Shown here: in pieces, positions 1 through 64,000 of the stretch
Layout of the letters: every line of letters starts with the position of its first letter
Numbering within the stretch: the first letter of the stretch is position 1
Source: Myxococcus guangdongensis
GTDB lineage: Bacteria; Myxococcota; Myxococcia; Myxococcales; Myxococcaceae
Assembly: GCF_024198255.1 (NCBI RefSeq)
Contig: NZ_JAJVKW010000007.1
Coordinates: forward strand, 434,001 to 498,000
Length of the DNA: 64,000 bases
Direction of reading: 5' to 3'
Notes under the pieces: model-generated
Told to the model about the DNA's origin: nothing
What the model saw: only the letters and a program-made list of their open reading frames with translations
Database searches by the model: none
Made by a program: the position numbers and the translations under genes

Positions 1-2322
1 CTTGTACGCCGCGTTCGCGTAGTCGTGGAGCTGCGTCACCGGGAACGACTGGATGGTGCCGATGGGCGAGCCGTTGTTGTTCCAGCGCCACAGCACCGTG
101 CCCGTGGTGGCGTTGAGCGCATAGGCCACGCCGCTCTGGTCCGCCGTGAGGATGTACTGACCCGCCAGGCCGTTGAGCGGCACCACCGGGAAGCGGCTGC
201 CGATGAGCCCCGACAGGGGCAGCGGACGCCAGCGCTCCGCGCCATCCTCGGAGGGGTTCGTGACGTTCGTCAGGTTGGCGACGACCGAGTCATTGAAGGA
301 GCTGAAGATGCCCACGCCCAGCTCGGTGATCGGCTGGAGCCGCGCGTCCAGGCCCACCGAGTAGCACCACAGAGGCGCAGAGCCCACGGGAGCCCGGGGC
401 GTGGCCAGCAGCGCCACCGAGGCCGTGGGGCGATTGCCCGCCGAGTACAGCCCCACGTCATCCGAGTTGTAGACGCGGTAGTAGTACGTCGTGCCGTTGA
501 CGACGCTCGTGTCCGTGAAGGACGTCGCCGCACTGAACGACTCCGACAAGACGACGGTGGCGTTGCCCAGCGTCGCACCCGCCGCATACGTCCGGCCCGC
601 GACGGGCGCCGTGTTGGGCGCGGCCCCCACCGAGCGCAGGATGAGCACCCCGTTGTGCACCGAGGGGTTGTCCCATGTCACCGTCACGCTGGCATCACGA
701 GCCACCGCGGTGAGGCGCTCGACCTCCGGCGCCAGGCCCGTGGCGAGCACCATCGGCGTCTCGATGCGAGCGGAGGCGTCCGACGCGTAGGCCCCCGGGA
801 GGTGCACGCGGTGACGGAACGCGGTGGGCGCGGTGACGTTGCCCACCGCGGAGTACGTCACCGTGAAGGTGCGCTCCTGGTTGGGCATGATGCGAACGGA
901 GTTCAGCAGCGCCAGCCACGTGTAGCTCGCCGAGGCCGTGTCGTAATAGACCATCCACCCAGAGGGCGCGGGCGGGTTGCCATTGATGGCGAAGAAGTTC
1001 ACCGGCGGCCGGAGCAGCTTGACCTCGTCGAGCGGCATCGTGCCCCGGTTCTGCACGGTGTACGTCACCGTCTGGTTGCCCTGTCCGGGCACCAGCACCG
1101 ACGGGCTGGCAATCACCCGGTGCCTGACGACACGGCCCTCGGCCGAGCGCACCACCGGCGTCGAGACCGTGGCGCCGTTCAGCGTCGCGTCCGCCTGGAC
1201 ATCGAACGCATAGGAGGAGAACTCCTCGCCGGTGACGGTGTAGCTCCAGATGAAGTGCGCGGAGGCCCCCGGCGCCAGCCGCGCCACGCTGGCCGGGCTG
1301 GGACCCGACGCGAGCACCGCCTGCGCCGAGCCGACCAGCACCGGCGCCCGAGGCGTCACGTTCAGATACGAGCTCGTGGGCGACGAGTTGGTGACGCTCA
1401 GGCGGACCTTGACCGTGTCCCCCGTGAAGGCCTGGGTGCTGTCCACGTCGCCCGCGGCGGCCAGCGGCCCCACGTTCACCATGGGCGTGTCCGCGACGTT
1501 CGACGTGACGGAGGCCGAGCCGTTGCGCCCGCGGACGCTCGCCACCATGGTTCCAGCCGTCAGCGTCGTGGCCCTCGCGACGAGGATTCCCGCCCCGCGC
1601 TGGGGGATGGTCACCGCGAAGTTCCCGGGCTGCACCTCGACGACCTGGTACGTCACGCCACCCGCGCCCGCGCTCGGGCCCTCGGCCGTGATGTTGGTCT
1701 GGTTCGCGGTGGAGGTGCGGTTCTCGATGACCAGGCGCGCGGTGAGGTCCTCCCCCACTCCCATCGCGCGCGGGGTGATGTCCACGCGGGTCGACAGGCC
1801 CACGCGCTGCCACTCCGCGGCGTCCGCGGTGCGATTGGTGCCGAACGACAGGTTGCCGCACGCCTCGTGCGCGGAGAGCGCCGTCGTGAACTGCTGCCCC
1901 GTGGCGTTCGTCGCGCTGATGTTCGGAATCATCCGCAGCGTGAAGGTCGCCGTCTCGTTGTACATCAACCCGGCATCCGCGCCCGCGCAGTTGACCGGGA
2001 GGTTGTAGCGGACGTTGCGCGTCGCCACGTTGTGGGTGGCGATCCATCCATCGGGCGCGGGGCTCTCCAACAGCGTGTACCCCGTGGGCAGCACGAAGTT
2101 GACCTGGTTGATGGGACGGAACTGCGGCGAGTTGGCGCGCGTGTTGTTGCGCACCTGGACGCGCAGCTCGGACACCTCGTCCATCACCACGGTGGCCACC
2201 GCATCCCCCGGTCCGGGGAGCGTGGTGAAGACGGCGGCGCGCGTGGTGCTCTGCGCCAGCGCGGCCGAGGGCAGCACCAGCGCGGCGAACAGCGCGGCGA
2301 GGCGGGCGTGGACGGACTTCAT
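1..2322 (-). CDS. Large secreted protein with CARDB/DUF11-like repeats and a beta-propeller start, 3' end missing
   Basis: This open frame starts at an ATG (2322) and is still open at the left edge, so only the first 774 codons are present. The N-terminus is a clear signal peptide (MKSVHARLAALFAALVLPSA). The body is built of beta-rich modules of about 100-150 residues with Asn/Thr-rich strands, of the CARDB/DUF11 type seen in bacterial surface proteins. These are followed by a fibronectin-like segment (TYYYRVYNSDD). The last visible stretch (YALNATTGTVLWRW) is typical of PQQ-type beta-propeller blades. It is the last gene of the S26-PqqD-lipoprotein run, starting 17 bases after the lipoprotein stop. 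It probably acts outside the cell or in the outer envelope. The function is not known, and the propeller call rests on one blade. Confidence 0.8.
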   Translation of the reverse strand, partial: MKSVHARLAALFAALVLPSAALAQSTTRAAVFTTLPGPGDAVATVVMDEVSELRVQVRNNTRANSPQFRPINQVNFVLPTGYTLLESPAPDGWIATHNVATRNVRYNLPVNCAGADAGLMYNETATFTLRMIPNISATNATGQQFTTALSAHEACGNLSFGTNRTADAAEWQRVGLSTRVDITPRAMGVGEDLTARLVIENRTSTANQTNITAEGPSAGAGGVTYQVVEVQPGNFAVTIPQRGAGILVARATTLTAGTMVASVRGRNGSASVTSNVADTPMVNVGPLAAAGDVDSTQAFTGDTVKVRLSVTNSSPTSSYLNVTPRAPVLVGSAQAVLASGPSPASVARLAPGASAHFIWSYTVTGEEFSSYAFDVQADATLNGATVSTPVVRSAEGRVVRHRVIASPSVLVPGQGNQTVTYTVQNRGTMPLDEVKLLRPPVNFFAINGNPPAPSGWMVYYDTASASYTWLALLNSVRIMPNQERTFTVTYSAVGNVTAPTAFRHRVHLPGAYASDASARIETPMVLATGLAPEVERLTAVARDASVTVTWDNPSVHNGVLILRSVGAAPNTAPVAGRTYAAGATLGNATVVLSESFSAATSFTDTSVVNGTTYYYRVYNSDDVGLYSAGNRPTASVALLATPRAPVGSAPLWCYSVGLDARLQPITELGVGIFSSFNDSVVANLTNVTNPSEDGAERWRPLPLSGLIGSRFPVVPLNGLAGQYILTADQSGVAYALNATTGTVLWRWNNNGSPIGTIQSFPVTQLHDYANAAYK

Positions 2323-2338
2323 GGGGGCGGGGCTCACG

Positions 2339-2869
2339 TCACGGCTCCAGGGTGAAGGCGGCCGTGGTCAGCGGCGCCCCGTCGAAGAGGAAGCGCACCT
2401 GCCAGGTGCCATGCATGGCGGAGGTGGCCACCGTCGTCCCGGCCACGGGCAGCGAGAAGCGCAGTGTCCTCGTCACCTCCGGCTTCGCCACCACCACCGT
2501 CGTCCGTCGCTCGTACGGGTGGCCGGCGGGTGACACGAACTCCACCTCCACCGTGCCCTTGTTGCGCACGCCCGTGAGCGTCAGGTCCACGTCCACCTGG
2601 GACACGTCGGACAGGCCTCGCGAGCCCCCCTCCACCACCTCGGCATGCCCTGTCAGGGGCGCGGGCATCGGCTCACCGACGACGGGCACCTCCGCCGCGG
2701 GGGGCCGGGCCGCCACGTCCTCCTCGCCCAGCACATCCGTCGGAGCCACCGGCGGCACCTCCCGAGAAGGCGCGTCCGTCCAGTCCGACACCTTGGGCGC
2801 CACGCCGCCCTCCGTACAGGCCGCCAGCAGCAACGCCGCCGCCGAGAAGCCCGCAATGCGCGCTCGCAT
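2339..2869 (-). CDS. Lipoprotein of unknown function
   Basis: A 176-residue protein with an N-terminal lipobox (LLLAACTEGG), so the mature form should be lipid-anchored at Cys. A Pro/Ala/Glu-rich linker of about 50 residues follows, then a beta-sandwich-like C-terminal part (residues about 75-175) with phrases such as VEVEFVSPAGHPYE and GTWQVRFLFDG. The latter resemble accessory domains of secreted proteases and surface proteins. ATG 2869 is chosen over GTG 2872 because AGGAGG lies 7 bases upstream and the start overlaps the stop of the PqqD gene as TGATG, which implies translational coupling. It sits between PqqD and the large secreted protein and is probably part of the same envelope system. 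Confidence 0.82.
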   Translation of the reverse strand: MRARIAGFSAAALLLAACTEGGVAPKVSDWTDAPSREVPPVAPTDVLGEEDVAARPPAAEVPVVGEPMPAPLTGHAEVVEGGSRGLSDVSQVDVDLTLTGVRNKGTVEVEFVSPAGHPYERRTTVVVAKPEVTRTLRFSLPVAGTTVATSAMHGTWQVRFLFDGAPLTTAAFTLEP

Positions 2870-3165
2870 CACCGTACCTCCTGAAGCTCTTCGATGAGGC
2901 CCATGCGGGCCAGTTCCGTCAGAAACCGCAACGTGTCCGCGAGCACCGCGCCCACGTCCATGGAGAACTCACGGGCCACCACCTCGGCCACCGAGCGCGC
3001 CGAGCGCGTCCCGTCACTGAGCTCCCAGATTCGCACCGCCGTCGCGTTGAGGCCCCGCAGCGTGCGGCCCTCCGCGTCCAGCAGCAGGAAGTCCGCGCCG
3101 AAGCGCTGCCCCTCCGCGCCCGCGCGACGCCGGGGATGACTGTCCCCTCCGAAGTCGCCGCTCAT
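2869..3165 (-). CDS. PqqD-family protein (RiPP recognition element-like)
   Basis: A 98-residue protein matching the PqqD fold: a beta-rich start (GADFLLLDAEGRTLRGLN), the characteristic A-x-x-I-W-E-L (AVRIWELSDG), and a helical C-terminus ending in GLIEE. PqqD-like proteins bind leader peptides of ribosomally made, post-translationally modified peptides and pass them to a modifying enzyme. No radical-SAM enzyme or precursor peptide is visible beside it. It overlaps the S24/S26 peptidase upstream (ATGA) and the lipoprotein downstream (TGATG), so the three should be made together. An N-terminal extension is possible in frame but looks like shadow coding inside the peptidase gene. Confidence 0.85.
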   Translation of the reverse strand: MSGDFGGDSHPRRRAGAEGQRFGADFLLLDAEGRTLRGLNATAVRIWELSDGTRSARSVAEVVAREFSMDVGAVLADTLRFLTELARMGLIEELQEVR

Positions 3166-3569
3166 GCGCGCCCTCCCCGCCCCAACCACCGCGCCACCCG
3201 CCCACGCACCACGGCGCGCAGCCGCCCCAGCCGCGACGGCCCGCCATCCCACGCCGAGCCCAGCTCCACGCCGCGCCTTCGCACGCGCGCCACGCACCCG
3301 AGGATTCGCGACGCGGCGATGGGAGGATCCTCCCCCGCGGCGTTGTCCCCACGCAGCGACAGCACGCCCTCGCGCACCGCGCACACCCGATGGAGCACCA
3401 GCGCTTCGTCGAACCGCGCCAGCACCACCTCACCGAGGCGCGGCTCGCGAGACAGCGGCTCGACCCCCGCCACGTCTCCATCCCGCAATGACGGCCACAT
3501 GCTGTCTCCCCGAACGGGAATCCAGCGCAAGGCCCGAGGCGGAGCGGAGTTGGGGGACTCACTCGACAT
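3162..3569 (-). CDS. S24/S26-type serine peptidase, soluble, Ser-His dyad
   Basis: A 135-residue protein with the signature of S24/S26 peptidases. The catalytic serine is in GDSMWPSLRDGD (residues about 21-32). A histidine in VLHRV sits where the ER-type and SipW-type signal peptidases carry their general base (Lys in classical LepB). The box LRGDN follows. No membrane helix is visible, unlike normal signal peptidase I, so it may act in the cytoplasm. ATG 3569 is preferred because the family signature begins soon after it. An upstream GTG at 3656 would add 29 poorly conserved residues. It is the first gene of a run with PqqD, a lipoprotein and a large secreted protein. A role in maturing a PqqD-bound peptide is an inference. 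Confidence 0.75.
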   Translation of the reverse strand: MSSESPNSAPPRALRWIPVRGDSMWPSLRDGDVAGVEPLSREPRLGEVVLARFDEALVLHRVCAVREGVLSLRGDNAAGEDPPIAASRILGCVARVRRRGVELGSAWDGGPSRLGRLRAVVRGRVARWLGRGGRA

Positions 3570-3604
3570 TGACGGCGGAAGTCTACCGCACCAGCCAAGG
3601 TCAC

Positions 3605-3701
3605 GCGACTGAGTCGCCCGGACTTCTCCCTGAATTTCCCGGAGGTTACAGAGCACCTCCGGGACTCAGCGGGATGTCAGGGATTCAACAAAATCCCTGA
3701 C
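3605..3701. repeat. Three consecutive perfect inverted repeats between hisS and the S26-like gene
   Basis: Within about 100 bases there are three hairpin-forming repeats: GCGACT/AGTCGC (3605-3617, 1-base loop), CCCGGAGGT/ACCTCCGGG (3638-3663, 8-base loop) and GTCAGGGATT/AATCCCTGAC (3676-3701, 6-base loop). The last one lies 8 bases past the hisS stop and is the best candidate for its terminator. None is followed by a run of Ts on either strand, so a classical intrinsic terminator is not shown. The others may structure the leader of the S26-PqqD operon or bind a regulator. Confidence 0.6.
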
Positions 3702-3708
3702 TGATACA

Positions 3709-5007
3709 TCATGTCTTGATGATGCGCTGCACCACCTCGACGGCCGAATGCTCACGCACTGCGGCGGCGATGGCGTCCAGCTTCACGGGGATGGACGAGC
3801 CATCCGCCATCCGCTTGAGCTTCGCCTCGCCCGAGGTGCGCTCCTGCTCACCCAGCACGAGCGTGAAGCGGGCCCCGCTCTTGTCGGAGCGCTTCATCTG
3901 GCTCTTGAGGCTGCCCCCTCGGGTGTCGAAGTCGACGCGCAGGCCCTCGCGCCGCAGCTTGCTGGCCAGGGTGAAGGCCGTGTCCTGCGAGCCCGGGTCC
4001 GCCACCGCGATGAACAGGTCCGGTGACGCGCCGAACTTCCGGGTGCCTTCCTTCAGCAGCAGCACCAGCCGATCCAGACCGCACGCGAAACCCACGGCGG
4101 GCACGTCCGGTCCGCCCAGGCTCTTCACCAGCTTGTCGTAGCGGCCACCGCCGCCCACCGTGCTCGCGGTGCCGAGCGCCGGGTGAGAGGCGATGAACTC
4201 GAAGACGGTGCGCGTGTAGTAGTCCAGGCCGCGGACCATGCGCGGGTTGACGACGTACTTGATGTCCAGCGCCGTCAGCTTGCGCTGCACGTCGTCGAAG
4301 TGCGCCTTGCACGGCTCGCACAGGAACTCGAGCACGTTGGGCCCCTTGCCGGCGACCTCCTGGCACTTGGGGTTCTTGCAGTCGAGCACGCGCAGCGGGT
4401 TGGTCTCCATGCGGCGGTGACAGTCGCCGCACAGCTCCTCGATGTGCGCCTTGAGGTACTCCACCAGCTTCGCGTGGTACGCGGGCCGACAGGCCTCGTC
4501 CCCCAGCGAGTTGAGGTTGAGCGCGATGTCCTGGAGCCCGAGCGCCTGGAGGAACTGGGCCACCATGTCCATCACCTCGACGTCCTGGGCCGGCTCCTTC
4601 GAGCCGTAGGCCTCCGCGCCGACTTGATAGAACTGCCGGTAGCGGCCCGTCTTCATCCGCTCGTACCGGAACATCGGCCCCGTGTAGAACCAGCGCGTCA
4701 GCGGCTCCTGGTTCAGCATGGAGTGCTCGATGTACGCGCGCGCCGCCGGGGCCGTGCCCTCGGGACGCAAGGACAGGCTGCGGCCCCCCTTGTCGTCGAA
4801 GGTGTACATCTCCTTGCCGACGATGTCCGTCTCCTCGCCCACGCTGCGCACGAAGAGCGCGGTGTCCTCCACCATGGGCGTGCGGATCTCCCCGTAGCCG
4901 AAGCGCCCGAACAGCTCCCGGGCCAGCCCCTCCACGTGCTGCCAGATTTCAATCTCCCCTGGCAGGAGATCATTCATGCCCTTCACGGCGGCGAGCGTCT
5001 GACTCAC
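3709..5007 (-). CDS. hisS: Histidine-tRNA ligase
   Basis: Charges tRNA-His with histidine using ATP, in the cytoplasm. The 432-residue length is normal for the family. Class II synthetase landmarks are clear: LRPEGTAPAAR near residue 83, motif 2 with FRYERMKTGRYRQFYQVG, the histidine-specific GLDYYTRTVFEF, and motif 3 in GFACGLDRLVLLL. A middle insert carries four cysteines as CGDC and CEPC with CKNPKC between, which could bind zinc. The GTG start at 5007 overlaps the stop of psd as GTGA, so the two are coupled; the next ATG would cut off conserved residues (GMNDLLPGE). The C-terminal anticodon-binding domain looks complete. Only one hisS is visible here. Confidence 0.96.
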   Translation of the reverse strand: MSQTLAAVKGMNDLLPGEIEIWQHVEGLARELFGRFGYGEIRTPMVEDTALFVRSVGEETDIVGKEMYTFDDKGGRSLSLRPEGTAPAARAYIEHSMLNQEPLTRWFYTGPMFRYERMKTGRYRQFYQVGAEAYGSKEPAQDVEVMDMVAQFLQALGLQDIALNLNSLGDEACRPAYHAKLVEYLKAHIEELCGDCHRRMETNPLRVLDCKNPKCQEVAGKGPNVLEFLCEPCKAHFDDVQRKLTALDIKYVVNPRMVRGLDYYTRTVFEFIASHPALGTASTVGGGGRYDKLVKSLGGPDVPAVGFACGLDRLVLLLKEGTRKFGASPDLFIAVADPGSQDTAFTLASKLRREGLRVDFDTRGGSLKSQMKRSDKSGARFTLVLGEQERTSGEAKLKRMADGSSIPVKLDAIAAAVREHSAVEVVQRIIKT

Positions 5008-5846
5008 GGCACCACTCCGATGCGCTGGCCCAACCGCAGCACGGCGTCCTCCTGCAGCACCGGGTCCCACTTCACGCGGCCCGGTTCGAACAGCAGGATG
5101 ACGGTGGAGCCCATCTCGAAGCGGCCCAGCTCGCCGCCCTTCTCCACCTTGTAGCCCTCTTGATAGCGGTGCACCTTGCCCGGCTGGCCCGTGTGCGTGG
5201 TGACGTCGTCGTACGCCGCCTTGATGCGCGACACGCACGTGGCGCCCACCTTCACCACGGCGCACTTGCCCGCGGGCGTCTCCAGGTACGTCACCAGCCG
5301 CTCGTTCACGCAGAACAGGGACTGCTTGTTGAGCACCGACGCCGGGTTCACCGGCCAGAACTCACCGGGGATGTACGCATAGCCGGTGATGGTGCCCGCG
5401 AGCGGCGAGTGGATGCGGTGATAGTCCCGCGGCGACAGGTAGATGGTCGTCCAGGCGCCACCGTGGAACGGCTTCGCCACCTCGGCGTCACCCAACAGCT
5501 CGTCCACCGTGTACTCGATGCCCTTGGCCTGCAGGCACCGGCCCAGGTCCGAGTAGCCCACCTGCGACACGCGGCCGTCCACCGGCGACACCACGGACTT
5601 CGCGTCCGCGTCGATGGGGCGCAGCCCCGTCTTCAGGCCGCGCGTGAAGAACTGGGCGAACGTCGGGTAGTGCTCGATGGGGTGCTCGGCCTCCGCCATG
5701 TCCACGTTGTAGGAGCGGGCGAACGCGCGCATGGCCGCCTGGTGCACGGGCGCGGGCAGCGGGGCTCGAGTGGCCATGCCCACCACCGTCGACAGGGCCG
5801 ACTTGGGCAACAGGCGCATCAACTTCATGAAGGTCTGGTCGTTCAT
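5004..5846 (-). CDS. psd: Phosphatidylserine decarboxylase
   Basis: Converts phosphatidylserine to phosphatidylethanolamine at the inner membrane. The 280-residue length fits the Psd-B class proenzyme. The self-cleavage site MGSTVILLFEPG is present near residue 250; the Ser becomes the pyruvoyl group. The catalytic DYHRIHSPLAG stretch and the PVDGRV region are also present. It lies 12 bases after the stop of a lipoprotein gene and overlaps hisS by 4 bases, suggesting one transcript. All key residues appear intact. Confidence 0.95.
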   Translation of the reverse strand: MNDQTFMKLMRLLPKSALSTVVGMATRAPLPAPVHQAAMRAFARSYNVDMAEAEHPIEHYPTFAQFFTRGLKTGLRPIDADAKSVVSPVDGRVSQVGYSDLGRCLQAKGIEYTVDELLGDAEVAKPFHGGAWTTIYLSPRDYHRIHSPLAGTITGYAYIPGEFWPVNPASVLNKQSLFCVNERLVTYLETPAGKCAVVKVGATCVSRIKAAYDDVTTHTGQPGKVHRYQEGYKVEKGGELGRFEMGSTVILLFEPGRVKWDPVLQEDAVLRLGQRIGVVP

Positions 5847-5858
5847 GGGCGTCTTTGA

Positions 5859-6575
5859 CTAACGGCCGGCGTCCGTCCCCGCGGGGGGCACGGTCCCAGC
5901 GTCCAGCGTCCGCGTCACCGTCGTCACGGAGCTCTTGGGCAACAACATCAGGACCCGACCTTGTTCGGTCAGCAGCACCGTGCCCACGTGGCCCGGGTAC
6001 TCCAGGCGGCAGGCCGTGCTGTCGGTCATCTCCCACGCGTCCCGGATGCCCCGCCCCTCCACGTCGATGGGCGTGCCGCGCTTGAAGCAGCCGCGGAAGC
6101 CAGCCACCAGCTCGCTCGCCGGAGAGCCGACCTGGGGACCGCTGATGGGACCCGCGTCCGGGGGACCCGCGTCGGCGGGCTCCGCAGGAGGAGGCGGCGG
6201 CGGGGGCGCCAGCGTGGTGGAGGGCGCGCCGGGCGGAATCTCGCGGGCGCTGGCCACGGCCTTCTGGCGCGCGGCGACCTCGGCCTGCATGCGGGTGCGC
6301 TCGCGCTGGATGCGCTGGAGCAGCTCCTGCGCGGAAGGGGCGTCCAGGCTGTCCTGCGGCACGCGCTGGAGCTGCGCCTCGATGGGACCCATCTGCGGGT
6401 CCAGGTAGGCCTCATCCAGCTTCTGCGCGTACAGCTCGCGGAACTGGCGCGTGGCCTGCTGATACTCCGGCGACGACGGCTGCGGCTCGCGGCGGCAGGC
6501 CGACAGCAGCAACAGGAGGGAGGACAGCAGGGCCGCGAAGGGCCGGAGGGACACTCGGAGGACCTGGGGGCGCAC
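5859..6575 (-). CDS. Lipoprotein with charged helix and Pro/DAG linker
   Basis: A 238-residue protein with lipobox LLLLLSAC, so probably membrane-anchored. Residues about 35-100 are helical and charged (QRIQRERTRMQAEVAARQKAV). A proline run then meets a linker with two DAG units (PADAGPPDAGPISG). The C-terminal part (residues 150-220) holds two cysteines (GCFKRG and ACRLEYPG) and ends in another PPAGTDAG stretch. It directly precedes psd, but no enzymatic motif is seen. It is unrecognised, though clearly coding by codon use and lipoprotein signal. Confidence 0.8.
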   Translation of the reverse strand: MRPQVLRVSLRPFAALLSSLLLLLSACRREPQPSSPEYQQATRQFRELYAQKLDEAYLDPQMGPIEAQLQRVPQDSLDAPSAQELLQRIQRERTRMQAEVAARQKAVASAREIPPGAPSTTLAPPPPPPPAEPADAGPPDAGPISGPQVGSPASELVAGFRGCFKRGTPIDVEGRGIRDAWEMTDSTACRLEYPGHVGTVLLTEQGRVLMLLPKSSVTTVTRTLDAGTVPPAGTDAGR

Positions 6576-6631
6576 GGACCCGGTTTATTTCATGTCCCCC
6601 GGCCCGTGCACAGTTTTCCGAAGGCGGTGCG

Positions 6632-7363
6632 TCAAACGCCGAGGAACAGTCGCTTGCCGAAATTGAGCGCCAGGTCCGCGTCGAAGATCTTCTGCGCCGC
6701 CGTCTCGATGTCGTACTCCACCCGGAGGTACTCCACCGTGCGCGCGTCCGTGTCGCAGATGACGAAGCAGGCCCGGTTGTCGTAGTCGCGCGGCTGGCCC
6801 ACGCTGCCCACGGAGATGATGTACTTGTAGCCCTTGCGGATGCCGAACTTCTGGGCCACCACGTCGTTCACCTCGCCATTGCCGATGGCGAACGCGCGGC
6901 ACAGGTGGCTGTGCCCGATGAACGTCACCTCGGGCAGCTCCTCCACGTAGGGCGTCAGCTCCCGCGCCTGCTCGAGCGCGAAGATGTACTCGTACGCCTT
7001 CGGGTCGATGGGCGAGCCGTGGCAGAAGCCCACCTCGCCGATGCGGTACGTGTACGGCAGGCTGCGCAGCCAGGCCATGTTCTCGTCCGTGAGGACGTTG
7101 GCGGACCAGTCCAGCGCGTGCCGGGCGGCGTCGTAGTAGTACGAGTAGTCCATCCGCCCCGCGACGGCGGCGTCGTGGTTGCCCAGCAGCGTCACCTCCG
7201 CCACCGAGCGCACCAGCTCACAGCAGGGATTCGGCGACGCGCCGTATCCGACGATGTCACCCAGGGACACGATGCGGTCCACCTTCTGCTGCTCGCAGAC
7301 CCGCAGCACCTCGGTGAGCGCCTCGATGTTGGAGTGGATGTCGGAGATGACGGCGATGCGCAT
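6632..7363 (-). CDS. Metallophosphoesterase (YfcE/DUF2436-like fold)
   Basis: A 243-residue calcineurin-like phosphoesterase. The metal-binding motifs appear in order: DIHSN (residue 8), GDIVGYG (about 41), GNHD (about 66), HGSP (about 118) and GHSH (about 152). Proteins of this compact type hydrolyse phosphodiesters or phosphomonoesters with a di-metal centre in the cytoplasm; the substrate cannot be told from sequence. The start ATG at 7363 begins directly with the beta-strand MRIAVISDIH. An in-frame extension upstream would overlap the PilZ gene and is rejected. The PilZ gene ends 29 bases upstream, so a shared transcript is possible. Confidence 0.9.
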   Translation of the reverse strand: MRIAVISDIHSNIEALTEVLRVCEQQKVDRIVSLGDIVGYGASPNPCCELVRSVAEVTLLGNHDAAVAGRMDYSYYYDAARHALDWSANVLTDENMAWLRSLPYTYRIGEVGFCHGSPIDPKAYEYIFALEQARELTPYVEELPEVTFIGHSHLCRAFAIGNGEVNDVVAQKFGIRKGYKYIISVGSVGQPRDYDNRACFVICDTDARTVEYLRVEYDIETAAQKIFDADLALNFGKRLFLGV

Positions 7364-7392
7364 GGATGCCTCGGCTGGTGGGAGCCCGGCAC

Positions 7393-7746
7393 TCAGCCGG
7401 CCCAGACCGCCTTCACGGGGTTCTTCTGCTGCTGAGAGATAATCCGCCGGAGCCGTCCCAGGGTTTCCGCGTCCACCGACTCGAACCGCAGGCCCATCCC
7501 CGGCGGGTAGGCCCGGTCCTCCTCTTCCCGCAGCCATACCACCGTGGCCGCCGTCTGCACCTCGGGATCATCCCCCGGGGTCAGCCGGAGCACCGCCTTC
7601 GCCCCTCGCTTCAGCGGCGTGCTCGTCCGCAGGAACAGGCCACCCTCGCTCAGGTTGGTGATGCGCGCGTACAGGGTGACATTGTCGGTCTCGCACCAAC
7701 AGCGAAGCAAGGTCGGCACCCGCGCGGACTTTCGGTTATCGCTCAA
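7393..7746 (-). CDS. PilZ-domain protein of the Myxococcus paralogue type
   Basis: A small PilZ protein (117 residues from the proposed TTG start) of the kind multiplied in Myxococcus (TIGR02266-like). Signature phrases are NLSEGGLFLRT, a version of the D/N-x-S-x-x-G part of PilZ, and GMGLRFESVD near the end. The canonical RxxxR c-di-GMP-binding motif is only partly matched (RKSARVPTLLR), so binding is uncertain. The TTG at 7746 has GGAAGAGGG just upstream. A longer in-frame start at 7836 would add 30 residues with no family similarity. It lies between a phosphoesterase and a PfkB kinase. Confidence 0.8.
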   Translation of the reverse strand: MSDNRKSARVPTLLRCWCETDNVTLYARITNLSEGGLFLRTSTPLKRGAKAVLRLTPGDDPEVQTAATVVWLREEEDRAYPPGMGLRFESVDAETLGRLRRIISQQQKNPVKAVWAG

Positions 7747-7852
7747 CCCTCTTCCTTCCCCGAGCACCCAAAAAGGAGGAAAGCCTAGGGACGGCCTGAA
7801 TCCACCGTCAAGTTCGTGGGTGAGGCCGGACCCCACCCTGCCCGCCCGCCGC

Positions 7853-8779
7853 TCAGCGCTTCAGCGGCCCCAGGTCCTCGAAGTGGGTCAGCTTCTTGAA
7901 CTCCGTGAAACGGGCGTGGATCTCCGGCTTGGTGACGTCCCGCAGGCGCTCCAGGCTGAACTTCTCCACCGTGAAGGACGCCATGACGCTGCCCATGACC
8001 ATGGCGCGGCGCAGGACGGCCGAGTCCACCCCGGACGCCGCGGTGGCCACGGTGCCCATGAAGCCACCCGCGAAGGTGTCTCCGGCGCCCGTGGGGTCGA
8101 AGACCTCGGCCAGCGGGAAGGCCGGGCAGGCGAAGACGTGGTCCTTCTCGAAGAGGAGCGCGCCGTACTCACCGCGCTTCACCACCACGCGCTGGGGGCC
8201 CATGCCGAGGATGGCGCGGGCGGCCTTCACCACGTTGTGCTCGCCGGCCAGCTGCCGCGCCTCCGCGTCGTTGACGAAGAGCAGGTTGACCCGCTGGAGC
8301 GTCTTGAGCAGCGCGTCGCGGCTGCCCTGGATCCAGAAGTTCATCGTGTCCGCGGCCACCAGCTTGGGGTCGCGGACCTGGTCCACCACGCGCGCCTGGA
8401 GCTCCGGGTGGATGTTGCCCAGGAAGACGTAGGGCGTGTCGCGGTAGGACGCCGGCAGGTCCGGCGAGAAGGTCTGGAAGACGTTGAGCTGGGTGTCGAG
8501 CGTCTTCGCCTCGTTCAGCTCGTAGCCGTAGCGGCCCTTCCAGCGGAAGGTGCGGCCGGACTCGCGGGTCAGGCCCTCCAGGTCGATGCCGCGGCCCTTG
8601 AGGAAGCTGACGTGGGCCTCGGGGAAGTCCTCACCCACCACGGCGACGACGCGCACGGGGGAGAAGAACGACGCCGACGTGGAGAAGAACGTGGCGGAAC
8701 CGCCGAGGACATCCTCCTTCTGTCCGAAGGGGGTTTCCACCGAGTCCAATGCGACGGAGCCGACGACGAGCAGGGACAT
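7853..8779 (-). CDS. PfkB-family carbohydrate/nucleoside kinase
   Basis: A 308-residue ribokinase-fold kinase that transfers phosphate from ATP to a sugar or nucleoside. The N-terminal glycine motif (GGSATFFSTSASFF, residues about 26-39) and the C-terminal catalytic signature DPTGAGDTFAGG (about 222-233, with the catalytic Asp) are intact. The length is normal. The substrate cannot be assigned, although the N-terminal layout resembles adenosine/sugar kinases often annotated simply as sugar kinase. It is flanked by the Mla-type transporter genes and the PilZ gene, with 111 bases of non-coding DNA upstream. Confidence 0.9.
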   Translation of the reverse strand: MSLLVVGSVALDSVETPFGQKEDVLGGSATFFSTSASFFSPVRVVAVVGEDFPEAHVSFLKGRGIDLEGLTRESGRTFRWKGRYGYELNEAKTLDTQLNVFQTFSPDLPASYRDTPYVFLGNIHPELQARVVDQVRDPKLVAADTMNFWIQGSRDALLKTLQRVNLLFVNDAEARQLAGEHNVVKAARAILGMGPQRVVVKRGEYGALLFEKDHVFACPAFPLAEVFDPTGAGDTFAGGFMGTVATAASGVDSAVLRRAMVMGSVMASFTVEKFSLERLRDVTKPEIHARFTEFKKLTHFEDLGPLKR

Positions 8780-8890
8780 GCGAGCTTCCTGGAAATGGCC
8801 GAGAAAGCACGGCTTCCCACCAGGACCCCGTGCCCATGCCGGGTACGTGGTTTCACGGCCGGCGTCAAGCTCGCCGCGCGCTGACGACGC

Positions 8891-10420
8891 TCACGGCGTG
8901 GGCAGGCCGGTGGCCGTGATGATGGCCTTCAAGTCGTCGTCGGTGAAGAACAGGCCACCGCCCACGAAGAAGTCGCGGCCGGCGATGAGCCGCTGGGTGA
9001 CGACGTCGCGCTGCTGCGCGTTGAGCATGTCGTCCATGCCCGCAACGACGAAGAGGTGGTCGAAGGCCTGGGCCCGCAGCGTGGCGCGCAGCCGGGGGTA
9101 GCGCAGCTCGTCCGCCGCGAAGTTGAAGGCGTCCATCTTCAAGGTCAGCGCGTCGTCGAACAGGTGCAGGTCCGCGCCCACGCCGCCGGTGGACTCGATG
9201 AGACCCACGCGCAGGGTGGTGAAGTACCAGCGCTTGGCGAACTGGGCGCTGATCTTCAGGCTCTCCTTGGTCACCTTCTGGGTCTGGATGACCGGGTCGC
9301 CCTCCGACGGCGGGTTGGTCTGCACCACCTGGGTGGTGACGGTGCCGCGCGGGTCGTCGACAATCTCCAGCAGGTAGTACTTGTCCGGCCGGGGGATGAG
9401 GCGCAGGGACAGCATGTTCTTCGAGCGGCCCTGCGCGGCCAGGTAGGTGCTCTGGATGCCCACCTCCGTCTGGAGCTCCGTGAGGCGGGAGACCAGGTTG
9501 GACACGTCGCGCACCGTCTCGCGCACCTCGCGGCCCACGCTCTCGTCGGTGAGCAGCATGCCGGCGGTGCTCTCGCCGTCCTTCACCTTCTGGGTGATCT
9601 CCTCGAGGTTGCCCAGGGAGTTGTCCAGCTTGGTGAGCGTCTGCTTGAGGCTGGCGACGCTCTCCTTGAAGTCCCCTTCCCCGCTGCCGACGATGTTCTT
9701 GACGCTGGCGAGCACCTCGCGGACGTCGCGGGTGATGAACTCGATGTTGTCGACGATGCGGCCCACGTCGGCCTGGTTGCTCTGGGTAATCGTCCGCACG
9801 TCGGACGACACGCCCTCGAAGTTGGCCAGGATGACGTCCAGGCGGTCCGCGTTGCGGCGCACGGTGGCGTCCACCGAGTCCGACAACCGCACCAGGTTCT
9901 CCACGATGCGCTGGAGCGAGCCCGCGCCGCGCTCACCACCGAGCACCTCGCGCAGCGCGCCCGTCACCTGCTGGATGTCGGAGGTGATCTGCGACAGCGA
10001 CTCGAAGATGGCCTCCATGCCCTGGCTGTCGATGACGCGGCGGATCTGCCCCTGCGACTCCAGCTTGGGCGCGTTCTCCGTGCCGGGGTTCAAGTCCAGC
10101 AGGTAGTCGCCCAGGAGCGACTCCGAGCGCTTGGTGAGGACCGCGTCCTCCCGGAGGTCCACGTCGTTGCGGATCTTCAGGAACACCCGCGCCCGCGTGC
10201 CCTCCAGGACGATGTCGTCAATCTCTCCCACCCGGATGCCGGCGATCTGCACGCGCCCGCGCACCGCGAGGCCGGAGGCATCCCGGAAGTAGGCCCAGAC
10301 GCGCGTGGAGTCACTGTCGCTCAGGCCGCCCTCGCGCGCGAACAGCACGAAGCCGACGAAAAAGGCCCCCGCGGCGATGACCAGCAGGCCAACACGGAAA
10401 GGCGTAACGAGCTTCTTCAC
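8891..10420 (-). CDS. MCE-domain lipid transport protein (MlaD-like, long C-terminus)
   Basis: Substrate-binding component of an Mla/MCE-type phospholipid transporter. One N-terminal membrane helix (FRVGLLVIAAGAFFVGFVLF) anchors it, and an MCE domain follows (residues about 40-125; GLAVRGRVQIAGIRVGEID). Next comes a long helical region with MCE-type coiled-coil heptads (residues 140-330), and the end is beta-rich (ISAQFAKRWYFTTLRVGLIESTGG). At 509 residues it is much longer than E. coli MlaD. GTG 10420 is chosen because GGAG sits 9 bases upstream and homologues start at the same KKLVTPFRVGLL. An ATG at 10471 is an alternative. The third gene of the E-F-D transporter set; MlaC and MlaB partners are not present nearby. 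Confidence 0.9.
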   Translation of the reverse strand: MKKLVTPFRVGLLVIAAGAFFVGFVLFAREGGLSDSDSTRVWAYFRDASGLAVRGRVQIAGIRVGEIDDIVLEGTRARVFLKIRNDVDLREDAVLTKRSESLLGDYLLDLNPGTENAPKLESQGQIRRVIDSQGMEAIFESLSQITSDIQQVTGALREVLGGERGAGSLQRIVENLVRLSDSVDATVRRNADRLDVILANFEGVSSDVRTITQSNQADVGRIVDNIEFITRDVREVLASVKNIVGSGEGDFKESVASLKQTLTKLDNSLGNLEEITQKVKDGESTAGMLLTDESVGREVRETVRDVSNLVSRLTELQTEVGIQSTYLAAQGRSKNMLSLRLIPRPDKYYLLEIVDDPRGTVTTQVVQTNPPSEGDPVIQTQKVTKESLKISAQFAKRWYFTTLRVGLIESTGGVGADLHLFDDALTLKMDAFNFAADELRYPRLRATLRAQAFDHLFVVAGMDDMLNAQQRDVVTQRLIAGRDFFVGGGLFFTDDDLKAIITATGLPTP

Positions 10421-10519
10421 CTGATGTGACTCCGAGGGCGACCGGCCGGGCGCGACTCTAACGTTTTGCATCCGGAGTGCCACATTTTCCTGAAACCGGA
10501 CCCGGCGGGGGCGACCCTG

Positions 10520-11311
10520 TCAATTCTTCCCGAACCACGTCTCCAGGAACACCTTCACCGCGGGGTGCTGGGACATGCGCAGCTGCTCCGGGGTGCCGTT
10601 CTCCACGATGACGCCCTTGGACAGGAAGGCGATCTGGTCCGCCACGTTGAAGGCGGAGGAGATGTCGTGGCTGATGACCACGCTGGTGACGCCCAGCCCC
10701 TTTTGAGCCGCGAGGATCATCTCGTCCACGGAGTCCGTGGTGATGGGGTCCAGGCCCGTGGTCGGCTCGTCGTAGAGGACGATCTTCGGGTCCAGCACCA
10801 CCGCCCGCGCCAGGCCCACGCGCTTGCGCATGCCGCCCGACAGGTCCGAGGGGAACTTCGACTCCACCTCCCGCTTCAGGTCCATCAGGTCCAGCTTGGC
10901 GCGGACCTTGGCGTACAGCGCGTCCTCGGACAGCTTCGTGTGCTGGCGCAGCGGGAAGGCCACGTTCTCGAACACCGTCATCGAGTCGAACAGGGCCGCG
11001 GCCTGGAACACCATGCCGAACTTGTTGCGCACCCGCTGCAGGTCCTCGACACCCATGGGGACGATGTCCTCCCCATCGATGACCACCTGGCCGCTGTCCG
11101 GGCGGAGCAGGCCGATCATGTGCTTCATCAGCACCGTCTTCCCGGAGCCGGAGCCCCCGAGGATGACGCACGTGCTGCCTTGCGGCACGGAGAGGTTGAT
11201 GCCGGTGAGCACCTTGTTCTCACCGAACGTCTTCTGCAGGTCCACGATTTGAATCATCGGCTTCGTGGACGCGCCGGCGTCGGGACGCGGAGGAGGACCG
11301 GAGGCAGCCAT
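10520..11311 (-). CDS. MCE/Mla-type ABC transporter ATP-binding protein
   Basis: ATPase of the lipid transporter, 263 residues. Walker A is GGSGSGKTVLMK, the signature is LSGGMRKRVGLARA (the GGM variant typical of MlaF), Walker B is IVLYDEPTTGLDP, and the switch His is in ISHD. The start ATG overlaps the stop of the permease gene (TGATG), so the two are translationally coupled. A second ATG 18 codons in also fits the family (MIQIVDLQKTF). It drives phospholipid movement between the inner membrane and the periplasmic MCE protein encoded 99 bases downstream. Confidence 0.93.
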   Translation of the reverse strand: MAASGPPPRPDAGASTKPMIQIVDLQKTFGENKVLTGINLSVPQGSTCVILGGSGSGKTVLMKHMIGLLRPDSGQVVIDGEDIVPMGVEDLQRVRNKFGMVFQAAALFDSMTVFENVAFPLRQHTKLSEDALYAKVRAKLDLMDLKREVESKFPSDLSGGMRKRVGLARAVVLDPKIVLYDEPTTGLDPITTDSVDEMILAAQKGLGVTSVVISHDISSAFNVADQIAFLSKGVIVENGTPEQLRMSQHPAVKVFLETWFGKN

Positions 11312-12126
11312 CAGTGCATCACGATGCCCACGAGGAAATCGAGGATGAAGATGGACAGCGCGCTCGCCACCATCGCCTCCGTCGTCGCCTGACCGACGCC
11401 CTTGGCGCCGCCCGAGGCGTTGAAGCCCTTGTAGCAACAGATGAGCGCCACCGAGAGGCCGAAGACCGCGCCCTTGATGACACCCTCGTACACGTCCGCC
11501 GGCTCCAGCCACGCCTGGGTGCGGGTCAGGAACGTGCCCGGGGAGATGCCCAGCCCGCCCACCGCGACGAAGTACGCGCCCGACATGCCCGTCGTGTTGA
11601 ACAACATGGTGAGCATGGGGACCATGAACAGGCCGGCCAGCACCCGGGGGACCAGCAGGTACTGGACCGGGTTGACGGCCATGGTCTCCAGGGCGTCCAC
11701 CTGCTCGGTGACGCGCATGGTGCCCAGCTCGGTGCACATGGCGGAGCCCGCCCGCATGGTGACCATCAGCGCGGAGAACACCGCCGCCAGCTCCCGCGTC
11801 AGGGTCAGCGCCACCGTGGGGCCCACCAGGCTCTCCGCGTCGAACATGCGGAAGGCCTCGGAGGTCTGCAGGGCGAACACCATGCCCGTGAAGAGCCCCG
11901 TCAACCCGACGATGAAGATGGAGCCCACGCCCACGAAGTCCAGCTGGGCGAACAGGTTGTGGAGCCGGTAGGGGGGCCGGACGCTCCACCGGGCCACGTC
12001 GAAGGCCAGCGTCACCACGCCACCAATGGAGCTGACGACGTCGATGAGGCCCTTGCCGAAGCTGGTCACCGTCTGGGTGAGCATCCCGGGCTCGCGAGCC
12101 GGCTTGCTGGGGGTCTGCGTGGTCAT
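11311..12126 (-). CDS. MCE/Mla-type ABC transporter permease
   Basis: Integral membrane permease (271 residues) of the MlaE family. The family hallmark MCTELGTMRVTEQVDALETM is present in the middle, and there are about five hydrophobic helices, the last near LICCYKGFNASGGAKGVG and LSIFILDFLVGI. It heads the E-F-D operon and is divergent from the zinc-finger gene at 12300, with 173 bases between them for both promoters. Transport direction and lipid substrate are not given by the sequence. Confidence 0.93.
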   Translation of the reverse strand: MTTQTPSKPAREPGMLTQTVTSFGKGLIDVVSSIGGVVTLAFDVARWSVRPPYRLHNLFAQLDFVGVGSIFIVGLTGLFTGMVFALQTSEAFRMFDAESLVGPTVALTLTRELAAVFSALMVTMRAGSAMCTELGTMRVTEQVDALETMAVNPVQYLLVPRVLAGLFMVPMLTMLFNTTGMSGAYFVAVGGLGISPGTFLTRTQAWLEPADVYEGVIKGAVFGLSVALICCYKGFNASGGAKGVGQATTEAMVASALSIFILDFLVGIVMH

Positions 12127-12299
12127 GCGTTCAGGCGCCTACTCTTACGTGGTGCGAAGGGGGGCACAAGCGAAGTGTTCCCGTGCGCGCGGACGACGAA
12201 GGGACTACCTCACTTCGAAGCGTTGCGTTTATGTTCCGCGCCCCTTTCCTTCATGCCCGGCTCCCCGTCAGGCGCGCCGGGCCGAGAACTCAGACGAAC

Positions 12300-12866
12300 A
12301 TGGCAACTCAAAAGGTCGGCGGCGAGGTGGACGCGTACTGCACCCGCTGCAAGCTCACCCTCGCGCACACCATCCTGGCGATGGTGGGAACGAAGATCGC
12401 ACGGGTGCGCTGCAACACGTGCAACGGGGACCACGCCTACCGCGGGGCTCCGGGCACCACGGACCGCCCCACGTCCTCCAGCAGCAGTGGCAGCACCCCG
12501 CGCGCGAGCCGGGCGTCGTCCAGCGGCATCTCCAAGGCGGAGAAGATCATCATCTCCTTCGAGGAGCAGCTGGCGGGCAAGGACGTCGCCAACGCGCCCC
12601 GCTACAGCCCCAAGGACACCTACGCGGTGGATCAGGTCCTCCAGCACCCGACGTTCGGCGTGGGCTTCGTGACGGCGGTGCGGGGCGACAAGTTCGACAT
12701 CACCTTCCGCACGGACACCAAGACGCTGGTGCACGGCCGGGGCGGCGCTCCCACCGAGAAGCCCACCTTCAGCCCGCCCGTCCGGCAGGCCTCCGGCCCC
12801 GCGGACAAGCCCCAGGCCGCCGCGCTGGACACCCCCGCCGAGGACGCTCCCGTCAGCGAGGGTTGA
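12300..12866 (+). CDS. Zinc-finger protein with SH3-like C-terminal segment, unknown function
   Basis: A 188-residue protein. The N-terminus has two CxxC knuckles (CTRC at residue 14, CNTC about 23 residues later), so one zinc site is likely. A Ser/Pro/Arg-rich linker (residues 50-75) follows. The C-terminal half holds a compact beta unit DQVLQHPTFGVGFVTAVRGDKFDITF that resembles SH3-like or CarD/Tudor-like barrels, and a low-complexity Pro/Ala tail. Such architecture suggests contact with nucleic acid or RNA polymerase, but I do not recognise the family. ATG 12300 is preferred over an upstream start at 12183 because the CxxC region follows at once. It is divergent from the Mla operon. Confidence 0.85.
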   Translation: MATQKVGGEVDAYCTRCKLTLAHTILAMVGTKIARVRCNTCNGDHAYRGAPGTTDRPTSSSSSGSTPRASRASSSGISKAEKIIISFEEQLAGKDVANAPRYSPKDTYAVDQVLQHPTFGVGFVTAVRGDKFDITFRTDTKTLVHGRGGAPTEKPTFSPPVRQASGPADKPQAAALDTPAEDAPVSEG

Positions 12867-12906
12867 CCAGAAAGAGCCTGGAGGGCGAAGTTCGGCGGAA
12901 TCGCTC

Positions 12907-14283
12907 GTGCGCACCCGCTCACCGCCCTTCCTGGCTTTTCTGGTCTTGGCCCTGGCCGCGTCGTCGGCCATGGCCGTCCCGGTTTCGGGGAGGCCCGGGT
13001 TGGAGGTGCTCGCCTCCCCCACCCAGGTCGTCCTTGGGAGGGACAAGACGGTCTCCCTGCAGGTCAGCGTGCCTCCGGAGACGGGGGTGCTGCGGGTGGC
13101 GGCCTCCTCCGGACACTTCGCCGAGGAGCGGCTGTCGCACGGCGCGGTGCGCACCTTCCTGTGGACGCCGCCGTCCGTCCGTCATCCGCTGGTCGCGGTG
13201 TTCCTGTTCTGGGTGGAGGCCGCCGAGGGCCCGCCCGATGTCACCGTGCTGCGGCTGGCCTTGCTCGGGCAGACGACGCTCGACGTGGCGACCTCGCCCG
13301 GGGCCTCCGTCACGGTGCTCGTGGGGGAGACGCACTTCGGTCCGGTCCAGGCGGATGGGCGGGGCAAGGCGCGCGTCCCGCTGGAGGTGCCTCCGGGAGT
13401 CGATTCGGCGCGGGTGCTCGCCACGCGGGGTGAGCTGCACACGGATGCGTCCGCTCCGTTGGATGTCCCGAGTGTGAGTCCCCATGTCGCGGCCCTCTCC
13501 CCCGCACCCATGCCCGCCCAGGGCGGGTGGTTGCTCGTCGCGGGTGAGGGACCGCTGGATGTGGCGCGGTTGAAATTGCGCATCGAGGGCGGTCGGGCCG
13601 AGCCCACCGAGGTGGGTGACATCGCTCGGTTCCAGGTGACTCCGGATGATGACGCCGCCTCGGTGACGGCCGTCGTCCAGGGCGACGGGGGCGACGTGCG
13701 TGCGCACGCGGAGATCTTCCGGGTCCTCGTGACGAAGCCCGCCGTCGCCGTGGCGCCCCCTGCTCCCGTGGTCGACGCGTCGTGGCGTCCCGCGCTCCAG
13801 GTGCTCGCGGGAGGCGTGTTCGCGCGAGGCGACAACTCAGGGCCGTTCGGCGCGCTGGGGGTGGCGTTCACCGCGCCCTGGTGGGAGCGACGACTGGCGG
13901 GGGAGTTCGAAGTGGGCGTGCGGGCCGCGTCATTCCAGGGGACGGTGGGCGCGCTGGGCGCGGTGCGTTCGCAGGTGCTCGCGGTGCCGCTGCTCGTGTC
14001 GGCGCGCGTCGAGTTGTTACGCGGCGCGGCGCTGTCCCTGTACGGCCGAGCAGGAGGAGGAGTGGCGCCTTTCCGTCACCGACTCCAGAGCGACTTCCCG
14101 GCCGAGGTGAAAGAGAGCAAGCTTTCCGGCATGGGGTTCCTGGCCATCCAGGGCGCGTACCGATTCGGGCGCTGGAGCGCGCTGGGAGAGCTGCGGGGTG
14201 CGTGGGCTCCGGCGAGCACGCCGTGGTTGGACGCGCAGCTCGGCGGTGTTTCGGCGCTGCTGGGGATGAGGTTCGAGCCATGA
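12907..14283 (+). CDS. Secreted protein with a C-terminal outer-membrane beta-barrel-like region
   Basis: A 458-residue protein with a signal peptide (FLAFLVLALAASSAMA). Residues 30-280 consist of Ig-like beta segments. From about residue 290 there is alternating hydrophobic/aromatic beta structure (QVLAGGVFARGDNSGPFGAL, then RAGGGVAPFRHRL), which ends in GMRFEP and is typical of small outer-membrane barrels. The start is a GTG at 12907, 40 bases after the zinc-finger gene. Its stop overlaps the next lipoprotein start (ATGA), so the pair is co-translated. No enzymatic motif is seen; it may be an outer-membrane anchor or adhesin. Confidence 0.78.
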   Translation: MRTRSPPFLAFLVLALAASSAMAVPVSGRPGLEVLASPTQVVLGRDKTVSLQVSVPPETGVLRVAASSGHFAEERLSHGAVRTFLWTPPSVRHPLVAVFLFWVEAAEGPPDVTVLRLALLGQTTLDVATSPGASVTVLVGETHFGPVQADGRGKARVPLEVPPGVDSARVLATRGELHTDASAPLDVPSVSPHVAALSPAPMPAQGGWLLVAGEGPLDVARLKLRIEGGRAEPTEVGDIARFQVTPDDDAASVTAVVQGDGGDVRAHAEIFRVLVTKPAVAVAPPAPVVDASWRPALQVLAGGVFARGDNSGPFGALGVAFTAPWWERRLAGEFEVGVRAASFQGTVGALGAVRSQVLAVPLLVSARVELLRGAALSLYGRAGGGVAPFRHRLQSDFPAEVKESKLSGMGFLAIQGAYRFGRWSALGELRGAWAPASTPWLDAQLGGVSALLGMRFEP

Positions 14284-15068
14284 CTCGCGGGCTCGTGCTC
14301 CTGGCGCTGACGCTGTTGTCCGCCTGTGGCTCGAGCACGTCGCTGCCCGCGCCACGCATCGTCTCCATCAGGCCCGCCTCGGACACCGTCGGACGCACCG
14401 ACCCCATTCTCTTGCAGATCGATGCGGCGTACCCCATCCGCCTGGACTACGCAGAAGGAGAGGTGCAGATCCAAGGCCGCATGCGGGTGTGGATCGGCGA
14501 GCACGAGGCCAGGGTGATCGCGCTGGACGCGCAGAGCCTCTTCGCGGTGGACCTCCCCGCGAACCTCGGCGCCGCGGGCTATGACGTGCGCGTGGCCCTT
14601 GCCGATGGGCGTGAGACCACCAGCCCCCAGGGATTCACGCTCTTGAGTCAGGACGCGGGCACACCGGACGCGGGCCCGGACGGCGGCATCCCTGACGGAG
14701 GCATCTACGTCGCGGACGGAGGACCCGAGCCGGAACCCGAGCCCGACGCGGGGCCGGACCCGACTCGTCCGATGAGCGAGGGAGACATCACCGGCTACGA
14801 GTTCGAGCCCATCTCGGACCAGACCATCGGCCAGCCGTTCGCCATCACCGTCCGCGCCGTGGGCCCGCGCGCCGCGGACTTCACGGACAAGGTCGACCTG
14901 TCCATCAGCAAGAACAACGGCGACGTGAGCCCCACCTCGTTGGACAAGTTCGTCGGGGGCATCTGCGTGCAGAACATCGCCATCGACGCGCAGGGCGCCA
15001 ACGTGGTGCTGACGGTGACGGACCGCTTCGGCGTGCAGTCGTCATCCAACGCCTTCAAGGTGAAGTAG
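14280..15068 (+). CDS. Lipoprotein with IPT-like and beta-sandwich domains
   Basis: A 262-residue lipoprotein (lipobox LTLLSACGSST). The first domain (residues 24-120) starts with the IPT/TIG-like phrase PRIVSIRPASDTVGRTDPI. A long linker of Asp-Ala-Gly and Glu-Pro units (residues 122-160) follows. The last 100 residues form a second beta domain (YEFEPISDQTIGQPFAI) with one Cys. ATG 14280 overlaps the stop of the barrel-like gene by four bases. The two probably work together in the outer envelope. A loose hairpin (15071-15100) follows the stop. Confidence 0.8.
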   Translation: MTRGLVLLALTLLSACGSSTSLPAPRIVSIRPASDTVGRTDPILLQIDAAYPIRLDYAEGEVQIQGRMRVWIGEHEARVIALDAQSLFAVDLPANLGAAGYDVRVALADGRETTSPQGFTLLSQDAGTPDAGPDGGIPDGGIYVADGGPEPEPEPDAGPDPTRPMSEGDITGYEFEPISDQTIGQPFAITVRAVGPRAADFTDKVDLSISKNNGDVSPTSLDKFVGGICVQNIAIDAQGANVVLTVTDRFGVQSSSNAFKVK

Positions 15069-15070
15069 TC

Positions 15071-15100
15071 GCCTCGACCTGGCAGGGCGCTGGCCGAGGC
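15071..15100 (+). terminator. Weak hairpin after the lipoprotein gene
   Basis: GCCTCG (15071-15076) can pair with CGAGGC (15095-15100) around an 18-base loop, 3 bases past the stop. There is no T-run, so this is only a candidate terminator. It lies between convergent genes. Confidence 0.3.
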
Positions 15101-15199
15101 TGCCTGCGTGCGCCATGTCTCCGGCAGCGGCGCATGCGCCTCACGCGGCATCACCGGCGCGGACGGACGTGCGCCACATCCGGCCTCGGCGCCACCCGC

Positions 15200-15898
15200 T
15201 CAGCCCAGCGTGCGCCGGAGCAGGTCGCGCGCGCGCACCATGTCCTCCGGCAGCGGCGCGTCCACCCCACGAGCCACCACTCCAGGCAGCGCGGGCCACT
15301 CCACCCGCGCGGCATGCAGGGGCGTGCGCTCGAGGACCACGCCGTCCCCCTCCCCTCCCAAATCCTTCTCCGTCAACGCCGTGTCGCGGCCGTACTGGTG
15401 GTCCATCAACAGCGGATGTCCCAGCGACAGCAGGTGCACGCGAATCTGATGCGTGCGCCCCGTGAGCGGCTCGGCCTCCACGAGCGTGGCCTGGTCGAAG
15501 CTCTCCACCGGTCGCACCCGCGTGCGTGACGGCTTGGCCTCCGCCTCCCCGGGCCTGGCCACCCGCATGCGCCCCTTTCGCGCGGCGATGAGCGGCGCAT
15601 CGACGAGCGACGGCGCGTCGATGCGGCCCTCCACCAGCGCGAGGTAGCGCTTGCGCACCTTGCCGGCTTCGAACGCGATGGACAGCGCGCGGTGCACGGC
15701 CGCGTCGAGCGCGAAGACGAGCGCCCCCGACGTGTCCCGGTCCAACCGGTGCACCACGAAGATCTTCCTCCCGCGCTGCGCCTCCAAGGCATCGCGCAGC
15801 GAGGGCCCGCCGTCCCGCCCGGGGATGACGGGCACCCCGGGCGGCTTGTCCACCACCAGCACCCCTCCCCCTTCGAAGAGGATGCGAGGCTCGGTCAC
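15200..15898 (-). CDS. RluA-family RNA pseudouridine synthase
   Basis: Isomerises uridine to pseudouridine in RNA. The catalytic motif HRLDRDTSGALVFA (Asp in RLDRDTSG) is intact, and the later TGRTHQIRVHL motif is present. The 232 residues correspond to the catalytic domain alone; there is no S4 domain, which suggests RluC/TruC/RluE-like single-domain enzymes, so the target site is open. The GTG start at 15898 overlaps the stop of the M16 gene (GTGA). It is the last gene of a coupled minus-strand run. Confidence 0.92.
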   Translation of the reverse strand: MTEPRILFEGGGVLVVDKPPGVPVIPGRDGGPSLRDALEAQRGRKIFVVHRLDRDTSGALVFALDAAVHRALSIAFEAGKVRKRYLALVEGRIDAPSLVDAPLIAARKGRMRVARPGEAEAKPSRTRVRPVESFDQATLVEAEPLTGRTHQIRVHLLSLGHPLLMDHQYGRDTALTEKDLGGEGDGVVLERTPLHAARVEWPALPGVVARGVDAPLPEDMVRARDLLRRTLG

Positions 15899-17346
15899 TC
15901 GTACTCCGACGCCGGCACGACGGTGATGGGGCCCAGGCCCTTCAACTGCTTCTTCACCGCGGCCGCGTTGCCCAGCACGACAATCGTGGGCGGCTCCGCG
16001 AAGCAGTACTTCTTCGCCACCGCCGCCACCTGCCGAGGCGTCACGGCCTTGAGCCGATCTCTGAACCTCAGCACCCAGTCATCCCCCAACCCGTTCAACC
16101 GGATGTCGGAGATGGCGCTGGCGATGGACTCGTTCGTCTCCGTGCGCAGCGGATACAGCCCGCCCATGTACGCCTGCGCGTCGCGCAGCTCGGCCGGCTT
16201 GAGGCCGGCTTCGCGCACCTTGGCGATCTCCCCCAACGACACGTCGATGATCTCCCGCGTCGACTCCGTCTTGGTGAAGGTGGACAGCGCGAAGATGCCG
16301 GCCGCGTGCATCGCGTCGAACCAGCAGCCGATGCCGTACGTGAGGCCCCGGTTGACGCGGACCTCGTTCATCAGGCGCGACGTGAAGCCGCCCCCCAGCG
16401 CGGTGTTCATCACCGCCGCCGGGAAGTAGTCCTCGTGCCCCGTGCGGTAGCCCGGGCCGCCCATGCGCACCTGGGACTGCGTCTGGTCCGGCTTGTCCAC
16501 CACGATGACCCGGCCCGCCTTGGCCACCTTCTCGAGCGGCGGGATGACGGGCGCCTTGTCGGGGCCCCCCGTCCAACCGGCGAAGGCCTCCTCCGCCGCC
16601 GCGGCCACGCGCGCCGGGTCCACCGAGCCCACCACGACCAGCATGGCGACCTTGGGCCCCAGCCGCTCCTCGTGGAAGCGCACCACGTCCTCACGGGTGA
16701 AGGTGCTCACCGTCTTCACCGAGCCGCTCACGTTGTGCCCGTAGGGGTGCTTGCCCCAGAGCGCACGCACGAGGGCGCGGTCGGCGATGACGGACGGCTC
16801 ATCCAGGTCGTTCGCGAACTGGGCCAGCGTGCGCTCGCGCGCATCGGCGACCTCGGACTCCGGGAACGTGGGCTCCCTCACCAGCTGGCCCATGACGCCC
16901 AGCATCTGCGCGAAGTGCTCCGCCGGGGTGGTGATGGCGACCGACAGCGTGTCCTCGCCCACGCCCACGCCCAGGCTGGCGCCGACGAACTCCACGGCCT
17001 CGTCGATGGCCTGCGCGTTCAGCCTCCGCGTGCCCCGCCGCAGCAGCTGGCCCGCGAAGTCCGCGATGCCGTGCTTGCCCGCGGGGTCCGTGGAGCTGCC
17101 GGCGCGAATCACCAACCGCATCGACACCAGCGGCAGCGGGCCACGCTCCGCGGCGATCACCTTCAGGCCGCTGGACGTGGTGACCTCATGCAGCGTGGGG
17201 AACACCAGCTCCCGGCTCGTCGACGCGACGGCGGCTGCGGTCTTCCGGGAGGAGGACTTCTTCTTCGCTGCCCGGGCCGGGGCCTTCTTCACGGCGCGGC
17301 GGGGGGCGGCGGACTTCTTCGAGGTGCGGCTCTTGCGAGAGGCCAT
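15895..17346 (-). CDS. M16-family peptidase homologue, non-catalytic partner subunit
   Basis: A 483-residue insulinase-fold protein that lacks the HxxEH zinc motif: the matching place reads GIADFAGQLLRRG. It keeps the Arg/Tyr elements typical of the partner subunit (TSRLMNEVRVNRGLTYGIG). In bacteria, two-gene M16 proteases pair one zinc-bearing chain with one such substrate-binding chain. The N-terminal 55 residues are Lys/Arg/Ala/Ser-rich and low in complexity, with no clear signal peptide. The start is uncertain: ATG 17346 is used, while a GTG at 17376 overlapping the upstream stop (GTGA) is also plausible. It forms a unit with the gene at 17373. Confidence 0.88.
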   Translation of the reverse strand: MASRKSRTSKKSAAPRRAVKKAPARAAKKKSSSRKTAAAVASTSRELVFPTLHEVTTSSGLKVIAAERGPLPLVSMRLVIRAGSSTDPAGKHGIADFAGQLLRRGTRRLNAQAIDEAVEFVGASLGVGVGEDTLSVAITTPAEHFAQMLGVMGQLVREPTFPESEVADARERTLAQFANDLDEPSVIADRALVRALWGKHPYGHNVSGSVKTVSTFTREDVVRFHEERLGPKVAMLVVVGSVDPARVAAAAEEAFAGWTGGPDKAPVIPPLEKVAKAGRVIVVDKPDQTQSQVRMGGPGYRTGHEDYFPAAVMNTALGGGFTSRLMNEVRVNRGLTYGIGCWFDAMHAAGIFALSTFTKTESTREIIDVSLGEIAKVREAGLKPAELRDAQAYMGGLYPLRTETNESIASAISDIRLNGLGDDWVLRFRDRLKAVTPRQVAAVAKKYCFAEPPTIVVLGNAAAVKKQLKGLGPITVVPASEYE

Positions 17347-17372
17347 GGAGTCTTTCTGGAGTCGGTCCGGGC

Positions 17373-18689
17373 TCACGCCTCGGAGGGCGCGGGCAGCAGC
17401 GTCACGACGGAGCGGCGCTCGGGGAGGAGGTACTTCTTCACCGCGGCCTGCACCTGCTCGCGGGTGATGGACGCGTAGGCGGACGGCAGCGAGAGCACGT
17501 GGCGCCAGTCACCCAGGAGCGCCTCGTAGTTGCCCATGGCGTGGGCGCGGCCGTTGTTCGTGCCCAGCTCGCGCAGGTGGTCCGAGCGCAGGTTGTTGAG
17601 GGCCTTCTGCAGCTCGCGCTCCGTGATTCCGTCACGCGCCAGCTTCTCCAGCTCCGCGTACAGCGCGGCCTCCGCCTTCTGCGGATCGGAGTCCGGCATC
17701 AGCTCCAGGAAGAAGAGGATGGTGCCCGGGTCGATGCGCCAGGACCAGTCCAGGCCCACGCCCACCACCACCTTCTGCTCGTACAACAGCGAGCGCGTCA
17801 GCCGGCTCCCCTCGCCCTTGGTGAGCACGTACTGCGCGACATCCAGCGCCAGCGTGTCCTCGTCACGGGCCGAGGGGCCCTTGTAGCCGATGACGACGGC
17901 GGGCGACTGCGCGGGGTGGCGCACCGTGGAGCGGCGCTCGCCGCGCTGCTCCGGCTCCGCGTTGATGACGGGCTGGGGCGCGGGGCCCCGGGGGATGTCG
18001 CCGTAGTAGCGGCGCACCAGCGCCAGCGTCTTCTTCGGGTCGATGTCCCCGGCGATGTAGAGGATGGCGTTGTTGGGCGCGTAGTAGGTGCGGAAGAAGT
18101 TCTGGCAGTCCTCGCGGGTGATGGCCTCGATGTCCGCCATCCAGCCGATGACGGGCCAGCGGTACGCGTGGGCCTTGTAGACGAGCGAGCCGAGCTCCTC
18201 GTCCATCATCCCGCCGATGTCGTTGTCCATGCGGACGCGGCGCTCTTCCTTCACCACCTCGCGCTCGCTGGTGAGCATCTCCTGGGAGATGCGCAAGGAG
18301 CGCATCCGGTCCGACTCCAGGTCCAGCACCGTCTCCAGCGCGTCCGACGAGAAGTCGTCGTAGTACACCGTCATGTCGTGGGACGTGTACGCGTTGGAGC
18401 TGCCGCCGTTGGACTCGAGCGTCTTGTCGAACATCTTGGGGCCGTACTTCTTGGCCCCGTTGAACATCATGTGCTCGAACAGGTGGCTGATGCCGGTGAT
18501 GCCGGGGCGCTCGTTGCGGCTGCCCACGTTGAAGAAGGTGTAGAGGCTGACGACGGGGGCCAGGTGGTTGGCCAGCAGGCGCACCTGGAGGCCATTGGGC
18601 AGCGTGGCCTCATGCACGTCGAACAGCGACTGGAGGGACGGGTCCGCGGCGCGGGCGGGAGCCGACGTCTTCGAGGGGGCCTTGCGCAT
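17373..18689 (-). CDS. M16-family zinc peptidase, catalytic subunit
   Basis: A 438-residue peptidase with the inverted zinc-binding motif HLFEH (in GISHLFEHMMFNGA) and the downstream Glu ligand in ETVLDLESDR. This is the active chain of a likely heterodimer with the next gene. M16B proteases act as peptidases for leader or misfolded peptides. No signal peptide is evident, so the location is unclear. It is followed immediately by the partner gene, and the response regulator lies just upstream on the same strand (26 bases). Confidence 0.93.
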   Translation of the reverse strand: MRKAPSKTSAPARAADPSLQSLFDVHEATLPNGLQVRLLANHLAPVVSLYTFFNVGSRNERPGITGISHLFEHMMFNGAKKYGPKMFDKTLESNGGSSNAYTSHDMTVYYDDFSSDALETVLDLESDRMRSLRISQEMLTSEREVVKEERRVRMDNDIGGMMDEELGSLVYKAHAYRWPVIGWMADIEAITREDCQNFFRTYYAPNNAILYIAGDIDPKKTLALVRRYYGDIPRGPAPQPVINAEPEQRGERRSTVRHPAQSPAVVIGYKGPSARDEDTLALDVAQYVLTKGEGSRLTRSLLYEQKVVVGVGLDWSWRIDPGTILFFLELMPDSDPQKAEAALYAELEKLARDGITERELQKALNNLRSDHLRELGTNNGRAHAMGNYEALLGDWRHVLSLPSAYASITREQVQAAVKKYLLPERRSVVTLLPAPSEA

Positions 18690-18715
18690 AGACCCCCACC
18701 GTATACAGGGCGCGG

Positions 18716-19381
18716 CTACAGGTCCACGACGCCTTCACGCAGGGCCATCACCACCGCCTCCACGTGGGAGTTGACCCCCATCTTCCGGTAGATATGAGAC
18801 AGGTGCGTGCGCACCGTGCGTCGCTCCAGCGTCATCACCTGCCCCACCTCCGCGTTGGACAGGCCCTTGGCGACGTAGCTGAGCACCTCGAACTCGGTGG
18901 GCGTCAGCTTCCAGGGGTTGTCCGCCTTCTTCTCCGGCGTGGCGGGCTTGCCCTGGATGGACTGGAAGTAGTTCCAGAAGCGCCGGGCGATGATGGGCTC
19001 CAGGACGGTGCCGCCCCCCATCACGTCGTGGATGCCGGAGCGGATCTTCTCCGGGCCCACGCGCTTGACCAGGTAGCCGGACGCGCCCGCCTGGATGGCC
19101 TCGTAGACCTTCTGCTCGTCGTCGAAGGACGTGAGGATGAGGATCTCCACCTCGGGCGCCTGGCGCTTCACCTTCTGCGTCACCTGGATGCCGTTGATGC
19201 CCGGCAGCTCCAGGTCCAGCAGGACGAGCTGGGGCCGGACACGGACGATGTCCTCGACGGCGGCCTCCCCTTCCTGGCTGCTGCCCACCACCTCCAGCTC
19301 GTCGAAGGTGCTCAGCACCTTGAGCAGGTTCTTGAGCAGCTGCGGCTGGTCCTCGACGACGAAGATGCGGGTGCGGTCCAT
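18716..19381 (-). CDS. NarL/FixJ-type response regulator with LuxR-type HTH
   Basis: A 221-residue regulator. The receiver domain (residues 4-120) has the phosphorylatable Asp in VLLDLELPG, the Thr/Ser switch in ILTSFDD and the Lys in YLVKRV. A LuxR-type helix-turn-helix follows (residues about 150-215; LTPTEFEVLSYVAKGLSNAEVGQ). It begins 8 bases after the pseudokinase gene stops and is probably co-transcribed with it. No histidine kinase lies beside it, so the input is unknown. The start ATG at 19381 is fixed by the beginning of the receiver strand. Confidence 0.93.
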   Translation of the reverse strand: MDRTRIFVVEDQPQLLKNLLKVLSTFDELEVVGSSQEGEAAVEDIVRVRPQLVLLDLELPGINGIQVTQKVKRQAPEVEILILTSFDDEQKVYEAIQAGASGYLVKRVGPEKIRSGIHDVMGGGTVLEPIIARRFWNYFQSIQGKPATPEKKADNPWKLTPTEFEVLSYVAKGLSNAEVGQVMTLERRTVRTHLSHIYRKMGVNSHVEAVVMALREGVVDL

Positions 19382-19389
19382 GGAGTCAG

Positions 19390-21456
19390 TCACCGTCGGG
19401 GCGCGGGGCGGAAGTCGACCACGATGAGGGGGGTTACCTTCCCTCGTCGGATCTGAACGGACAGGGGCATGCGCTCGCCCGTGGCGCGCGCGACCAGCTC
19501 CAGCTCGTGCTCGCCCACGCGCAGGGGGTAGCGCTTGAGGGGCGTGGTCCTGCTGATGAGCTTCCCGTCCAGGTACACCCTGGCGGGCTCGTTGGTCGTG
19601 AGGGTCAGGTACCCACGCTGCGAGGTGGGAATCGCCTTCACGGGGGCGACGTCCTCCTCGGGCTCCTCCGCGCGCAGCTCCGGCTCCCGCTCCACCACCG
19701 CGGGCTTCGGCGGAGGCGCGGGCCGGGGGATGGGGGTGGCGGGCGACGGCCCCGTGCCGAGGGGCTCGGCGGTCTCCTCCTCGGAGGGGGTCTCGGAATC
19801 GCCCAGGCGCCACGCGGCGACCAGGAACGTCGCGAACCCCACCAACGCCAGCACCCCGGCGATGGCGAGCCAGCGTCCCCGGCGCGCCTCCGTCGCGAGG
19901 ATGAGCCGCGCGCGCGTGCTCGGCCGAGCCGGCCCGGAGCTCACGGGAATGTCCTGGGAGGTCGACGCCGGGACCGCCATGTCGGCGCGATGGCCCGGCT
20001 TCACCACCGCGGGCATCGGGTCCGGCAGCGTCTGCGGGCCCTTCTCCACGGGCGGCGGCGGACGCTTCGCACGGGCCGCCGCGCGACGACCGGCGACGGA
20101 GAACTCCTCGTCGTCATCCGACAGCGGCGAAGGCGCGGAGAAGTCCTCCACCACGCGCATGCGGGCGTTGCGCGCCGGCGGACGCCCACCGGCGGCTGCT
20201 CCTGTGCCCTGCTGCCCCTGCTGACGCCGAGGCTTGGGCGGCGCGGCGCCCGGAGGCGCATCCCAGTCCTGCTCGACCGCCGCGGTGTGCGTCCCCTCCG
20301 TCCAGTCCTCACCCTGCGCCGGGGCCTGTGCCTCGGGGGCGTCCTTCACGCGGGTCTGCGTGGAGGCGATGTCCTGCTCGTACTCCTCGGGTCGGTACTC
20401 GTCGAAGCCGGGGACGGACTCCTGGGTCTCCGCGCCGGCCTCGGACTCGGTGAGCGCGCGGGTGTACGGAGCGCGCTGGACGATGGAGGCCTCGGGCTCC
20501 TCGGCGCCCAGGTCGTCCATCTCCGCGCCGGAGATGGGCTCCAGCTGGAACGGCTCCTTGAACGGCGGGGCCGCGCTGGCGACGCTGACCTCGTTGGGGA
20601 ACAGCTCGTTGACGAAGCGGCGCACGTCCTCGATGCCCGGCATGCCGCCGCTGGCCGAGAGGAAGTTGCGGAGCGCGTTGGAGAACTCGCCGCACGAGCG
20701 GAAGCGCCGCCCGGCGTTGGGCTCCAGCGCGCGGAGGATGAGCGGATCCAACCGGCTGTTGATGCGCCGGTCCAACCGGCTGGGCGGGGGCAGCGACTCG
20801 CTGCGCCGCGTGGAGACGCCGCCGCTGCCCGGCACCACCGGCTCGCGCTGGGTGAGCAGCTCGTAGGCGATGGCGCCCAGCGAATACACATCCGCCACCT
20901 CGGTGGCGGCCTCCCCTCGCGTCACCTCGGGCGCGCGGTACGTGCCTCGGCCGCGGCCCGCGAAGGACTTGCGCAGCTGGGGCACCGCGAGCAGCGCGCG
21001 CATGGCGCCGAAGTCACAGACGGCGGGTGTGCCGTTGCGCCCCAGCACCACGTTGCCGGGCGTGAGCGCGCCGTGGAGCACGCCGGCTTCGTGCGCCTTC
21101 TGCACGGCATCCAGCAGCTGGATGACGACGTAGAGCGCCACCGTGTACGGGAGGACGACCTCCTTGGTGTGCAGCCGCTGGAGCGCGGTGCCCAGGAGGT
21201 AGCCGTCGACGTCCTCGCGCACCACGGCGAGCCGCTGGCGCACGACGCCCATGTCCACCACGTGGAGGATGCCCGGGTGGCGCACGGGCTGGAGCAGGCG
21301 CGTCGTCTCGGCCAGGTCCAGCGCGTAGGCGGGGTCCGACGTCTTGGGGTGGAAGAGCTTCACCACCACTTCGCCCGAGGGAGCCTGGACGGCCTCGTAG
21401 AGCTCCGCGAGCTCTCCGGACTCGATGCGTCCCGTCAGACGGTAGGTGGCGCTCAT
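19390..21456 (-). CDS. Membrane protein with Ser/Thr pseudokinase and PEGA domains
   Basis: A 688-residue protein with a protein-kinase fold in residues 5-275, a long acidic/Pro linker, one membrane helix (530-549) and a PEGA domain outside (614-688; EPARVYLDGKLISRTTPL). The kinase is degenerate: the glycine loop is GRIESGELAELY, and the HRD-x-K-x-x-N loop reads HGALTPGN (128-135), losing the catalytic Asp and the Lys, although Lys33 and DFG (148-150) remain. It is therefore probably a scaffold or ligand-binding pseudokinase rather than an enzyme. ATG 21456 overlaps the stop of the zinc-ribbon gene (ATGA), and the response regulator follows 8 bases later. Confidence 0.88.
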   Translation of the reverse strand: MSATYRLTGRIESGELAELYEAVQAPSGEVVVKLFHPKTSDPAYALDLAETTRLLQPVRHPGILHVVDMGVVRQRLAVVREDVDGYLLGTALQRLHTKEVVLPYTVALYVVIQLLDAVQKAHEAGVLHGALTPGNVVLGRNGTPAVCDFGAMRALLAVPQLRKSFAGRGRGTYRAPEVTRGEAATEVADVYSLGAIAYELLTQREPVVPGSGGVSTRRSESLPPPSRLDRRINSRLDPLILRALEPNAGRRFRSCGEFSNALRNFLSASGGMPGIEDVRRFVNELFPNEVSVASAAPPFKEPFQLEPISGAEMDDLGAEEPEASIVQRAPYTRALTESEAGAETQESVPGFDEYRPEEYEQDIASTQTRVKDAPEAQAPAQGEDWTEGTHTAAVEQDWDAPPGAAPPKPRRQQGQQGTGAAAGGRPPARNARMRVVEDFSAPSPLSDDDEEFSVAGRRAAARAKRPPPPVEKGPQTLPDPMPAVVKPGHRADMAVPASTSQDIPVSSGPARPSTRARLILATEARRGRWLAIAGVLALVGFATFLVAAWRLGDSETPSEEETAEPLGTGPSPATPIPRPAPPPKPAVVEREPELRAEEPEEDVAPVKAIPTSQRGYLTLTTNEPARVYLDGKLISRTTPLKRYPLRVGEHELELVARATGERMPLSVQIRRGKVTPLIVVDFRPAPRR

Positions 21457-21791
21457 CGCTTCTTTCGTGCCGGGCGGCGCCGACTCACGGCGGAAAAGAC
21501 GAAGCCGCACCAGACGCACGACTCGCCGCGTCGGCCCGGGGGCAGCTCGAGAGTACAACCCGGACAGCGGGGACGCGCGCGTCGGGACGCGGGCGGCGAG
21601 GGCTCGGTCGCTCGTCGGGGCGACGCGCGGGGCGCGGGGCGGGCGGACGCGGCGCGCAGGCGGGCCTCGAGCCGACGCACCCGGTCCTCGAGCGCGGCGA
21701 CCCGGTGGGCCAGGCGCGCATGGAGGTCCTCGGGCGCTTTCGAGGGCTGACGTCGGGCGGGCGAACGCATCGCGGTCCGCCAGCGTGCCAT
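21453..21791 (-). CDS. Small coiled-coil protein with C-terminal zinc ribbon
   Basis: A 112-residue basic protein. Residues 20-50 form a short Arg/Leu coiled coil (RLAHRVAALEDRVRRLEARL), followed by a Pro/Arg linker. The C-terminus has two knuckles, CPGC and CVWC, spaced as in a zinc ribbon (residues about 76-98). It is translationally coupled to the pseudokinase downstream (ATGA), which supports it being a real gene despite its composition. Unrecognised; it may interact with the kinase-like protein or with nucleic acid. Confidence 0.72.
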   Translation of the reverse strand: MARWRTAMRSPARRQPSKAPEDLHARLAHRVAALEDRVRRLEARLRAASARPAPRASPRRATEPSPPASRRARPRCPGCTLELPPGRRGESCVWCGFVFSAVSRRRPARKKR

Positions 21792-21839
21792 GGCCCAGCG
21801 GTGCCCTCAAGGACCGAGCCGTGGGCCCGTACGCGTGTT

Positions 21840-23549
<1,710 letters not shown>

Positions 23550-23552
23550 GGC

Positions 23553-24341
23553 TCACTCCGCCTGGGGCAGCGCGGCCACCCTGCCCCAGGTGACCTCCGA
23601 GAAGCGCGAGGTCGGCTCCGGAGTGATGCCCAGCTTGCGCAGGTCATCCGAGTAGCGCGAGCCCTTCACCACCACCCAGCGGCGCGCCACGCGCCGGGCC
23701 TCCTCCAGCGCCTCCGCCGTCAGCGGCGCGTGCTCCGCGAAGCGCCGCAGCACCTCGAACGCGGGCTGCGCCTTCTTCGGCTTGCCGAACATCGGGTCGA
23801 AGAACACCACGTCGAACGACGCCGAGGGCAACCCCTTCAAGTACGCGTGCGCGTCCGCGTGGTGCACCTCGATGGCGCACGAGTCCGGCCCGCGCTCGAA
23901 GTGCCGCAGGCCCTCCGCCGCCACCGCGCACAGCGCGACGCTCTTCTCCACCCCCACCACGCGCCCGGACGGCCCCACCGCCAGCGAGGCCACCAGCGCG
24001 TCCTGCGCCAGGCCCAGCGTGCAGTCCAGCACCGCGTCCCCGGCGCGCAGTTCCGCCACCCGCACGAAGGTGTCCGGCTCCCCCGCGGCCAGCCGCATGC
24101 GTCGCAGGTGCGCCATGCCCGCATGGAACCCGAAGGAGCCTCCCGGCTCCCAGAGCGTCACGCCGTCGCCCCCCACCACCAGCAGGGCCTGCGCCTTGAC
24201 GCCCAGCCACGGGGTGATGCCCTCCTTCGGCTTGCGCGGCATCCACGGCAGCCCCCAACGAGCCGCCACCGCCCGCGCCTCCTCGCGCAGGGCCTCGTCC
24301 ACCTTGCTGCTCGTCGTCACCGCCAAAGGCACCGGTTGCAT
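23553..24341 (-). CDS. Class I SAM methyltransferase, RsmJ-like
   Basis: A 262-residue methyltransferase. The SAM-binding loop is LDCTLGLAQDALVAS (a variant of D-x-G-x-G), the acidic end of strand 2 is VVGVEKS, and the catalytic-type motif is FFDPMFG, which resembles DPMFP of RsmJ, the 16S rRNA guanine-1516 N2-methyltransferase. The N-terminal part (residues 1-75) matches the substrate-binding region of that family. It ends 3 bases from the stop of the convergent nucleotidase. The assignment as RsmJ is by motif only. Confidence 0.82.
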   Translation of the reverse strand: MQPVPLAVTTSSKVDEALREEARAVAARWGLPWMPRKPKEGITPWLGVKAQALLVVGGDGVTLWEPGGSFGFHAGMAHLRRMRLAAGEPDTFVRVAELRAGDAVLDCTLGLAQDALVASLAVGPSGRVVGVEKSVALCAVAAEGLRHFERGPDSCAIEVHHADAHAYLKGLPSASFDVVFFDPMFGKPKKAQPAFEVLRRFAEHAPLTAEALEEARRVARRWVVVKGSRYSDDLRKLGITPEPTSRFSEVTWGRVAALPQAE

Positions 24342-24420
24342 GAACGCCGCGCATCCTGCCCCAGGCCCACCTCAACGCAACGCATCAGGACGCAAGTCCG
24401 TCCTCTCGCGAATGTCGGGA

Positions 24421-24523
24421 TTTAGACCCTAGTAGCTAAAATTTCCGAACATCATAGGAATTCTTGTCTGACCGGCCTAAACCTCTACTTCCTTCGGATG
24501 GTGGAGAAAGCCGAAGCCACCAT
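24421..24523 (+). promoter_or_regulatory. AT-rich leader with two overlapping, mutually exclusive hairpins before the di-haem gene
   Basis: The stretch 24421-24480 is strikingly AT-rich for this genome and probably holds the promoter (TAAAAT near 24438). Just after it, CTTCGG (24492-24497) can pair with CCGAAG (24511-24516), and ATGGTGG (24498-24504) can pair with CCACCAT (24517-24523). The two stems interleave with no spare bases, so they can hardly form together. The ribosome-binding site (GGAG near 24538) lies just downstream. The rest of the 208-base gap shows nothing else. Confidence 0.5.
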
Positions 24524-24549
24524 GCGGAGGTTCCCCCTGGAGAACGCGC

Positions 24550-26820
24550 ATGCGTAACAGAGCAACAGGAATGGCCGTGGCATTGCTGTTGGCGGGCCTC
24601 GCGGCGAGCACCGCGAGCGCCGCCACCTATGGCGCTCAGCCGTCTGGCTCGTCCGCCATCTTCTTCATCGACACCACGTCGTGGGCCGACATCCACTACA
24701 AGGTGAACAACGGTGGGCAGCTCAACTTCCGGATGGCCGTGACGAACGGTCGCAACCAGTACACGGTGGGCGGGCTGAACACCGGCGACGTCGTCGACTA
24801 TTCGTTCACGTACTGGGACGTGGCGTGCAACTGCGCCTACGACACCGCCTGGGCGCGCTACACGCACTCCGGCACGCAGACACCGGACGCGGGCTCCGGG
24901 CCACAGGACGCAGGCCCTGGGCCACAGGACGCAGGCCCCGGGCCTCAAGACGCCGGCCCTCCCCCCGACGTGGGGAACATCGTCCCGCTCTTCAACAGCG
25001 GCACCGCGCAGGAGCCCGCCACCACACAGAACACGACCGCCGCGCTCATCACCCGCGTGGGCGACCGGGTCCGCGACAGGCACGCGCGCGAGTCGCAGTA
25101 CCAGGCGTATGACCACTACCTCGGGCGCTACTTCGAGAACCGCACCTTCTGGCTCGAAATCATCGACGAGGTCGCCAAGGGCGGCAGTCAGATCAAGGTG
25201 AACCTGCACACCGTCTACCCCCACGACGGCACCAACTTCCGCGCCTTCTTCCGCGGCCTCAACACCGTGGCGGAGTACTTCCACAACGGCACCTTCGAGC
25301 GGGTGAACGACTTCCAATACACCGCCAGCGTCAACTTCAACGCCAAGGAGGGCCGCGCCATCCGCGTCGGCGACCGGATGGAGATCGAGGCCGGCGTCTT
25401 CCTTCGGCAACCGGTGGAAGGCCGCTTCAACTACTACGGCCGCGCCCTGCTCTACATCGTCGGCACCGCCGGCATCGTCCCGTTCGAGGGTCAGGGCGCC
25501 ATCCTCGACTCGTTCCCCCTGCCGGAGACGGCCTGGCTCGGCGGCCGCACCACGCTGAACTACCCGTACTCCAACGAGCCCAGGAACCGGTTCCTCCAGA
25601 TGGCGCTCAACATCGCGCCGGTGAACGCGCAGCCCTTCGTCGAGGGACGTCGCCTGCACCACACCGACTTCGGCGACGGCAGCCACTCGGAGCCGGGCAA
25701 CCCGCTCTTCACCGCGCACGCGAACAAGCTCGGCCCGAACTACATCTCCCGCTCCTGCATCGCCTGCCACACGCAGAACGGCCGGGGCCTGCCGCCCGCG
25801 GTCAACACCACGCTGGGCAACTACGTGGTGAAGGTGGGTCGCGTCAGCGGCACGACGGTGACGGCGGACCCGTTCCTCGGCTTCCGCCTCCAGCCGCGCA
25901 GCACCAGCGGCACGCCCGAGGCGGACGTGCGCATCGCCAGCTGGACGACGAGCACCGGCACCTTCGCGGACGGCACGCCGTACGAGCTGCGCAAGCCGAA
26001 CTTCAACTTCCTCAACGTCATCCCGACGAACCACTCGGCCCGCATCACCCCGCAGCTGGTGGGCCTGGGACTCCTGGAGGCCATCCCGGAGACGGCCGTG
26101 GCCGCGCTCGCGGACCCGAACGACACCAACGGCGATGGCATCTCCGGCCGCATGCAGGCCGTCGTCGACCCGGAGACGGGCCAGACGCGGCTGGGGCGCT
26201 TCGGCTGGAAGGCGGGCATCGCGCGGCTCAAGCACCAGGTGGCCGAGGCCCTCAACCGGGACATCGGCGTCACCAGCGCCGTGTTCCCCACCCTGGACTG
26301 CGGCCCCTCGCAGCAGGGGTGCTCGGGCTCCAGCCAGGAGCTGAACGCCACGGACCTGGACAAGATGGTCCGCTACGTGGCGCTGCTCGGCGTGCCCGCG
26401 CGGCGCGACCTGCGCGACACCCAGGCCCAGCGCGGTGAGACGCTCTTCCAGAACGCCGGCTGCGCGAAGTGCCACGCCACCGGCTTCACCACCAGCGCCT
26501 TCCACCCGAACGCGGAGCTGCGCGGCCAGACGATTCGTCCGTACACGGACCTGCTCCTGCACGACATGGGCGCGGGGCTCGCGGACAACCTGCCCGAGGG
26601 CATCGCCAGCGGCGCCGAGTGGCGCACGCCTCCGCTCTGGGGCATCGGCCTCACGGCGGGCGTCAGCGGCGGCGAGGCGTACCTGCACGACGGCAGGGCC
26701 CGCTCGCTCACCGAGGCCATCCTCTGGCACGGCGGTGAGGGACAGGCCGCGCGCAACGCGTTCGCGGGCATGAACTCCGCGGACCGCGCCGCGCTGCTGC
26801 GCTTCCTCCAGACGCTGTAG
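24550..26820 (+). CDS. Secreted di-haem oxidoreductase (DUF1111) with N-terminal carbohydrate-binding-like domain
   Basis: A 756-residue secreted protein. The signal peptide ends at ASTASA. Residues 27-115 look like a small carbohydrate-binding module of the kind found on laminarinases (SSAIFFIDTTSWADIHYKVN). A linker with three GPQDAGP repeats follows (residues 116-135). The long C-terminal part matches the DUF1111/di-haem peroxidase-like family, with two haem-binding motifs CIACH (residue about 406) and CAKCH (about 638). It probably carries out periplasmic or extracellular redox chemistry; the substrate is unknown. GGAG sits 8 bases before the ATG. The fusion to a sugar-binding-like module is unusual. 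Confidence 0.87.
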   Translation: MRNRATGMAVALLLAGLAASTASAATYGAQPSGSSAIFFIDTTSWADIHYKVNNGGQLNFRMAVTNGRNQYTVGGLNTGDVVDYSFTYWDVACNCAYDTAWARYTHSGTQTPDAGSGPQDAGPGPQDAGPGPQDAGPPPDVGNIVPLFNSGTAQEPATTQNTTAALITRVGDRVRDRHARESQYQAYDHYLGRYFENRTFWLEIIDEVAKGGSQIKVNLHTVYPHDGTNFRAFFRGLNTVAEYFHNGTFERVNDFQYTASVNFNAKEGRAIRVGDRMEIEAGVFLRQPVEGRFNYYGRALLYIVGTAGIVPFEGQGAILDSFPLPETAWLGGRTTLNYPYSNEPRNRFLQMALNIAPVNAQPFVEGRRLHHTDFGDGSHSEPGNPLFTAHANKLGPNYISRSCIACHTQNGRGLPPAVNTTLGNYVVKVGRVSGTTVTADPFLGFRLQPRSTSGTPEADVRIASWTTSTGTFADGTPYELRKPNFNFLNVIPTNHSARITPQLVGLGLLEAIPETAVAALADPNDTNGDGISGRMQAVVDPETGQTRLGRFGWKAGIARLKHQVAEALNRDIGVTSAVFPTLDCGPSQQGCSGSSQELNATDLDKMVRYVALLGVPARRDLRDTQAQRGETLFQNAGCAKCHATGFTTSAFHPNAELRGQTIRPYTDLLLHDMGAGLADNLPEGIASGAEWRTPPLWGIGLTAGVSGGEAYLHDGRARSLTEAILWHGGEGQAARNAFAGMNSADRAALLRFLQTL

Positions 26821-26840
26821 CCAAAGCACCACCCCGGGCT

Positions 26841-26869
26841 CGGGGAGTCCGCCACACGCGGGCTCCCCG
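26841..26869. terminator. GC-rich hairpin between convergent genes
   Basis: CGGGGAG/CTCCCCG plus inner CCGC/GCGG, joined by one T-G wobble, makes an almost perfect 12-pair stem with a 5-base loop. It lies 20 bases after the di-haem gene and 13 bases after the end of the cyclase gene on the other strand. It has no T-run, so it may work as a bidirectional barrier or with Rho. Confidence 0.5.
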
Positions 26870-26881
26870 GGCTCGAGGGAC

Positions 26882-29044
26882 TCAGCCCTCGACGGCCTGC
26901 AGCTTCCGTCCCCCCTGCATGATGGCCACGGTGACGGACTGGTTCCGGCCGTTGCGCTTGGAGTGGTAGAGGCACTGGTCGGCCAGGTCGATGAGCTGCT
27001 GCTTCTCCATCCCGTTGTCCGGGAAGGTGGCGATGCCCAGCGACATGGTGATGCGCAGCGGGCCCATCTCCGTCTGGAAGACCTCCGCCTTCACCGCCTC
27101 GCGGATGCGCTCGGAGATGGTGTACGCGCCCTTGGCGTCCGTCTCCGGCATGACGATGACGAACTCCTCGCCGCCGTAGCGGGCGACGATGTCCGTGTCG
27201 CGCGCCATGGACTTGATGATGCGCGCCACGCCCTTGAGCACCTGGTCGCCCGTCGGGTGGCCGTAGGTGTCGTTGACGCTCTTGAAGTGGTCCACGTCCG
27301 TGAGGATGACGGAGCACTTGCGCTGGTAGCGCCGCGCCTGCGCCAGGATTTCGTCCGCCTTCGTCTGGAAGGTGCGGTGGTTGAACAGGCCCGTGAGGCC
27401 GTCCGTCGTCGCCATCCGCTCCATCTGCTCGTAGAGCTGCGCGCGCAGCACCGCCTGCGCCGCCTGGATGGCGATGACCTCAATCATCCGCAGGACGTCC
27501 TGCTCGAAGTTCGCCTTCTTGCGCGAGCCCGCCACCAGCGTGCCCAGGATGCGGTCACCCGCCACCAGCGGGAAGATCTTCAGCGCGCCCAGGCCGCGAA
27601 TCTGCGTCTCGTCGTCGAAGATGACCTGGCGGTCCATCGCCTTCAGGTCGCGGCCCGGCAGCGGCGCGCCGTAGCGCACCACGTTGGCGACCAGGCCGTT
27701 GTTGTCCTGGAACGAGCGCCCCTCGAGCGCCTTGCCCTGCGCCGTGACGCCCGTCATCCGCGCCACGCGGTGCATGCGCTTGCCCTCCACTTCAGACACC
27801 AGCGTCACCGCGCAGAAGTCCAGGCCCGCCAGCTGCCGGGTGCTCTCCAGCACCGCGACGAAGACCTGCTCGGGGCTGCCCGCGCGGTTGAGCTCCTCGA
27901 TGGCGCGGAAGAACCGGTCCTTCTCGTCGCGCGTCTTGCGGATGTAGCTCATCACCCGCTCGACCTCGATGGAGCGCAGCACCTCGCCAGCGATGGTGCA
28001 GAGCAGCTTCTCGTCCTGGTCGCTGAACGGCTCGTTGCCCAGGCGGTCCGCCACGAGCACGCCGCGCACCAGCCCGCTGCCCTCGATGATGGGCACCGCC
28101 AGCAGCGCCTGCACGCCCGGGCCACCGCCGTCGTAGTACGAGACGCCCTTCAGACCCTGGGGCGAGTTCATCCGCACCGGCGCGCGGCGCTTGAGCACGC
28201 CGCCGATGATGCCCTCCCCTGCCCCGAAGCGATCCCGCTGCACTCGGTCCGAGCCGGAGCGGCAGTCGTAGAGCTTCAGGCTCCGGTCATCCGACGTGAG
28301 CAGGAACGCCGCGCAGGTGTGCGTGCGCAGCCCCGTCTCGGCGATCTCCAGCGCGGCGTGCACCGCGCCTTCAATCTCCTTCACCGAGGCGACGAGCCAC
28401 TTCTCGTCGGAGCTCATGCCGCTGAAGCTGTCCTGCGTGCCGGAGCTCACCAGGCGGAAGGTGCGCGCGCGCTCCTCCACCTCGCGGATGCGCTTCTGCA
28501 CCGCGTCGCTCTCCGCCCGGCGCGCCACGGCGATGCGCGAGGCGAGCACCAGGTGGTACAGACCCGCGAAGAGCACGAGGAACGCCGAGTGCGTCGCGAA
28601 GCTGGCCGGGTTCGGCCACGGGCCGCCCATCGTCACCAGCCCATCGAACACCAGCGCCACGCCCAGCAGCGTCAGCCCCGCGTTGCGCGGCAGGAAGGCG
28701 ACGAGGAACGCCATCAACAGGTAGACGATGGGGAACAGCTCGCCGCCGCCGATGGCCACGACGATGAAGGCCGCGGCGATCAACCCGCCGCCCAGCTCCA
28801 GGTCGTCGCGCAGGTCGATGACCGCGCCCACCGAGCCGCGCATGGCCCGGCGCCACGCCGCCACGCCGATGCCCACCAACAGGAACAGCACCAGCCCGGC
28901 CTCGGTCCACTCCAGGGTGTGCAACCCCCGGAAGCCTCCACGCGACAGGTGCACGAAGGTGGACAGGCCCGCCACGGCGGGGATGAGCCGCACGACGTGA
29001 CGCAGCAACTTCCCGGGCGACGGAAACGTGCTCAGCGACGTCAT
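26882..29044 (-). CDS. Membrane diguanylate cyclase with two GAF domains (DmxA-like)
   Basis: A 720-residue enzyme that should make c-di-GMP from GTP. Residues 13-175 hold about six membrane helices. Two GAF-like domains follow (about 210-360 and 385-535), and then a GGDEF domain (545-710). The active-site motif GGEEF (624-628) is intact, and RDTD (615-618), exactly five residues before it, is a proper inhibitory I-site. The architecture is that described for DmxA of Myxococcus xanthus; orthology is inferred. The ATG overlaps the stop of the FtsB-like gene (ATGA), so the division protein and the cyclase are co-translated. Confidence 0.92.
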   Translation of the reverse strand: MTSLSTFPSPGKLLRHVVRLIPAVAGLSTFVHLSRGGFRGLHTLEWTEAGLVLFLLVGIGVAAWRRAMRGSVGAVIDLRDDLELGGGLIAAAFIVVAIGGGELFPIVYLLMAFLVAFLPRNAGLTLLGVALVFDGLVTMGGPWPNPASFATHSAFLVLFAGLYHLVLASRIAVARRAESDAVQKRIREVEERARTFRLVSSGTQDSFSGMSSDEKWLVASVKEIEGAVHAALEIAETGLRTHTCAAFLLTSDDRSLKLYDCRSGSDRVQRDRFGAGEGIIGGVLKRRAPVRMNSPQGLKGVSYYDGGGPGVQALLAVPIIEGSGLVRGVLVADRLGNEPFSDQDEKLLCTIAGEVLRSIEVERVMSYIRKTRDEKDRFFRAIEELNRAGSPEQVFVAVLESTRQLAGLDFCAVTLVSEVEGKRMHRVARMTGVTAQGKALEGRSFQDNNGLVANVVRYGAPLPGRDLKAMDRQVIFDDETQIRGLGALKIFPLVAGDRILGTLVAGSRKKANFEQDVLRMIEVIAIQAAQAVLRAQLYEQMERMATTDGLTGLFNHRTFQTKADEILAQARRYQRKCSVILTDVDHFKSVNDTYGHPTGDQVLKGVARIIKSMARDTDIVARYGGEEFVIVMPETDAKGAYTISERIREAVKAEVFQTEMGPLRITMSLGIATFPDNGMEKQQLIDLADQCLYHSKRNGRNQSVTVAIMQGGRKLQAVEG

Positions 29045-29322
29045 GGGGACTCCAGATGAAAGACGAGTTCGCCCGGCTTCACGTAGCCAAGCTCTTCACG
29101 GACGGCCCGCTCCAGCGCGGCGGGGTCCTTGCGCAGGGCGGCGATCTCCTGGCGCAGCGCCTCGTTCTGCGCGTCCAGGGCGGCGTTGCGCTGCTGCAGC
29201 GCGCTCACGTCCTGACGCAGGGAGAGGTAGCGACGGAAGCCCTTGGCGTCCGCCACCGACAGCAGGCTCAAGGCCCCCGCCACACCCACCGCCACACCCA
29301 GGAGCTTTCCGCGAGCCGTCAT
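29041..29322 (-). CDS. ftsB: FtsB/DivIC-family cell division protein
   Basis: A 93-residue septum-formation protein: a short cytoplasmic start, one membrane helix (LLGVAVGVAGALSLL), a leucine-type coiled coil (VSALQQRNAALDAQNEALRQ) and the family end motif REELGYVKPGE. It would sit in the FtsQLB complex at the division site. Its stop overlaps the diguanylate cyclase start by four bases. An in-frame extension to 29361 has no supporting similarity. FtsB versus DivIC naming cannot be decided from sequence. Confidence 0.85.
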   Translation of the reverse strand: MTARGKLLGVAVGVAGALSLLSVADAKGFRRYLSLRQDVSALQQRNAALDAQNEALRQEIAALRKDPAALERAVREELGYVKPGELVFHLESP

Positions 29323-29435
29323 GAACGCCACGGACGGTACCAGCGAGCCTTGCCCCCGCAAGTAATCCGCTCCAGCCCTGTAGCAGCCGACGCGGCGTCA
29401 CTCGCGCGCACCGCAAGCCGCGCGACTCGGAGCCG

Positions 29436-29954
29436 TCAGTCCTGCTTCAAGAGCTTCTCGATCGCCTTCGCCACGTCCGCGTGCCCCTCCACGCCCTGCC
29501 ACCCGGCCACCGCGCGGCCCCGCCTGTCGAGCAGCACGGTGGTGGGCAGGCCCTTGATGGGGCCGAACGGACTGCGACCATCGATGATGCGCTCGGACGC
29601 GAGCAGCACCGGGTACGGCGACGCGTAGTGGTCCGCGAAGGGCTGCAGCACCCGCGCGCCCTCCAGGTCCATGCCCACGGCCACCACCTGGAAGCCCTGG
29701 GCGCCGTACTCGCGCTGGAGCGACTCCAACGTCGGCATCTCCGCCAGGCACGGGAAGCACCACGTGGCGAAGAAGGAGACCAGGACGACCTTGCCGGACA
29801 GCTTGCGCACGTCGTGACGCGTGGGCCCTACCGACGGCAGGGCCAGCGCGTGCAGGAAGGCCGGCCCCGCGTCCACCGGCCGCGACCCAGCACAGCCCGC
29901 CGACACGAAGGTCAGCAGGACGGCACAGGCCGCGACTCGGAGGACGGCCCGCAT
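29436..29954 (-). CDS. TlpA/ResA-like thioredoxin-fold lipoprotein
   Basis: A 172-residue protein with lipobox FVSAGC and a TlpA-type thioredoxin fold. The redox motif is WCFPC, in SFFATWCFPCLAEMP, and the cis-Pro loop is in GLPTTVLLD. It should reduce or oxidise periplasmic disulfides, for example in cytochrome maturation. The start ATG lies 1 base after the Fur gene stop, so the two are probably co-transcribed. A longer frame (to 29999) overlaps fur and is rejected. Confidence 0.9.
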   Translation of the reverse strand: MRAVLRVAACAVLLTFVSAGCAGSRPVDAGPAFLHALALPSVGPTRHDVRKLSGKVVLVSFFATWCFPCLAEMPTLESLQREYGAQGFQVVAVGMDLEGARVLQPFADHYASPYPVLLASERIIDGRSPFGPIKGLPTTVLLDRRGRAVAGWQGVEGHADVAKAIEKLLKQD

Positions 29955-29955
29955 G

Positions 29956-30429
29956 TCACGCTTCCGAATCAGGTGGGCCGGCACCGCGCTGACACTCACG
30001 ACACAAGCCGTACAGCTCCATCTTGTGCGACGTCACCGTGAAGCCGTGCTTGCGGGCCACCGCGTCCTGGAGCGTCTCGATGCGGTCGTTCTCGAACTCG
30101 ACGATGGTGCCGCAGCGGGTGCAGATGAGGTGATCATGATGGTCCCTGCCCGCCGCCGCCTCGTAGCGCGTCTGGCCGTCACCGAAGTTGCGCGCATGGG
30201 CCAGGCCACACTCGTTGAGCAGCTTCATGGTCCGGTAGACGGTGGCCACGGAGACCTTCGCGTCCTGGGAGCGGACCTTGTTCCACAGCTCCTCCACCGA
30301 GAGGTGGCCGCCGACGGCGAAGAAGGTGTCGATGATGAGGCTGCGCTGACGCGTGCTCTTGAGGCCGTGTTGGGCCATGTAGCGGGCGAGCACCTCGTCC
30401 TTGTCCTTGATTTCTTCGTGGCCCTGCAT
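29956..30429 (-). CDS. fur: Fur-family metal-responsive regulator
   Basis: A 157-residue repressor of the Fur type. The winged-helix N-terminal half contains STRQRSLIIDTFF and VSVATVYRTMKLL. The metal/dimerisation half contains HHDHLICTRCG and GLCRECQ, giving two CxxC zinc knuckles. GAGGGA precedes the ATG at good spacing. The motif set is closest to canonical Fur, but PerR or Zur cannot be excluded. It leads a short run with the TlpA-like gene. Confidence 0.88.
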   Translation of the reverse strand: MQGHEEIKDKDEVLARYMAQHGLKSTRQRSLIIDTFFAVGGHLSVEELWNKVRSQDAKVSVATVYRTMKLLNECGLAHARNFGDGQTRYEAAAGRDHHDHLICTRCGTIVEFENDRIETLQDAVARKHGFTVTSHKMELYGLCRECQRGAGPPDSEA

Positions 30430-30604
30430 GGAAATCCCTCGGTAGGAGGCCGACCTTGCGGTGCCCCTCCTCATCCTTGTTGTAACCGCGCCGAGCGAAT
30501 CGCGCGCTTCCCGCCCCGCCCCAGGCTTCGGTCATCCTCGAAGTAAACTGTCAGCGACGACTGTTGGTCTCCGGACGTGGGGCATCTGATACCTCCAGCC
30601 CATA

Positions 30605-30624
30605 CTGCCGGCAACGTCCGGCAG
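30605..30624. repeat. Perfect inverted repeat in the fur upstream region
   Basis: CTGCCGG and CCGGCAG flank a 6-base loop (caacgt). It lies in the 355-base divergent gap between fur (30429) and the gene at 30785, about 175 and 160 bases from the two starts. It could be an operator or a terminator; there is no T-run. The rest of the gap holds one good promoter (30715-30742) and no gene I trust. Confidence 0.4.
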
Positions 30625-30714
30625 CCGGCGCCAGCAAGCCCTCCCCCCTCCGCTCGCCCCCCATCGCGACTTGCAACCGCCACAGGCTGTTTAGAATGGA
30701 GTCGGACTGGCTCA

Positions 30715-30742
30715 TTGACACCTGTCTGGCCGCGAAGATAGA
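30715..30742 (+). promoter_or_regulatory. Sigma-70-type promoter for the gene at 30785
   Basis: TTGACA (30715-30720), a 16-base spacer and GATAGA (30737-30742) form a good vegetative promoter, with start of transcription expected about 35 bases before the ATG at 30785. A perfect TTGACA is rare in DNA of this GC content. Confidence 0.6.
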
Positions 30743-30784
30743 GGCATCCGCCCTCGTAAACGAGCATTTTTCCGCACCTTTCCA

Positions 30785-32005
30785 ATGACCAGCCCCTGGC
30801 AGAGAAGACGACAGCCCGACGACGTTCCCACCCCCGTGGCGGTTGCCGTCTCGGATTTCTGCCGGCGCGCGAAGTCGCCGGCCCCCGCTCCGGAGGTCCG
30901 GGAAGCGCTCGCCTTGTTGGCCGAGGACGACGACTTCCGGGTCCGAGCCCTCACCGACGGTGAGCCCGAGACGTCCCCCCTCGGCCCCTTCGCCGTGGTG
31001 GACATCCTCCAGGGCACCGCCCCCGCCGTCGCCGCGCAGCGCCAGTCCTGCGGCTTCTACGACGTGGCGCGGGAGCTGGCCTACGTGCGCGAGCAGAAGA
31101 CGCCCAAGCCCGCGCCCGCCGCCGACCCCGCCATCCCCACCTTCGCCACCCCCGCCCCCCAGCCCTCGGGCGACGGCGCGGCCAAGGCGGCGAAGAAGGG
31201 CGCCAAGGCCGAGGAGCCCTCCATCCTGGAGCGCATCGCGCCCAAGAAGCGCGTCGCCGTGGACGAGGAGACGACCTCGCCCATGGATCAGGACGAGGGG
31301 CACAGCTTCCTGCGCCGCGACCTCCCCCGCCCCCGCGGCCGGTTCACCCGCGTGGAGGCGCCTCGCACGCCGTTCATCGAGCTGACGCGCCAGAGCGGCA
31401 AGGACGTGCTGGAGGCCTCGCTGGAGGGCTCCGAGCACCGCTTCGCCCTGCTGCGAAATCTCTCGCACCGCTTCAACGGCTCGCGGGGAGACCTGTCCCT
31501 GGTGGATCTGGAGACGGTGCTGCGCGATCACGGCCTGATGGAGGCGCTGCAGGAGAAGGAGCGACTCCAGCTCCTGGATGCCTACACGCAGCAGCGCGGC
31601 GCCACGGGCCGGGTGGGCTGGGCGCTGGGCGTGAGCCCGCCGGAGCTGAACCGGCTGGTGTCCGCGGTGGGGCTGACCGAGGAGGTCGAGGCCCTGCGCG
31701 AGCGCTTCCGCCGGGAGGCGCTGGCCACGACCCACCTGACGCACCGGTTGGATCTGCTGGGGCGCGAGAAGTACCTCGCGGACCTGGGCATCCAGCGCAA
31801 GTTCAACGACTCGCTCCGCAAGGAGCTGGAGCGGCTGCTGCGGGACGAGGTCCCCACCGCCACGGACCTGCACGGCCTGGCCGAGGCCGTGGGCCGCAAG
31901 TATGGCTCGCCCGGCGAGCTGGTCTTCCGCGCCATCGAGCGCCTGGGGCTGGCGGAGGGCCTGCGCAAGCAGCTGCACTCCGGTGGCCCTTCCTCAACAC
32001 CCTGA
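30785..32005 (+). CDS. Hypothetical protein with a helical C-terminal half
   Basis: A 406-residue protein that I do not recognise. The N-terminal 95 residues form a small folded part, followed by a Pro/Ala/Lys linker (100-160). The C-terminal 220 residues are mostly helix, with repeated short hairpins such as LSLVDLETVLRDHGLMEALQ and GWALGVSPPELNRLVSAVGL that look like tandem helix-turn-helix (Fis-like) units. A cytoplasmic DNA- or protein-binding role is possible. There is no signal peptide. It is followed 15 bases later by the FmdB zinc-ribbon gene. Confidence 0.75.
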   Translation: MTSPWQRRRQPDDVPTPVAVAVSDFCRRAKSPAPAPEVREALALLAEDDDFRVRALTDGEPETSPLGPFAVVDILQGTAPAVAAQRQSCGFYDVARELAYVREQKTPKPAPAADPAIPTFATPAPQPSGDGAAKAAKKGAKAEEPSILERIAPKKRVAVDEETTSPMDQDEGHSFLRRDLPRPRGRFTRVEAPRTPFIELTRQSGKDVLEASLEGSEHRFALLRNLSHRFNGSRGDLSLVDLETVLRDHGLMEALQEKERLQLLDAYTQQRGATGRVGWALGVSPPELNRLVSAVGLTEEVEALRERFRREALATTHLTHRLDLLGREKYLADLGIQRKFNDSLRKELERLLRDEVPTATDLHGLAEAVGRKYGSPGELVFRAIERLGLAEGLRKQLHSGGPSSTP

Positions 32006-32020
32006 AGAGGCAAAGCACCC

Positions 32021-32350
32021 ATGCCCATCTACGAGTACGCCTGTCAGAGCTGTGGAAAGATCATCGACGTGCTGCAGAAGATCTCCGACCCGACGCCCGC
32101 GGCCTGCACCGCCTGCGGCGCGGAGGGCTCGCTGACCAAGGTGGTCAGCCGCTCCAGCTTCGTCCTCAAGGGCGGAGGCTGGTACTCGGACCTGTACAGC
32201 TCCACGAAGAAGGACGGCGACTCGTCGTCCTCGTCCAGCTCGTCCTCGTCCAGCAGCAGCGCGTCGTCGAGCAGCACGCCGTCCAGCAGCGCCCCCGCCG
32301 CGTCGAGCCCCGCCTCCACGCCGGCGGCGGCCTCCAGCGACAAGAAGTAG
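32021..32350 (+). CDS. FmdB-family zinc-ribbon protein with polyserine tail
   Basis: A 109-residue protein. The first 60 residues are a canonical FmdB/CxxC zinc ribbon (MPIYEYACQSCG, then ACTACGAEG) and the usual LKGGGWYSDLYSS. The remaining half is a run of serines with Ala/Pro. FmdB proteins are thought to regulate gene expression, but their function is not established. The low-complexity tail may vary in length between strains. Confidence 0.85.
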   Translation: MPIYEYACQSCGKIIDVLQKISDPTPAACTACGAEGSLTKVVSRSSFVLKGGGWYSDLYSSTKKDGDSSSSSSSSSSSSSASSSSTPSSSAPAASSPASTPAAASSDKK

Positions 32351-32414
32351 TGCGCCAGGACGGGAGGGGCTGAAAATTCGCGCGGGGTCCGGGAGCGACG
32401 CACACTCGCGTCCC

Positions 32415-32618
32415 GTGCCCTTCCCTCCCTCCAAGCGTCCTCCCCGTCGCTGCGCCCTGTGTGGCCACCCGGAGCTCACGGATACGCGCGGGCTCGGCCG
32501 CTTCCTGCTCGTGCCGGACCCGCATGGCCGAGGCCCCGTGTGCCCGTCGCAGCGCGGCTGCCGTGGCGGCAAGCGGGACAGCTCGGCCGAGTCCACGCTG
32601 ACGCAGGCCTCGCGCTGA
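32415..32618 (+). CDS. Small Cys-containing protein, unknown
   Basis: A 67-residue frame from a GTG. CALCG near residue 13 and CPSQRGC near residue 43 could hold one metal ion. It has no close family that I recognise. Codon use is consistent with coding and the order fits between two clear genes, but its short length keeps confidence moderate. Confidence 0.5.
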   Translation: MPFPPSKRPPRRCALCGHPELTDTRGLGRFLLVPDPHGRGPVCPSQRGCRGGKRDSSAESTLTQASR

Positions 32619-32661
32619 GCTAAACCGGGACCTCCCGCGCCCTGTCGCGGAAGGTGCCCCG

Positions 32662-33411
32662 ATGCTCGCTCGACGCCCCCCCTCCCTCCTGGCTGTCCTC
32701 GTGCTGACCGCGCTCGCGGCCGGCTGCGGCAACTACACCCGCATGGCGCCGGACGCCCGCACGTCCCTCCAGCGGACCCTCACCGGCCCCGACGCGGAGC
32801 AGTACCTGCGCCTGTCCGGCAACGTCCTGCCCTTCTTCGGCGACGGCACCAAGCGGCTGCTCACGCCCTACGCCCCCGAGGACGTGTTCCTGCTGGATGA
32901 CAGCAGCGGCAAGCCCATCTCCCCCGGCGCGGTGGAGCGCACCCTGCCGGTGGGCACGAAGCTGCGCATCACCAAGGTGGAGTTCCCCACCGCGTGGGTG
33001 GTGGCCGAGCGCGTGCTCTACACCCCGCGCACCTGGCCATGGGTGTACCTGGCCGAGGACGGCGCGAAGCCGGACGCCCCGCCCCTCATCCTCGTGCTGC
33101 CGCCCAACCTGGAGCAGCCCAACGACTTCCGCGCGGAGCTGGAGAAGTACCTCTCCTCGCAGAACCCCAAGACGGTGTTCGAGGCGCTCGCCGTCCCCGT
33201 GCGCGACGCCATCCGGGAGAAGCGCCTGGTCGCCAACATGTCGGCGGACGCGGTGCGCATGGCCTGGGGTCCGCCGGAGCGCGTGCACCGCTCGCTGGAG
33301 GGCACCGCCAAGAACGAGGAGTGGACGTACCCGGGTGGGCGCCGCAAGGCCTTCCTGTCGGACGGCCGGCTCGCTCGCGCCGAGGAGGCCCGGGCCTCCG
33401 TGCTGCCCTGA
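32662..33411 (+). CDS. Lipoprotein of unknown function
   Basis: A 249-residue lipoprotein (lipobox LTALAAGC). A compact region around 60-115 (PYAPEDVFLLDDSSG, LRITKVEFPTAWV) is followed by a helical segment (LEKYLSSQNPKTVFEALA) and a C-terminal WGPPERVHRS strand with an EWTYPGGRRKAF end. The last phrases resemble SmpA/BamE-like OmlA segments (M-x-x-x-x-V-x-x-x-x-G-x-P), which bind outer-membrane assembly partners; this is only a resemblance. Its 3' end lies inside a 30-base tandem repeat. Confidence 0.78.
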   Translation: MLARRPPSLLAVLVLTALAAGCGNYTRMAPDARTSLQRTLTGPDAEQYLRLSGNVLPFFGDGTKRLLTPYAPEDVFLLDDSSGKPISPGAVERTLPVGTKLRITKVEFPTAWVVAERVLYTPRTWPWVYLAEDGAKPDAPPLILVLPPNLEQPNDFRAELEKYLSSQNPKTVFEALAVPVRDAIREKRLVANMSADAVRMAWGPPERVHRSLEGTAKNEEWTYPGGRRKAFLSDGRLARAEEARASVLP

Positions 33412-33506
33412 GACGAGGCCGGGGCCTCCGTGCTGCCCTGAGACGAGGCCGGGGCCTCCGTGCGGCCCTGCCGCCGAGGCCGGGGCCTCCCGAGCCGCCC
33501 TGAGCC
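33385..33506. repeat. 30-base tandem repeat, about four copies, overlapping the lipoprotein stop codon
   Basis: Units start at 33385, 33415, 33445 and 33476. The core GAGGCCGGGGCCTC is itself a palindrome, so each unit can form a hairpin. Copies 1-3 differ at only a few bases, and copy 4 is degenerate. The first unit encodes the end of the lipoprotein and its stop, so the array seems to have grown from the gene's 3' end. It separates the gene from the convergent PHP gene and may act as a terminator. Confidence 0.85.
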
Positions 33507-33517
33507 GCTGAGAGCCC

Positions 33518-34261
33518 CTACCGGCGACCGCCGCCGCCACCACCGCGGCGGCGCTTGCCACCACCGCCACCGCCGCCCTGCTTGCGGGCCGCCTGGGCCT
33601 CACCCGGGCGCGTCAGCCGGGGCAGCTCGCCGGCCATCACCGGCCAGAACTCGCCCTTGAGCAGCTCGGTGATCAGCTGAGCCTGCGACGTCACCGGGTT
33701 CTTGAAGAACGTGGCGCCGCGCCCCACCTCGTCCAGCGAGCCACGCGCGTCGCTGCCACCGGTGCACGGCAGCTTCAGCGCCTCGGCGGCCTCCACGGCC
33801 AGGTCATTGGACGTCTGCTTCACCCGGGCGTTGTAGCCCTCCACCGCGCACAGCACGTTGAGCGAGCGGACGTAGTCCATGGCCGGGTTGGGCGAATCCC
33901 TGTCGAAGGGCCGGGCGGCGACGATCGCGGCACCCAGGGCCTTCACCTTGGACAGACACTCCGCGGCGCTCCAGGGCTTCTCGCGGTTGCTGCCCCACAT
34001 CTGCACGGGCTCCGGGGCCAGCTCCGGCTTCGGGAAGAAGCACAGGTATTGGCCTCGGTCCGTGACCAGCTCCAGCCCGACGAAGACCTTCACCTTCGCC
34101 TTCGCACCAATCTCGAACAGCTCGTCGCAGCCGTCCTGGGTGTTCGTCTCCGTGAAGGCCACCCCGTCCAGGCCGAACATCGCGGCCCGTTCCAGCACGG
34201 CGCGAGGGTCCAGCTCGCACCCCTTGGACAGGTGGGAATGGGCGTGCAGGTCGATGAGCAT
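33518..34261 (-). CDS. PHP-domain phosphoesterase-like protein with Gly/Arg tail
   Basis: A 247-residue PHP-family protein. Metal-binding motifs are LIDLHAHSHLSKG (H-x-H), FTETNTQDG, and the late GGSDARG. This set is typical of small PHP hydrolases acting on phosphoesters or nucleic acids; the substrate is not known. The last 25 residues are almost only Gly, Lys and Arg (two blocks of 6-7 glycines flanking KRRR), which resembles RGG-type RNA-binding tails. The fold part looks complete without the tail. Confidence 0.85.
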   Translation of the reverse strand: MLIDLHAHSHLSKGCELDPRAVLERAAMFGLDGVAFTETNTQDGCDELFEIGAKAKVKVFVGLELVTDRGQYLCFFPKPELAPEPVQMWGSNREKPWSAAECLSKVKALGAAIVAARPFDRDSPNPAMDYVRSLNVLCAVEGYNARVKQTSNDLAVEAAEALKLPCTGGSDARGSLDEVGRGATFFKNPVTSQAQLITELLKGEFWPVMAGELPRLTRPGEAQAARKQGGGGGGGKRRRGGGGGGRR

Positions 34262-34324
34262 GGGCGCCGCTCCCTAACAGGCTCCCCTGGGACTGTCGAG
34301 CCCGTGCTGCCCGCCCTGTCCCTC

Positions 34325-34600
34325 TCAGGCGAACGCGTAGGACTGGAAGGTCCCCTGCTTGGCCTGCGTGTTCTTCTCCTCGTAGGTGCGGATGAGGTAG
34401 CCCATCAGCATCAGCGAGGACGTGTTCTCCAGCACCCGGGACGGGTCCTTGGAGATGAGATTGGCGCTGTAGTTGAGGAAGAACTGCGCCAGCTCCTCCC
34501 CCGCCTCCTTGACGATGAGCGCGTTCAGCGCGGTGGGCTCCATCGTCCGGATGGTGTTGATGAAATCAACCGCCAGATCCTTCTTGGTCTTCACGTCCAC
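34325..34600 (-). CDS. Small conserved-looking helical protein
   Basis: A 91-residue protein from GTG 34600 (a second GTG at 34594 is also possible). It is predominantly helical and soluble (KDLAVDFINTIRTMEPTALN, LMLMGYLIRTYEEKNTQ). No known motif is recognised. Codon use is clean and it ends 63 bases from the PHP start on the same strand. It is divergent from the short gene at 34826. Confidence 0.65.
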   Translation of the reverse strand: MDVKTKKDLAVDFINTIRTMEPTALNALIVKEAGEELAQFFLNYSANLISKDPSRVLENTSSLMLMGYLIRTYEEKNTQAKQGTFQSYAFA

Positions 34601-34752
34601 GGGCCTGCCCCCTTCCCCAACACGCCGCCACTCGTGGCCCCTGCCGCGAGCGCCCCCAAACGGGTGCGACCAGAACAATCTAGGCATGTCCCCCGCGCTG
34701 CAAACCCCCGCCACGAGGCCGCCCGCGCCCCACCCGCCAGGAAGCCGGGTTT

Positions 34753-34782
34753 TTGACACCTCTGAACACCCCGTGCGATAAA
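34753..34782 (+). promoter_or_regulatory. Sigma-70-type promoter for the 34826 gene
   Basis: A perfect -35 TTGACA (34753-34758) is followed by an 18-base spacer ending in TGC and then GATAAA (34777-34782); the TG just before it is an extended -10 element. The expected transcript start near 34790 leaves a leader of about 36 bases with AAGGAG at good spacing before the ATG. This is the best promoter in the window. Confidence 0.7.
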
Positions 34783-34825
34783 GCCCCCTTGTCCTGTGTC
34801 GGGACCGCACAAGGAGTGGCAGGCG

Positions 34826-35032
34826 ATGTTCACGGGCGTGAAGGTCTTCTCCGCCACCAAGGCGAAGGAGCGCGAGGAGCTGGGTGAGAACGTCACCCGT
34901 TGGATGAAGAGCAACTCCGATCTGGAGATCGTGGATCGCGTGGTGGCCCAGTCATCCGATAACGAATTCCACTGCTACACCCTCGTGCTCTTCTACCGGC
35001 ACGGGAAGCAGCAGCCGCCGTCGCAGCCGTAG
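34826..35032 (+). CDS. Small hypothetical protein
   Basis: A 68-residue soluble protein of unknown function: an alpha/beta layout with helix KAKEREELGENVTRWMKS, then strands around LEIVDRVVAQSSD and FHCYTLVLFYR. AAGGAG lies 9 bases before the ATG, and a strong promoter sits just upstream, so it is probably well expressed. It is a single gene between two minus-strand genes. Confidence 0.75.
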   Translation: MFTGVKVFSATKAKEREELGENVTRWMKSNSDLEIVDRVVAQSSDNEFHCYTLVLFYRHGKQQPPSQP

Positions 35033-35111
35033 TGACGGGCAGTCCCCGCGGCCCTCTCGGGTCCGCGGTCCGGAAGGGGGCGGCCCCCCTCCTCCTTCAT
35101 CCCCGAGCGGC

Positions 35112-37268
35112 CTATTCGGCGCGAGGCACGTAGACAGCGACGCTGCGCGCAGGGACCACCAACTGGGTCTCCGTGCCGGCGAGCTGCAGCGTCCTCCCGC
35201 TGAAGACGTCCACGTACGTCGCGGCGCTGGCCGCCAGGCTCCCCAGGGGCTCCACCACCAGCGGGCGGTCCACGTCGCTCCGGTTGATGGCCACCACCGC
35301 GCCCTGCCCGTCCGGCAGCGAGCGCTGGTACACGTACAGGTCCTTCTCCACGCGCAGGGTGTGCCGCGAGCCCGTCTGCAGCGCCGGTGACGTCCGCCGC
35401 GCCTGACCCAGCTTGCGCACGTGCTCGAGCAGGTCCGCCTCCAGCGCGGTGAGCGTGGAGTCGAAGCGCATCAGCCGCCGGTTGTCGGGGTCTCCCGCGC
35501 CGGGCAGGCCCACCTCGTCGCCGTAGTAGATGAGCGGCACGCCGGGCTGGGTGAGCACGAAGGTGAAGCCGTACTTCGCCTTCTCGAACGCGGCCGCGTC
35601 CGTCACCGTGGCCGCCGGGCGCGCGCTGCTCCAGGGGTCTCCCCCCTCCCCGTCCAGCTGCTTCGCGGCCTGGGACATGAAGCGGGCCACGTCATGGTTG
35701 CCCAGGAAGGGCGAGTTGAGCGTGCCGGGCGCGTAGAAGACCTCGTTCTCGCGCACCGCCTGGTCCACGCGCTCCAGGCTCTGTCCGTCCGCGAAGGCCT
35801 CGCGCACCGGCCAGTACAGCGGGAAGTCGAACTGGCCATCCAGCTCACGGGGGCTGATGTAGCGGGCGATCTGCGAGCGGCCATCCGCGCCCACGAAGGT
35901 CTCACCCACCAGGTAGAACTCGGTGCCCGTCATCGCGGTGAGGTCGCGCAGGCGCCCGCGCAGGGTGCGGCCAGCCACCTGGTCCATGTGCTTCACCGCG
36001 TCCATGCGGAAGCCGTCGAAGTCCGCCGCCTCCAGCCACCACAGCGTGTCCGCGATGAACTGGTCCACCATGTTCGACGAGCGCCAGTTGAAGTCGGGCA
36101 GGTAGTCGGTGAACTTGCACGTCAGCCGCTTCTCCTCCCAATCGCAGTCCTGGCTGCCGCACACGCAGCTGGCGGAGGTGTTGAACCAGTCGTCGTCGCG
36201 GTGGGTGACCCAGTACGGGTGCTCCTGGTGCACGTGGTTGAGCACCAGGTCGGCGATGACGCGGATGCCCTTCGCGTGGGCCGCGGCGGTGAGGGCGCGC
36301 AACTCCTCGAGCGAGCCGAAGCGGTGCTGCGTGGTGCGCGGCTTCGTGGGCCAGTAGCCGTGGTAGCCCGAGTAGTACTTGCCGCCGGTGCCGATGAAGC
36401 GGCCCTCGGGGTTCTGGTCCACGGGCGAAATCCACAGCACCTTGACGCCCAGCGAGTCGAAGTAGCCGTCCTCCAGCTTGCGGGTGATGCCGGCGAAGTC
36501 TCCGCCCTGGTAGTTGGCGATGGGGTCCACGTCCGCCACCGGCCCGTCATTCTCCGCGCGGGCGTTGAGAAAGCGGTCCGTGAAGGCGAAGTACATCAGC
36601 CCCGACTCCCACCGGAACTTCTGGGGCTCCACCCAGAACGGCAGGTAGAGCGGCTCGGCCGCGCGGCCCGCGGCGTCCGTGGCCACCACCTTCACGTGGT
36701 GCTTGCCCTGCCCCAGCGCCTCCTCGTGCAGGGTGATGCGGCCCGTCTTCGCGTCGAACGCGTCGGGGCGGGGCTGGCCATCCAGCGTCACCACCACCTT
36801 GCCCTCGTCGGGGCCCGCCTCGTCGGTGCCGTCGACGTACGCCACGTCCACGTCCAGTACGCCCTGGGGCGAAGCGGCGAAGCGGCGAAGCTCCAGCACC
36901 GGCTGCCGACAGTCGGGCACCGTCAGGCGCGAGAACTCCTCCGCGCGCACCCAGCGGGAGTACGGATTCTGCGGGTCCATCACCTGCTGCTGGCCGATGA
37001 CGAAGCGGTAGCCGTAGTCGCGCGGCTCCAGCCCCTCCAGGCGCGCGGTGAAGACGCCGTCCCCCCGGTCCGCCATGCGCAGCGCGGTGGAGGAGAAGCC
37101 ATTCCACTCGCCCGCGACGGTCACCGCGCCCACGAGCGACTGCTGCGGCGCGTACGTCAGCATCACCTCGCAGGTCCGGACGGGAATGGAGTCTTCGGAG
37201 TCACCACAAGCCGCGGAGAGGAGCAACACCGGAAGCGCGAGCGAACGGACCATGCGGGAGTGCGTCAT
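35112..37268 (-). CDS. Alpha-amylase-family (GH13) lipoprotein
   Basis: A 718-residue lipoprotein (LLLSAACGDSED) that should hydrolyse alpha-glucans at the cell surface or in the periplasm. An N-terminal glycogen-binding-like domain (AVTVAGEWNGFSS) and a second beta domain precede the GH13 barrel. The four conserved regions are present: DLVLNHVH, GFRMDAVKH (nucleophile Asp), LVGETF (acid Glu) and FLGNHDVARF. A Cys-rich insert (SCVCGSQDCDWEEKRLTC) sits after region I. The C-terminal beta domain is complete. The exact specificity (amylase, pullulanase, maltogenic) is not resolved. Confidence 0.92.
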   Translation of the reverse strand: MTHSRMVRSLALPVLLLSAACGDSEDSIPVRTCEVMLTYAPQQSLVGAVTVAGEWNGFSSTALRMADRGDGVFTARLEGLEPRDYGYRFVIGQQQVMDPQNPYSRWVRAEEFSRLTVPDCRQPVLELRRFAASPQGVLDVDVAYVDGTDEAGPDEGKVVVTLDGQPRPDAFDAKTGRITLHEEALGQGKHHVKVVATDAAGRAAEPLYLPFWVEPQKFRWESGLMYFAFTDRFLNARAENDGPVADVDPIANYQGGDFAGITRKLEDGYFDSLGVKVLWISPVDQNPEGRFIGTGGKYYSGYHGYWPTKPRTTQHRFGSLEELRALTAAAHAKGIRVIADLVLNHVHQEHPYWVTHRDDDWFNTSASCVCGSQDCDWEEKRLTCKFTDYLPDFNWRSSNMVDQFIADTLWWLEAADFDGFRMDAVKHMDQVAGRTLRGRLRDLTAMTGTEFYLVGETFVGADGRSQIARYISPRELDGQFDFPLYWPVREAFADGQSLERVDQAVRENEVFYAPGTLNSPFLGNHDVARFMSQAAKQLDGEGGDPWSSARPAATVTDAAAFEKAKYGFTFVLTQPGVPLIYYGDEVGLPGAGDPDNRRLMRFDSTLTALEADLLEHVRKLGQARRTSPALQTGSRHTLRVEKDLYVYQRSLPDGQGAVVAINRSDVDRPLVVEPLGSLAASAATYVDVFSGRTLQLAGTETQLVVPARSVAVYVPRAE

Positions 37269-37378
37269 GCGAGCGCCTTTCTACGGGAGGCCCGCTCGGT
37301 TTTCCAAGCCCCCACCCGGCACCTTTTTGACTCACCGCATCACACCCCGGCATTGACGGGCACCGGACAGAGCGCTCC

Positions 37379-37400
37379 CACCTGCCCCTGGGGACAGGTG
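37379..37400. promoter_or_regulatory. Operator-like palindrome upstream of the DUF4331 gene
   Basis: CACCTGCCCCTGGGGACAGG plus TG is an imperfect 22-base palindrome (9 of 11 positions in each half match). It lies about 94 bases before the ATG at 37494. It could be a repressor site for this gene or for the divergent amylase, whose start is 110 bases away. No other clear element is seen in the 225-base gap. Confidence 0.4.
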
Positions 37401-37493
37401 CCAGGGCCCCACCCACTGGGTATGGAAGCGTCCCCGGCGAATGGCGCCCCATCAAGATTCGCGGCCGCTCGGGCACACCTCACAGGAAAACCC

Positions 37494-38864
37494 ATGAGCG
37501 CTTCCGGACTGGCCTCGCGTCTCGTCGTGGTCTCACTGCTGTGCTCGGCTTCGCCGACCTGGGCCTCGAGCCATCGGGAGGCACCCCTCATCAGCAACGA
37601 TCCGGCGGCCGACGGCACGGACATGTACGCCTGGAAGCAGGGCACCAACCTGGTGCTGGTGGCGAACTACTACCCCATCGGGATTCCCTACGGCGGCCCC
37701 AGCTACTACCTGTTCGACGACAACGTCCTCTACGAAATCCTGGTCGACCAGACCGGGGACGGCGCCCCCGACGTGCGCTACCAGTTCCGCTTCCGCACGC
37801 AGATCCGTCCCAGCCCCCTCCCCTCGGTGGGGACGGTGGCCGGCTACAACCCCTACCGGGACTCGTTCCTCTACGCGTTCGCGGGCGTGAAGAGCGCCAC
37901 CTCGCCGGAGATCCTCCGCTATCAGACGTACACGTTGACGAGGCTGGCCGGAGGCTCGCAGCAGGTCATCCTGAAGGACGTGCCGGTGGCGCCCAACAAC
38001 GTGGGCCGACTGACGACGCCCGGGTATCCCCAGGCCACCGCCACCACCGCGGTGGACCCCATCACCCAGAGCGCCATCCAGGGCGGAGGGACCGGGGTCG
38101 CCGCCAAATACAAGGTGTTCGCCGGCCCTCGCGATGACCCGTTCTTCGTCAACCTCTCCAAGACGTTCGACTTCCTCGACTACAGCGGCCAGCCCAACCG
38201 CGACGACCTCGCCGGGCTGAACGTGCTGTCGATGATCATCGAGGTGCCCCTGACCGAGTTCAGCTCGCCCCACCTGGGCATCTGGACCACGGCCAGCCGG
38301 CCCAAGATCACCACCCGCCGTCCTGACGGCGGTGTCGACACCCAGGGCGGCTGGGTCCAGGTGTCCCGGCTGGGCAATCCGCTGGTGAACGAGGTGATCG
38401 TCCCGGTGAAGTTCAAGGACTTCTTCAACGCCTCCAAGCCCCAGAACGACCTGTCCACGCCCACCATCGTCGCCATCGTCACCAACCCCGAGCTGCCCCA
38501 GCTGCTCCAGGCCAAGGGCTTCATTCCCCTCGCGCCGCCGGCGCCGCGCACGGACCTGGCCACCATCTTCACCCGCGACACCCAGGGGCGACCCTCGGGG
38601 GAGATGCTCCACATCAACACCGGCGTGGACACCGCGTTCCCCAACGGCCGTCGGCTCACCGACGACGTGACGGACATCGCGCTCAAGGCAGTGGGCGGAG
38701 CGTTCTACACCACGTTCGCCGACGGAGGCCCCGCCATCCTTCCCGACGGAGGTGGAACGTTCGCGGCCGCGGCGAGCGGCCTCAGCGACGGGGTGAACGC
38801 CAATGACAAGGCGTTCCTCTCCACGTTCCCGTACCTGGCGGCGCCCCACTCCGGCAACCCCTGA
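37494..38864 (+). CDS. DUF4331-family secreted protein
   Basis: A 456-residue protein with a signal peptide ending at SPTWASS. The family start SSHREAPLISNDPAADGTDMYA is unmistakable for DUF4331, whose function is unknown. The C-terminal part contains RRLTDDVTDIALKAVGG, also typical. AGGA precedes the ATG at good distance. It is followed 10 bases later by a TPR gene, a pairing that suggests a shared envelope role. Confidence 0.9.
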   Translation: MSASGLASRLVVVSLLCSASPTWASSHREAPLISNDPAADGTDMYAWKQGTNLVLVANYYPIGIPYGGPSYYLFDDNVLYEILVDQTGDGAPDVRYQFRFRTQIRPSPLPSVGTVAGYNPYRDSFLYAFAGVKSATSPEILRYQTYTLTRLAGGSQQVILKDVPVAPNNVGRLTTPGYPQATATTAVDPITQSAIQGGGTGVAAKYKVFAGPRDDPFFVNLSKTFDFLDYSGQPNRDDLAGLNVLSMIIEVPLTEFSSPHLGIWTTASRPKITTRRPDGGVDTQGGWVQVSRLGNPLVNEVIVPVKFKDFFNASKPQNDLSTPTIVAIVTNPELPQLLQAKGFIPLAPPAPRTDLATIFTRDTQGRPSGEMLHINTGVDTAFPNGRRLTDDVTDIALKAVGGAFYTTFADGGPAILPDGGGTFAAAASGLSDGVNANDKAFLSTFPYLAAPHSGNP

Positions 38865-38874
38865 GCCCCGCGCC

Positions 38875-40179
38875 ATGGCCTCTCGACCTCTGCTGTCCCT
38901 GGGCGTGGCGGTGCTCGCCATCAGCGCGGGGGGGCTCGCCGCGTGGTGGCAGCGCCCCCCTCGCGACGAGGCCGGCGCACTCGCGCCGGAGTCCCCCGTG
39001 GCCCGCCTGACGCGAATGCAGCAGAGGGCATCGCCCGAGGACTCGATGGCCCAGGGGCGGCTCGCCACGCTGTGGATGACCGAGGCCCTGCGCTCCGGGA
39101 GCGAGGAGCAGGTGACACACGCGCGCCTCGCCGCCCGTCGTGCCCTGCTCGTGGACCCGGAGCGCGTGGACGCCCTCAAGGTGGAGCTGTTGCTGCTCCA
39201 CCATGACCACCAGTTCCGGGAGCTGCGCGACGCGGCACGCTCCCTGACGACGCAGCACCCTCACGACGCCTTCTTCCAGGGGATGCTCGGAGACGCCGAG
39301 CTGGAGCTGGGGCGCTTCGACGAAGCCGAGGCCGCGTACACGCGAATGATGGACCTCAAGCCCTCTCACGCCACGTACACGCGCGTGGGCTATCTCCAGT
39401 TGATGCGCGGCGAGGTGAACGCGGCCCTCGACAGCCTCAAGCTCGCCGCGAGCTCGGTGGACCGGATGGACGGGAACAGCGTGGCCCGGGCCCTGTGCGA
39501 AATCGGTGATGTGTACCTGGCCCGAGCGGACCCGGACACGGCGATGGAGTACTTCGACGTCGCGCTGACCCATGCGCCTGGGTTGGGCCGGGCGCACGCT
39601 GGACGCGGTCATGTCCTTCGTGCGCGGGGGCAGGACACGGCGGCCATCGAGGCCTACCGCGCGGCCCTGGCGGCCTCCCCTCACGGAGGACATCGCGCCT
39701 CGCTCGCCGATGCACTCGAGGCGGCTGGACGGACGCCGGAGGCTCAAGCCGAGTACCAGCGAGCCCTCGCGGACAGCGCCGAGGATGCCCGCGAGCAGGC
39801 GCGGCTGATGCTGGACCTGGGCCTGGACATCGGCCGCGCGGAGACGCTCGCACGTGCCGAGCTGACGCGCCGACAGGATGTCCTCACGCAGGCGGTGTTG
39901 GCTCAGGCACTCGTCAGTGCGGGCAAGGTGGACGAGGCCCGTCCCCTGGTCGCCGCGTTCCTGCGCGCGGGGACCCGACATGCGCGGCTCGACCTCGTCG
40001 CGGGGCTCGTGGCCTCCGCGAGCGGAGAGCCGGTCGCCGCTCGCCAACACCTGGAAGCGGCCTTGAGGGGCTTCCCGCCCCTTCCGCCGCGGCAACAAGC
40101 GCGAGCCCGCGCGCTGCTCACGCCCCTCGCCGCCCCCGTCCAGGCCAGCGCTCGTCCCCCGAGCACCGCGGGCCCATGA
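38875..40179 (+). CDS. TPR-repeat protein with N-terminal membrane anchor
   Basis: A 434-residue protein. One N-terminal hydrophobic helix (LSLGVAVLAISAGGLAAWW) anchors it, and most of the rest is made of tetratricopeptide repeats (for example AFFQGMLGDAELELGRFDEA and AHAGRGHVLRARGQDTAAIE), giving about 8-9 units facing the periplasm. It is probably a scaffold for the adjacent DUF4331 protein. ATG 38875 lies 10 bases after the DUF4331 stop. Its last codons fall inside an 88-base duplication. Confidence 0.87.
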   Translation: MASRPLLSLGVAVLAISAGGLAAWWQRPPRDEAGALAPESPVARLTRMQQRASPEDSMAQGRLATLWMTEALRSGSEEQVTHARLAARRALLVDPERVDALKVELLLLHHDHQFRELRDAARSLTTQHPHDAFFQGMLGDAELELGRFDEAEAAYTRMMDLKPSHATYTRVGYLQLMRGEVNAALDSLKLAASSVDRMDGNSVARALCEIGDVYLARADPDTAMEYFDVALTHAPGLGRAHAGRGHVLRARGQDTAAIEAYRAALAASPHGGHRASLADALEAAGRTPEAQAEYQRALADSAEDAREQARLMLDLGLDIGRAETLARAELTRRQDVLTQAVLAQALVSAGKVDEARPLVAAFLRAGTRHARLDLVAGLVASASGEPVAARQHLEAALRGFPPLPPRQQARARALLTPLAAPVQASARPPSTAGP

Positions 40180-40339
40180 GCCCACGCGGGCGGTGACGAC
40201 CGCCGCGACGAGCATGGCCACTGCCGCCCAGGTCCGCGCCCGACCTCCGGGTACCGCGCGCCCATGAGCCCACGCGGGAGGTGCCGACAGTCGCGACAGG
40301 CCTGGCGACTGCCTCTCAGGTCCGCGCTCGACCTCCGGG
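40164..40339. repeat. 88-base imperfect tandem duplication across a stop codon
   Basis: The stretch from about 40164 to 40251 recurs at 40252-40339 with scattered changes; shared blocks include GCCCATGAGCCCACGCGGG and CCAGGTCCGCGCCCGACCTC (second copy slightly altered). The first copy contains the end and stop of the TPR gene. It fills most of the 189-base gap before the convergent kinase gene. No other signal is seen in that gap. Confidence 0.75.
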
Positions 40340-40368
40340 AGCCACGCTCCCGAGCCCACTACCGCGGA

Positions 40369-42915
40369 CTACTGCTGCGACGAGCCCGTCACCCCCTCGT
40401 ACTCCTGGAGCGCGCGCAGCACCTTGCTCGCCTGGGGGTGGCTATTGGGCGCCAGGTCCAGGAAGAGGCGGTAGTGCTTCGCCCCCTCCTCCTTGCGCCC
40501 GAGCCGGGCCTCCACCGAGCCCAACAGCAGGTGGCACTCGTAGTTCCCGGACTCCACTGCGATGCACTCGCGGGCCTTCGTCCTGGCCGGCTCGTACTGC
40601 TTCGACTTGAGCAGCTCGCGCACCTCGGTCAGCAGCTTCTCGCCCGGGCTCTCGGGCTCGGGCGTCTCGTCGATGACCAGCGAAGACCCCGACCGGGGCG
40701 ATGAGGGGCCCTTCGCGGAGCCCTGGCGCTGGGGCGGCGGAGGGGGCTCCGTCGGACGAGCCGCATCGGCGTCGGCCTGCTCCACCGCGCCCTTCGCGGA
40801 CGTGATGCGGACCTCCACCTGGCCCTGGTTGTCCGTCGGATCATCGTCGACGAAGCCGCAGTGGAGCCCATGGACGCCCGTGATCGGGACGTCCGAGCCT
40901 TGCGAGAGGAGGAAGCGCCTCGCGCGGGCCGGAGGCGTCGCGGGACCATCGCGCTCCAGGGACACCTGCTGGACACAGGCCACCGTCACCACCGGCCCCT
41001 GCTCCGGGCCGCGGGTGAAGGCGCCCGAGCCCACCGACGACAGCGACAGCGTGTAGCTGTCCGTGGGGTCCATCCCGTCCAGCAGGAAGCTACGGCCCAC
41101 GTCGGTGACCATCCACTCCGGGTGGATGAGCAGCTTACGCTCCTGATGGGTGCTCGTGTTCACCACGGAGACGATGCGCTCGGGCAAGTCATCCTGGGGC
41201 GTGGGCCCGCCCACCGTGAAGACCATCACCGACGCGGCGCCCGCGGGCGGCGTGTCACGACCGACGATTCCCACCGCCGCATCCGCCGCGATGTTCTTCC
41301 CCGTCAGCAGGTAGAAGAGGCTCGGCAGGGGCTTGCTCCGGTCCGCCGCGGTCAGCGCGGTCGACTCCATGACGCGGTAGGTGTGCGCCGGGTCCATCGC
41401 CCCCAGCGCCGCGCGCCCCGAGGACACCGCGAAGAGGTGCCGGGCCGCGTCCAACCGGAAGGAGGGAACGGGCATCCGGGCGAAGTCCACGCCCTCCTTC
41501 CTGGGCGTCGCCACCACCTGCTGCGCCGGCTTCGCGACGGGCGTCCCCGGCGCCACGCGAGGCGCGTCCGCGTCCTTCAGCTGCGGGCCAGGGAGGGGCG
41601 GCCTCGCCGGCCCCGCGTTCGCGGGCTTGTCCGGCGGCATCCAGTCCGCCTTCAGCCGGTCGAACGACGACCACAGCAGCACCAGCAGGATGAGCACCCC
41701 CGTGCCCACCACGACGTGGTGCGTGGAGACGCGGAAGCCGTTCTCGAAGAAGCCGCCCCGGTCCGGCGAGTTGCCGTCCGTGTCGTCCTCGTCCTCCGAC
41801 AGGCCCTCACCGCCGTCGGGCAGCTCGCTCGGGTGGCTCTCCTGGGTCCTGGGCTCCGTGCGCAGCTCCGGGGCCGACAGCTCCGTGGGCCGGGGCAGCA
41901 GGTTGGTGGTGGCACGCCAGACGGACAGCTCCTCCACGAACGAGGCGGGGACCTTGGTGTCCTTGCCCAGCTCCGTCATGTCGGGCCGGAACAGCTCGCG
42001 CAGCAGATAGGCGGCGGACATCGCGGAGAAGCGCGGCGCGGCCTTGAAGAGGAACCCCGCGAGCGCGTCACCGAAGGCATGCGCCGACTCGAAGCGGTCC
42101 TCCTTCCGCACCGCGAGCGCCTTGTGGAGGATGGCGTCCAGGCGCACCGGCACGTCCGGCCGCACGTCCCGCGCACGCGGCATCGGCTGGCGCGTGTGCA
42201 GCTTGTGCAGCACCGCGTACTCGGGCCCCTCCAGGGGAAGACGGCCGCACACCATCTCGAACAACACCACCGCCGTGGCCCAGACGTCCGTGCGCGCGTC
42301 CACCTCTTCGCCCCGGGCCTGCTCGGGGGAGAAGAACAGGTACTTGCCCTTCACCACGCCGGGCGCGGTGTCGAAGCTGCGCAGCGAGCGCGCCTTGGCG
42401 ATGCCGAAGTCGACAATCTTGACCTGGCCCTCGTAGCTGATGAGGACATTGTCCGGGGAGATGTCCCGGTGGACGATGTGCAGCGGCTCGCCCTTGTCGT
42501 CCGTGCGCGTGTGCGCGTAGTGCAGCCCCCGGCACATCTCCAGGGCGATGTACGTGGCGATGGGCACCGGCAGGCTGGCGAACTGCGAGCGCAGCGCGCG
42601 CTTCATCACCTTGTTGAGCGGCTGCCCGTCCACGAACTCCATGGCCAGGAAGTACTCGCCATCCACCTGCCCGAAGTCGAAGACCTGGGCGATGGCGCCG
42701 TGCGACAGCGAGGCGGAGATGCGCGCCTCGCTGATGAACATGGAGACGAACGCCTCGTCGTTGGCGTACTCCGGCAACACCTTCTTGATGAGGACTGGCT
42801 TGGTGACCCCCGCGGCCCCCAACAGCTGGGCCCTCCAGGTCTCCGCCATCCCCCCACGGCCGATTCGGGACTGGAGTTCGTACCGGCCAAACTGTTCGTG
42901 CTGCGGATTCGCCAT
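40369..42915 (-). CDS. Receptor-type Ser/Thr protein kinase, array copy 1
   Basis: An 848-residue kinase. The cytoplasmic kinase (residues 10-285) has the glycine loop IGRGGMAETW, Lys44, HRDISPDN (Asp151) and DFG (169-171); APE reads SPE. A conserved tail follows (295-334), then an acidic/Pro linker and a single membrane helix (about 398-418). Outside it has a beta-rich sensor-like domain (about 480-708) with Cys647 and Cys686 (GLHCGFVDD) and one TPR-like unit (760-840) with Cys784 and Cys794. All catalytic residues are intact, so it should phosphorylate Ser/Thr. It is the most distal member of five paralogues. Confidence 0.93.
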   Translation of the reverse strand: MANPQHEQFGRYELQSRIGRGGMAETWRAQLLGAAGVTKPVLIKKVLPEYANDEAFVSMFISEARISASLSHGAIAQVFDFGQVDGEYFLAMEFVDGQPLNKVMKRALRSQFASLPVPIATYIALEMCRGLHYAHTRTDDKGEPLHIVHRDISPDNVLISYEGQVKIVDFGIAKARSLRSFDTAPGVVKGKYLFFSPEQARGEEVDARTDVWATAVVLFEMVCGRLPLEGPEYAVLHKLHTRQPMPRARDVRPDVPVRLDAILHKALAVRKEDRFESAHAFGDALAGFLFKAAPRFSAMSAAYLLRELFRPDMTELGKDTKVPASFVEELSVWRATTNLLPRPTELSAPELRTEPRTQESHPSELPDGGEGLSEDEDDTDGNSPDRGGFFENGFRVSTHHVVVGTGVLILLVLLWSSFDRLKADWMPPDKPANAGPARPPLPGPQLKDADAPRVAPGTPVAKPAQQVVATPRKEGVDFARMPVPSFRLDAARHLFAVSSGRAALGAMDPAHTYRVMESTALTAADRSKPLPSLFYLLTGKNIAADAAVGIVGRDTPPAGAASVMVFTVGGPTPQDDLPERIVSVVNTSTHQERKLLIHPEWMVTDVGRSFLLDGMDPTDSYTLSLSSVGSGAFTRGPEQGPVVTVACVQQVSLERDGPATPPARARRFLLSQGSDVPITGVHGLHCGFVDDDPTDNQGQVEVRITSAKGAVEQADADAARPTEPPPPPQRQGSAKGPSSPRSGSSLVIDETPEPESPGEKLLTEVRELLKSKQYEPARTKARECIAVESGNYECHLLLGSVEARLGRKEEGAKHYRLFLDLAPNSHPQASKVLRALQEYEGVTGSSQQ

Positions 42916-42979
42916 TGCGGCTTAGGGTATCCCGGGGCATCCCGTTCAAAAAGGGTCGTCAGGGAATACCCGCGACCTC

Positions 42980-45900
42980 TCATCGCCCGAGGGGCGGGGG
43001 CGTTTTCCCTGAATTTGTCTGGCCATACGTCTGGAGGATTTCATTCACCGAGCGCGCCTCGGGGTGGTTGGGGTGGCGCTTGACGAAGGTCTGGTAGCGC
43101 TCGAGGGCGCCCTCGGTCCTCCCGAGCAGGAGTTGCATGCCCCCGGACAGGACGAGGCAATCGGGATGCTCGGGGGCAATGCGCAGACAGTCCTCGGCCA
43201 GCAGGAAGGCGTCGTGGTGTTGCCCGGCGCGGGCCAGCCGTTGTCCCTGGAGCGCCAGGCGCGCGGCCTCCTCTTGATTCGCGGGTGAGGGCCGGCGCGT
43301 CTTCTCCCATGGGGTGACGTGGACCTCGGCCTCGCCCTCGTTGTCGAAGCTGGCGTCGTCGATGAAGCCGCATCGCAGGCCCCGGATGCCTCGGACGCGG
43401 GCCTCCCGCCATTCGGAGATGAGGAACTGCAGGGGTTGCTCGGCGTGGGCGACGGGCTCCGCGGTGCTCGGGGCGTCCTCGTGGGGAGACCCTTCGAGGC
43501 AGGCCACCTGGGCGGCGGGCCCATGCGCGCGGCCTCGGAGGAACACGCCCTCCCCTCTCGGCGTGAGTGAGAGGGCATACGTCTGCCGGGCGTCGAGTCC
43601 CTTGATGAGGAAGCCCTTGCGGGCGGAGATGCGCATGGGCTCGGGGTGGAAGGTGAAGCGCTGCTGGTCCTCGGTGTTGACCTTGCGGAGGTAGACGGAC
43701 TGGGGCGAGAGGTCCTCGCGCGTGGGCTCGCCGAGGGTGAACAGCGAGATGGCCCGGACGCCCTGGAGGGTGATGGGGTTGCGGGACACGATGCCCTCGC
43801 GGACCTCGGGGCGGACCGCGTCGCCGGAGAGCAGGAAGAAGACGAGGGGCTCCCTGCGCGGTGTGGGCTCGTGGATGAGCGGGTCGGCCGCCCCCTTGGC
43901 CTGCGTCATGCCCCAGAAGCTGTAGCTGGCCAAAGCGTCGAGGCGGGAGAAGGCCACCAGGTCGAGCGGCACGCGCAGGACGTGTCGCTTCGAGTCGAGC
44001 ACGAAGGTCGTCTCCTTCGGGTACTCACCCACGGACTCGGGCGCGTCGGTGGGCGCGGTGCTGTCGGCGACGGGCGAGCCGTGGAGTGGCTCGGAGTCCA
44101 CGGGTGGCGGTGTGATGGGGGACGCGGTGGTCGACCCACCAGCGCCTGGCTGGGGGCGGGTGGGGTTCGCGTCACCGGGCGCTGTGGGCGTGGGGATGGG
44201 TTGGGTCGGGGAGACATCCTCGGGCTCTGACTGCCTCGAGGCGATGAACGGGATGGCCACCGCGAGGACGAGCAGCACGGCGGCGCCCGCGGCGATGAGG
44301 GTTCGACGATGCCGCTTCGGGGCGGAGATGGAGGCGAGCCGGACCGTGGGCGCGTTCGCGGCGGGAACCGGGTTCTGCGCGACCGGGGACGCGTTCGCGG
44401 CGCGAGCCGAGGCCTCCTGATTCGACATGGGGGCGGTCCCGGCGGGCAGCGTGCGACGCGGCGGTGGCGCCGCGGGGACAGGCGCTGGAGGAACAGCGTC
44501 CGAGCGAAGCAACTCCGTGGGCGCGCTCGCGGCGCGTGTCGCGGCGATGGGGATTCCCATGGGCGTCGGGCCCAAGGTGTGGGTGCGACGTGGAGGCAAT
44601 GAGGGAAGGCCCGGCGTCACGGGAACGGAGCCGGCGTGAAGCAGCTCCGTGGGTGCGCTCGCCGCACGCGACGCTGACTCCGGGAGGGCCATGGGCGCCT
44701 GGCCCAGGGGATGCGTGCGACGTGGCGGAGCGGAGGTCGCCAGGGGACCTGAGTGCCCCTCCGTGGACACGCTCGCGCCGCGAGTCGAAGTGTCCTCGAC
44801 GAGCTGGGGCACCGGGCCCAGGGTGTGCGTGCGACGTGGCGGCGGAGCTGAAGCAGCCGGGGTCCCTGAGGGACCCTCCGTGGCGGTGTTCGCCGCGCGC
44901 GCCGACACATCCTGGATGACCATGGGCATCGAGCCCGAGGTCTGGGTGCGACGGGGCGACGACGAGGCAGGCCCTGGGACCGAGGGGAACCGCACCGTGG
45001 GCGTGATCACGGACGACGGGGGGTCGTGAACCGCCGAGGAGAGCGCGGCCGCGGTCTGGGTGCGGCGCGGTGGCGAGGCCGAGCCCTCCGACGAGGTCGA
45101 AGCGGAGACCGAGAACGCGGGCATCGTGTCATCGGCCGAACCAGGTAACGCGTTCGAGCTCTGAGTCCGACGCGGTGGCGTCGTCGATGAAAGTCCCGCC
45201 GCGGCGGTCATCGCGGCGAGCGAGAACTCCGGCAGCGTGGACTCGGGAGCATCGGGGACCACCGCGGGCAGTGAGCCCTCCGTGCGAGTGCGACGGGGCG
45301 GCGGCGACGATGAAGTCCCGGCGGGGCTCGATGCGGAGAGCGAGAACGCAGGCACCGTGAGCTCGGGGGCCTCGGGCTCCACCGCGGGCAGGGAGCCCGC
45401 CGTCTGCGTGCGACGTGCTGGCGACCGCGCCCCGGAAGTGTTGGCCGTGGACGCGGGTACCTCGCCCGACGTCTGAGTTCGACGCGGTGGCGAGGACGAG
45501 GGCCCTGGCGTCGTCGGGCTGGAGACCGAGGATGATTTCCCACCAGGAGGGCTCGGCGTCTCCCCCGAGGATGCCGCACCGCCAGGCATGGCACGGGGAC
45601 CGGAAGTCACCGCGGACCGGGGCGGCGTGGACCGAGCCGCCAGCCCTGGCGTCGAGACGCGCGGCGTCGGTGCCGACGAGGCGCCACCGCTCACCGAGCG
45701 CTCCCCTGCCCCCAACTCCCCTCGCGTCGTCTTCGCATCCTTCGACGAAGGTCCAGGCGTCGTGGGCCGAGTGGACGACGCCGGCGGCGGACCTGACACC
45801 GCGGGACGCATCCCGGCCCCCACGCCGGGCGTCGTGGGACGAGCATCCTCGGGCGTCACATCCGGCAGCGGGGCTCGGAGTCCCGAGCCGGGCGACTCCT

Positions 45901-46903
45901 GCTCGCGCCACGTCGTCAGCTCCTCCACGAAGGCGGGAGGGACCCGGAGCTCGCGGCCGTCCTTCTGCAAATCCTCCCGGAAGAGCTCACGGACCAGGTA
46001 CGCCAGGTTCATCGTCGAGAACCGGGGCGCGAACGAATAGAGGAACGCGGCCAGCGTATCGCCGAAGGCATTGGCGGACTCGAAGCGCCGCGCCACGTCC
46101 ACCGACAGCGCCTTCATGATCAGCTCATTCAGCTCGGGGGGCAGCTCCTTGCGCAACTGGATGGGTGGCGGGAAGTCGCCGTGGGCCATCCGGGTGAGGA
46201 CCACCGGCTCGGGGCCCACCACGGGAGGCTGGCCACAGAGCATCTCGTACAACACCAACCCCGTGGCCCAGATGTCCGTGCGCGCATCCACGTCGTGCCC
46301 CCGGGCCTGCTCGGGGGAGAAGTACAGGTACTTGCCACGCACCACACCGGGCTCCGTGTGGAAGCCGCGCAGCATGCGGGCCTTGGCGATGCCGAAGTCG
46401 ACGATCTTGACCTGGCCCTCGTAGCTGATGAGGACATTGTCCGGAGAGATGTCCCGGTGGACGATGCCCAGCGGCACGCCCTTCTCGTTCGTGCGCGTGT
46501 GCGCGTAGTTCAGTCCCCGACACATCTCCAGGGCGACATAGACGGCCAGGGGAATGGGCAGACGGGGCAGGCCCATCCGCGCGCCACGCTTCAGGACGCG
46601 ATTGAGCGGCTGTCCATCCACCAGCTCCATGGCCAGGAAGTACTGGCCATCCATCATGCCGAAGTCGAAGACCTGCGCGACGTTCCCGTGGGAGAGCGAA
46701 GCGGAGATGCGCGCCTCGCTGATGAACATGGAGATGAAGGCGTCGTCGTCGGCGAACTCGGGCAGGACCTTCTTGATGAGGACGGGCTTGGTGACTCCGG
46801 CGGCGCCGAGCAGGAGGGCGCGCCACGTCTCCGCCATGCCTCCACGGCCGATCAGGAACTGCAGTTCGTAGCGTCCGAACTGCTCATGTGGATCATGCGC
46901 CAT
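42980..46903 (-). CDS. Receptor-type Ser/Thr protein kinase, array copy 2, with ten PRRT repeats
   Basis: A 1307-residue kinase, the longest of the five. Catalytic residues are Lys44, Asp151 (HRDISPDN) and DFG (169-171). Between the kinase tail and the membrane helix (about 867-888) lies some 520 residues of Ser/Thr/Pro-rich cytoplasmic sequence. It holds ten copies of P(P/A/S)RRT(Q/H/R/L)x at roughly 24-44-residue spacing (from about residue 472 to 815), plus PTTPG motifs. The outer part (about 965-1200) matches the domain of copies 1 and 3, with Cys1135 and Cys1178 (GLRCGFIDD). A TPR-like unit with C-X9-C (Cys1239, Cys1249) closes it. Confidence 0.92.
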   Translation of the reverse strand: MAHDPHEQFGRYELQFLIGRGGMAETWRALLLGAAGVTKPVLIKKVLPEFADDDAFISMFISEARISASLSHGNVAQVFDFGMMDGQYFLAMELVDGQPLNRVLKRGARMGLPRLPIPLAVYVALEMCRGLNYAHTRTNEKGVPLGIVHRDISPDNVLISYEGQVKIVDFGIAKARMLRGFHTEPGVVRGKYLYFSPEQARGHDVDARTDIWATGLVLYEMLCGQPPVVGPEPVVLTRMAHGDFPPPIQLRKELPPELNELIMKALSVDVARRFESANAFGDTLAAFLYSFAPRFSTMNLAYLVRELFREDLQKDGRELRVPPAFVEELTTWREQESPGSGLRAPLPDVTPEDARPTTPGVGAGMRPAVSGPPPASSTRPTTPGPSSKDAKTTRGELGAGERSVSGGASSAPTPRVSTPGLAARSTPPRSAVTSGPRAMPGGAASSGETPSPPGGKSSSVSSPTTPGPSSSPPRRTQTSGEVPASTANTSGARSPARRTQTAGSLPAVEPEAPELTVPAFSLSASSPAGTSSSPPPRRTRTEGSLPAVVPDAPESTLPEFSLAAMTAAAGLSSTTPPRRTQSSNALPGSADDTMPAFSVSASTSSEGSASPPRRTQTAAALSSAVHDPPSSVITPTVRFPSVPGPASSSPRRTQTSGSMPMVIQDVSARAANTATEGPSGTPAASAPPPRRTHTLGPVPQLVEDTSTRGASVSTEGHSGPLATSAPPRRTHPLGQAPMALPESASRAASAPTELLHAGSVPVTPGLPSLPPRRTHTLGPTPMGIPIAATRAASAPTELLRSDAVPPAPVPAAPPPRRTLPAGTAPMSNQEASARAANASPVAQNPVPAANAPTVRLASISAPKRHRRTLIAAGAAVLLVLAVAIPFIASRQSEPEDVSPTQPIPTPTAPGDANPTRPQPGAGGSTTASPITPPPVDSEPLHGSPVADSTAPTDAPESVGEYPKETTFVLDSKRHVLRVPLDLVAFSRLDALASYSFWGMTQAKGAADPLIHEPTPRREPLVFFLLSGDAVRPEVREGIVSRNPITLQGVRAISLFTLGEPTREDLSPQSVYLRKVNTEDQQRFTFHPEPMRISARKGFLIKGLDARQTYALSLTPRGEGVFLRGRAHGPAAQVACLEGSPHEDAPSTAEPVAHAEQPLQFLISEWREARVRGIRGLRCGFIDDASFDNEGEAEVHVTPWEKTRRPSPANQEEAARLALQGQRLARAGQHHDAFLLAEDCLRIAPEHPDCLVLSGGMQLLLGRTEGALERYQTFVKRHPNHPEARSVNEILQTYGQTNSGKTPPPLGR

Positions 46904-46955
46904 GAGTGCCCCCCCGGGCCTTGCGCGGAAGATACGACAGGTCGCGAACGAACGC

Positions 46956-49364
46956 TCACCGCGATGGGTCCACCCCTTCCAGACCTGACAACAAGCCCTT
47001 CACGACCTCCGTCTGTGCATGCCGGGGATGCAGCTCGAGGAACCGGCGATAGAGGCGCTCCGCCTCGTCCGGGCGCCCCTCCAGCGTCGACGCCGTCGCG
47101 GACATGAGCAGACATTCCGCGTGCTGGGGGGCCATGGACAGACACTTCTCTCCCAGGGAGAGCACGGCCCCGGAGTCCCCGGACCGCAGCCGCTGCCGCA
47201 TCTCCTGGACGAGCGCTCCCACGTCCACGTTCCGTGGCTTCTTCGAAGGTGGAGGTTTGGACGGCTCCTGCGCCTGCTTCTCGATTCGCATCCGCAGCGC
47301 GCCCGAGTTGTCGTCCACGCTGTCATCGATGAAGCCGCACCGCAGCCCGAGCACGCCGCGGACGCGCTGCTCGGTGCCGATGGAGAGGAGGAACTGGAGC
47401 AGGGCCCCTTCCCTCTCGGACCTGGGGGCATTGCGTGGCGCGGCCCCCGCGTCGGGCACCCACTGCGCGCAGATGACGGTGCGCGCGGGCCCGGCCTTGG
47501 GCCCATGGAGGAGCGCGTCTTGCTCGGTCGCCTCCAGCGTCAGCGCATACGTCACCATCGGGTCCAACCCGGTGAGCGTGAGCGCCCGCTTCAGGAGGAG
47601 TCCTTCGGCGTCCGGGTCGAAGGTCATCGCCTGGAACGCCTCGCGGGTCCGGCCGGCGAGGCGGATGTTGCGCCAGGGCGTGGAGCGGGGACTGGGCGGT
47701 CCCAGCCGGAACAGCGCGACCGAGCGAGCCCCCGAGAAGCGCATCGGGGCGATCGGCACCTGGCCGAGGCGGTTGGCCTCGGGGAGCTGGTCCGCGTCAC
47801 CGGACAGCAGATGGAAGACCCGCGTCGGTCCATCGGCGCCGGGCGCGAGGACCTCGGGCGCCTCCTGCGTGGGTCCGCTCGCGTCGCCGAGCGCGTAGGT
47901 CTTCGAGGGGTCGAGGTCCACGAAGGCGTGGAACTTCGGAGGCACGATGATGACATCACGGTCCGCCTCGAGCGTCAGCTCGCGCACGGGATACGCGATG
48001 ACGGCGGGAGGACGCAGCTCGCCCGCCACGGGTCGCGTGTCACGGCCCTCCGTCGGTGTGCTCGTGGAGTCCGAAGGGAGGGCTCGGGCGATCAGGACTC
48101 CGGTGAGCACCGTGCCGAGCACCCCGAGTGACGCGAGTCCCGCCACCCTCCATTTCCTGGAGAGCCACAGGCGCGACAAGAGCCCGAGCGCGCCGAGCAC
48201 CTGGGTGGGCGGCTCACCGGAGAACCGCGAGGCATCGAGCACGGTCCGGTCCAGGTCGGGGTTCCGGGCCAGGGGCGTGGCGCCGGGGTACGGAGCGGCG
48301 GGGAGCTCCAGCGTCTCCCGAGGGTGCGGCTTCGAGGGAGGTGGACGGGCGCGGGCCTCGGAGGTGCGCCAGGACGCGAACTCCTCCTCGAAGGAGCGAG
48401 GGACGGTCAGGGTGCGTCCGTCCTTCTGGAGGTCGTCGCGGAAGAGCAGCCTGACGCCGTACGCCAGGTCCTGGGAGGAGAACGAGCGGGTCTGGGAGTA
48501 GAGGAACTCGGCCAGTCCCTCGGCGAAGGCGTGCGCGGAGCGGTAGCGGGCGTCGAGGTCCACCGACAGGGCGGACATGATGAGCGCGTCCAGTTCGGGG
48601 GGGAGACTGGGGCGAAGCTGCCGGGGTGGAGGGAACTCGCCGTAGGCCAGACGCAGCATCACCGCGGCCTGGGTGCCGGTGACGGGCGGTTGCCCGCAGA
48701 GCAGCTCGTAGAGCACGAGGCCGGTGGACCAGACGTCACTGCGGGCATCGACCTCGAGTCCCTTGGCCTGTTCGGGGGAGAAGTAGAGGTACTTGCCGCG
48801 CACGACGCCGGGCTGGGTCTCGAAGTCGCGGGCCATGCGGGCCTTGGCGATGCCGAAGTCGACGATCTTGACCTGTCCCTCGTAGCTGATGAGGACGTTG
48901 TCCGGGGAGATGTCCCGATGGACGATGCCCAGGGGGGCGCCCTTCTCGTCGGTGCGCGTGTGCGCGTAGTGCAGGCCCCGGCACATCTCCAGGGCGATGT
49001 ACGCGGCGAGCGAAGGGGGAAGCCGAGGCAGCCCGAGTCTGGCGGCGCGCTTCAGGACGCGGTGGAGGGGCTGGCCATCGACCAGCTCCATGGCGAGGAA
49101 GTACTGGCCCTCGACGCGGCCGAACTCGAAGACCTGGGCGATGTTGCCGTGGGACAGCGTGGAGGAGATGCGCGCTTCACTGATGAACCGGGAGATGAAG
49201 TCCGAGTGGTTCGCGAACTCGGGCAACACCATCTTGATGAGGACCGGCTTGGTGACGCCCGCGGCACCGACGAGCTTCGCGCGCCAGGTCTCCGCCATCC
49301 CGCCCCGCCCCATGAGGGACTGGAGCTCATACCGGCCGAAGCGTTGGTTTCGTTCGGTGGACAT
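46956..49364 (-). CDS. Receptor-type Ser/Thr protein kinase, array copy 3
   Basis: An 802-residue kinase. The strand holding the ATP-contact Lys reads VLIKMVLPE, which shows that Lys44 is the catalytic one (the second Lys of the paralogues is Met here). HRDISPDN and DFG are intact. The membrane helix is at about 405-427. The outer domain (about 455-697) has Cys632 (TVICAQ) and Cys675 (GLRCGFIDD), and the TPR-like unit has Cys741 and Cys751. The juxtamembrane linker is short compared with copy 2. It starts 30 bases before the end of copy 4 on the same strand. Confidence 0.93.
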   Translation of the reverse strand: MSTERNQRFGRYELQSLMGRGGMAETWRAKLVGAAGVTKPVLIKMVLPEFANHSDFISRFISEARISSTLSHGNIAQVFEFGRVEGQYFLAMELVDGQPLHRVLKRAARLGLPRLPPSLAAYIALEMCRGLHYAHTRTDEKGAPLGIVHRDISPDNVLISYEGQVKIVDFGIAKARMARDFETQPGVVRGKYLYFSPEQAKGLEVDARSDVWSTGLVLYELLCGQPPVTGTQAAVMLRLAYGEFPPPRQLRPSLPPELDALIMSALSVDLDARYRSAHAFAEGLAEFLYSQTRSFSSQDLAYGVRLLFRDDLQKDGRTLTVPRSFEEEFASWRTSEARARPPPSKPHPRETLELPAAPYPGATPLARNPDLDRTVLDASRFSGEPPTQVLGALGLLSRLWLSRKWRVAGLASLGVLGTVLTGVLIARALPSDSTSTPTEGRDTRPVAGELRPPAVIAYPVRELTLEADRDVIIVPPKFHAFVDLDPSKTYALGDASGPTQEAPEVLAPGADGPTRVFHLLSGDADQLPEANRLGQVPIAPMRFSGARSVALFRLGPPSPRSTPWRNIRLAGRTREAFQAMTFDPDAEGLLLKRALTLTGLDPMVTYALTLEATEQDALLHGPKAGPARTVICAQWVPDAGAAPRNAPRSEREGALLQFLLSIGTEQRVRGVLGLRCGFIDDSVDDNSGALRMRIEKQAQEPSKPPPSKKPRNVDVGALVQEMRQRLRSGDSGAVLSLGEKCLSMAPQHAECLLMSATASTLEGRPDEAERLYRRFLELHPRHAQTEVVKGLLSGLEGVDPSR

Positions 49365-49394
49365 GGGCGTGGGGCGCGGGTGCTCGGGGTCAGC

Positions 49395-51374
49395 TCATCG
49401 CTTGTGCTTGCTGTCGTACTTCTTGAGCAACTTCGTCACGCTCGGGCGGCTCGAGTGGTTGCTCGGCGCATGCTCGAGAAAGCGCCTGTAATACTGCGCT
49501 CCGATATCGGGCAGATTGAGTCGTGAGTAGGTGGTCCCCAGCACCAGATAACAATCAGCGTTGTATGGATCGAGTTTCACACACCACTCCGCGACGCCAA
49601 TCGCCTCCCTATACTTCCTTGCACCCATCAGGTTCCGAGCATCGCGAACCACCTCGCGAATCGGGCTATTGGCGGGAATCGCTCGCTCCGACGAAACAGC
49701 TCGAGAGGCCGGGGCCTCCTGGTCGTAGATGACCTTGTATCCAGCAGGCGCCACTCTGGGGGGAGGCACACTGCCCGGTGCCGTAGCCTCGGCGCCTCCT
49801 GACGGTTGCACGGGCTGCTCCTCCGCGCTCTTCCGCGTGTACTCCTCGACCAGGGTCCGAGCGGTCGGCATGAGCGAATGACGAGGGTGACGGAGAACGA
49901 ACCGCTGATACTGATTCGCGGCCTCCGTGAACCGCCCCGCGCGCGCAAGGCTCGCCCCGGAAGTCAGCAGACACTGGGGATGGTCCGGTACGCTGTCGAG
50001 GCATTGATTCGCGAAGTCCACGGCGTCCCGATAGGCGCCGCTATCGAGTGCACGTTGCGCCATCTTCCGAGCCTCCTCCGCAAGAACGGCAGCGGACCCA
50101 GGGCGTATGTCATCCAACTGCCCGGGAATCGGGTACGCGGGATTCATCAGGACCTCCGAGGACTGAGACAGCGGCTGCCCGAATGACCCGTAGATGCCTC
50201 CCCAGATGACACCCACGGCCACCGCGGCCCCCACCAGCATCCCCCGCCCCGTCGTGCGTGCGCGGAGCTCCGTCGGCGCCACGGGCGTCTTGTCCACGGC
50301 CGGAGGCGGCACCTCGATCGCCACGGGCGCCAACCCACGGGCCGGCGGCACCTGCGTCGGACGCTCCGCCTGCTGTCGCCACAGCGTCAGCTCATCGATG
50401 AACGACGGAGGCACGGACAGCTCACGCCCCTCCTGCGCCATGTCCCCCCGGAACAGCACCCGCGCCAGATACGCCAGGCTCATCGTCGAGAAGCGAGGTG
50501 AATGCGAATAGAGGAACCCCGCCAGCGCGTCCCCGAACGCATTCGCCGACTCGTACCGCGCCGACAAATCCACCGACAGCGCCTTCATGACGATGTCGTC
50601 CAGCTCCTCCGGCAGGCCTGGGTGCACCTCCCGAGGCGACGGGAACTCTCCGTTCGCCATCCGCATCATCACCGACGCCTGCGAGCCCGACACCGGTGGC
50701 TGCCCGCACAGCATCTCGTACAACACCAACCCTGTCGCCCAGACATCCGTGCGGGCATCCACCTCGCGCCCTCGTGCTTGCTCTGGTGAGAAGAACAGGT
50801 ACTTCCCCTTCACCACCCCCGGCTCCGTCTGGAAGTTGCGCGCCATCCGCGCCTTCGCGATGCCGAAGTCGACGATCTTCACCTGCCCCTCGTAGCTGAC
50901 GAGCACGTTGTCCGGAGAGATGTCCCGATGGACGATGCCCAGCGGCACGCCCTTGTCGTCCGTCCGCGTGTGCGCGTAGTGCAGCCCCCGGCAGATCTCC
51001 AAGGCGATGTACGTCGCGATGGGAATGGGCAACCGCGGCAGGCCCGTCGTCGCCGCCCGCTTCATGATGCGGTGAAGCGGGGCCCCGTCCACCAACTCCA
51101 TCGCCAGGAAGTACTGCTCGTCCACCCGTCCGAAGTCGAAGACCTGCGCGATGTTCCCGTGGGACAGCGTCGCCGAGATGCGCGCCTCATTGACGAACAT
51201 CGACACGAACGCTTCGTCCGCCACGAAGCCCGGAAGCACCTTCTTGATGAGGACGGACTTCGTCACGCCAGCGTCGCCCATCCACCGGGCGCGCCACGTC
51301 TCCGCCATTCCCCCTCGGCCGACCCACGACACCAACTCGTATCGGCCGAACTTGTCTCCGGGCTGCAAGGCCAT
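49395..51374 (-). CDS. Receptor-type Ser/Thr protein kinase, array copy 4 (two TPR-like units)
   Basis: A 659-residue kinase with intact Lys44, HRDISPDN and DFG. After the conserved tail and a short linker there is one membrane helix (about 377-396). The outside contains no sensor-like beta domain; instead two TPR-like units follow (about 430-515 and 570-655), each with C-X9-C (Cys458/468 and Cys598/608), separated by a Pro-rich stretch ending in GYKVIYDQEAP. ATG 51374 is chosen by alignment with copy 5 (both begin MALQPGD). It is very similar to copy 5 at the DNA level. Confidence 0.93.
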   Translation of the reverse strand: MALQPGDKFGRYELVSWVGRGGMAETWRARWMGDAGVTKSVLIKKVLPGFVADEAFVSMFVNEARISATLSHGNIAQVFDFGRVDEQYFLAMELVDGAPLHRIMKRAATTGLPRLPIPIATYIALEICRGLHYAHTRTDDKGVPLGIVHRDISPDNVLVSYEGQVKIVDFGIAKARMARNFQTEPGVVKGKYLFFSPEQARGREVDARTDVWATGLVLYEMLCGQPPVSGSQASVMMRMANGEFPSPREVHPGLPEELDDIVMKALSVDLSARYESANAFGDALAGFLYSHSPRFSTMSLAYLARVLFRGDMAQEGRELSVPPSFIDELTLWRQQAERPTQVPPARGLAPVAIEVPPPAVDKTPVAPTELRARTTGRGMLVGAAVAVGVIWGGIYGSFGQPLSQSSEVLMNPAYPIPGQLDDIRPGSAAVLAEEARKMAQRALDSGAYRDAVDFANQCLDSVPDHPQCLLTSGASLARAGRFTEAANQYQRFVLRHPRHSLMPTARTLVEEYTRKSAEEQPVQPSGGAEATAPGSVPPPRVAPAGYKVIYDQEAPASRAVSSERAIPANSPIREVVRDARNLMGARKYREAIGVAEWCVKLDPYNADCYLVLGTTYSRLNLPDIGAQYYRRFLEHAPSNHSSRPSVTKLLKKYDSKHKR

Positions 51375-51528
51375 ATCAAGCGCCGACCCTACCACAGCCC
51401 TCTTGGATCGCTAACCTGTCCGGTTTTGCCCACTTACTGAAGTGCCCCTCGCGATCATGCGCGCATGGGTGGCAACCCAGCTGAAAGCAGGACGGGCCAC
51501 GAGGTTCACGAGTTCGGGCAGCCCTGGG

Positions 51529-53643
51529 TCAACGATGCGAGTCGTAGGCCTTGAGCAAATCCGTGACACCTTTGCGACTCGGATGGTTGTTTGGGGCAAG
51601 CTCTAGAAAACGTCTGTAATGCCGTGCGCCCTCGTCGGCCTTGTTCAGTCGTGCGGAAACGATTCCCATGAGCAAGTGACAGTCTGGGTTTTCGGGCTCG
51701 ATCCTCGCACACGCCTCCGCGGCAAGGTCCGCCTCTTTGTATTTCTGCGCCTTGATCAACTCCCGAGCCTTCAGAATCAAGTCACGGACCGGGCTATCAG
51801 GGGGATTCCAGAGTGAAGAGGCGGAAGCAGCGCCAGACTTCGTGACGGGCTTGGCAGGGGCGGCCTCGTCGTAGATGACCTTGTATCCAGGCGGAGCCTC
51901 TCGCGGTGGAGACGAACCTCCCGCAGGCGTCGTGCCACGGGCCGTAGCCTCGGTTTCTCCAGGAGGTTGCGCGGGCTTCTCCTCCGTCCTCTTCCTCGAG
52001 TACTCCTCCACCAAGGTCCGAGCCGTCTTCGAGAAATCATGCTCAGGGTGACGGTCGACGAACCGCTGATATCGACTCGCGGCCTCCTCGAACTTCCCAT
52101 CTCGCGCATGGCTGGCCCCAGCAATCAGCAGACACTGGGGATGATCCGGTGCATTCTTGAGGCATTGATCCGCGAAGTCCGCGGCGCTCCGATAGGACCC
52201 ATTATCGCGAGCACGTTGAGCCTTCTTCCGCGCCTCCTCGGCCAGCTCCGTGGCCGACATCGAGCGGGCGCTCTGTTCATCGTCGAGCCGCCCCGGAATC
52301 GGGTACGCGGGATTTACCGGCGCCCCCGAGGACTGCGGCGCCGGCACAGCTTGGGTCCATCCGAAGTACCAGAGGCCCCCTGCCCCGATGATCCCAACGG
52401 CCAACGCTGCCGCGAACAGGACCCCGCGATTGACTCCCAGCCCGACGACCTTGGTCGCGTGAGTCGGAACCTCGGGCCCATCATCCACGACCGGAGGCGG
52501 CACCTCGATCGCCGCGGGTAACAACTTCCGGGTCGCCCGCGGAGGCCGGGACTTCAAGTCCGTCTCGACCTGGGACATCACCTGCGAGACCACCGGCTTC
52601 GACCCACGGGCCGGCGGCACCTGCGTCGGAGTCTCCGCCTGCTGTCGCCACAGCGTCAGCTCATCGATGAACGACGGAGGCACGGACAGCTCACGCCCCT
52701 CCTGCGCCATGTCCCCCCGGAACAGCACCCGCGCCAGGTACGCCAGGTTCATCGCCGAGAAGCGCGGCGAATACGAATACAGGAACCCCGCCAGCGCATC
52801 CGCGAACGCGTTCGCCGACTCGTACCGCGCCGACAAGTCCACCGCCAACGCCTTCATGACGATGTCGTCCAGTTCCTCCGGCAGGCCCGGGTACACCTTC
52901 CGAGGCGACGGGAACTCCCCGTTCGCCATCCGCATCATCACCGACGCCTGCGACCCCGACACCGGCGGCTGCCCGCACAACATCTCGTACAACACCAACC
53001 CTGTCGCCCACACATCCGACCGCGCATCCACCTCCCGCCCTCTCGCCTGCTCCGGTGAGAAGAACAGATACTTCCCCTTCACCACCCCCGGCTCCGTCTG
53101 GAAGTTGCGCGCCATCCGCGCCTTCGCGATGCCGAAGTCGACGATCTTCACCTGCCCCTCGTAGCTGACGAGCACGTTGTCCGGGGAGATGTCCCGATGG
53201 ACAATGCCCAACGGCACGCCCTTGTCGTCCGTCCGCGTGTGCGCGTAGTGCAGCCCCCGGCAGATCTCCAACGTGATGTACGTCGCGATGGGAATGGGCA
53301 ACCGCGGCAGGCCCGTCTTCACCGCCCGCTTCATGATGCGGTGCAGCGGCGGCCCATCCACCAACTCCATCGCCAGGTAGTACTGCCCATCCACCCGTCC
53401 GAAGTCGAAGACCTGCGCGATGTTCCCGTGGGACAGCGTCGCCGAGATGCGCGCCTCATTGACGAACATCGACACGAACGCGTCGTCCGCCACGAACTCC
53501 GGCAGCACCTTCTTGATCAGGACGGACTTCGTCACGCCGGCGTCGCCCAGCCACCGGGCGCGCCACGTCTCCGCCATTCCCCCCCGACCGAGCCACGACA
53601 CCAACTCGTATCGGCCGAACCTGTCTCCGGGCTGCAAGGCCAT
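51529..53643 (-). CDS. Receptor-type Ser/Thr protein kinase, array copy 5 (two TPR-like units)
   Basis: A 704-residue kinase, nearest to the divergent FHA activator. It begins MALQPGDRFGRYELVSW and has Lys44, HRDISPDN and DFG. The cytoplasmic linker is slightly longer than in copy 4 (TDLKSRPPRATRKLL). The membrane helix is at about 406-427. Two outer TPR-like units (about 465-550 and 618-700) carry C-X9-C pairs Cys494/504 and Cys645/655, with the GYKVIYDEAAP spacer between. It is the first gene downstream of the 62-base divergent promoter region and shares its 5' flank with copy 4. Confidence 0.93.
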   Translation of the reverse strand: MALQPGDRFGRYELVSWLGRGGMAETWRARWLGDAGVTKSVLIKKVLPEFVADDAFVSMFVNEARISATLSHGNIAQVFDFGRVDGQYYLAMELVDGPPLHRIMKRAVKTGLPRLPIPIATYITLEICRGLHYAHTRTDDKGVPLGIVHRDISPDNVLVSYEGQVKIVDFGIAKARMARNFQTEPGVVKGKYLFFSPEQARGREVDARSDVWATGLVLYEMLCGQPPVSGSQASVMMRMANGEFPSPRKVYPGLPEELDDIVMKALAVDLSARYESANAFADALAGFLYSYSPRFSAMNLAYLARVLFRGDMAQEGRELSVPPSFIDELTLWRQQAETPTQVPPARGSKPVVSQVMSQVETDLKSRPPRATRKLLPAAIEVPPPVVDDGPEVPTHATKVVGLGVNRGVLFAAALAVGIIGAGGLWYFGWTQAVPAPQSSGAPVNPAYPIPGRLDDEQSARSMSATELAEEARKKAQRARDNGSYRSAADFADQCLKNAPDHPQCLLIAGASHARDGKFEEAASRYQRFVDRHPEHDFSKTARTLVEEYSRKRTEEKPAQPPGETEATARGTTPAGGSSPPREAPPGYKVIYDEAAPAKPVTKSGAASASSLWNPPDSPVRDLILKARELIKAQKYKEADLAAEACARIEPENPDCHLLMGIVSARLNKADEGARHYRRFLELAPNNHPSRKGVTDLLKAYDSHR

Positions 53644-53667
53644 ATCAAGAACCGACCCTACCCCACT

Positions 53668-53694
53668 TTCCCAGGTCCCCGAACTTCCCAGGTC
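53668..53694. promoter_or_regulatory. Paired direct repeat TTCCCAGGTC between the kinase array and the FHA activator
   Basis: TTCCCAGGTC occurs exactly twice (53668-53677 and 53685-53694), 17 bases apart, in the 62-base divergent gap. Just to its right, TATGAT (53705-53710) looks like a -10 element for the activator and overlaps the ATG at 53706. A dimeric regulator could use the repeats to control both directions. The match to a known site is not recognised. Confidence 0.5.
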
Positions 53695-53705
53695 TTCCCC
53701 GTGCT

Positions 53706-55103
<1,398 letters not shown>

Positions 55104-55294
55104 GCCAGGGAGGTGTCGCAAGCCCACTTCCCCACCCCGCCTCACAGCACGCGATGTGCGTGCGCCACGGTGAGAGGAAAAATCCACGCAGCCCGTGGCC
55201 GACCCGGAGCGCGCGGGGTCTCCTCGGTGAGAGGCCGTTATTTCCTCCGGACCTTTCGGAATCAGGTGGGGTTGGCGCGGGGCCAGCTCCCCAG

Positions 55295-55331
55295 ACGAGG
55301 CGTCGGGACGGTACCCGGCGCCTCGTTTTTT
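55295..55331 (+). terminator. Intrinsic terminator about 190 bases after the activator gene
   Basis: ACGAGGCG and CGCCTCGT, with an inner CGGG/CCCG pair, form a strong stem followed by six Ts (55326-55331). It works on the plus strand only. The 261-base gap (55104-55364) also holds GGGGCCAGCTCCCC, another small hairpin upstream of it, but no gene. The distance from the activator stop is long for a simple 3' end. Confidence 0.7.
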
Positions 55332-55364
55332 CTTGGCGGGCACACGCCCCGCGCCGGCCACTGC

Positions 55365-56318
55365 TCAGTAGACGACGAGCGCCTGGGGGGCGTGGTAGCT
55401 GACGATGGTCAGCACCGGGATGCGCGGCGCCTCGGCGTCATCGTCGTTGCCTCCCGACGTCAGGCGCACCCCATCGAAGCGCGCGAGGAAGACGTACTCG
55501 CGACGCGCCTCGAGGAAGGGGTCCGCGACGGAGAGCCGGCCCAGCGCCTCGCGGCCCGTCTCGTCCGAGACGTTGTCGAAGTGCTTGCGCGTGGAGGAGA
55601 CGGTGCCGCGCTCGCGCGTGCTGAGATTCCCACCCAGCCGCCCCGGCCCGGTGAGCTGCGTCTGCCCACCCAGATCACCGCTCGTCGTCGTCGTGGTGTC
55701 GAACGTCTCCCCGTAGCCCACCGGGGCATCCGACTCCACCGAGGCCAGCGTGTGCTCCACCAGCCACACCGTGGGCTTCTCCCCTTCCGAGCGCTGGTCC
55801 GCGACGCGCGCGCGCAGCATCACGTAGCGGCCCTTGTACGTGTCCGGACGCTCCACCGCCGAGGCGAGGGAGAAGATGGGAATCTTGCGCTCCTGCAGGT
55901 ACTGGAGCTCGCCGGGCACGCTGCCTCCGCGCTGCGCCACCACGCGCGCGATGAGGTTCGCGGCCTCGGGCCGGACCTTCAGGTCCTCCGCCCACGCGCC
56001 GCCGAGCAGCGCTCGGATCTGCGTGAAGGGCGTCAGCTCGACGCAGGCCTTGAGGGCCGCCCAGCCTTCATCGCGAGACTCGGCCTGGACCCGACGCGCG
56101 GCGGCCTCGCACAGGGCCGGATTCGGATAGCGCGCGACGAAGCCCTTGGGGTCCGCGGAGGCGCTGGGCGGCGGGGCCTCGCGGGCCTTCTCGACGACGG
56201 GCGCGTCCTCGCGGGGCGGCGACTCCGCCCAGGTGACATGGGAGTGCGACGCGCCGCAGCCGGCGGCGAGCGAGCCCAACAGGGCCCAGGTGGGGAGAGT
56301 CCAGGGATGGTGGCGCAT
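55365..56318 (-). CDS. Lipoprotein of unknown function
   Basis: A 317-residue lipoprotein (lipobox LLGSLAAGCGASH). After a Pro-rich linker the protein is a mixed alpha/beta domain, with PNPALCEAAARRVQAES and a later strand-rich part (DTYKGRYVMLRARVADQ) that looks OB- or bOB-like. A Thr-rich segment (FDTTTTTSGDLGGQ) breaks it. AGGAG lies 8 bases before the ATG. I do not recognise the family. It is preceded 11 bases upstream by the Cys-rich gene. Confidence 0.8.
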   Translation of the reverse strand: MRHHPWTLPTWALLGSLAAGCGASHSHVTWAESPPREDAPVVEKAREAPPPSASADPKGFVARYPNPALCEAAARRVQAESRDEGWAALKACVELTPFTQIRALLGGAWAEDLKVRPEAANLIARVVAQRGGSVPGELQYLQERKIPIFSLASAVERPDTYKGRYVMLRARVADQRSEGEKPTVWLVEHTLASVESDAPVGYGETFDTTTTTSGDLGGQTQLTGPGRLGGNLSTRERGTVSSTRKHFDNVSDETGREALGRLSVADPFLEARREYVFLARFDGVRLTSGGNDDDAEAPRIPVLTIVSYHAPQALVVY

Positions 56319-56329
56319 GGCGCTGACTC

Positions 56330-57010
56330 CTAGAGCGAGGCGGAACCAGAACGAGAGGCCCCAGCACGCTCCCGCGCGGTGGGCGACGTGGACGTCGAGG
56401 GCAACACGACCGAGCACACGTCCTCGCAGCGCTCGCTCAGGCACGCGAGCGTCGCGGGGGAGGTCTGCTGCTGGGACACGTCCGCGTAGCAGCGATCTCC
56501 CGTGCCAGGGCAGCCTCGGCGCGCGGCGCACTCACAACAGGGCGCGGCCACGGTGGCCATCAACTGCGCCTCCTGGAGGACCGTGGACAGGCTGCGGTAG
56601 CACGTGCGCGCCGTCGCCGCGAAGCGGCCCTTCGTGTCCACGATGGACACGCTGCCACCGAGCCCGCATCGGTCCGCGGCGGCGAGATAGCGCTTCTCAC
56701 ACATGGAGATGAGCGTCGCGTCGGTGACGCCCTCGCGCGCATTGCTCACCGTCTCCGTGCACAGCGCGCGGGAGATGTCCTTGAGCAGCTTGCGGTTGGC
56801 CGCGTCCTGCTCGGAGCTCGGCGTGCCCGGCGTGGCGTCGGACTCGAAGACACACTCCTTGCCTTCGCGGAGCGTGTCGACGGTACAGGCCCACGCCGTG
56901 GGGGAATCATCGGACACGGGCGGCGCCGAGAGCGCTTCCGGTGCCAGCGCCGGAGTCGCGGCGGGAGGAGCCGAACCCAACAAGAACAGGGAGACGATGA
57001 GCGCCTTCAT
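56330..57010 (-). CDS. Secreted cysteine-rich protein
   Basis: A 226-residue protein with a signal peptide (MKALIVSLFLLGSAPPAA). The mature part has 14 cysteines, among them a CCEC cluster and the pairs CLSERCEDVC, so it is probably stabilised by disulfides outside the cytoplasm. No known fold is recognised. ATG 57010 is chosen over GTG 57016, which adds only two residues. It is probably co-transcribed with the following lipoprotein gene (11 bases). Confidence 0.75.
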   Translation of the reverse strand: MKALIVSLFLLGSAPPAATPALAPEALSAPPVSDDSPTAWACTVDTLREGKECVFESDATPGTPSSEQDAANRKLLKDISRALCTETVSNAREGVTDATLISMCEKRYLAAADRCGLGGSVSIVDTKGRFAATARTCYRSLSTVLQEAQLMATVAAPCCECAARRGCPGTGDRCYADVSQQQTSPATLACLSERCEDVCSVVLPSTSTSPTARERAGASRSGSASL

Positions 57011-57131
57011 GGACACGGCAGGTTAGGCGCTCGCGGCGCGCCACACAAACCAGACCCGGTGTCACTGTTCACCCCACACCTGGGCCTCCAGGACGACCCG
57101 CCGTGCACTTCCCCACGGCGGACCTCTTCGG

Positions 57132-57413
57132 TCATGGACGGGGAAGCTCCTCGCGATCCGAGATGAAGAGGTAGCCGAACACCACGACGCTGATGATGAC
57201 GCAGGTCAGGGCGACCACGAGCATCAAGGACAGCCGGCGCCCCACCAGGACGCTCACATAGATTTCTCCGGCCACGACGAGGAGCACCATGGCGAGGATG
57301 GACAGGGCGCGTCGCCAGGCCTGTCGCGAGGTCGGGGGCCACCCACGACGCACCGCGCCCGAGGGACGCTCGGACAGGCGAGGACCGCGAAGGCTGGACG
57401 GTTCGGCTGGCAT
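57132..57413 (-). CDS. Small two-helix membrane protein
   Basis: A 93-residue protein: a basic N-terminus (GPRLSERPSGAVRRGW) and two membrane helices (SILAMVLLVVAGEIYVSVLV and LMLVVALTCVIISVVVFGYL) ending in a short charged tail. The topology puts both ends in the cytoplasm. The function is unknown. The start ATG 57413 is chosen because the frame upstream is Arg-rich and unlike the gene. A GTCTCG/CGAGAC hairpin lies 33 bases upstream (57446-57463). Confidence 0.6.
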   Translation of the reverse strand: MPAEPSSLRGPRLSERPSGAVRRGWPPTSRQAWRRALSILAMVLLVVAGEIYVSVLVGRRLSLMLVVALTCVIISVVVFGYLFISDREELPRP

Positions 57414-57703
57414 GACGCGGGCCCCTCGTCTCGATTCGACCAGGTGTCTCGCGCCCACGAGACGTGAGCACGAGACCCGCCCCCTCCGGCGGCGCGGCGT
57501 CAGCCAGGGGAACCTGTGTTGAACGTGGAGCGCCGCGCGACGACGCGCAACGGGACCGGAGGCGGCCTCGCGCGAGCCCCGGGCCCACCGCGCGGAGGGC
57601 CTCACGCCATCGAGGCGCTCCCCTGCTCCCATGTCGGCGCCCACGCGACGAACGCGCGCACCCACCCTTGCACCCTCACCGGGCCCGCTGGAATGGTGGG
57701 TCG

Positions 57704-58057
57704 ATGCACGCCCCTCCTTCTGTTGAATGGACACCGTACGAAGCGGGAGCCTCGCTCGGCTGGGAGGGCTCGCAGGGTGGCACCATCGCGCGGGACGAAG
57801 AGGTCGCGGGGCAACTGCGACTCACGTACGAGCGCGATGACAGTCGCTCGTTCCATGCCGTCACCTGCTCCGTGACAGGCTGGTTGCTCCACCATCGCTT
57901 CTTCGACAACGCGGAGGCCGCGAGCGAGGCCTATGACGCGATGAAGCCAGCGCTCGAGGCGCTGCGCACCCACCTGCGCGAGGGCGGACCGGGTTCCCCC
58001 GAGGAAGCTCGACGCGGGGGGCCCCTGCTCGCGGACTTCCTCGCGCGCTTTGCCTGA
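57704..58057 (+). CDS. Small hypothetical protein
   Basis: A 117-residue acidic protein. It has an alpha/beta start (ASLGWEGSQGGTIARDEEVAG), a strand pair (AVTCSVTGWLLHHRFF) and a helical end (EAASEAYDAMKPALEALRTHL). No motif is recognised. It lies 72 bases upstream of the ankyrin-SUKH gene on the same strand and may form a unit with it. The 290-base gap on its left holds only the hairpin at 57446-57463. Confidence 0.6.
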   Translation: MHAPPSVEWTPYEAGASLGWEGSQGGTIARDEEVAGQLRLTYERDDSRSFHAVTCSVTGWLLHHRFFDNAEAASEAYDAMKPALEALRTHLREGGPGSPEEARRGGPLLADFLARFA

Positions 58058-58129
58058 AACAGGAGGGGTCGCGACATTTCGGTCGAGGCGACGTTGAGGA
58101 GAACGACCGTCCCCGCCGGAGCCCCCCTC

Positions 58130-59665
58130 ATGTCGCCCAAGAAGAAGTTGTCCCCCCTGGACGCCAGGCTGCTCGCAGCCATCGAAGCCTCGAACGCCAA
58201 GGACGTCGCGAAGCAGCTCGCGGCGGGCGCCAACCCGAACACCGTCGATGGCAAGGGGTATCCCGCCCTGCACTCCGCGGCCAGCGAAGGCCGCCTCGAG
58301 GTGGTCCGCCTGCTGCTCGACGCCGGCGCGGACCTCCACGCACAGGACGCGGAGGGAGCCATCGCGCTCTCGTTCGCCACGGCGCAATCAGGTGACGAAG
58401 GGGTGGCGTTGGTGAAGCTGCTCATCGACAAGGGCTCGCACATCAACCATCGATGGAACGACGAGGCGGGCTCCACGGTGCTCACGGACCTGCTCGGCGA
58501 GGAGAACGAGGAGCCCTCGGAGGACATCCTCGCGGCGCTGCTGAAGGCGGGGGTGGAGCTCAATGCCCCCAATGGGCAGAACGAGACGCCCCTGATGCTG
58601 GCCGCGGAGTTCAAGGACCAGCCGAAGCTGACGGAGCTGCTGCTCGAGCACGGCGCCACCGTGGACACCGTCAACGAGCGCGGGTGGACGGCCCTGATGT
58701 GGGCCATCCGCGCTGGGAACGTGGGGGCGGTGGAGCGGCTCATCGCGAAGGGCGCCAACGTCAACCACCTCGCGACGGATGACGAGGGCGACACCGCCCT
58801 CACCCTCACCCTCAACGAAGACGAGCTCTTCAGCACCCCGTCGCCGCGAATCGTGAGCGCGCTGCTGCGCGCGGGCGCCAACCCGAACCAGCCCAATGCG
58901 CGGGGATGGACGCCGCTGCACCTGGCGGCCTGCATCGAGGACGTGGAGCCGCTCGAGGCGCTGCTCGCGGCGCGCGCGGATCCGAACCTGGCCAACACGG
59001 TGGGCTACTACCCCATCGACCTCGCGACGCGCCGTGGCTACACGAAGGTCATCGAGCGCCTGCTCGCGGCCGGAGGTCCCACGCGGGAGCAGGCCGCTCG
59101 CAAGCGCATGGACGGCATCTGGAAGCAGATTGGCGACTGGGCCGACAAGCACCACCCGGGCTACGCATCGCGGCTGACGGTCAACCGTCCCGCCACGTCC
59201 CAGCAGATCGCCGCATTGGAGAAGCGGGTCGGCAGGGAGCTGCCCTCGGACTTCCGCGCGTTCCTCCAGAAGTTCGGCGGGGGGGCCGGGACGTCCAGGG
59301 GGCTGTCCATCTCCGAGTACTACGTGCTGCCCACGGAGCACATCCAAGACGTGTGGAAGGGCTTGCGCGAGCACGTCGACAACGGCGTCTTCAAGAAGGC
59401 CACGCCCCACGAGCTGTCCGAGGAGCAGCAGTTCGTGAAGTGGACGTGGTGGCACCCGGGCTGGGTGCCCTTCGCTTCGGACAGTGGCGGCAACCTCTAC
59501 TGCGTGGACCTGGAGCCCGAGGAGCATGGCAGCGTCGGGCAGGTGATTCGTTGGGAGATCCACGGCGGTCCCCTGGGCCCGTACGCCGACTCGATGGAGG
59601 ACTTCTTCGAGGCGTATCTCCAGAAGCTGGAGAACGGTCGCTACGACGCCAGCGTGCTCGATTGA
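58130..59665 (+). CDS. Ankyrin-repeat protein with C-terminal SUKH (SMI1/KNR4) domain
   Basis: A 511-residue protein. Residues about 20-330 form about nine ankyrin repeats (for example GYPALHSAASEGRLEVVRLL and GWTPLHLAACIEDVEPLEAL). The C-terminal part (about 360-505) matches the SMI1/KNR4 (SUKH) fold, with LPSDFRAFLQKFGGGAG and WVPFASDSGGNLYCVDL as landmarks. SUKH domains are the commonest immunity proteins against contact-dependent and polymorphic toxins, while ankyrin arrays bind proteins. No toxin gene is visible nearby. ATG 58130 is used; a longer TTG start at 58094 is weaker. Confidence 0.9.
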   Translation: MSPKKKLSPLDARLLAAIEASNAKDVAKQLAAGANPNTVDGKGYPALHSAASEGRLEVVRLLLDAGADLHAQDAEGAIALSFATAQSGDEGVALVKLLIDKGSHINHRWNDEAGSTVLTDLLGEENEEPSEDILAALLKAGVELNAPNGQNETPLMLAAEFKDQPKLTELLLEHGATVDTVNERGWTALMWAIRAGNVGAVERLIAKGANVNHLATDDEGDTALTLTLNEDELFSTPSPRIVSALLRAGANPNQPNARGWTPLHLAACIEDVEPLEALLAARADPNLANTVGYYPIDLATRRGYTKVIERLLAAGGPTREQAARKRMDGIWKQIGDWADKHHPGYASRLTVNRPATSQQIAALEKRVGRELPSDFRAFLQKFGGGAGTSRGLSISEYYVLPTEHIQDVWKGLREHVDNGVFKKATPHELSEEQQFVKWTWWHPGWVPFASDSGGNLYCVDLEPEEHGSVGQVIRWEIHGGPLGPYADSMEDFFEAYLQKLENGRYDASVLD

Positions 59666-59680
59666 GCCCGGGACCCGGCA

Positions 59681-61411
59681 TCACGCGCGCGACACCGGGA
59701 CGGCGTCGCTGAGCACCTCGCCCGAGAAGCACACCTCGAGCCCGCCATACTCCGACGGGCTCAGGGTCAGGGCCCAGCCATGTGCCTGGGCCACGTCGTG
59801 GGCGATGTGCAGCCCGAGCCCCTGCCCCTCCGGCGCGCGTGTGCGGGCCGCGTTGCCCCGCATGCCCCGGGCGAGCAGCCGCGTGCGCTCGTCCTCGGGG
59901 ATGCCCGGCCCGTCGTCGATGACGCGCAGGTGGAAGCGCCCCTCGCGGGTGCTCTCCAGCACCACCGCCACGTGACCCTCCTCGCGGCCGTAGCGCACGC
60001 CATTGCCCACGACGTTGCTCACGGCCTGCTCGATGAGCGTCACGTCTCCGAGCACCCGCACCGGCACCGCGGGAACGCCGCTCTCCAACGAGATGCGCTG
60101 CTGCCGGGCGATGGGCTGATGACGTCCGAGGACACGGCCCACGACGTCATTGAGGTCCACGGGTGAGCGTTGGACATGGGGAGCGCCGGCCTCCAGTCGC
60201 GTCGCCGCCGCGAGGTTGTGGACCAGGGAGGCCATGTAGTGGGCCTCGCTCATCGCGGAGGCCACCTCCGACGCGGCCACGCGCTCACCGCGTCCCACGC
60301 GCTGCTGCATCGCGGACAGGTGGCCCTGCAGCACCGTGAGCGGTGTCATCACGTCATGGGTCGTGTTGGCCAGGAAGTCACGCAGGCCCTGCTCGCGCGC
60401 CTCCTGGTGCGCCATCCGCGCTTGGATCTCCGCGCGGGCCTCCTGGAAGGCGCGCGCCAGGTCGGCGATCTCATCCCGGCCGCGCACGGCCACCGGCTGC
60501 TCGTAGCCGCTGCGAGCCGAGGCGCGCACGTCCTCGGTGAGCATGCGAATCCTCCGCACCACCGGCCCCAGCGCGAGCACGACGGACGCCACGACGGTGG
60601 AGACCAGCAGGCTCCAGTCCTTCAGCGGAGGCAGGGAGAGCAGCGAAGGAGAAGGCGGTTCCTCGCGGCGCGCGAGGATGAAGGCACACGGCCCCCCTTC
60701 CCACGGCATGCGCAGCAGCACCTCGAGCATGCGGCGTCCGTCCTGCTCGAAGCGGCGAACCACCGTCCCGTCGAGCGCCGCGGCCTTCATCTCCTCCGAC
60801 AACGCAGGGGCCCTCGGATTGAGGGAGACGAACCGGGCGTCATAGGGGAAGTGCTCGACCCGCGCGGGCACACGTCCGCCATTGCCGGGGCCATCCCCCT
60901 CCCCCGGAGAAGGACGCCCGTCCTCGAAGAAGGAGGGACCGAGGCCACTCGGCGTGGACGAACCTGCGCGCCCACGAGCGTCGGGCCCATCCATGAATGC
61001 GCGCGGCCTGGCGCCATCGTCGCCACGAGGTCCACCCTGACGCGGTGGGCGCCCCTCCGCGCCTTCATCGGACGAACGGGGCGCAGGAGGTCGCCCATCA
61101 TCATCACCACGCGGCGAACGGGGCGGAGGCGGTCGCCCATCATCATCACCCCCCGGTGCACGGGGCGGAGGCGGACGCCCATCCTCGCCACGACGAGGAG
61201 GCGGCGCGCCTCGCTCCGAGGGACGCGGGCGCCACGTCTCCGGCGAGGCCTCGCACCGCGAGCGCTCCACCTGCACGCGCGCCAGCGTGGCGGCCTCCAG
61301 CACCTCCTCCTGCGAGCGCTCCCGCAGCGATTGCTGGAAGTACGCCATCGCCACCACGACGGGCAGCACCGCCGCCATCGCCGTGAGCGCCAGGCGCAAG
61401 CGCAGCTTCAC
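59681..61411 (-). CDS. Sensor histidine kinase
   Basis: A 576-residue membrane sensor. It has two membrane helices (about 10-25 and 268-284), with a periplasmic region of about 240 residues between them that is Pro/Arg/Asp-rich and contains three 14-residue repeats (about 75-120). A HAMP-like linker follows. The H-box reads FLANTTHDVMTPLTVLQ (His352), and the N-, G1- and G2-boxes are in VSNVVGNGVRYG, DDGPGIPEDE and GQGLGLHIAH. The GTG start at 61411 overlaps the response regulator stop (GTGA). It is the partner of that regulator. Confidence 0.93.
   Translation of the reverse strand: MKLRLRLALTAMAAVLPVVVAMAYFQQSLRERSQEEVLEAATLARVQVERSRCEASPETWRPRPSERGAPPPRRGEDGRPPPPRAPGGDDDGRPPPPRSPRGDDDGRPPAPRSSDEGAEGRPPRQGGPRGDDGARPRAFMDGPDARGRAGSSTPSGLGPSFFEDGRPSPGEGDGPGNGGRVPARVEHFPYDARFVSLNPRAPALSEEMKAAALDGTVVRRFEQDGRRMLEVLLRMPWEGGPCAFILARREEPPSPSLLSLPPLKDWSLLVSTVVASVVLALGPVVRRIRMLTEDVRASARSGYEQPVAVRGRDEIADLARAFQEARAEIQARMAHQEAREQGLRDFLANTTHDVMTPLTVLQGHLSAMQQRVGRGERVAASEVASAMSEAHYMASLVHNLAAATRLEAGAPHVQRSPVDLNDVVGRVLGRHQPIARQQRISLESGVPAVPVRVLGDVTLIEQAVSNVVGNGVRYGREEGHVAVVLESTREGRFHLRVIDDGPGIPEDERTRLLARGMRGNAARTRAPEGQGLGLHIAHDVAQAHGWALTLSPSEYGGLEVCFSGEVLSDAVPVSRA
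61074..61199. repeat. 42-base tandem repeat inside the histidine kinase gene
   Basis: Three units of 42 bases (61074-61115, 61116-61157, 61158-61199) encode 14-residue Asp/Gly/Arg/Pro units in the periplasmic part of the kinase (GDDDGRPPPPRSP-like). They keep the reading frame, so copy number can vary without breaking the protein. Confidence 0.85.
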
Positions 61412-62082
61412 GAACCATCCCCCGCGACCAGCCGGTAGCCCACGCCCCACACCGTCTCCACGCACTGCGCCGGCGACAGCTTCCTGCGCAGCCGCGACAC
61501 ATGCACGTCCAGCGTCCGCTCCGTCCCCTCGCGCTCCGGGTCCAACACGTGCTCCACCAGCCACTGCCGCGTCACCGCCTCACGAGGCCTGCGCGCCAGC
61601 GCCGCGAGCACCTCGAACTCCACCCGCGTCAACTCCACGACGCGCCCCTCCACGCGCACCTCACGCCCCTGGAAGTCCACGCGCAGCGGCCCCAACTCCA
61701 GCACCGCCTCCGGCCTCTGCAACACCGGCCGGCGCAGCCGCGCGCGCACCCGCTCGATGAGCTCCTCCGGCCAGAACGGCTTCGTCAGGTAGTCGTCCGC
61801 GCCCAGCTTCAGCGCCCGCACCTTGTCCAAGGTGTCGTTGCGCGCGCTCAGGATGAGCACCGGCACCTCCGAAAAAAACCGGAGCGCCTTGAGCATGTCC
61901 AGCCCGTACGTCCCCGGCAGCATCAGGTCCAGCACCACCAGCCCCACGTCGGGGAGCTCGCCGGGCAGGAGCATCCGCCCCTCCGTCCACCACTCCGCCT
62001 CGAAGCCCGCCCCCTTCAGGTGCTCGACGATCTGCGCGCCCAGCCGGGCGTCGTCCTCCACCAGCAGGATTCGCTCCCCCAT
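61408..62082 (-). CDS. OmpR-family response regulator
   Basis: A 224-residue regulator. The receiver domain has the acidic pair (VEDD), the phospho-acceptor Asp in VVLDLMLPG, Ser in ILSARND and Lys in YLTKPFWPEEL. The C-terminal winged helix has the OmpR landmarks ELTRVEFEVLAALA and RTLDVHVSRLRRKL. Its start is coupled to nothing upstream, but the histidine kinase gene overlaps its end. A PmrA-box-like site (62164-62180) lies 82 bases before the start, suggesting self-regulation. Confidence 0.94.
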   Translation of the reverse strand: MGERILLVEDDARLGAQIVEHLKGAGFEAEWWTEGRMLLPGELPDVGLVVLDLMLPGTYGLDMLKALRFFSEVPVLILSARNDTLDKVRALKLGADDYLTKPFWPEELIERVRARLRRPVLQRPEAVLELGPLRVDFQGREVRVEGRVVELTRVEFEVLAALARRPREAVTRQWLVEHVLDPEREGTERTLDVHVSRLRRKLSPAQCVETVWGVGYRLVAGDGS

Positions 62083-62163
62083 GTCCCGCTCGCCTCCTCT
62101 CCCTCCCGGTCACCACGGTGCCGTCACGAATGGATGAATGAAGGCCGACAGTAACCGGAGGTT

Positions 62164-62180
62164 CTTAAGACTCCCTTAAC
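62164..62180 (-). promoter_or_regulatory. PmrA/QseB-box-like direct repeat before the response regulator
   Basis: On the minus strand it reads GTTAAG-GGAGT-CTTAAG, which fits the YTTAAK-N5-YTTAAK box of PmrA/QseB-type OmpR regulators at all but one base. It sits between the ECF sigma gene stop and the regulator start. AT-rich hexamers of this kind are rare in this GC-rich DNA. Confidence 0.5.
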
Positions 62181-62195
62181 GTGGGGCCGGAATCC

Positions 62196-62786
62196 TCAGC
62201 CGCTCCGCCCGAGCACGTCCGCGAGCTTCTCCAGCGCCAGCCGCGCCCGCGTCTTCACCGTGCCCAGCGGATGCCGGGTGCGCTCGGCGATCTCCCGCTG
62301 CGACAGCCCCTCGAAGTAGGCCAGCTCCACCACCTCGCGCTGCTCGGGAGGCAGGGTCCACATCGCCGCGCGCACACGCACCCGGTCCTGCCCCGCGCCC
62401 AACGCGTCGTCGGGGGCCAGCGGCGTGGCGCTCGTCGGAGGCGGATGGTGCACCACGCTCTCGGCCACACGCGCGGCCGTCCCCTGTGAGCGCAGCCGGT
62501 CGATGGCGCGCGTCCGGGCGATGGTCGTCACCCACGTCTCCAGCCCCCCGCGCTCCGGGTCGAAGTCGCGCGAGCGCCGCCACACCTCGATGAACGCCTC
62601 CTGGAGCACCTCCTCCGCGTCCGCGCGCGAGGGCAACAGGCGCAGACACGCCGCGAACGCCCGGGAAGCGCAGCGCGCGTAGACGTCCCGCATGGCGGAG
62701 GCACTGCCCAGGGCCACCTGCTGGAGCAGGGCCCTGTCGGCCGCCGGGTCGCTCGCCCGCTGAGCAGTGGGTGAAGGAAGCGCCAT
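62196..62786 (-). CDS. ECF RNA polymerase sigma factor
   Basis: A 196-residue sigma factor. Region 2 (DAEEVLQEAFIEVWRRSRDF, LETWVTTIARTRAIDRLR) and region 4 (LPPEQREVVELAYFEGLSQREIAERT) are clear. No anti-sigma gene follows; the next minus-strand gene is the two-component regulator. ATG 62786 has GGAAAGG upstream, and a longer frame to 62849 has no similarity. It is divergent from glgE, 220 bases away. Confidence 0.92.
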   Translation of the reverse strand: MALPSPTAQRASDPAADRALLQQVALGSASAMRDVYARCASRAFAACLRLLPSRADAEEVLQEAFIEVWRRSRDFDPERGGLETWVTTIARTRAIDRLRSQGTAARVAESVVHHPPPTSATPLAPDDALGAGQDRVRVRAAMWTLPPEQREVVELAYFEGLSQREIAERTRHPLGTVKTRARLALEKLADVLGRSG

Positions 62787-63006
62787 GCCTTTCCCGGATA
62801 CCGCAACCCGAGGGGCGGATCCCAGCTTCAAGTATGGGCAGCCGGGCACTCAGCCCCTTCGAGTCCACCGGGTGGGCGTCCTCGACCCCCATCCCTAACG
62901 TTCACGAGCCAACGCGGCCGCCGCGCCAGTCGTCCTTCATCAACGCACCCCGCGACACGCCGCCCGGCTTCACTCAACCTCAGACCTATAAGGGCCGCGA
63001 GCCGAT

Positions 63007-64000
63007 ATGAAAGAGCGAATCGGGAGCGTGTTCATCGAGGGCGTCCAGCCCCAGCTCGACGGGGGCCGTCACGCCGTCAAGCGCATCGCCGGGGACAGCC
63101 TCACCGTCCGCGCCGACGTCTTCAAGGAGGGCCATGACGTCCTCGTCGCCGTCGTCCGCTGGCGCCAGGTCTCACCCCAACAGGAGCAGAGCGACTGGGG
63201 CGAGGTCCCCATGCGCGCCCTCGGCAACGACGCCTGGGAGGCCGAGTTCCCCCTGGCTCGCAATGGCCGCTACGAGTACACGATTGAAGCCTGGTCAGAT
63301 TTGTTCCGGACGTGGACCTCCGAGCTGAAGCGCAAGGTGGACGCGGGCCGGGACGTGAAGAGCGAGCTGTTGGAGGGCGCCGCGCTCCTGGAGGGCGCCG
63401 CCGCGCGCGCGAAGCCGGTGGACCCGGACGACGCGCGGGTGCTCACCGAGGCCGCGGTGCGCCTGCGTCAGCCGGCGAGCCCGGACCTCATCGCGGTGGC
63501 GCTCGCGCCGGAGCTGGCCACGGTGGCTTCCACGTATCCGGACCGGACGCTGGCCCGGCGCCATGAGCCGATGCTCCAGGTCTTCGCGGACCGGGAGAAG
63601 GCGCGCTTCGGGGCGTGGTACGAGTTCTTCCCGCGCTCGGCGAAGCGCGACGGCCGCACCCACGCGACCTTCCAGGACGCGGAAGTCTGGCTGCCGTACA
63701 TCCAGAAGCTGGGCTTCGACGTGGTGTACCTGCCGCCCATCCACCCCATCGGCCGCACCGCGCGCAAGGGGAAGAACAACAGCCTCAAGGCGGGCCCCGA
63801 CGACGTCGGCAGCCCGTGGGCCATCGGCGCCGCGGAGGGAGGCCACAAGGCGGTGCACCCCAGCCTGGGCACGCTCGCGGACTTCCGTCACTTCCTGCAG
63901 GCCGCGCAGTCGCACGGCATCGAGGTGGCGCTGGACCTGGCCTACCAGTGCTCGCCGGACCACCCGTACGTGAAGGAGCATCCGGAGTGGTTCCAGCGCC
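63007..64000 (+). CDS. glgE: Alpha-1,4-glucan:maltose-1-phosphate maltosyltransferase, 5' part
   Basis: The first 331 codons of a GH13-type enzyme that extends alpha-1,4-glucan from maltose 1-phosphate. The N-terminal domain (VFIEGVQPQLDGGRHAVKR) and the GlgE hallmark YLPPIHPIGRTARKGKNN near residue 245, then GSPWAIG and LDLAYQCSPDHPY, are convincing. The catalytic Asp/Glu lie beyond the right edge. A CTATAA-like -10 (around 62990) is a possible promoter, but no clear -35 is seen. The surface GH13 lipoprotein at 35112 is not part of this locus. Confidence 0.92.
   Translation, partial: MKERIGSVFIEGVQPQLDGGRHAVKRIAGDSLTVRADVFKEGHDVLVAVVRWRQVSPQQEQSDWGEVPMRALGNDAWEAEFPLARNGRYEYTIEAWSDLFRTWTSELKRKVDAGRDVKSELLEGAALLEGAAARAKPVDPDDARVLTEAAVRLRQPASPDLIAVALAPELATVASTYPDRTLARRHEPMLQVFADREKARFGAWYEFFPRSAKRDGRTHATFQDAEVWLPYIQKLGFDVVYLPPIHPIGRTARKGKNNSLKAGPDDVGSPWAIGAAEGGHKAVHPSLGTLADFRHFLQAAQSHGIEVALDLAYQCSPDHPYVKEHPEWFQR

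Follow-up and report, generated by a model that had tools for sequence, protein, structure and literature searches.

Predicted LecA-fold module pairs in the outer region of Hanks-type Ser/Thr kinases of Myxococcus guangdongensis

Five kinase genes and their neighbours

The window analysed here is a 64,000-nucleotide stretch of Myxococcus guangdongensis DNA (contig NZ_JAJVKW010000007.1, positions 434,001 to 498,000), and all positions below are those of the window. Its minus strand carries a tandem run of five Ser/Thr kinase genes, P0001 to P0005. Kinase 1 (P0001, 40369..42915, 848 aa) consists of a Pkinase domain at residues 12-278, a transmembrane (TM) helix at about 400-418, an outer domain at 481-709 that is described below as a predicted LecA-like pair, and a TPR pair at about 762-825. 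The same order is found in kinase 2 (P0002, 42980..46903, 1307 aa; Pkinase 13-278, TM about 869-887, outer pair 961-1201, TPR) and in kinase 3 (P0003, 46956..49364, 802 aa; Pkinase 12-278, TM about 407-425, outer pair 457-699, TPR). Kinases 4 (P0004, 49395..51395) and 5 (P0005, 51529..53643) have the same kinase type, a TM helix and two blocks of TPR; both lack the outer domain. Kinases 1-3 are of the Hanks type (PF00069, E about 1e-31 or better), with HRDISPDN and DFG motifs and a single TM helix each, and the topology read from their sequences places the outer domain on the extracytoplasmic side. PASTA repeats were not found with Pfam and NCBIfam profiles, and the NCBIfam PknB profile (NF033483) covers the kinase part only, residues 10-295, below its cut-off.

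Two further features of these proteins were observed. The linker that precedes the TM helix of kinase 2 (44300-45898, P0002 residues 336-868) is about 530 residues long, of low complexity and rich in Pro, Ser, Ala and Thr, and contains nine spaced PRRT repeats of the PPRRTQT/PPRRTHT type, which are possible candidates for phosphorylation sites. In each of the five kinases, all TPR blocks hold a conserved C-x9-C pair on the outer side of the membrane: C784/C794 in P0001, C1239/C1249 in P0002, C741/C751 in P0003, C465/C475 and C605/C615 in P0004, and C494/C504 and C645/C655 in P0005.

Divergent from the array, on the plus strand at 53706..55103, lies a gene for a protein with an FHA domain, a sigma54 activator domain and a Fis HTH, whose adjacency is conserved. 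Also on the plus strand, a DUF4331 protein (35421-38864) and a TPR protein (38803-40179) accompany the array in related species. Related loci show the array between the divergent FHA-sigma54 activator, adjacent to it in the syntenic loci read (L039-L047, L139-L147), and the convergent DUF4331/TPR region; the array comprises one to five or more kinases, with kinase 1 as the constant last member. All 27 genomes of the genus contain a close match to the activator, and 17 of them have a full-type kinase 1. At three loci of genomes of about 9 Mb, the kinase at the place of kinase 1 keeps kinase, TM and TPR parts without the outer domain (L144:9481-11682; L145:6904-9669; L146:9908-11812). Since these kinase 1 orthologues occupy the same locus, the outer domain is an optional part of the protein.

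FHA domains bind phosphothreonine. Further, activators of the FHA-sigma54 type are known from M. xanthus development (Jelsbak 2005, as cited in PMC12288465). Given both, the synteny makes the neighbouring activator a natural candidate for an output of the kinases.

The outer domain, its duplication and its predicted fold

A sequence-only reading of this DNA had proposed that kinases 1-3 share, after the TM helix, an unfamiliar domain of about 230 residues, marked by two invariant cysteines, a GLxCGF(I/V)DD motif, a DN-x-G end and, in the same order, a LLTG/LLSG strand and V-x-x-(F/L)-x-(L/V)-G. All of these are present. The domain spans 229 residues in P0001 (481-709), 241 in P0002 (961-1201) and 243 in P0003 (457-699); the copies of kinases 2 and 3 are 35% and 31% identical to that of kinase 1. 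Each has exactly two cysteines (C647/C686, C1135/C1178 and C632/C676 in P0001, P0002 and P0003), spaced by 39, 43 and 44 residues. The first sits in an (A/I)C element and the second in GLHCGFVDD (P0001) or GLRCGFIDD (P0002 and P0003), followed by DNQG, DNEG and DNSG, respectively; the LLTG/LLSG strand and (V/I)xxFx(L/V)G are found in all three. A profile built from the three copies recovers more relatives in the own genome, to E about 1e-11, and has matches in 37 of 61 relatives, so on profile evidence the resemblance is homology and not chance. With domain profiles the own-genome count came to six copies and then to a total of seven, the weakest match having E 1e-10; the seventh is a diverged copy (G000:C22:59782-60411, in an 827-aa frame, E 1e-10).

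Beyond what had been noticed earlier, the domain is an internal duplication, two copies of one module of about 115 residues. Aligning half against half with hhalign gave E 4.6e-10 for all sequences and E 3.9e-16 for the PEGA-type set (see below), in which the two halves end alike (LHVFALDD..DDNSG in the first, LHCTFPD..DDNRG in the second). On the minus strand, the first modules lie at 41143..41475 (kinase 1), 43667..44023 (kinase 2) and 47637..47993 (kinase 3), and none has the Asp/Asn loop. That loop follows the two cysteines in each second module, at 40795..41142 in kinase 1 (C647, C686, D690-x4-D695-N696-x-G698), 43307..43666 in kinase 2 (C1135, C1178, D1182-x4-D1187-N1188-x-G1190) and 47274..47636 in kinase 3 (C632, C676, D680-x4-D685-N686-x-G688).

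No Pfam or NCBIfam profile covers the outer domain of kinases 1-3, and PDB sequence searches with phmmer and hmmsearch returned only short fn3-like matches around GLDPxTTY. The PA-IL profile PF07828 matched neither the domains nor any protein of 142 Myxococcia genomes, the own genome included. Identification by sequence alone was thus tried and gave no family, known ligand-binding families included; since the PF07828 match fails, the domain is not, by sequence, a member of that family.

Structure prediction was more informative. AlphaFold2 returned an all-beta model for the whole outer domain of P0003 (pLDDT 92.7) and an eight-stranded model for its second module, modelled alone (pLDDT 86.3). 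When the latter was compared with the PDB (VIA), the six best rows were all lectins of the LecA/PA-IL family: the N-terminal domain of EclA (6ygq, Z 9.7), three entries of PA-IL/LecA and two of PllA (2vxj, 9.6; 4cp9 and 1l7l, both 9.4; 5odu, 9.2; 5ofz, 9.1), superposed over the whole module (93 residues, rmsd 2.3-2.6 Å). The next row had Z 7.8. For the whole-domain model, LecA was the only row above Z 8 (2vxj, 8.9). Chance arrangement alone often yields Z of 7-8, and beta sandwiches commonly reach middling values; what counts is therefore that a single family leads to the exclusion of others, and does so across the entire module. Foldseek alone placed mixed jelly rolls on top with poor E-values, none below 0.001. 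From the models, we consider it very likely that the modules have a LecA-like fold. The domain is therefore unfamiliar in sequence, being unnamed in Pfam and NCBIfam, but not in its modelled fold. The VIA alignment range of the whole domain, 8..247, may suggest a strand exchange between the two modules of the pair.

In a survey of other carriers, every homologue of sufficient length for a verdict was a transmembrane Ser/Thr kinase of the class Myxococcia. The homologues follow two main plans, kinase-TM-domain-TPR, as in kinases 1-3, and kinase-TM-PEGA-domain, which the tree separates into two supported sides; some relatives of kinase 3 have no detectable TPR. The domain has matches in 92 of 147 Myxococcia genomes and in none of 48 further genomes of the phylum outside the class, and a contig search with short patterns from the three-row alignment found it in Myxococcus and Pyxidicoccus only. 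Two adjacent weak, partial matches in the genome that is most distant within the class (G145:C1:74276-76826; L110, L118) may be single-module or diverged relatives.

The cysteine pair and the candidate Ca2+ loop

Across 94 homologues, both cysteines are present in 69, neither in 24 and one alone in 1, and other cysteines are scarce in these domains (10 in 22,711 residues). Because the two behave as a pair, a disulfide between them is quite likely. In the second-module model of P0003, the fourth strand (53-58) holds C632 and the seventh (97-101) holds C676. A canonical jelly roll has the sheets BIDG and CHEF; the two strands would be its E and H, which are neighbours there, so that the cysteines should lie on adjacent strands. 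We rejected the coupling as a strong statistic (Fisher p 1.7e-21), as the homologue tree shows 2-3 changes only, and its supported branches account for just one independent pair. The cysteines are not, however, the defining signature that they had seemed: the pair occurs in all 43 TPR-type domains; of the 44 PEGA-type ones, 20 have it and 23 have neither cysteine. The disulfide is probably structural rather than a redox switch.

The most constant motif of the 94 homologues is instead the Asp/Asn/Gly loop. At the D680 position (P0003 numbering) Asp is found in 93 of the 94 aligned homologues, at D685 Asp in 81 and Gly in 9, at N686 Asn in 86 and at G688 Gly in 94; D680, N686 and G688 rank among the most constant columns of the outer domain. 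The side-chain ligands of the LecA loop before the last strand (Asp, Asp/Asn, Asn) thus have their residues present in the second module. In EclA the Ca2+ ligands are the side chains of Asp114, Asp121 and Asn122 and the main-chain oxygens of Asn54 and Gln118 (PMC11875179). The model aligns over its residues 1-121 with EclA residues 19-133; as read from the ends of this range, with the last strand assumed ungapped, model D109-N110 (P0003 D685-N686) would fall on Asp121-Asn122, and D680 would correspond to Asp114 across a loop that is two residues shorter (D-x4-DN versus D-x6-DN). The predicted Ca2+-binding loops lie on the minus strand at 40822..40848 in kinase 1 (residues 690-698, placed by alignment), 43334..43360 in kinase 2 (residues 1182-1190) and 47301..47327 in kinase 3 (residues 680-688, placed by alignment and by fold comparison with EclA). 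On the strength of the model, the second module probably binds Ca2+. Of the 44 PEGA-type domains, 31 keep the corresponding D..DNxG loop in the first module, against none of the 43 TPR-type ones; kinases of the type of kinases 1-3 therefore have one candidate site, not two.

Proposed working, alternatives and known systems

We hold, with moderate confidence, that kinases 1-3 are Hanks-type receptor kinases bearing a tandem pair of LecA/PA-IL-fold modules with a Ca2+ loop in the second, and that this pair is a probable ligand sensor. The jelly-roll pair would sit on the extracytoplasmic side of the receptor kinase; its second module would keep Asp-x4-Asp-Asn-x-Gly where lectins of the LecA family hold Ca2+, the first having lost the loop, and the disulfide would brace the site, with strand H leading straight into the Asp/Asn loop. 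The Ca2+-loaded module would bind a ligand in the envelope or outside the cell, a glycan being the simplest case; this binding would change the arrangement of the extracytoplasmic part and switch the kinase through the single TM helix, with the FHA-sigma54 activator beside the array as one output. A glycan as the natural ligand is a tentative proposal by analogy. Somewhat more doubtful is a wider scheme of Myxococcia-confined lectin receptor kinases, in which a Ca2+-dependent, two-lobed LecA-fold sensor would read envelope, kin or prey glycans, the neighbouring FHA activator would drive sigma54 transcription and the arrays would diversify between species.

In EclA, the N-terminal LecA domain retains Ca2+, yet no sugar ligand is known for it, and it does not conserve the sugar-contact residues of LecA (PMC11875179). 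For this reason the main rival is that the pair binds no small ligand and serves as a spacer, a dimerisation or a protein-docking module, in which Ca2+, if bound, would only stiffen the fold. The loss of the first-module loop in the TPR-type domains would fit such a scaffold, as would the domain-less kinase 1 orthologues that persist at the same locus. However, the loop of the second module is nearly invariant in an otherwise diverged domain (mean column identity 39% in alignment A2), which suggests a retained site, and we regard a scaffold role as rather unlikely. The sequence-only reading had offered two roles for the cysteines, reporting of the envelope redox state or holding of a ligand site. 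A pair that opens and closes with the redox state and reports to the kinase would agree with two co-conserved cysteines outside the membrane, but the 23 cysteine-free PEGA-type homologues keep the domain, the C-x9-C pairs of the TPR parts make paired cysteines the rule here, and neighbouring strands E and H fit a static disulfide. Redox sensing is thus improbable; the ligand-site half fares better, with the candidate site moved from the cysteines to the Asp/Asn loop after the second of them.

It is also conceivable that the domain is an fn3 or another common beta sandwich, and that the LecA lectins rank first through a chance likeness among jelly rolls. The short fn3-like matches point that way, as do weak Pfam fn3 matches in 5 of 28 members (best E 0.019, too weak to count as a match to the fn3 profile) and the picornavirus capsid jelly rolls that follow in the structure comparison, at Z 7-7.7. 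No fn3 structure appears among the rows listed for the second-module model, which does not by itself exclude that fold. Given that a single lectin family fills the six best rows, that these extend over the entire module and stand 1.3-1.9 Z above the rest, and that the conserved Asp/Asn loop falls on the Ca2+ loop of the LecA lectins, we consider this explanation very improbable, and a lectin-fold sensor remains the reading that we prefer.

The pair resembles the LecA/PA-IL lectins (LecA, PllA and EclA-N; PF07828) in the predicted jelly roll over the whole module and in the position of the putative Ca2+ loop between the last two strands, with the Asp..Asp-Asn side chains of EclA. It differs in the missing sequence-profile match, the shorter loop, the conserved cysteine pair and the tandem arrangement with one degenerate loop; and while those lectins are free-standing soluble proteins or are fused to a carbohydrate-binding domain, here all full-length carriers are transmembrane kinases. 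Closer to home, the PEGA-domain Ser/Thr kinases of Myxococcia (L037 and L038 in the own genome) share a homologous kinase and a homologous module pair outside the membrane, but have PEGA between TM and pair, no TPR, optional cysteines and usually the Asp/Asn loop in both modules.

PASTA kinases of the PknB/PrkC type follow a receptor-kinase plan with a repeated extracytoplasmic domain. Kinases 1-3 share this plan, although they have no PASTA and match PknB in the kinase part only. Xanthomonas PknS is a Hanks-type receptor kinase whose extracytoplasmic region modulates phosphorylation and which acts on a transcription regulator, and a diversity of outer domains is well documented among receptor Ser/Thr kinases (PMC13147305). 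The receptor plan and a regulator as output would be common to both systems, while the output of PknS is an ECF sigma factor. As far as we could tell within the searches made, the predicted LecA fold would be a new sensor fold for this class; a literature search, with subscription journals mostly outside its scope, found no paper on the outer domain or on LecA-fold kinases.

The LecA fold is known from soluble lectins, and would, if our reading is true, extend to membrane signalling. Myxobacteria hold very many Ser/Thr kinases, and to our knowledge the signals that these read are mostly unknown. A named fold and a predicted metal site turn an anonymous outer domain into a receptor that can be tested for ion, ligand and output, and the orthologues of kinase 1, which at a single locus either carry the domain or lack it, provide a natural comparison. 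Finally, in plant lectin receptor-like kinases an outer domain of lectin fold is joined through one TM helix to a Ser/Thr kinase on the inside. The comparison is one of working: the parts are the same, with the lectin fold predicted only in our case, while the plant lectin fold is unrelated in structure and origin and the N-to-C order is opposite. In this sense, as the models suggest, kinases 1-3 may represent a bacterial equivalent of the lectin receptor kinases.
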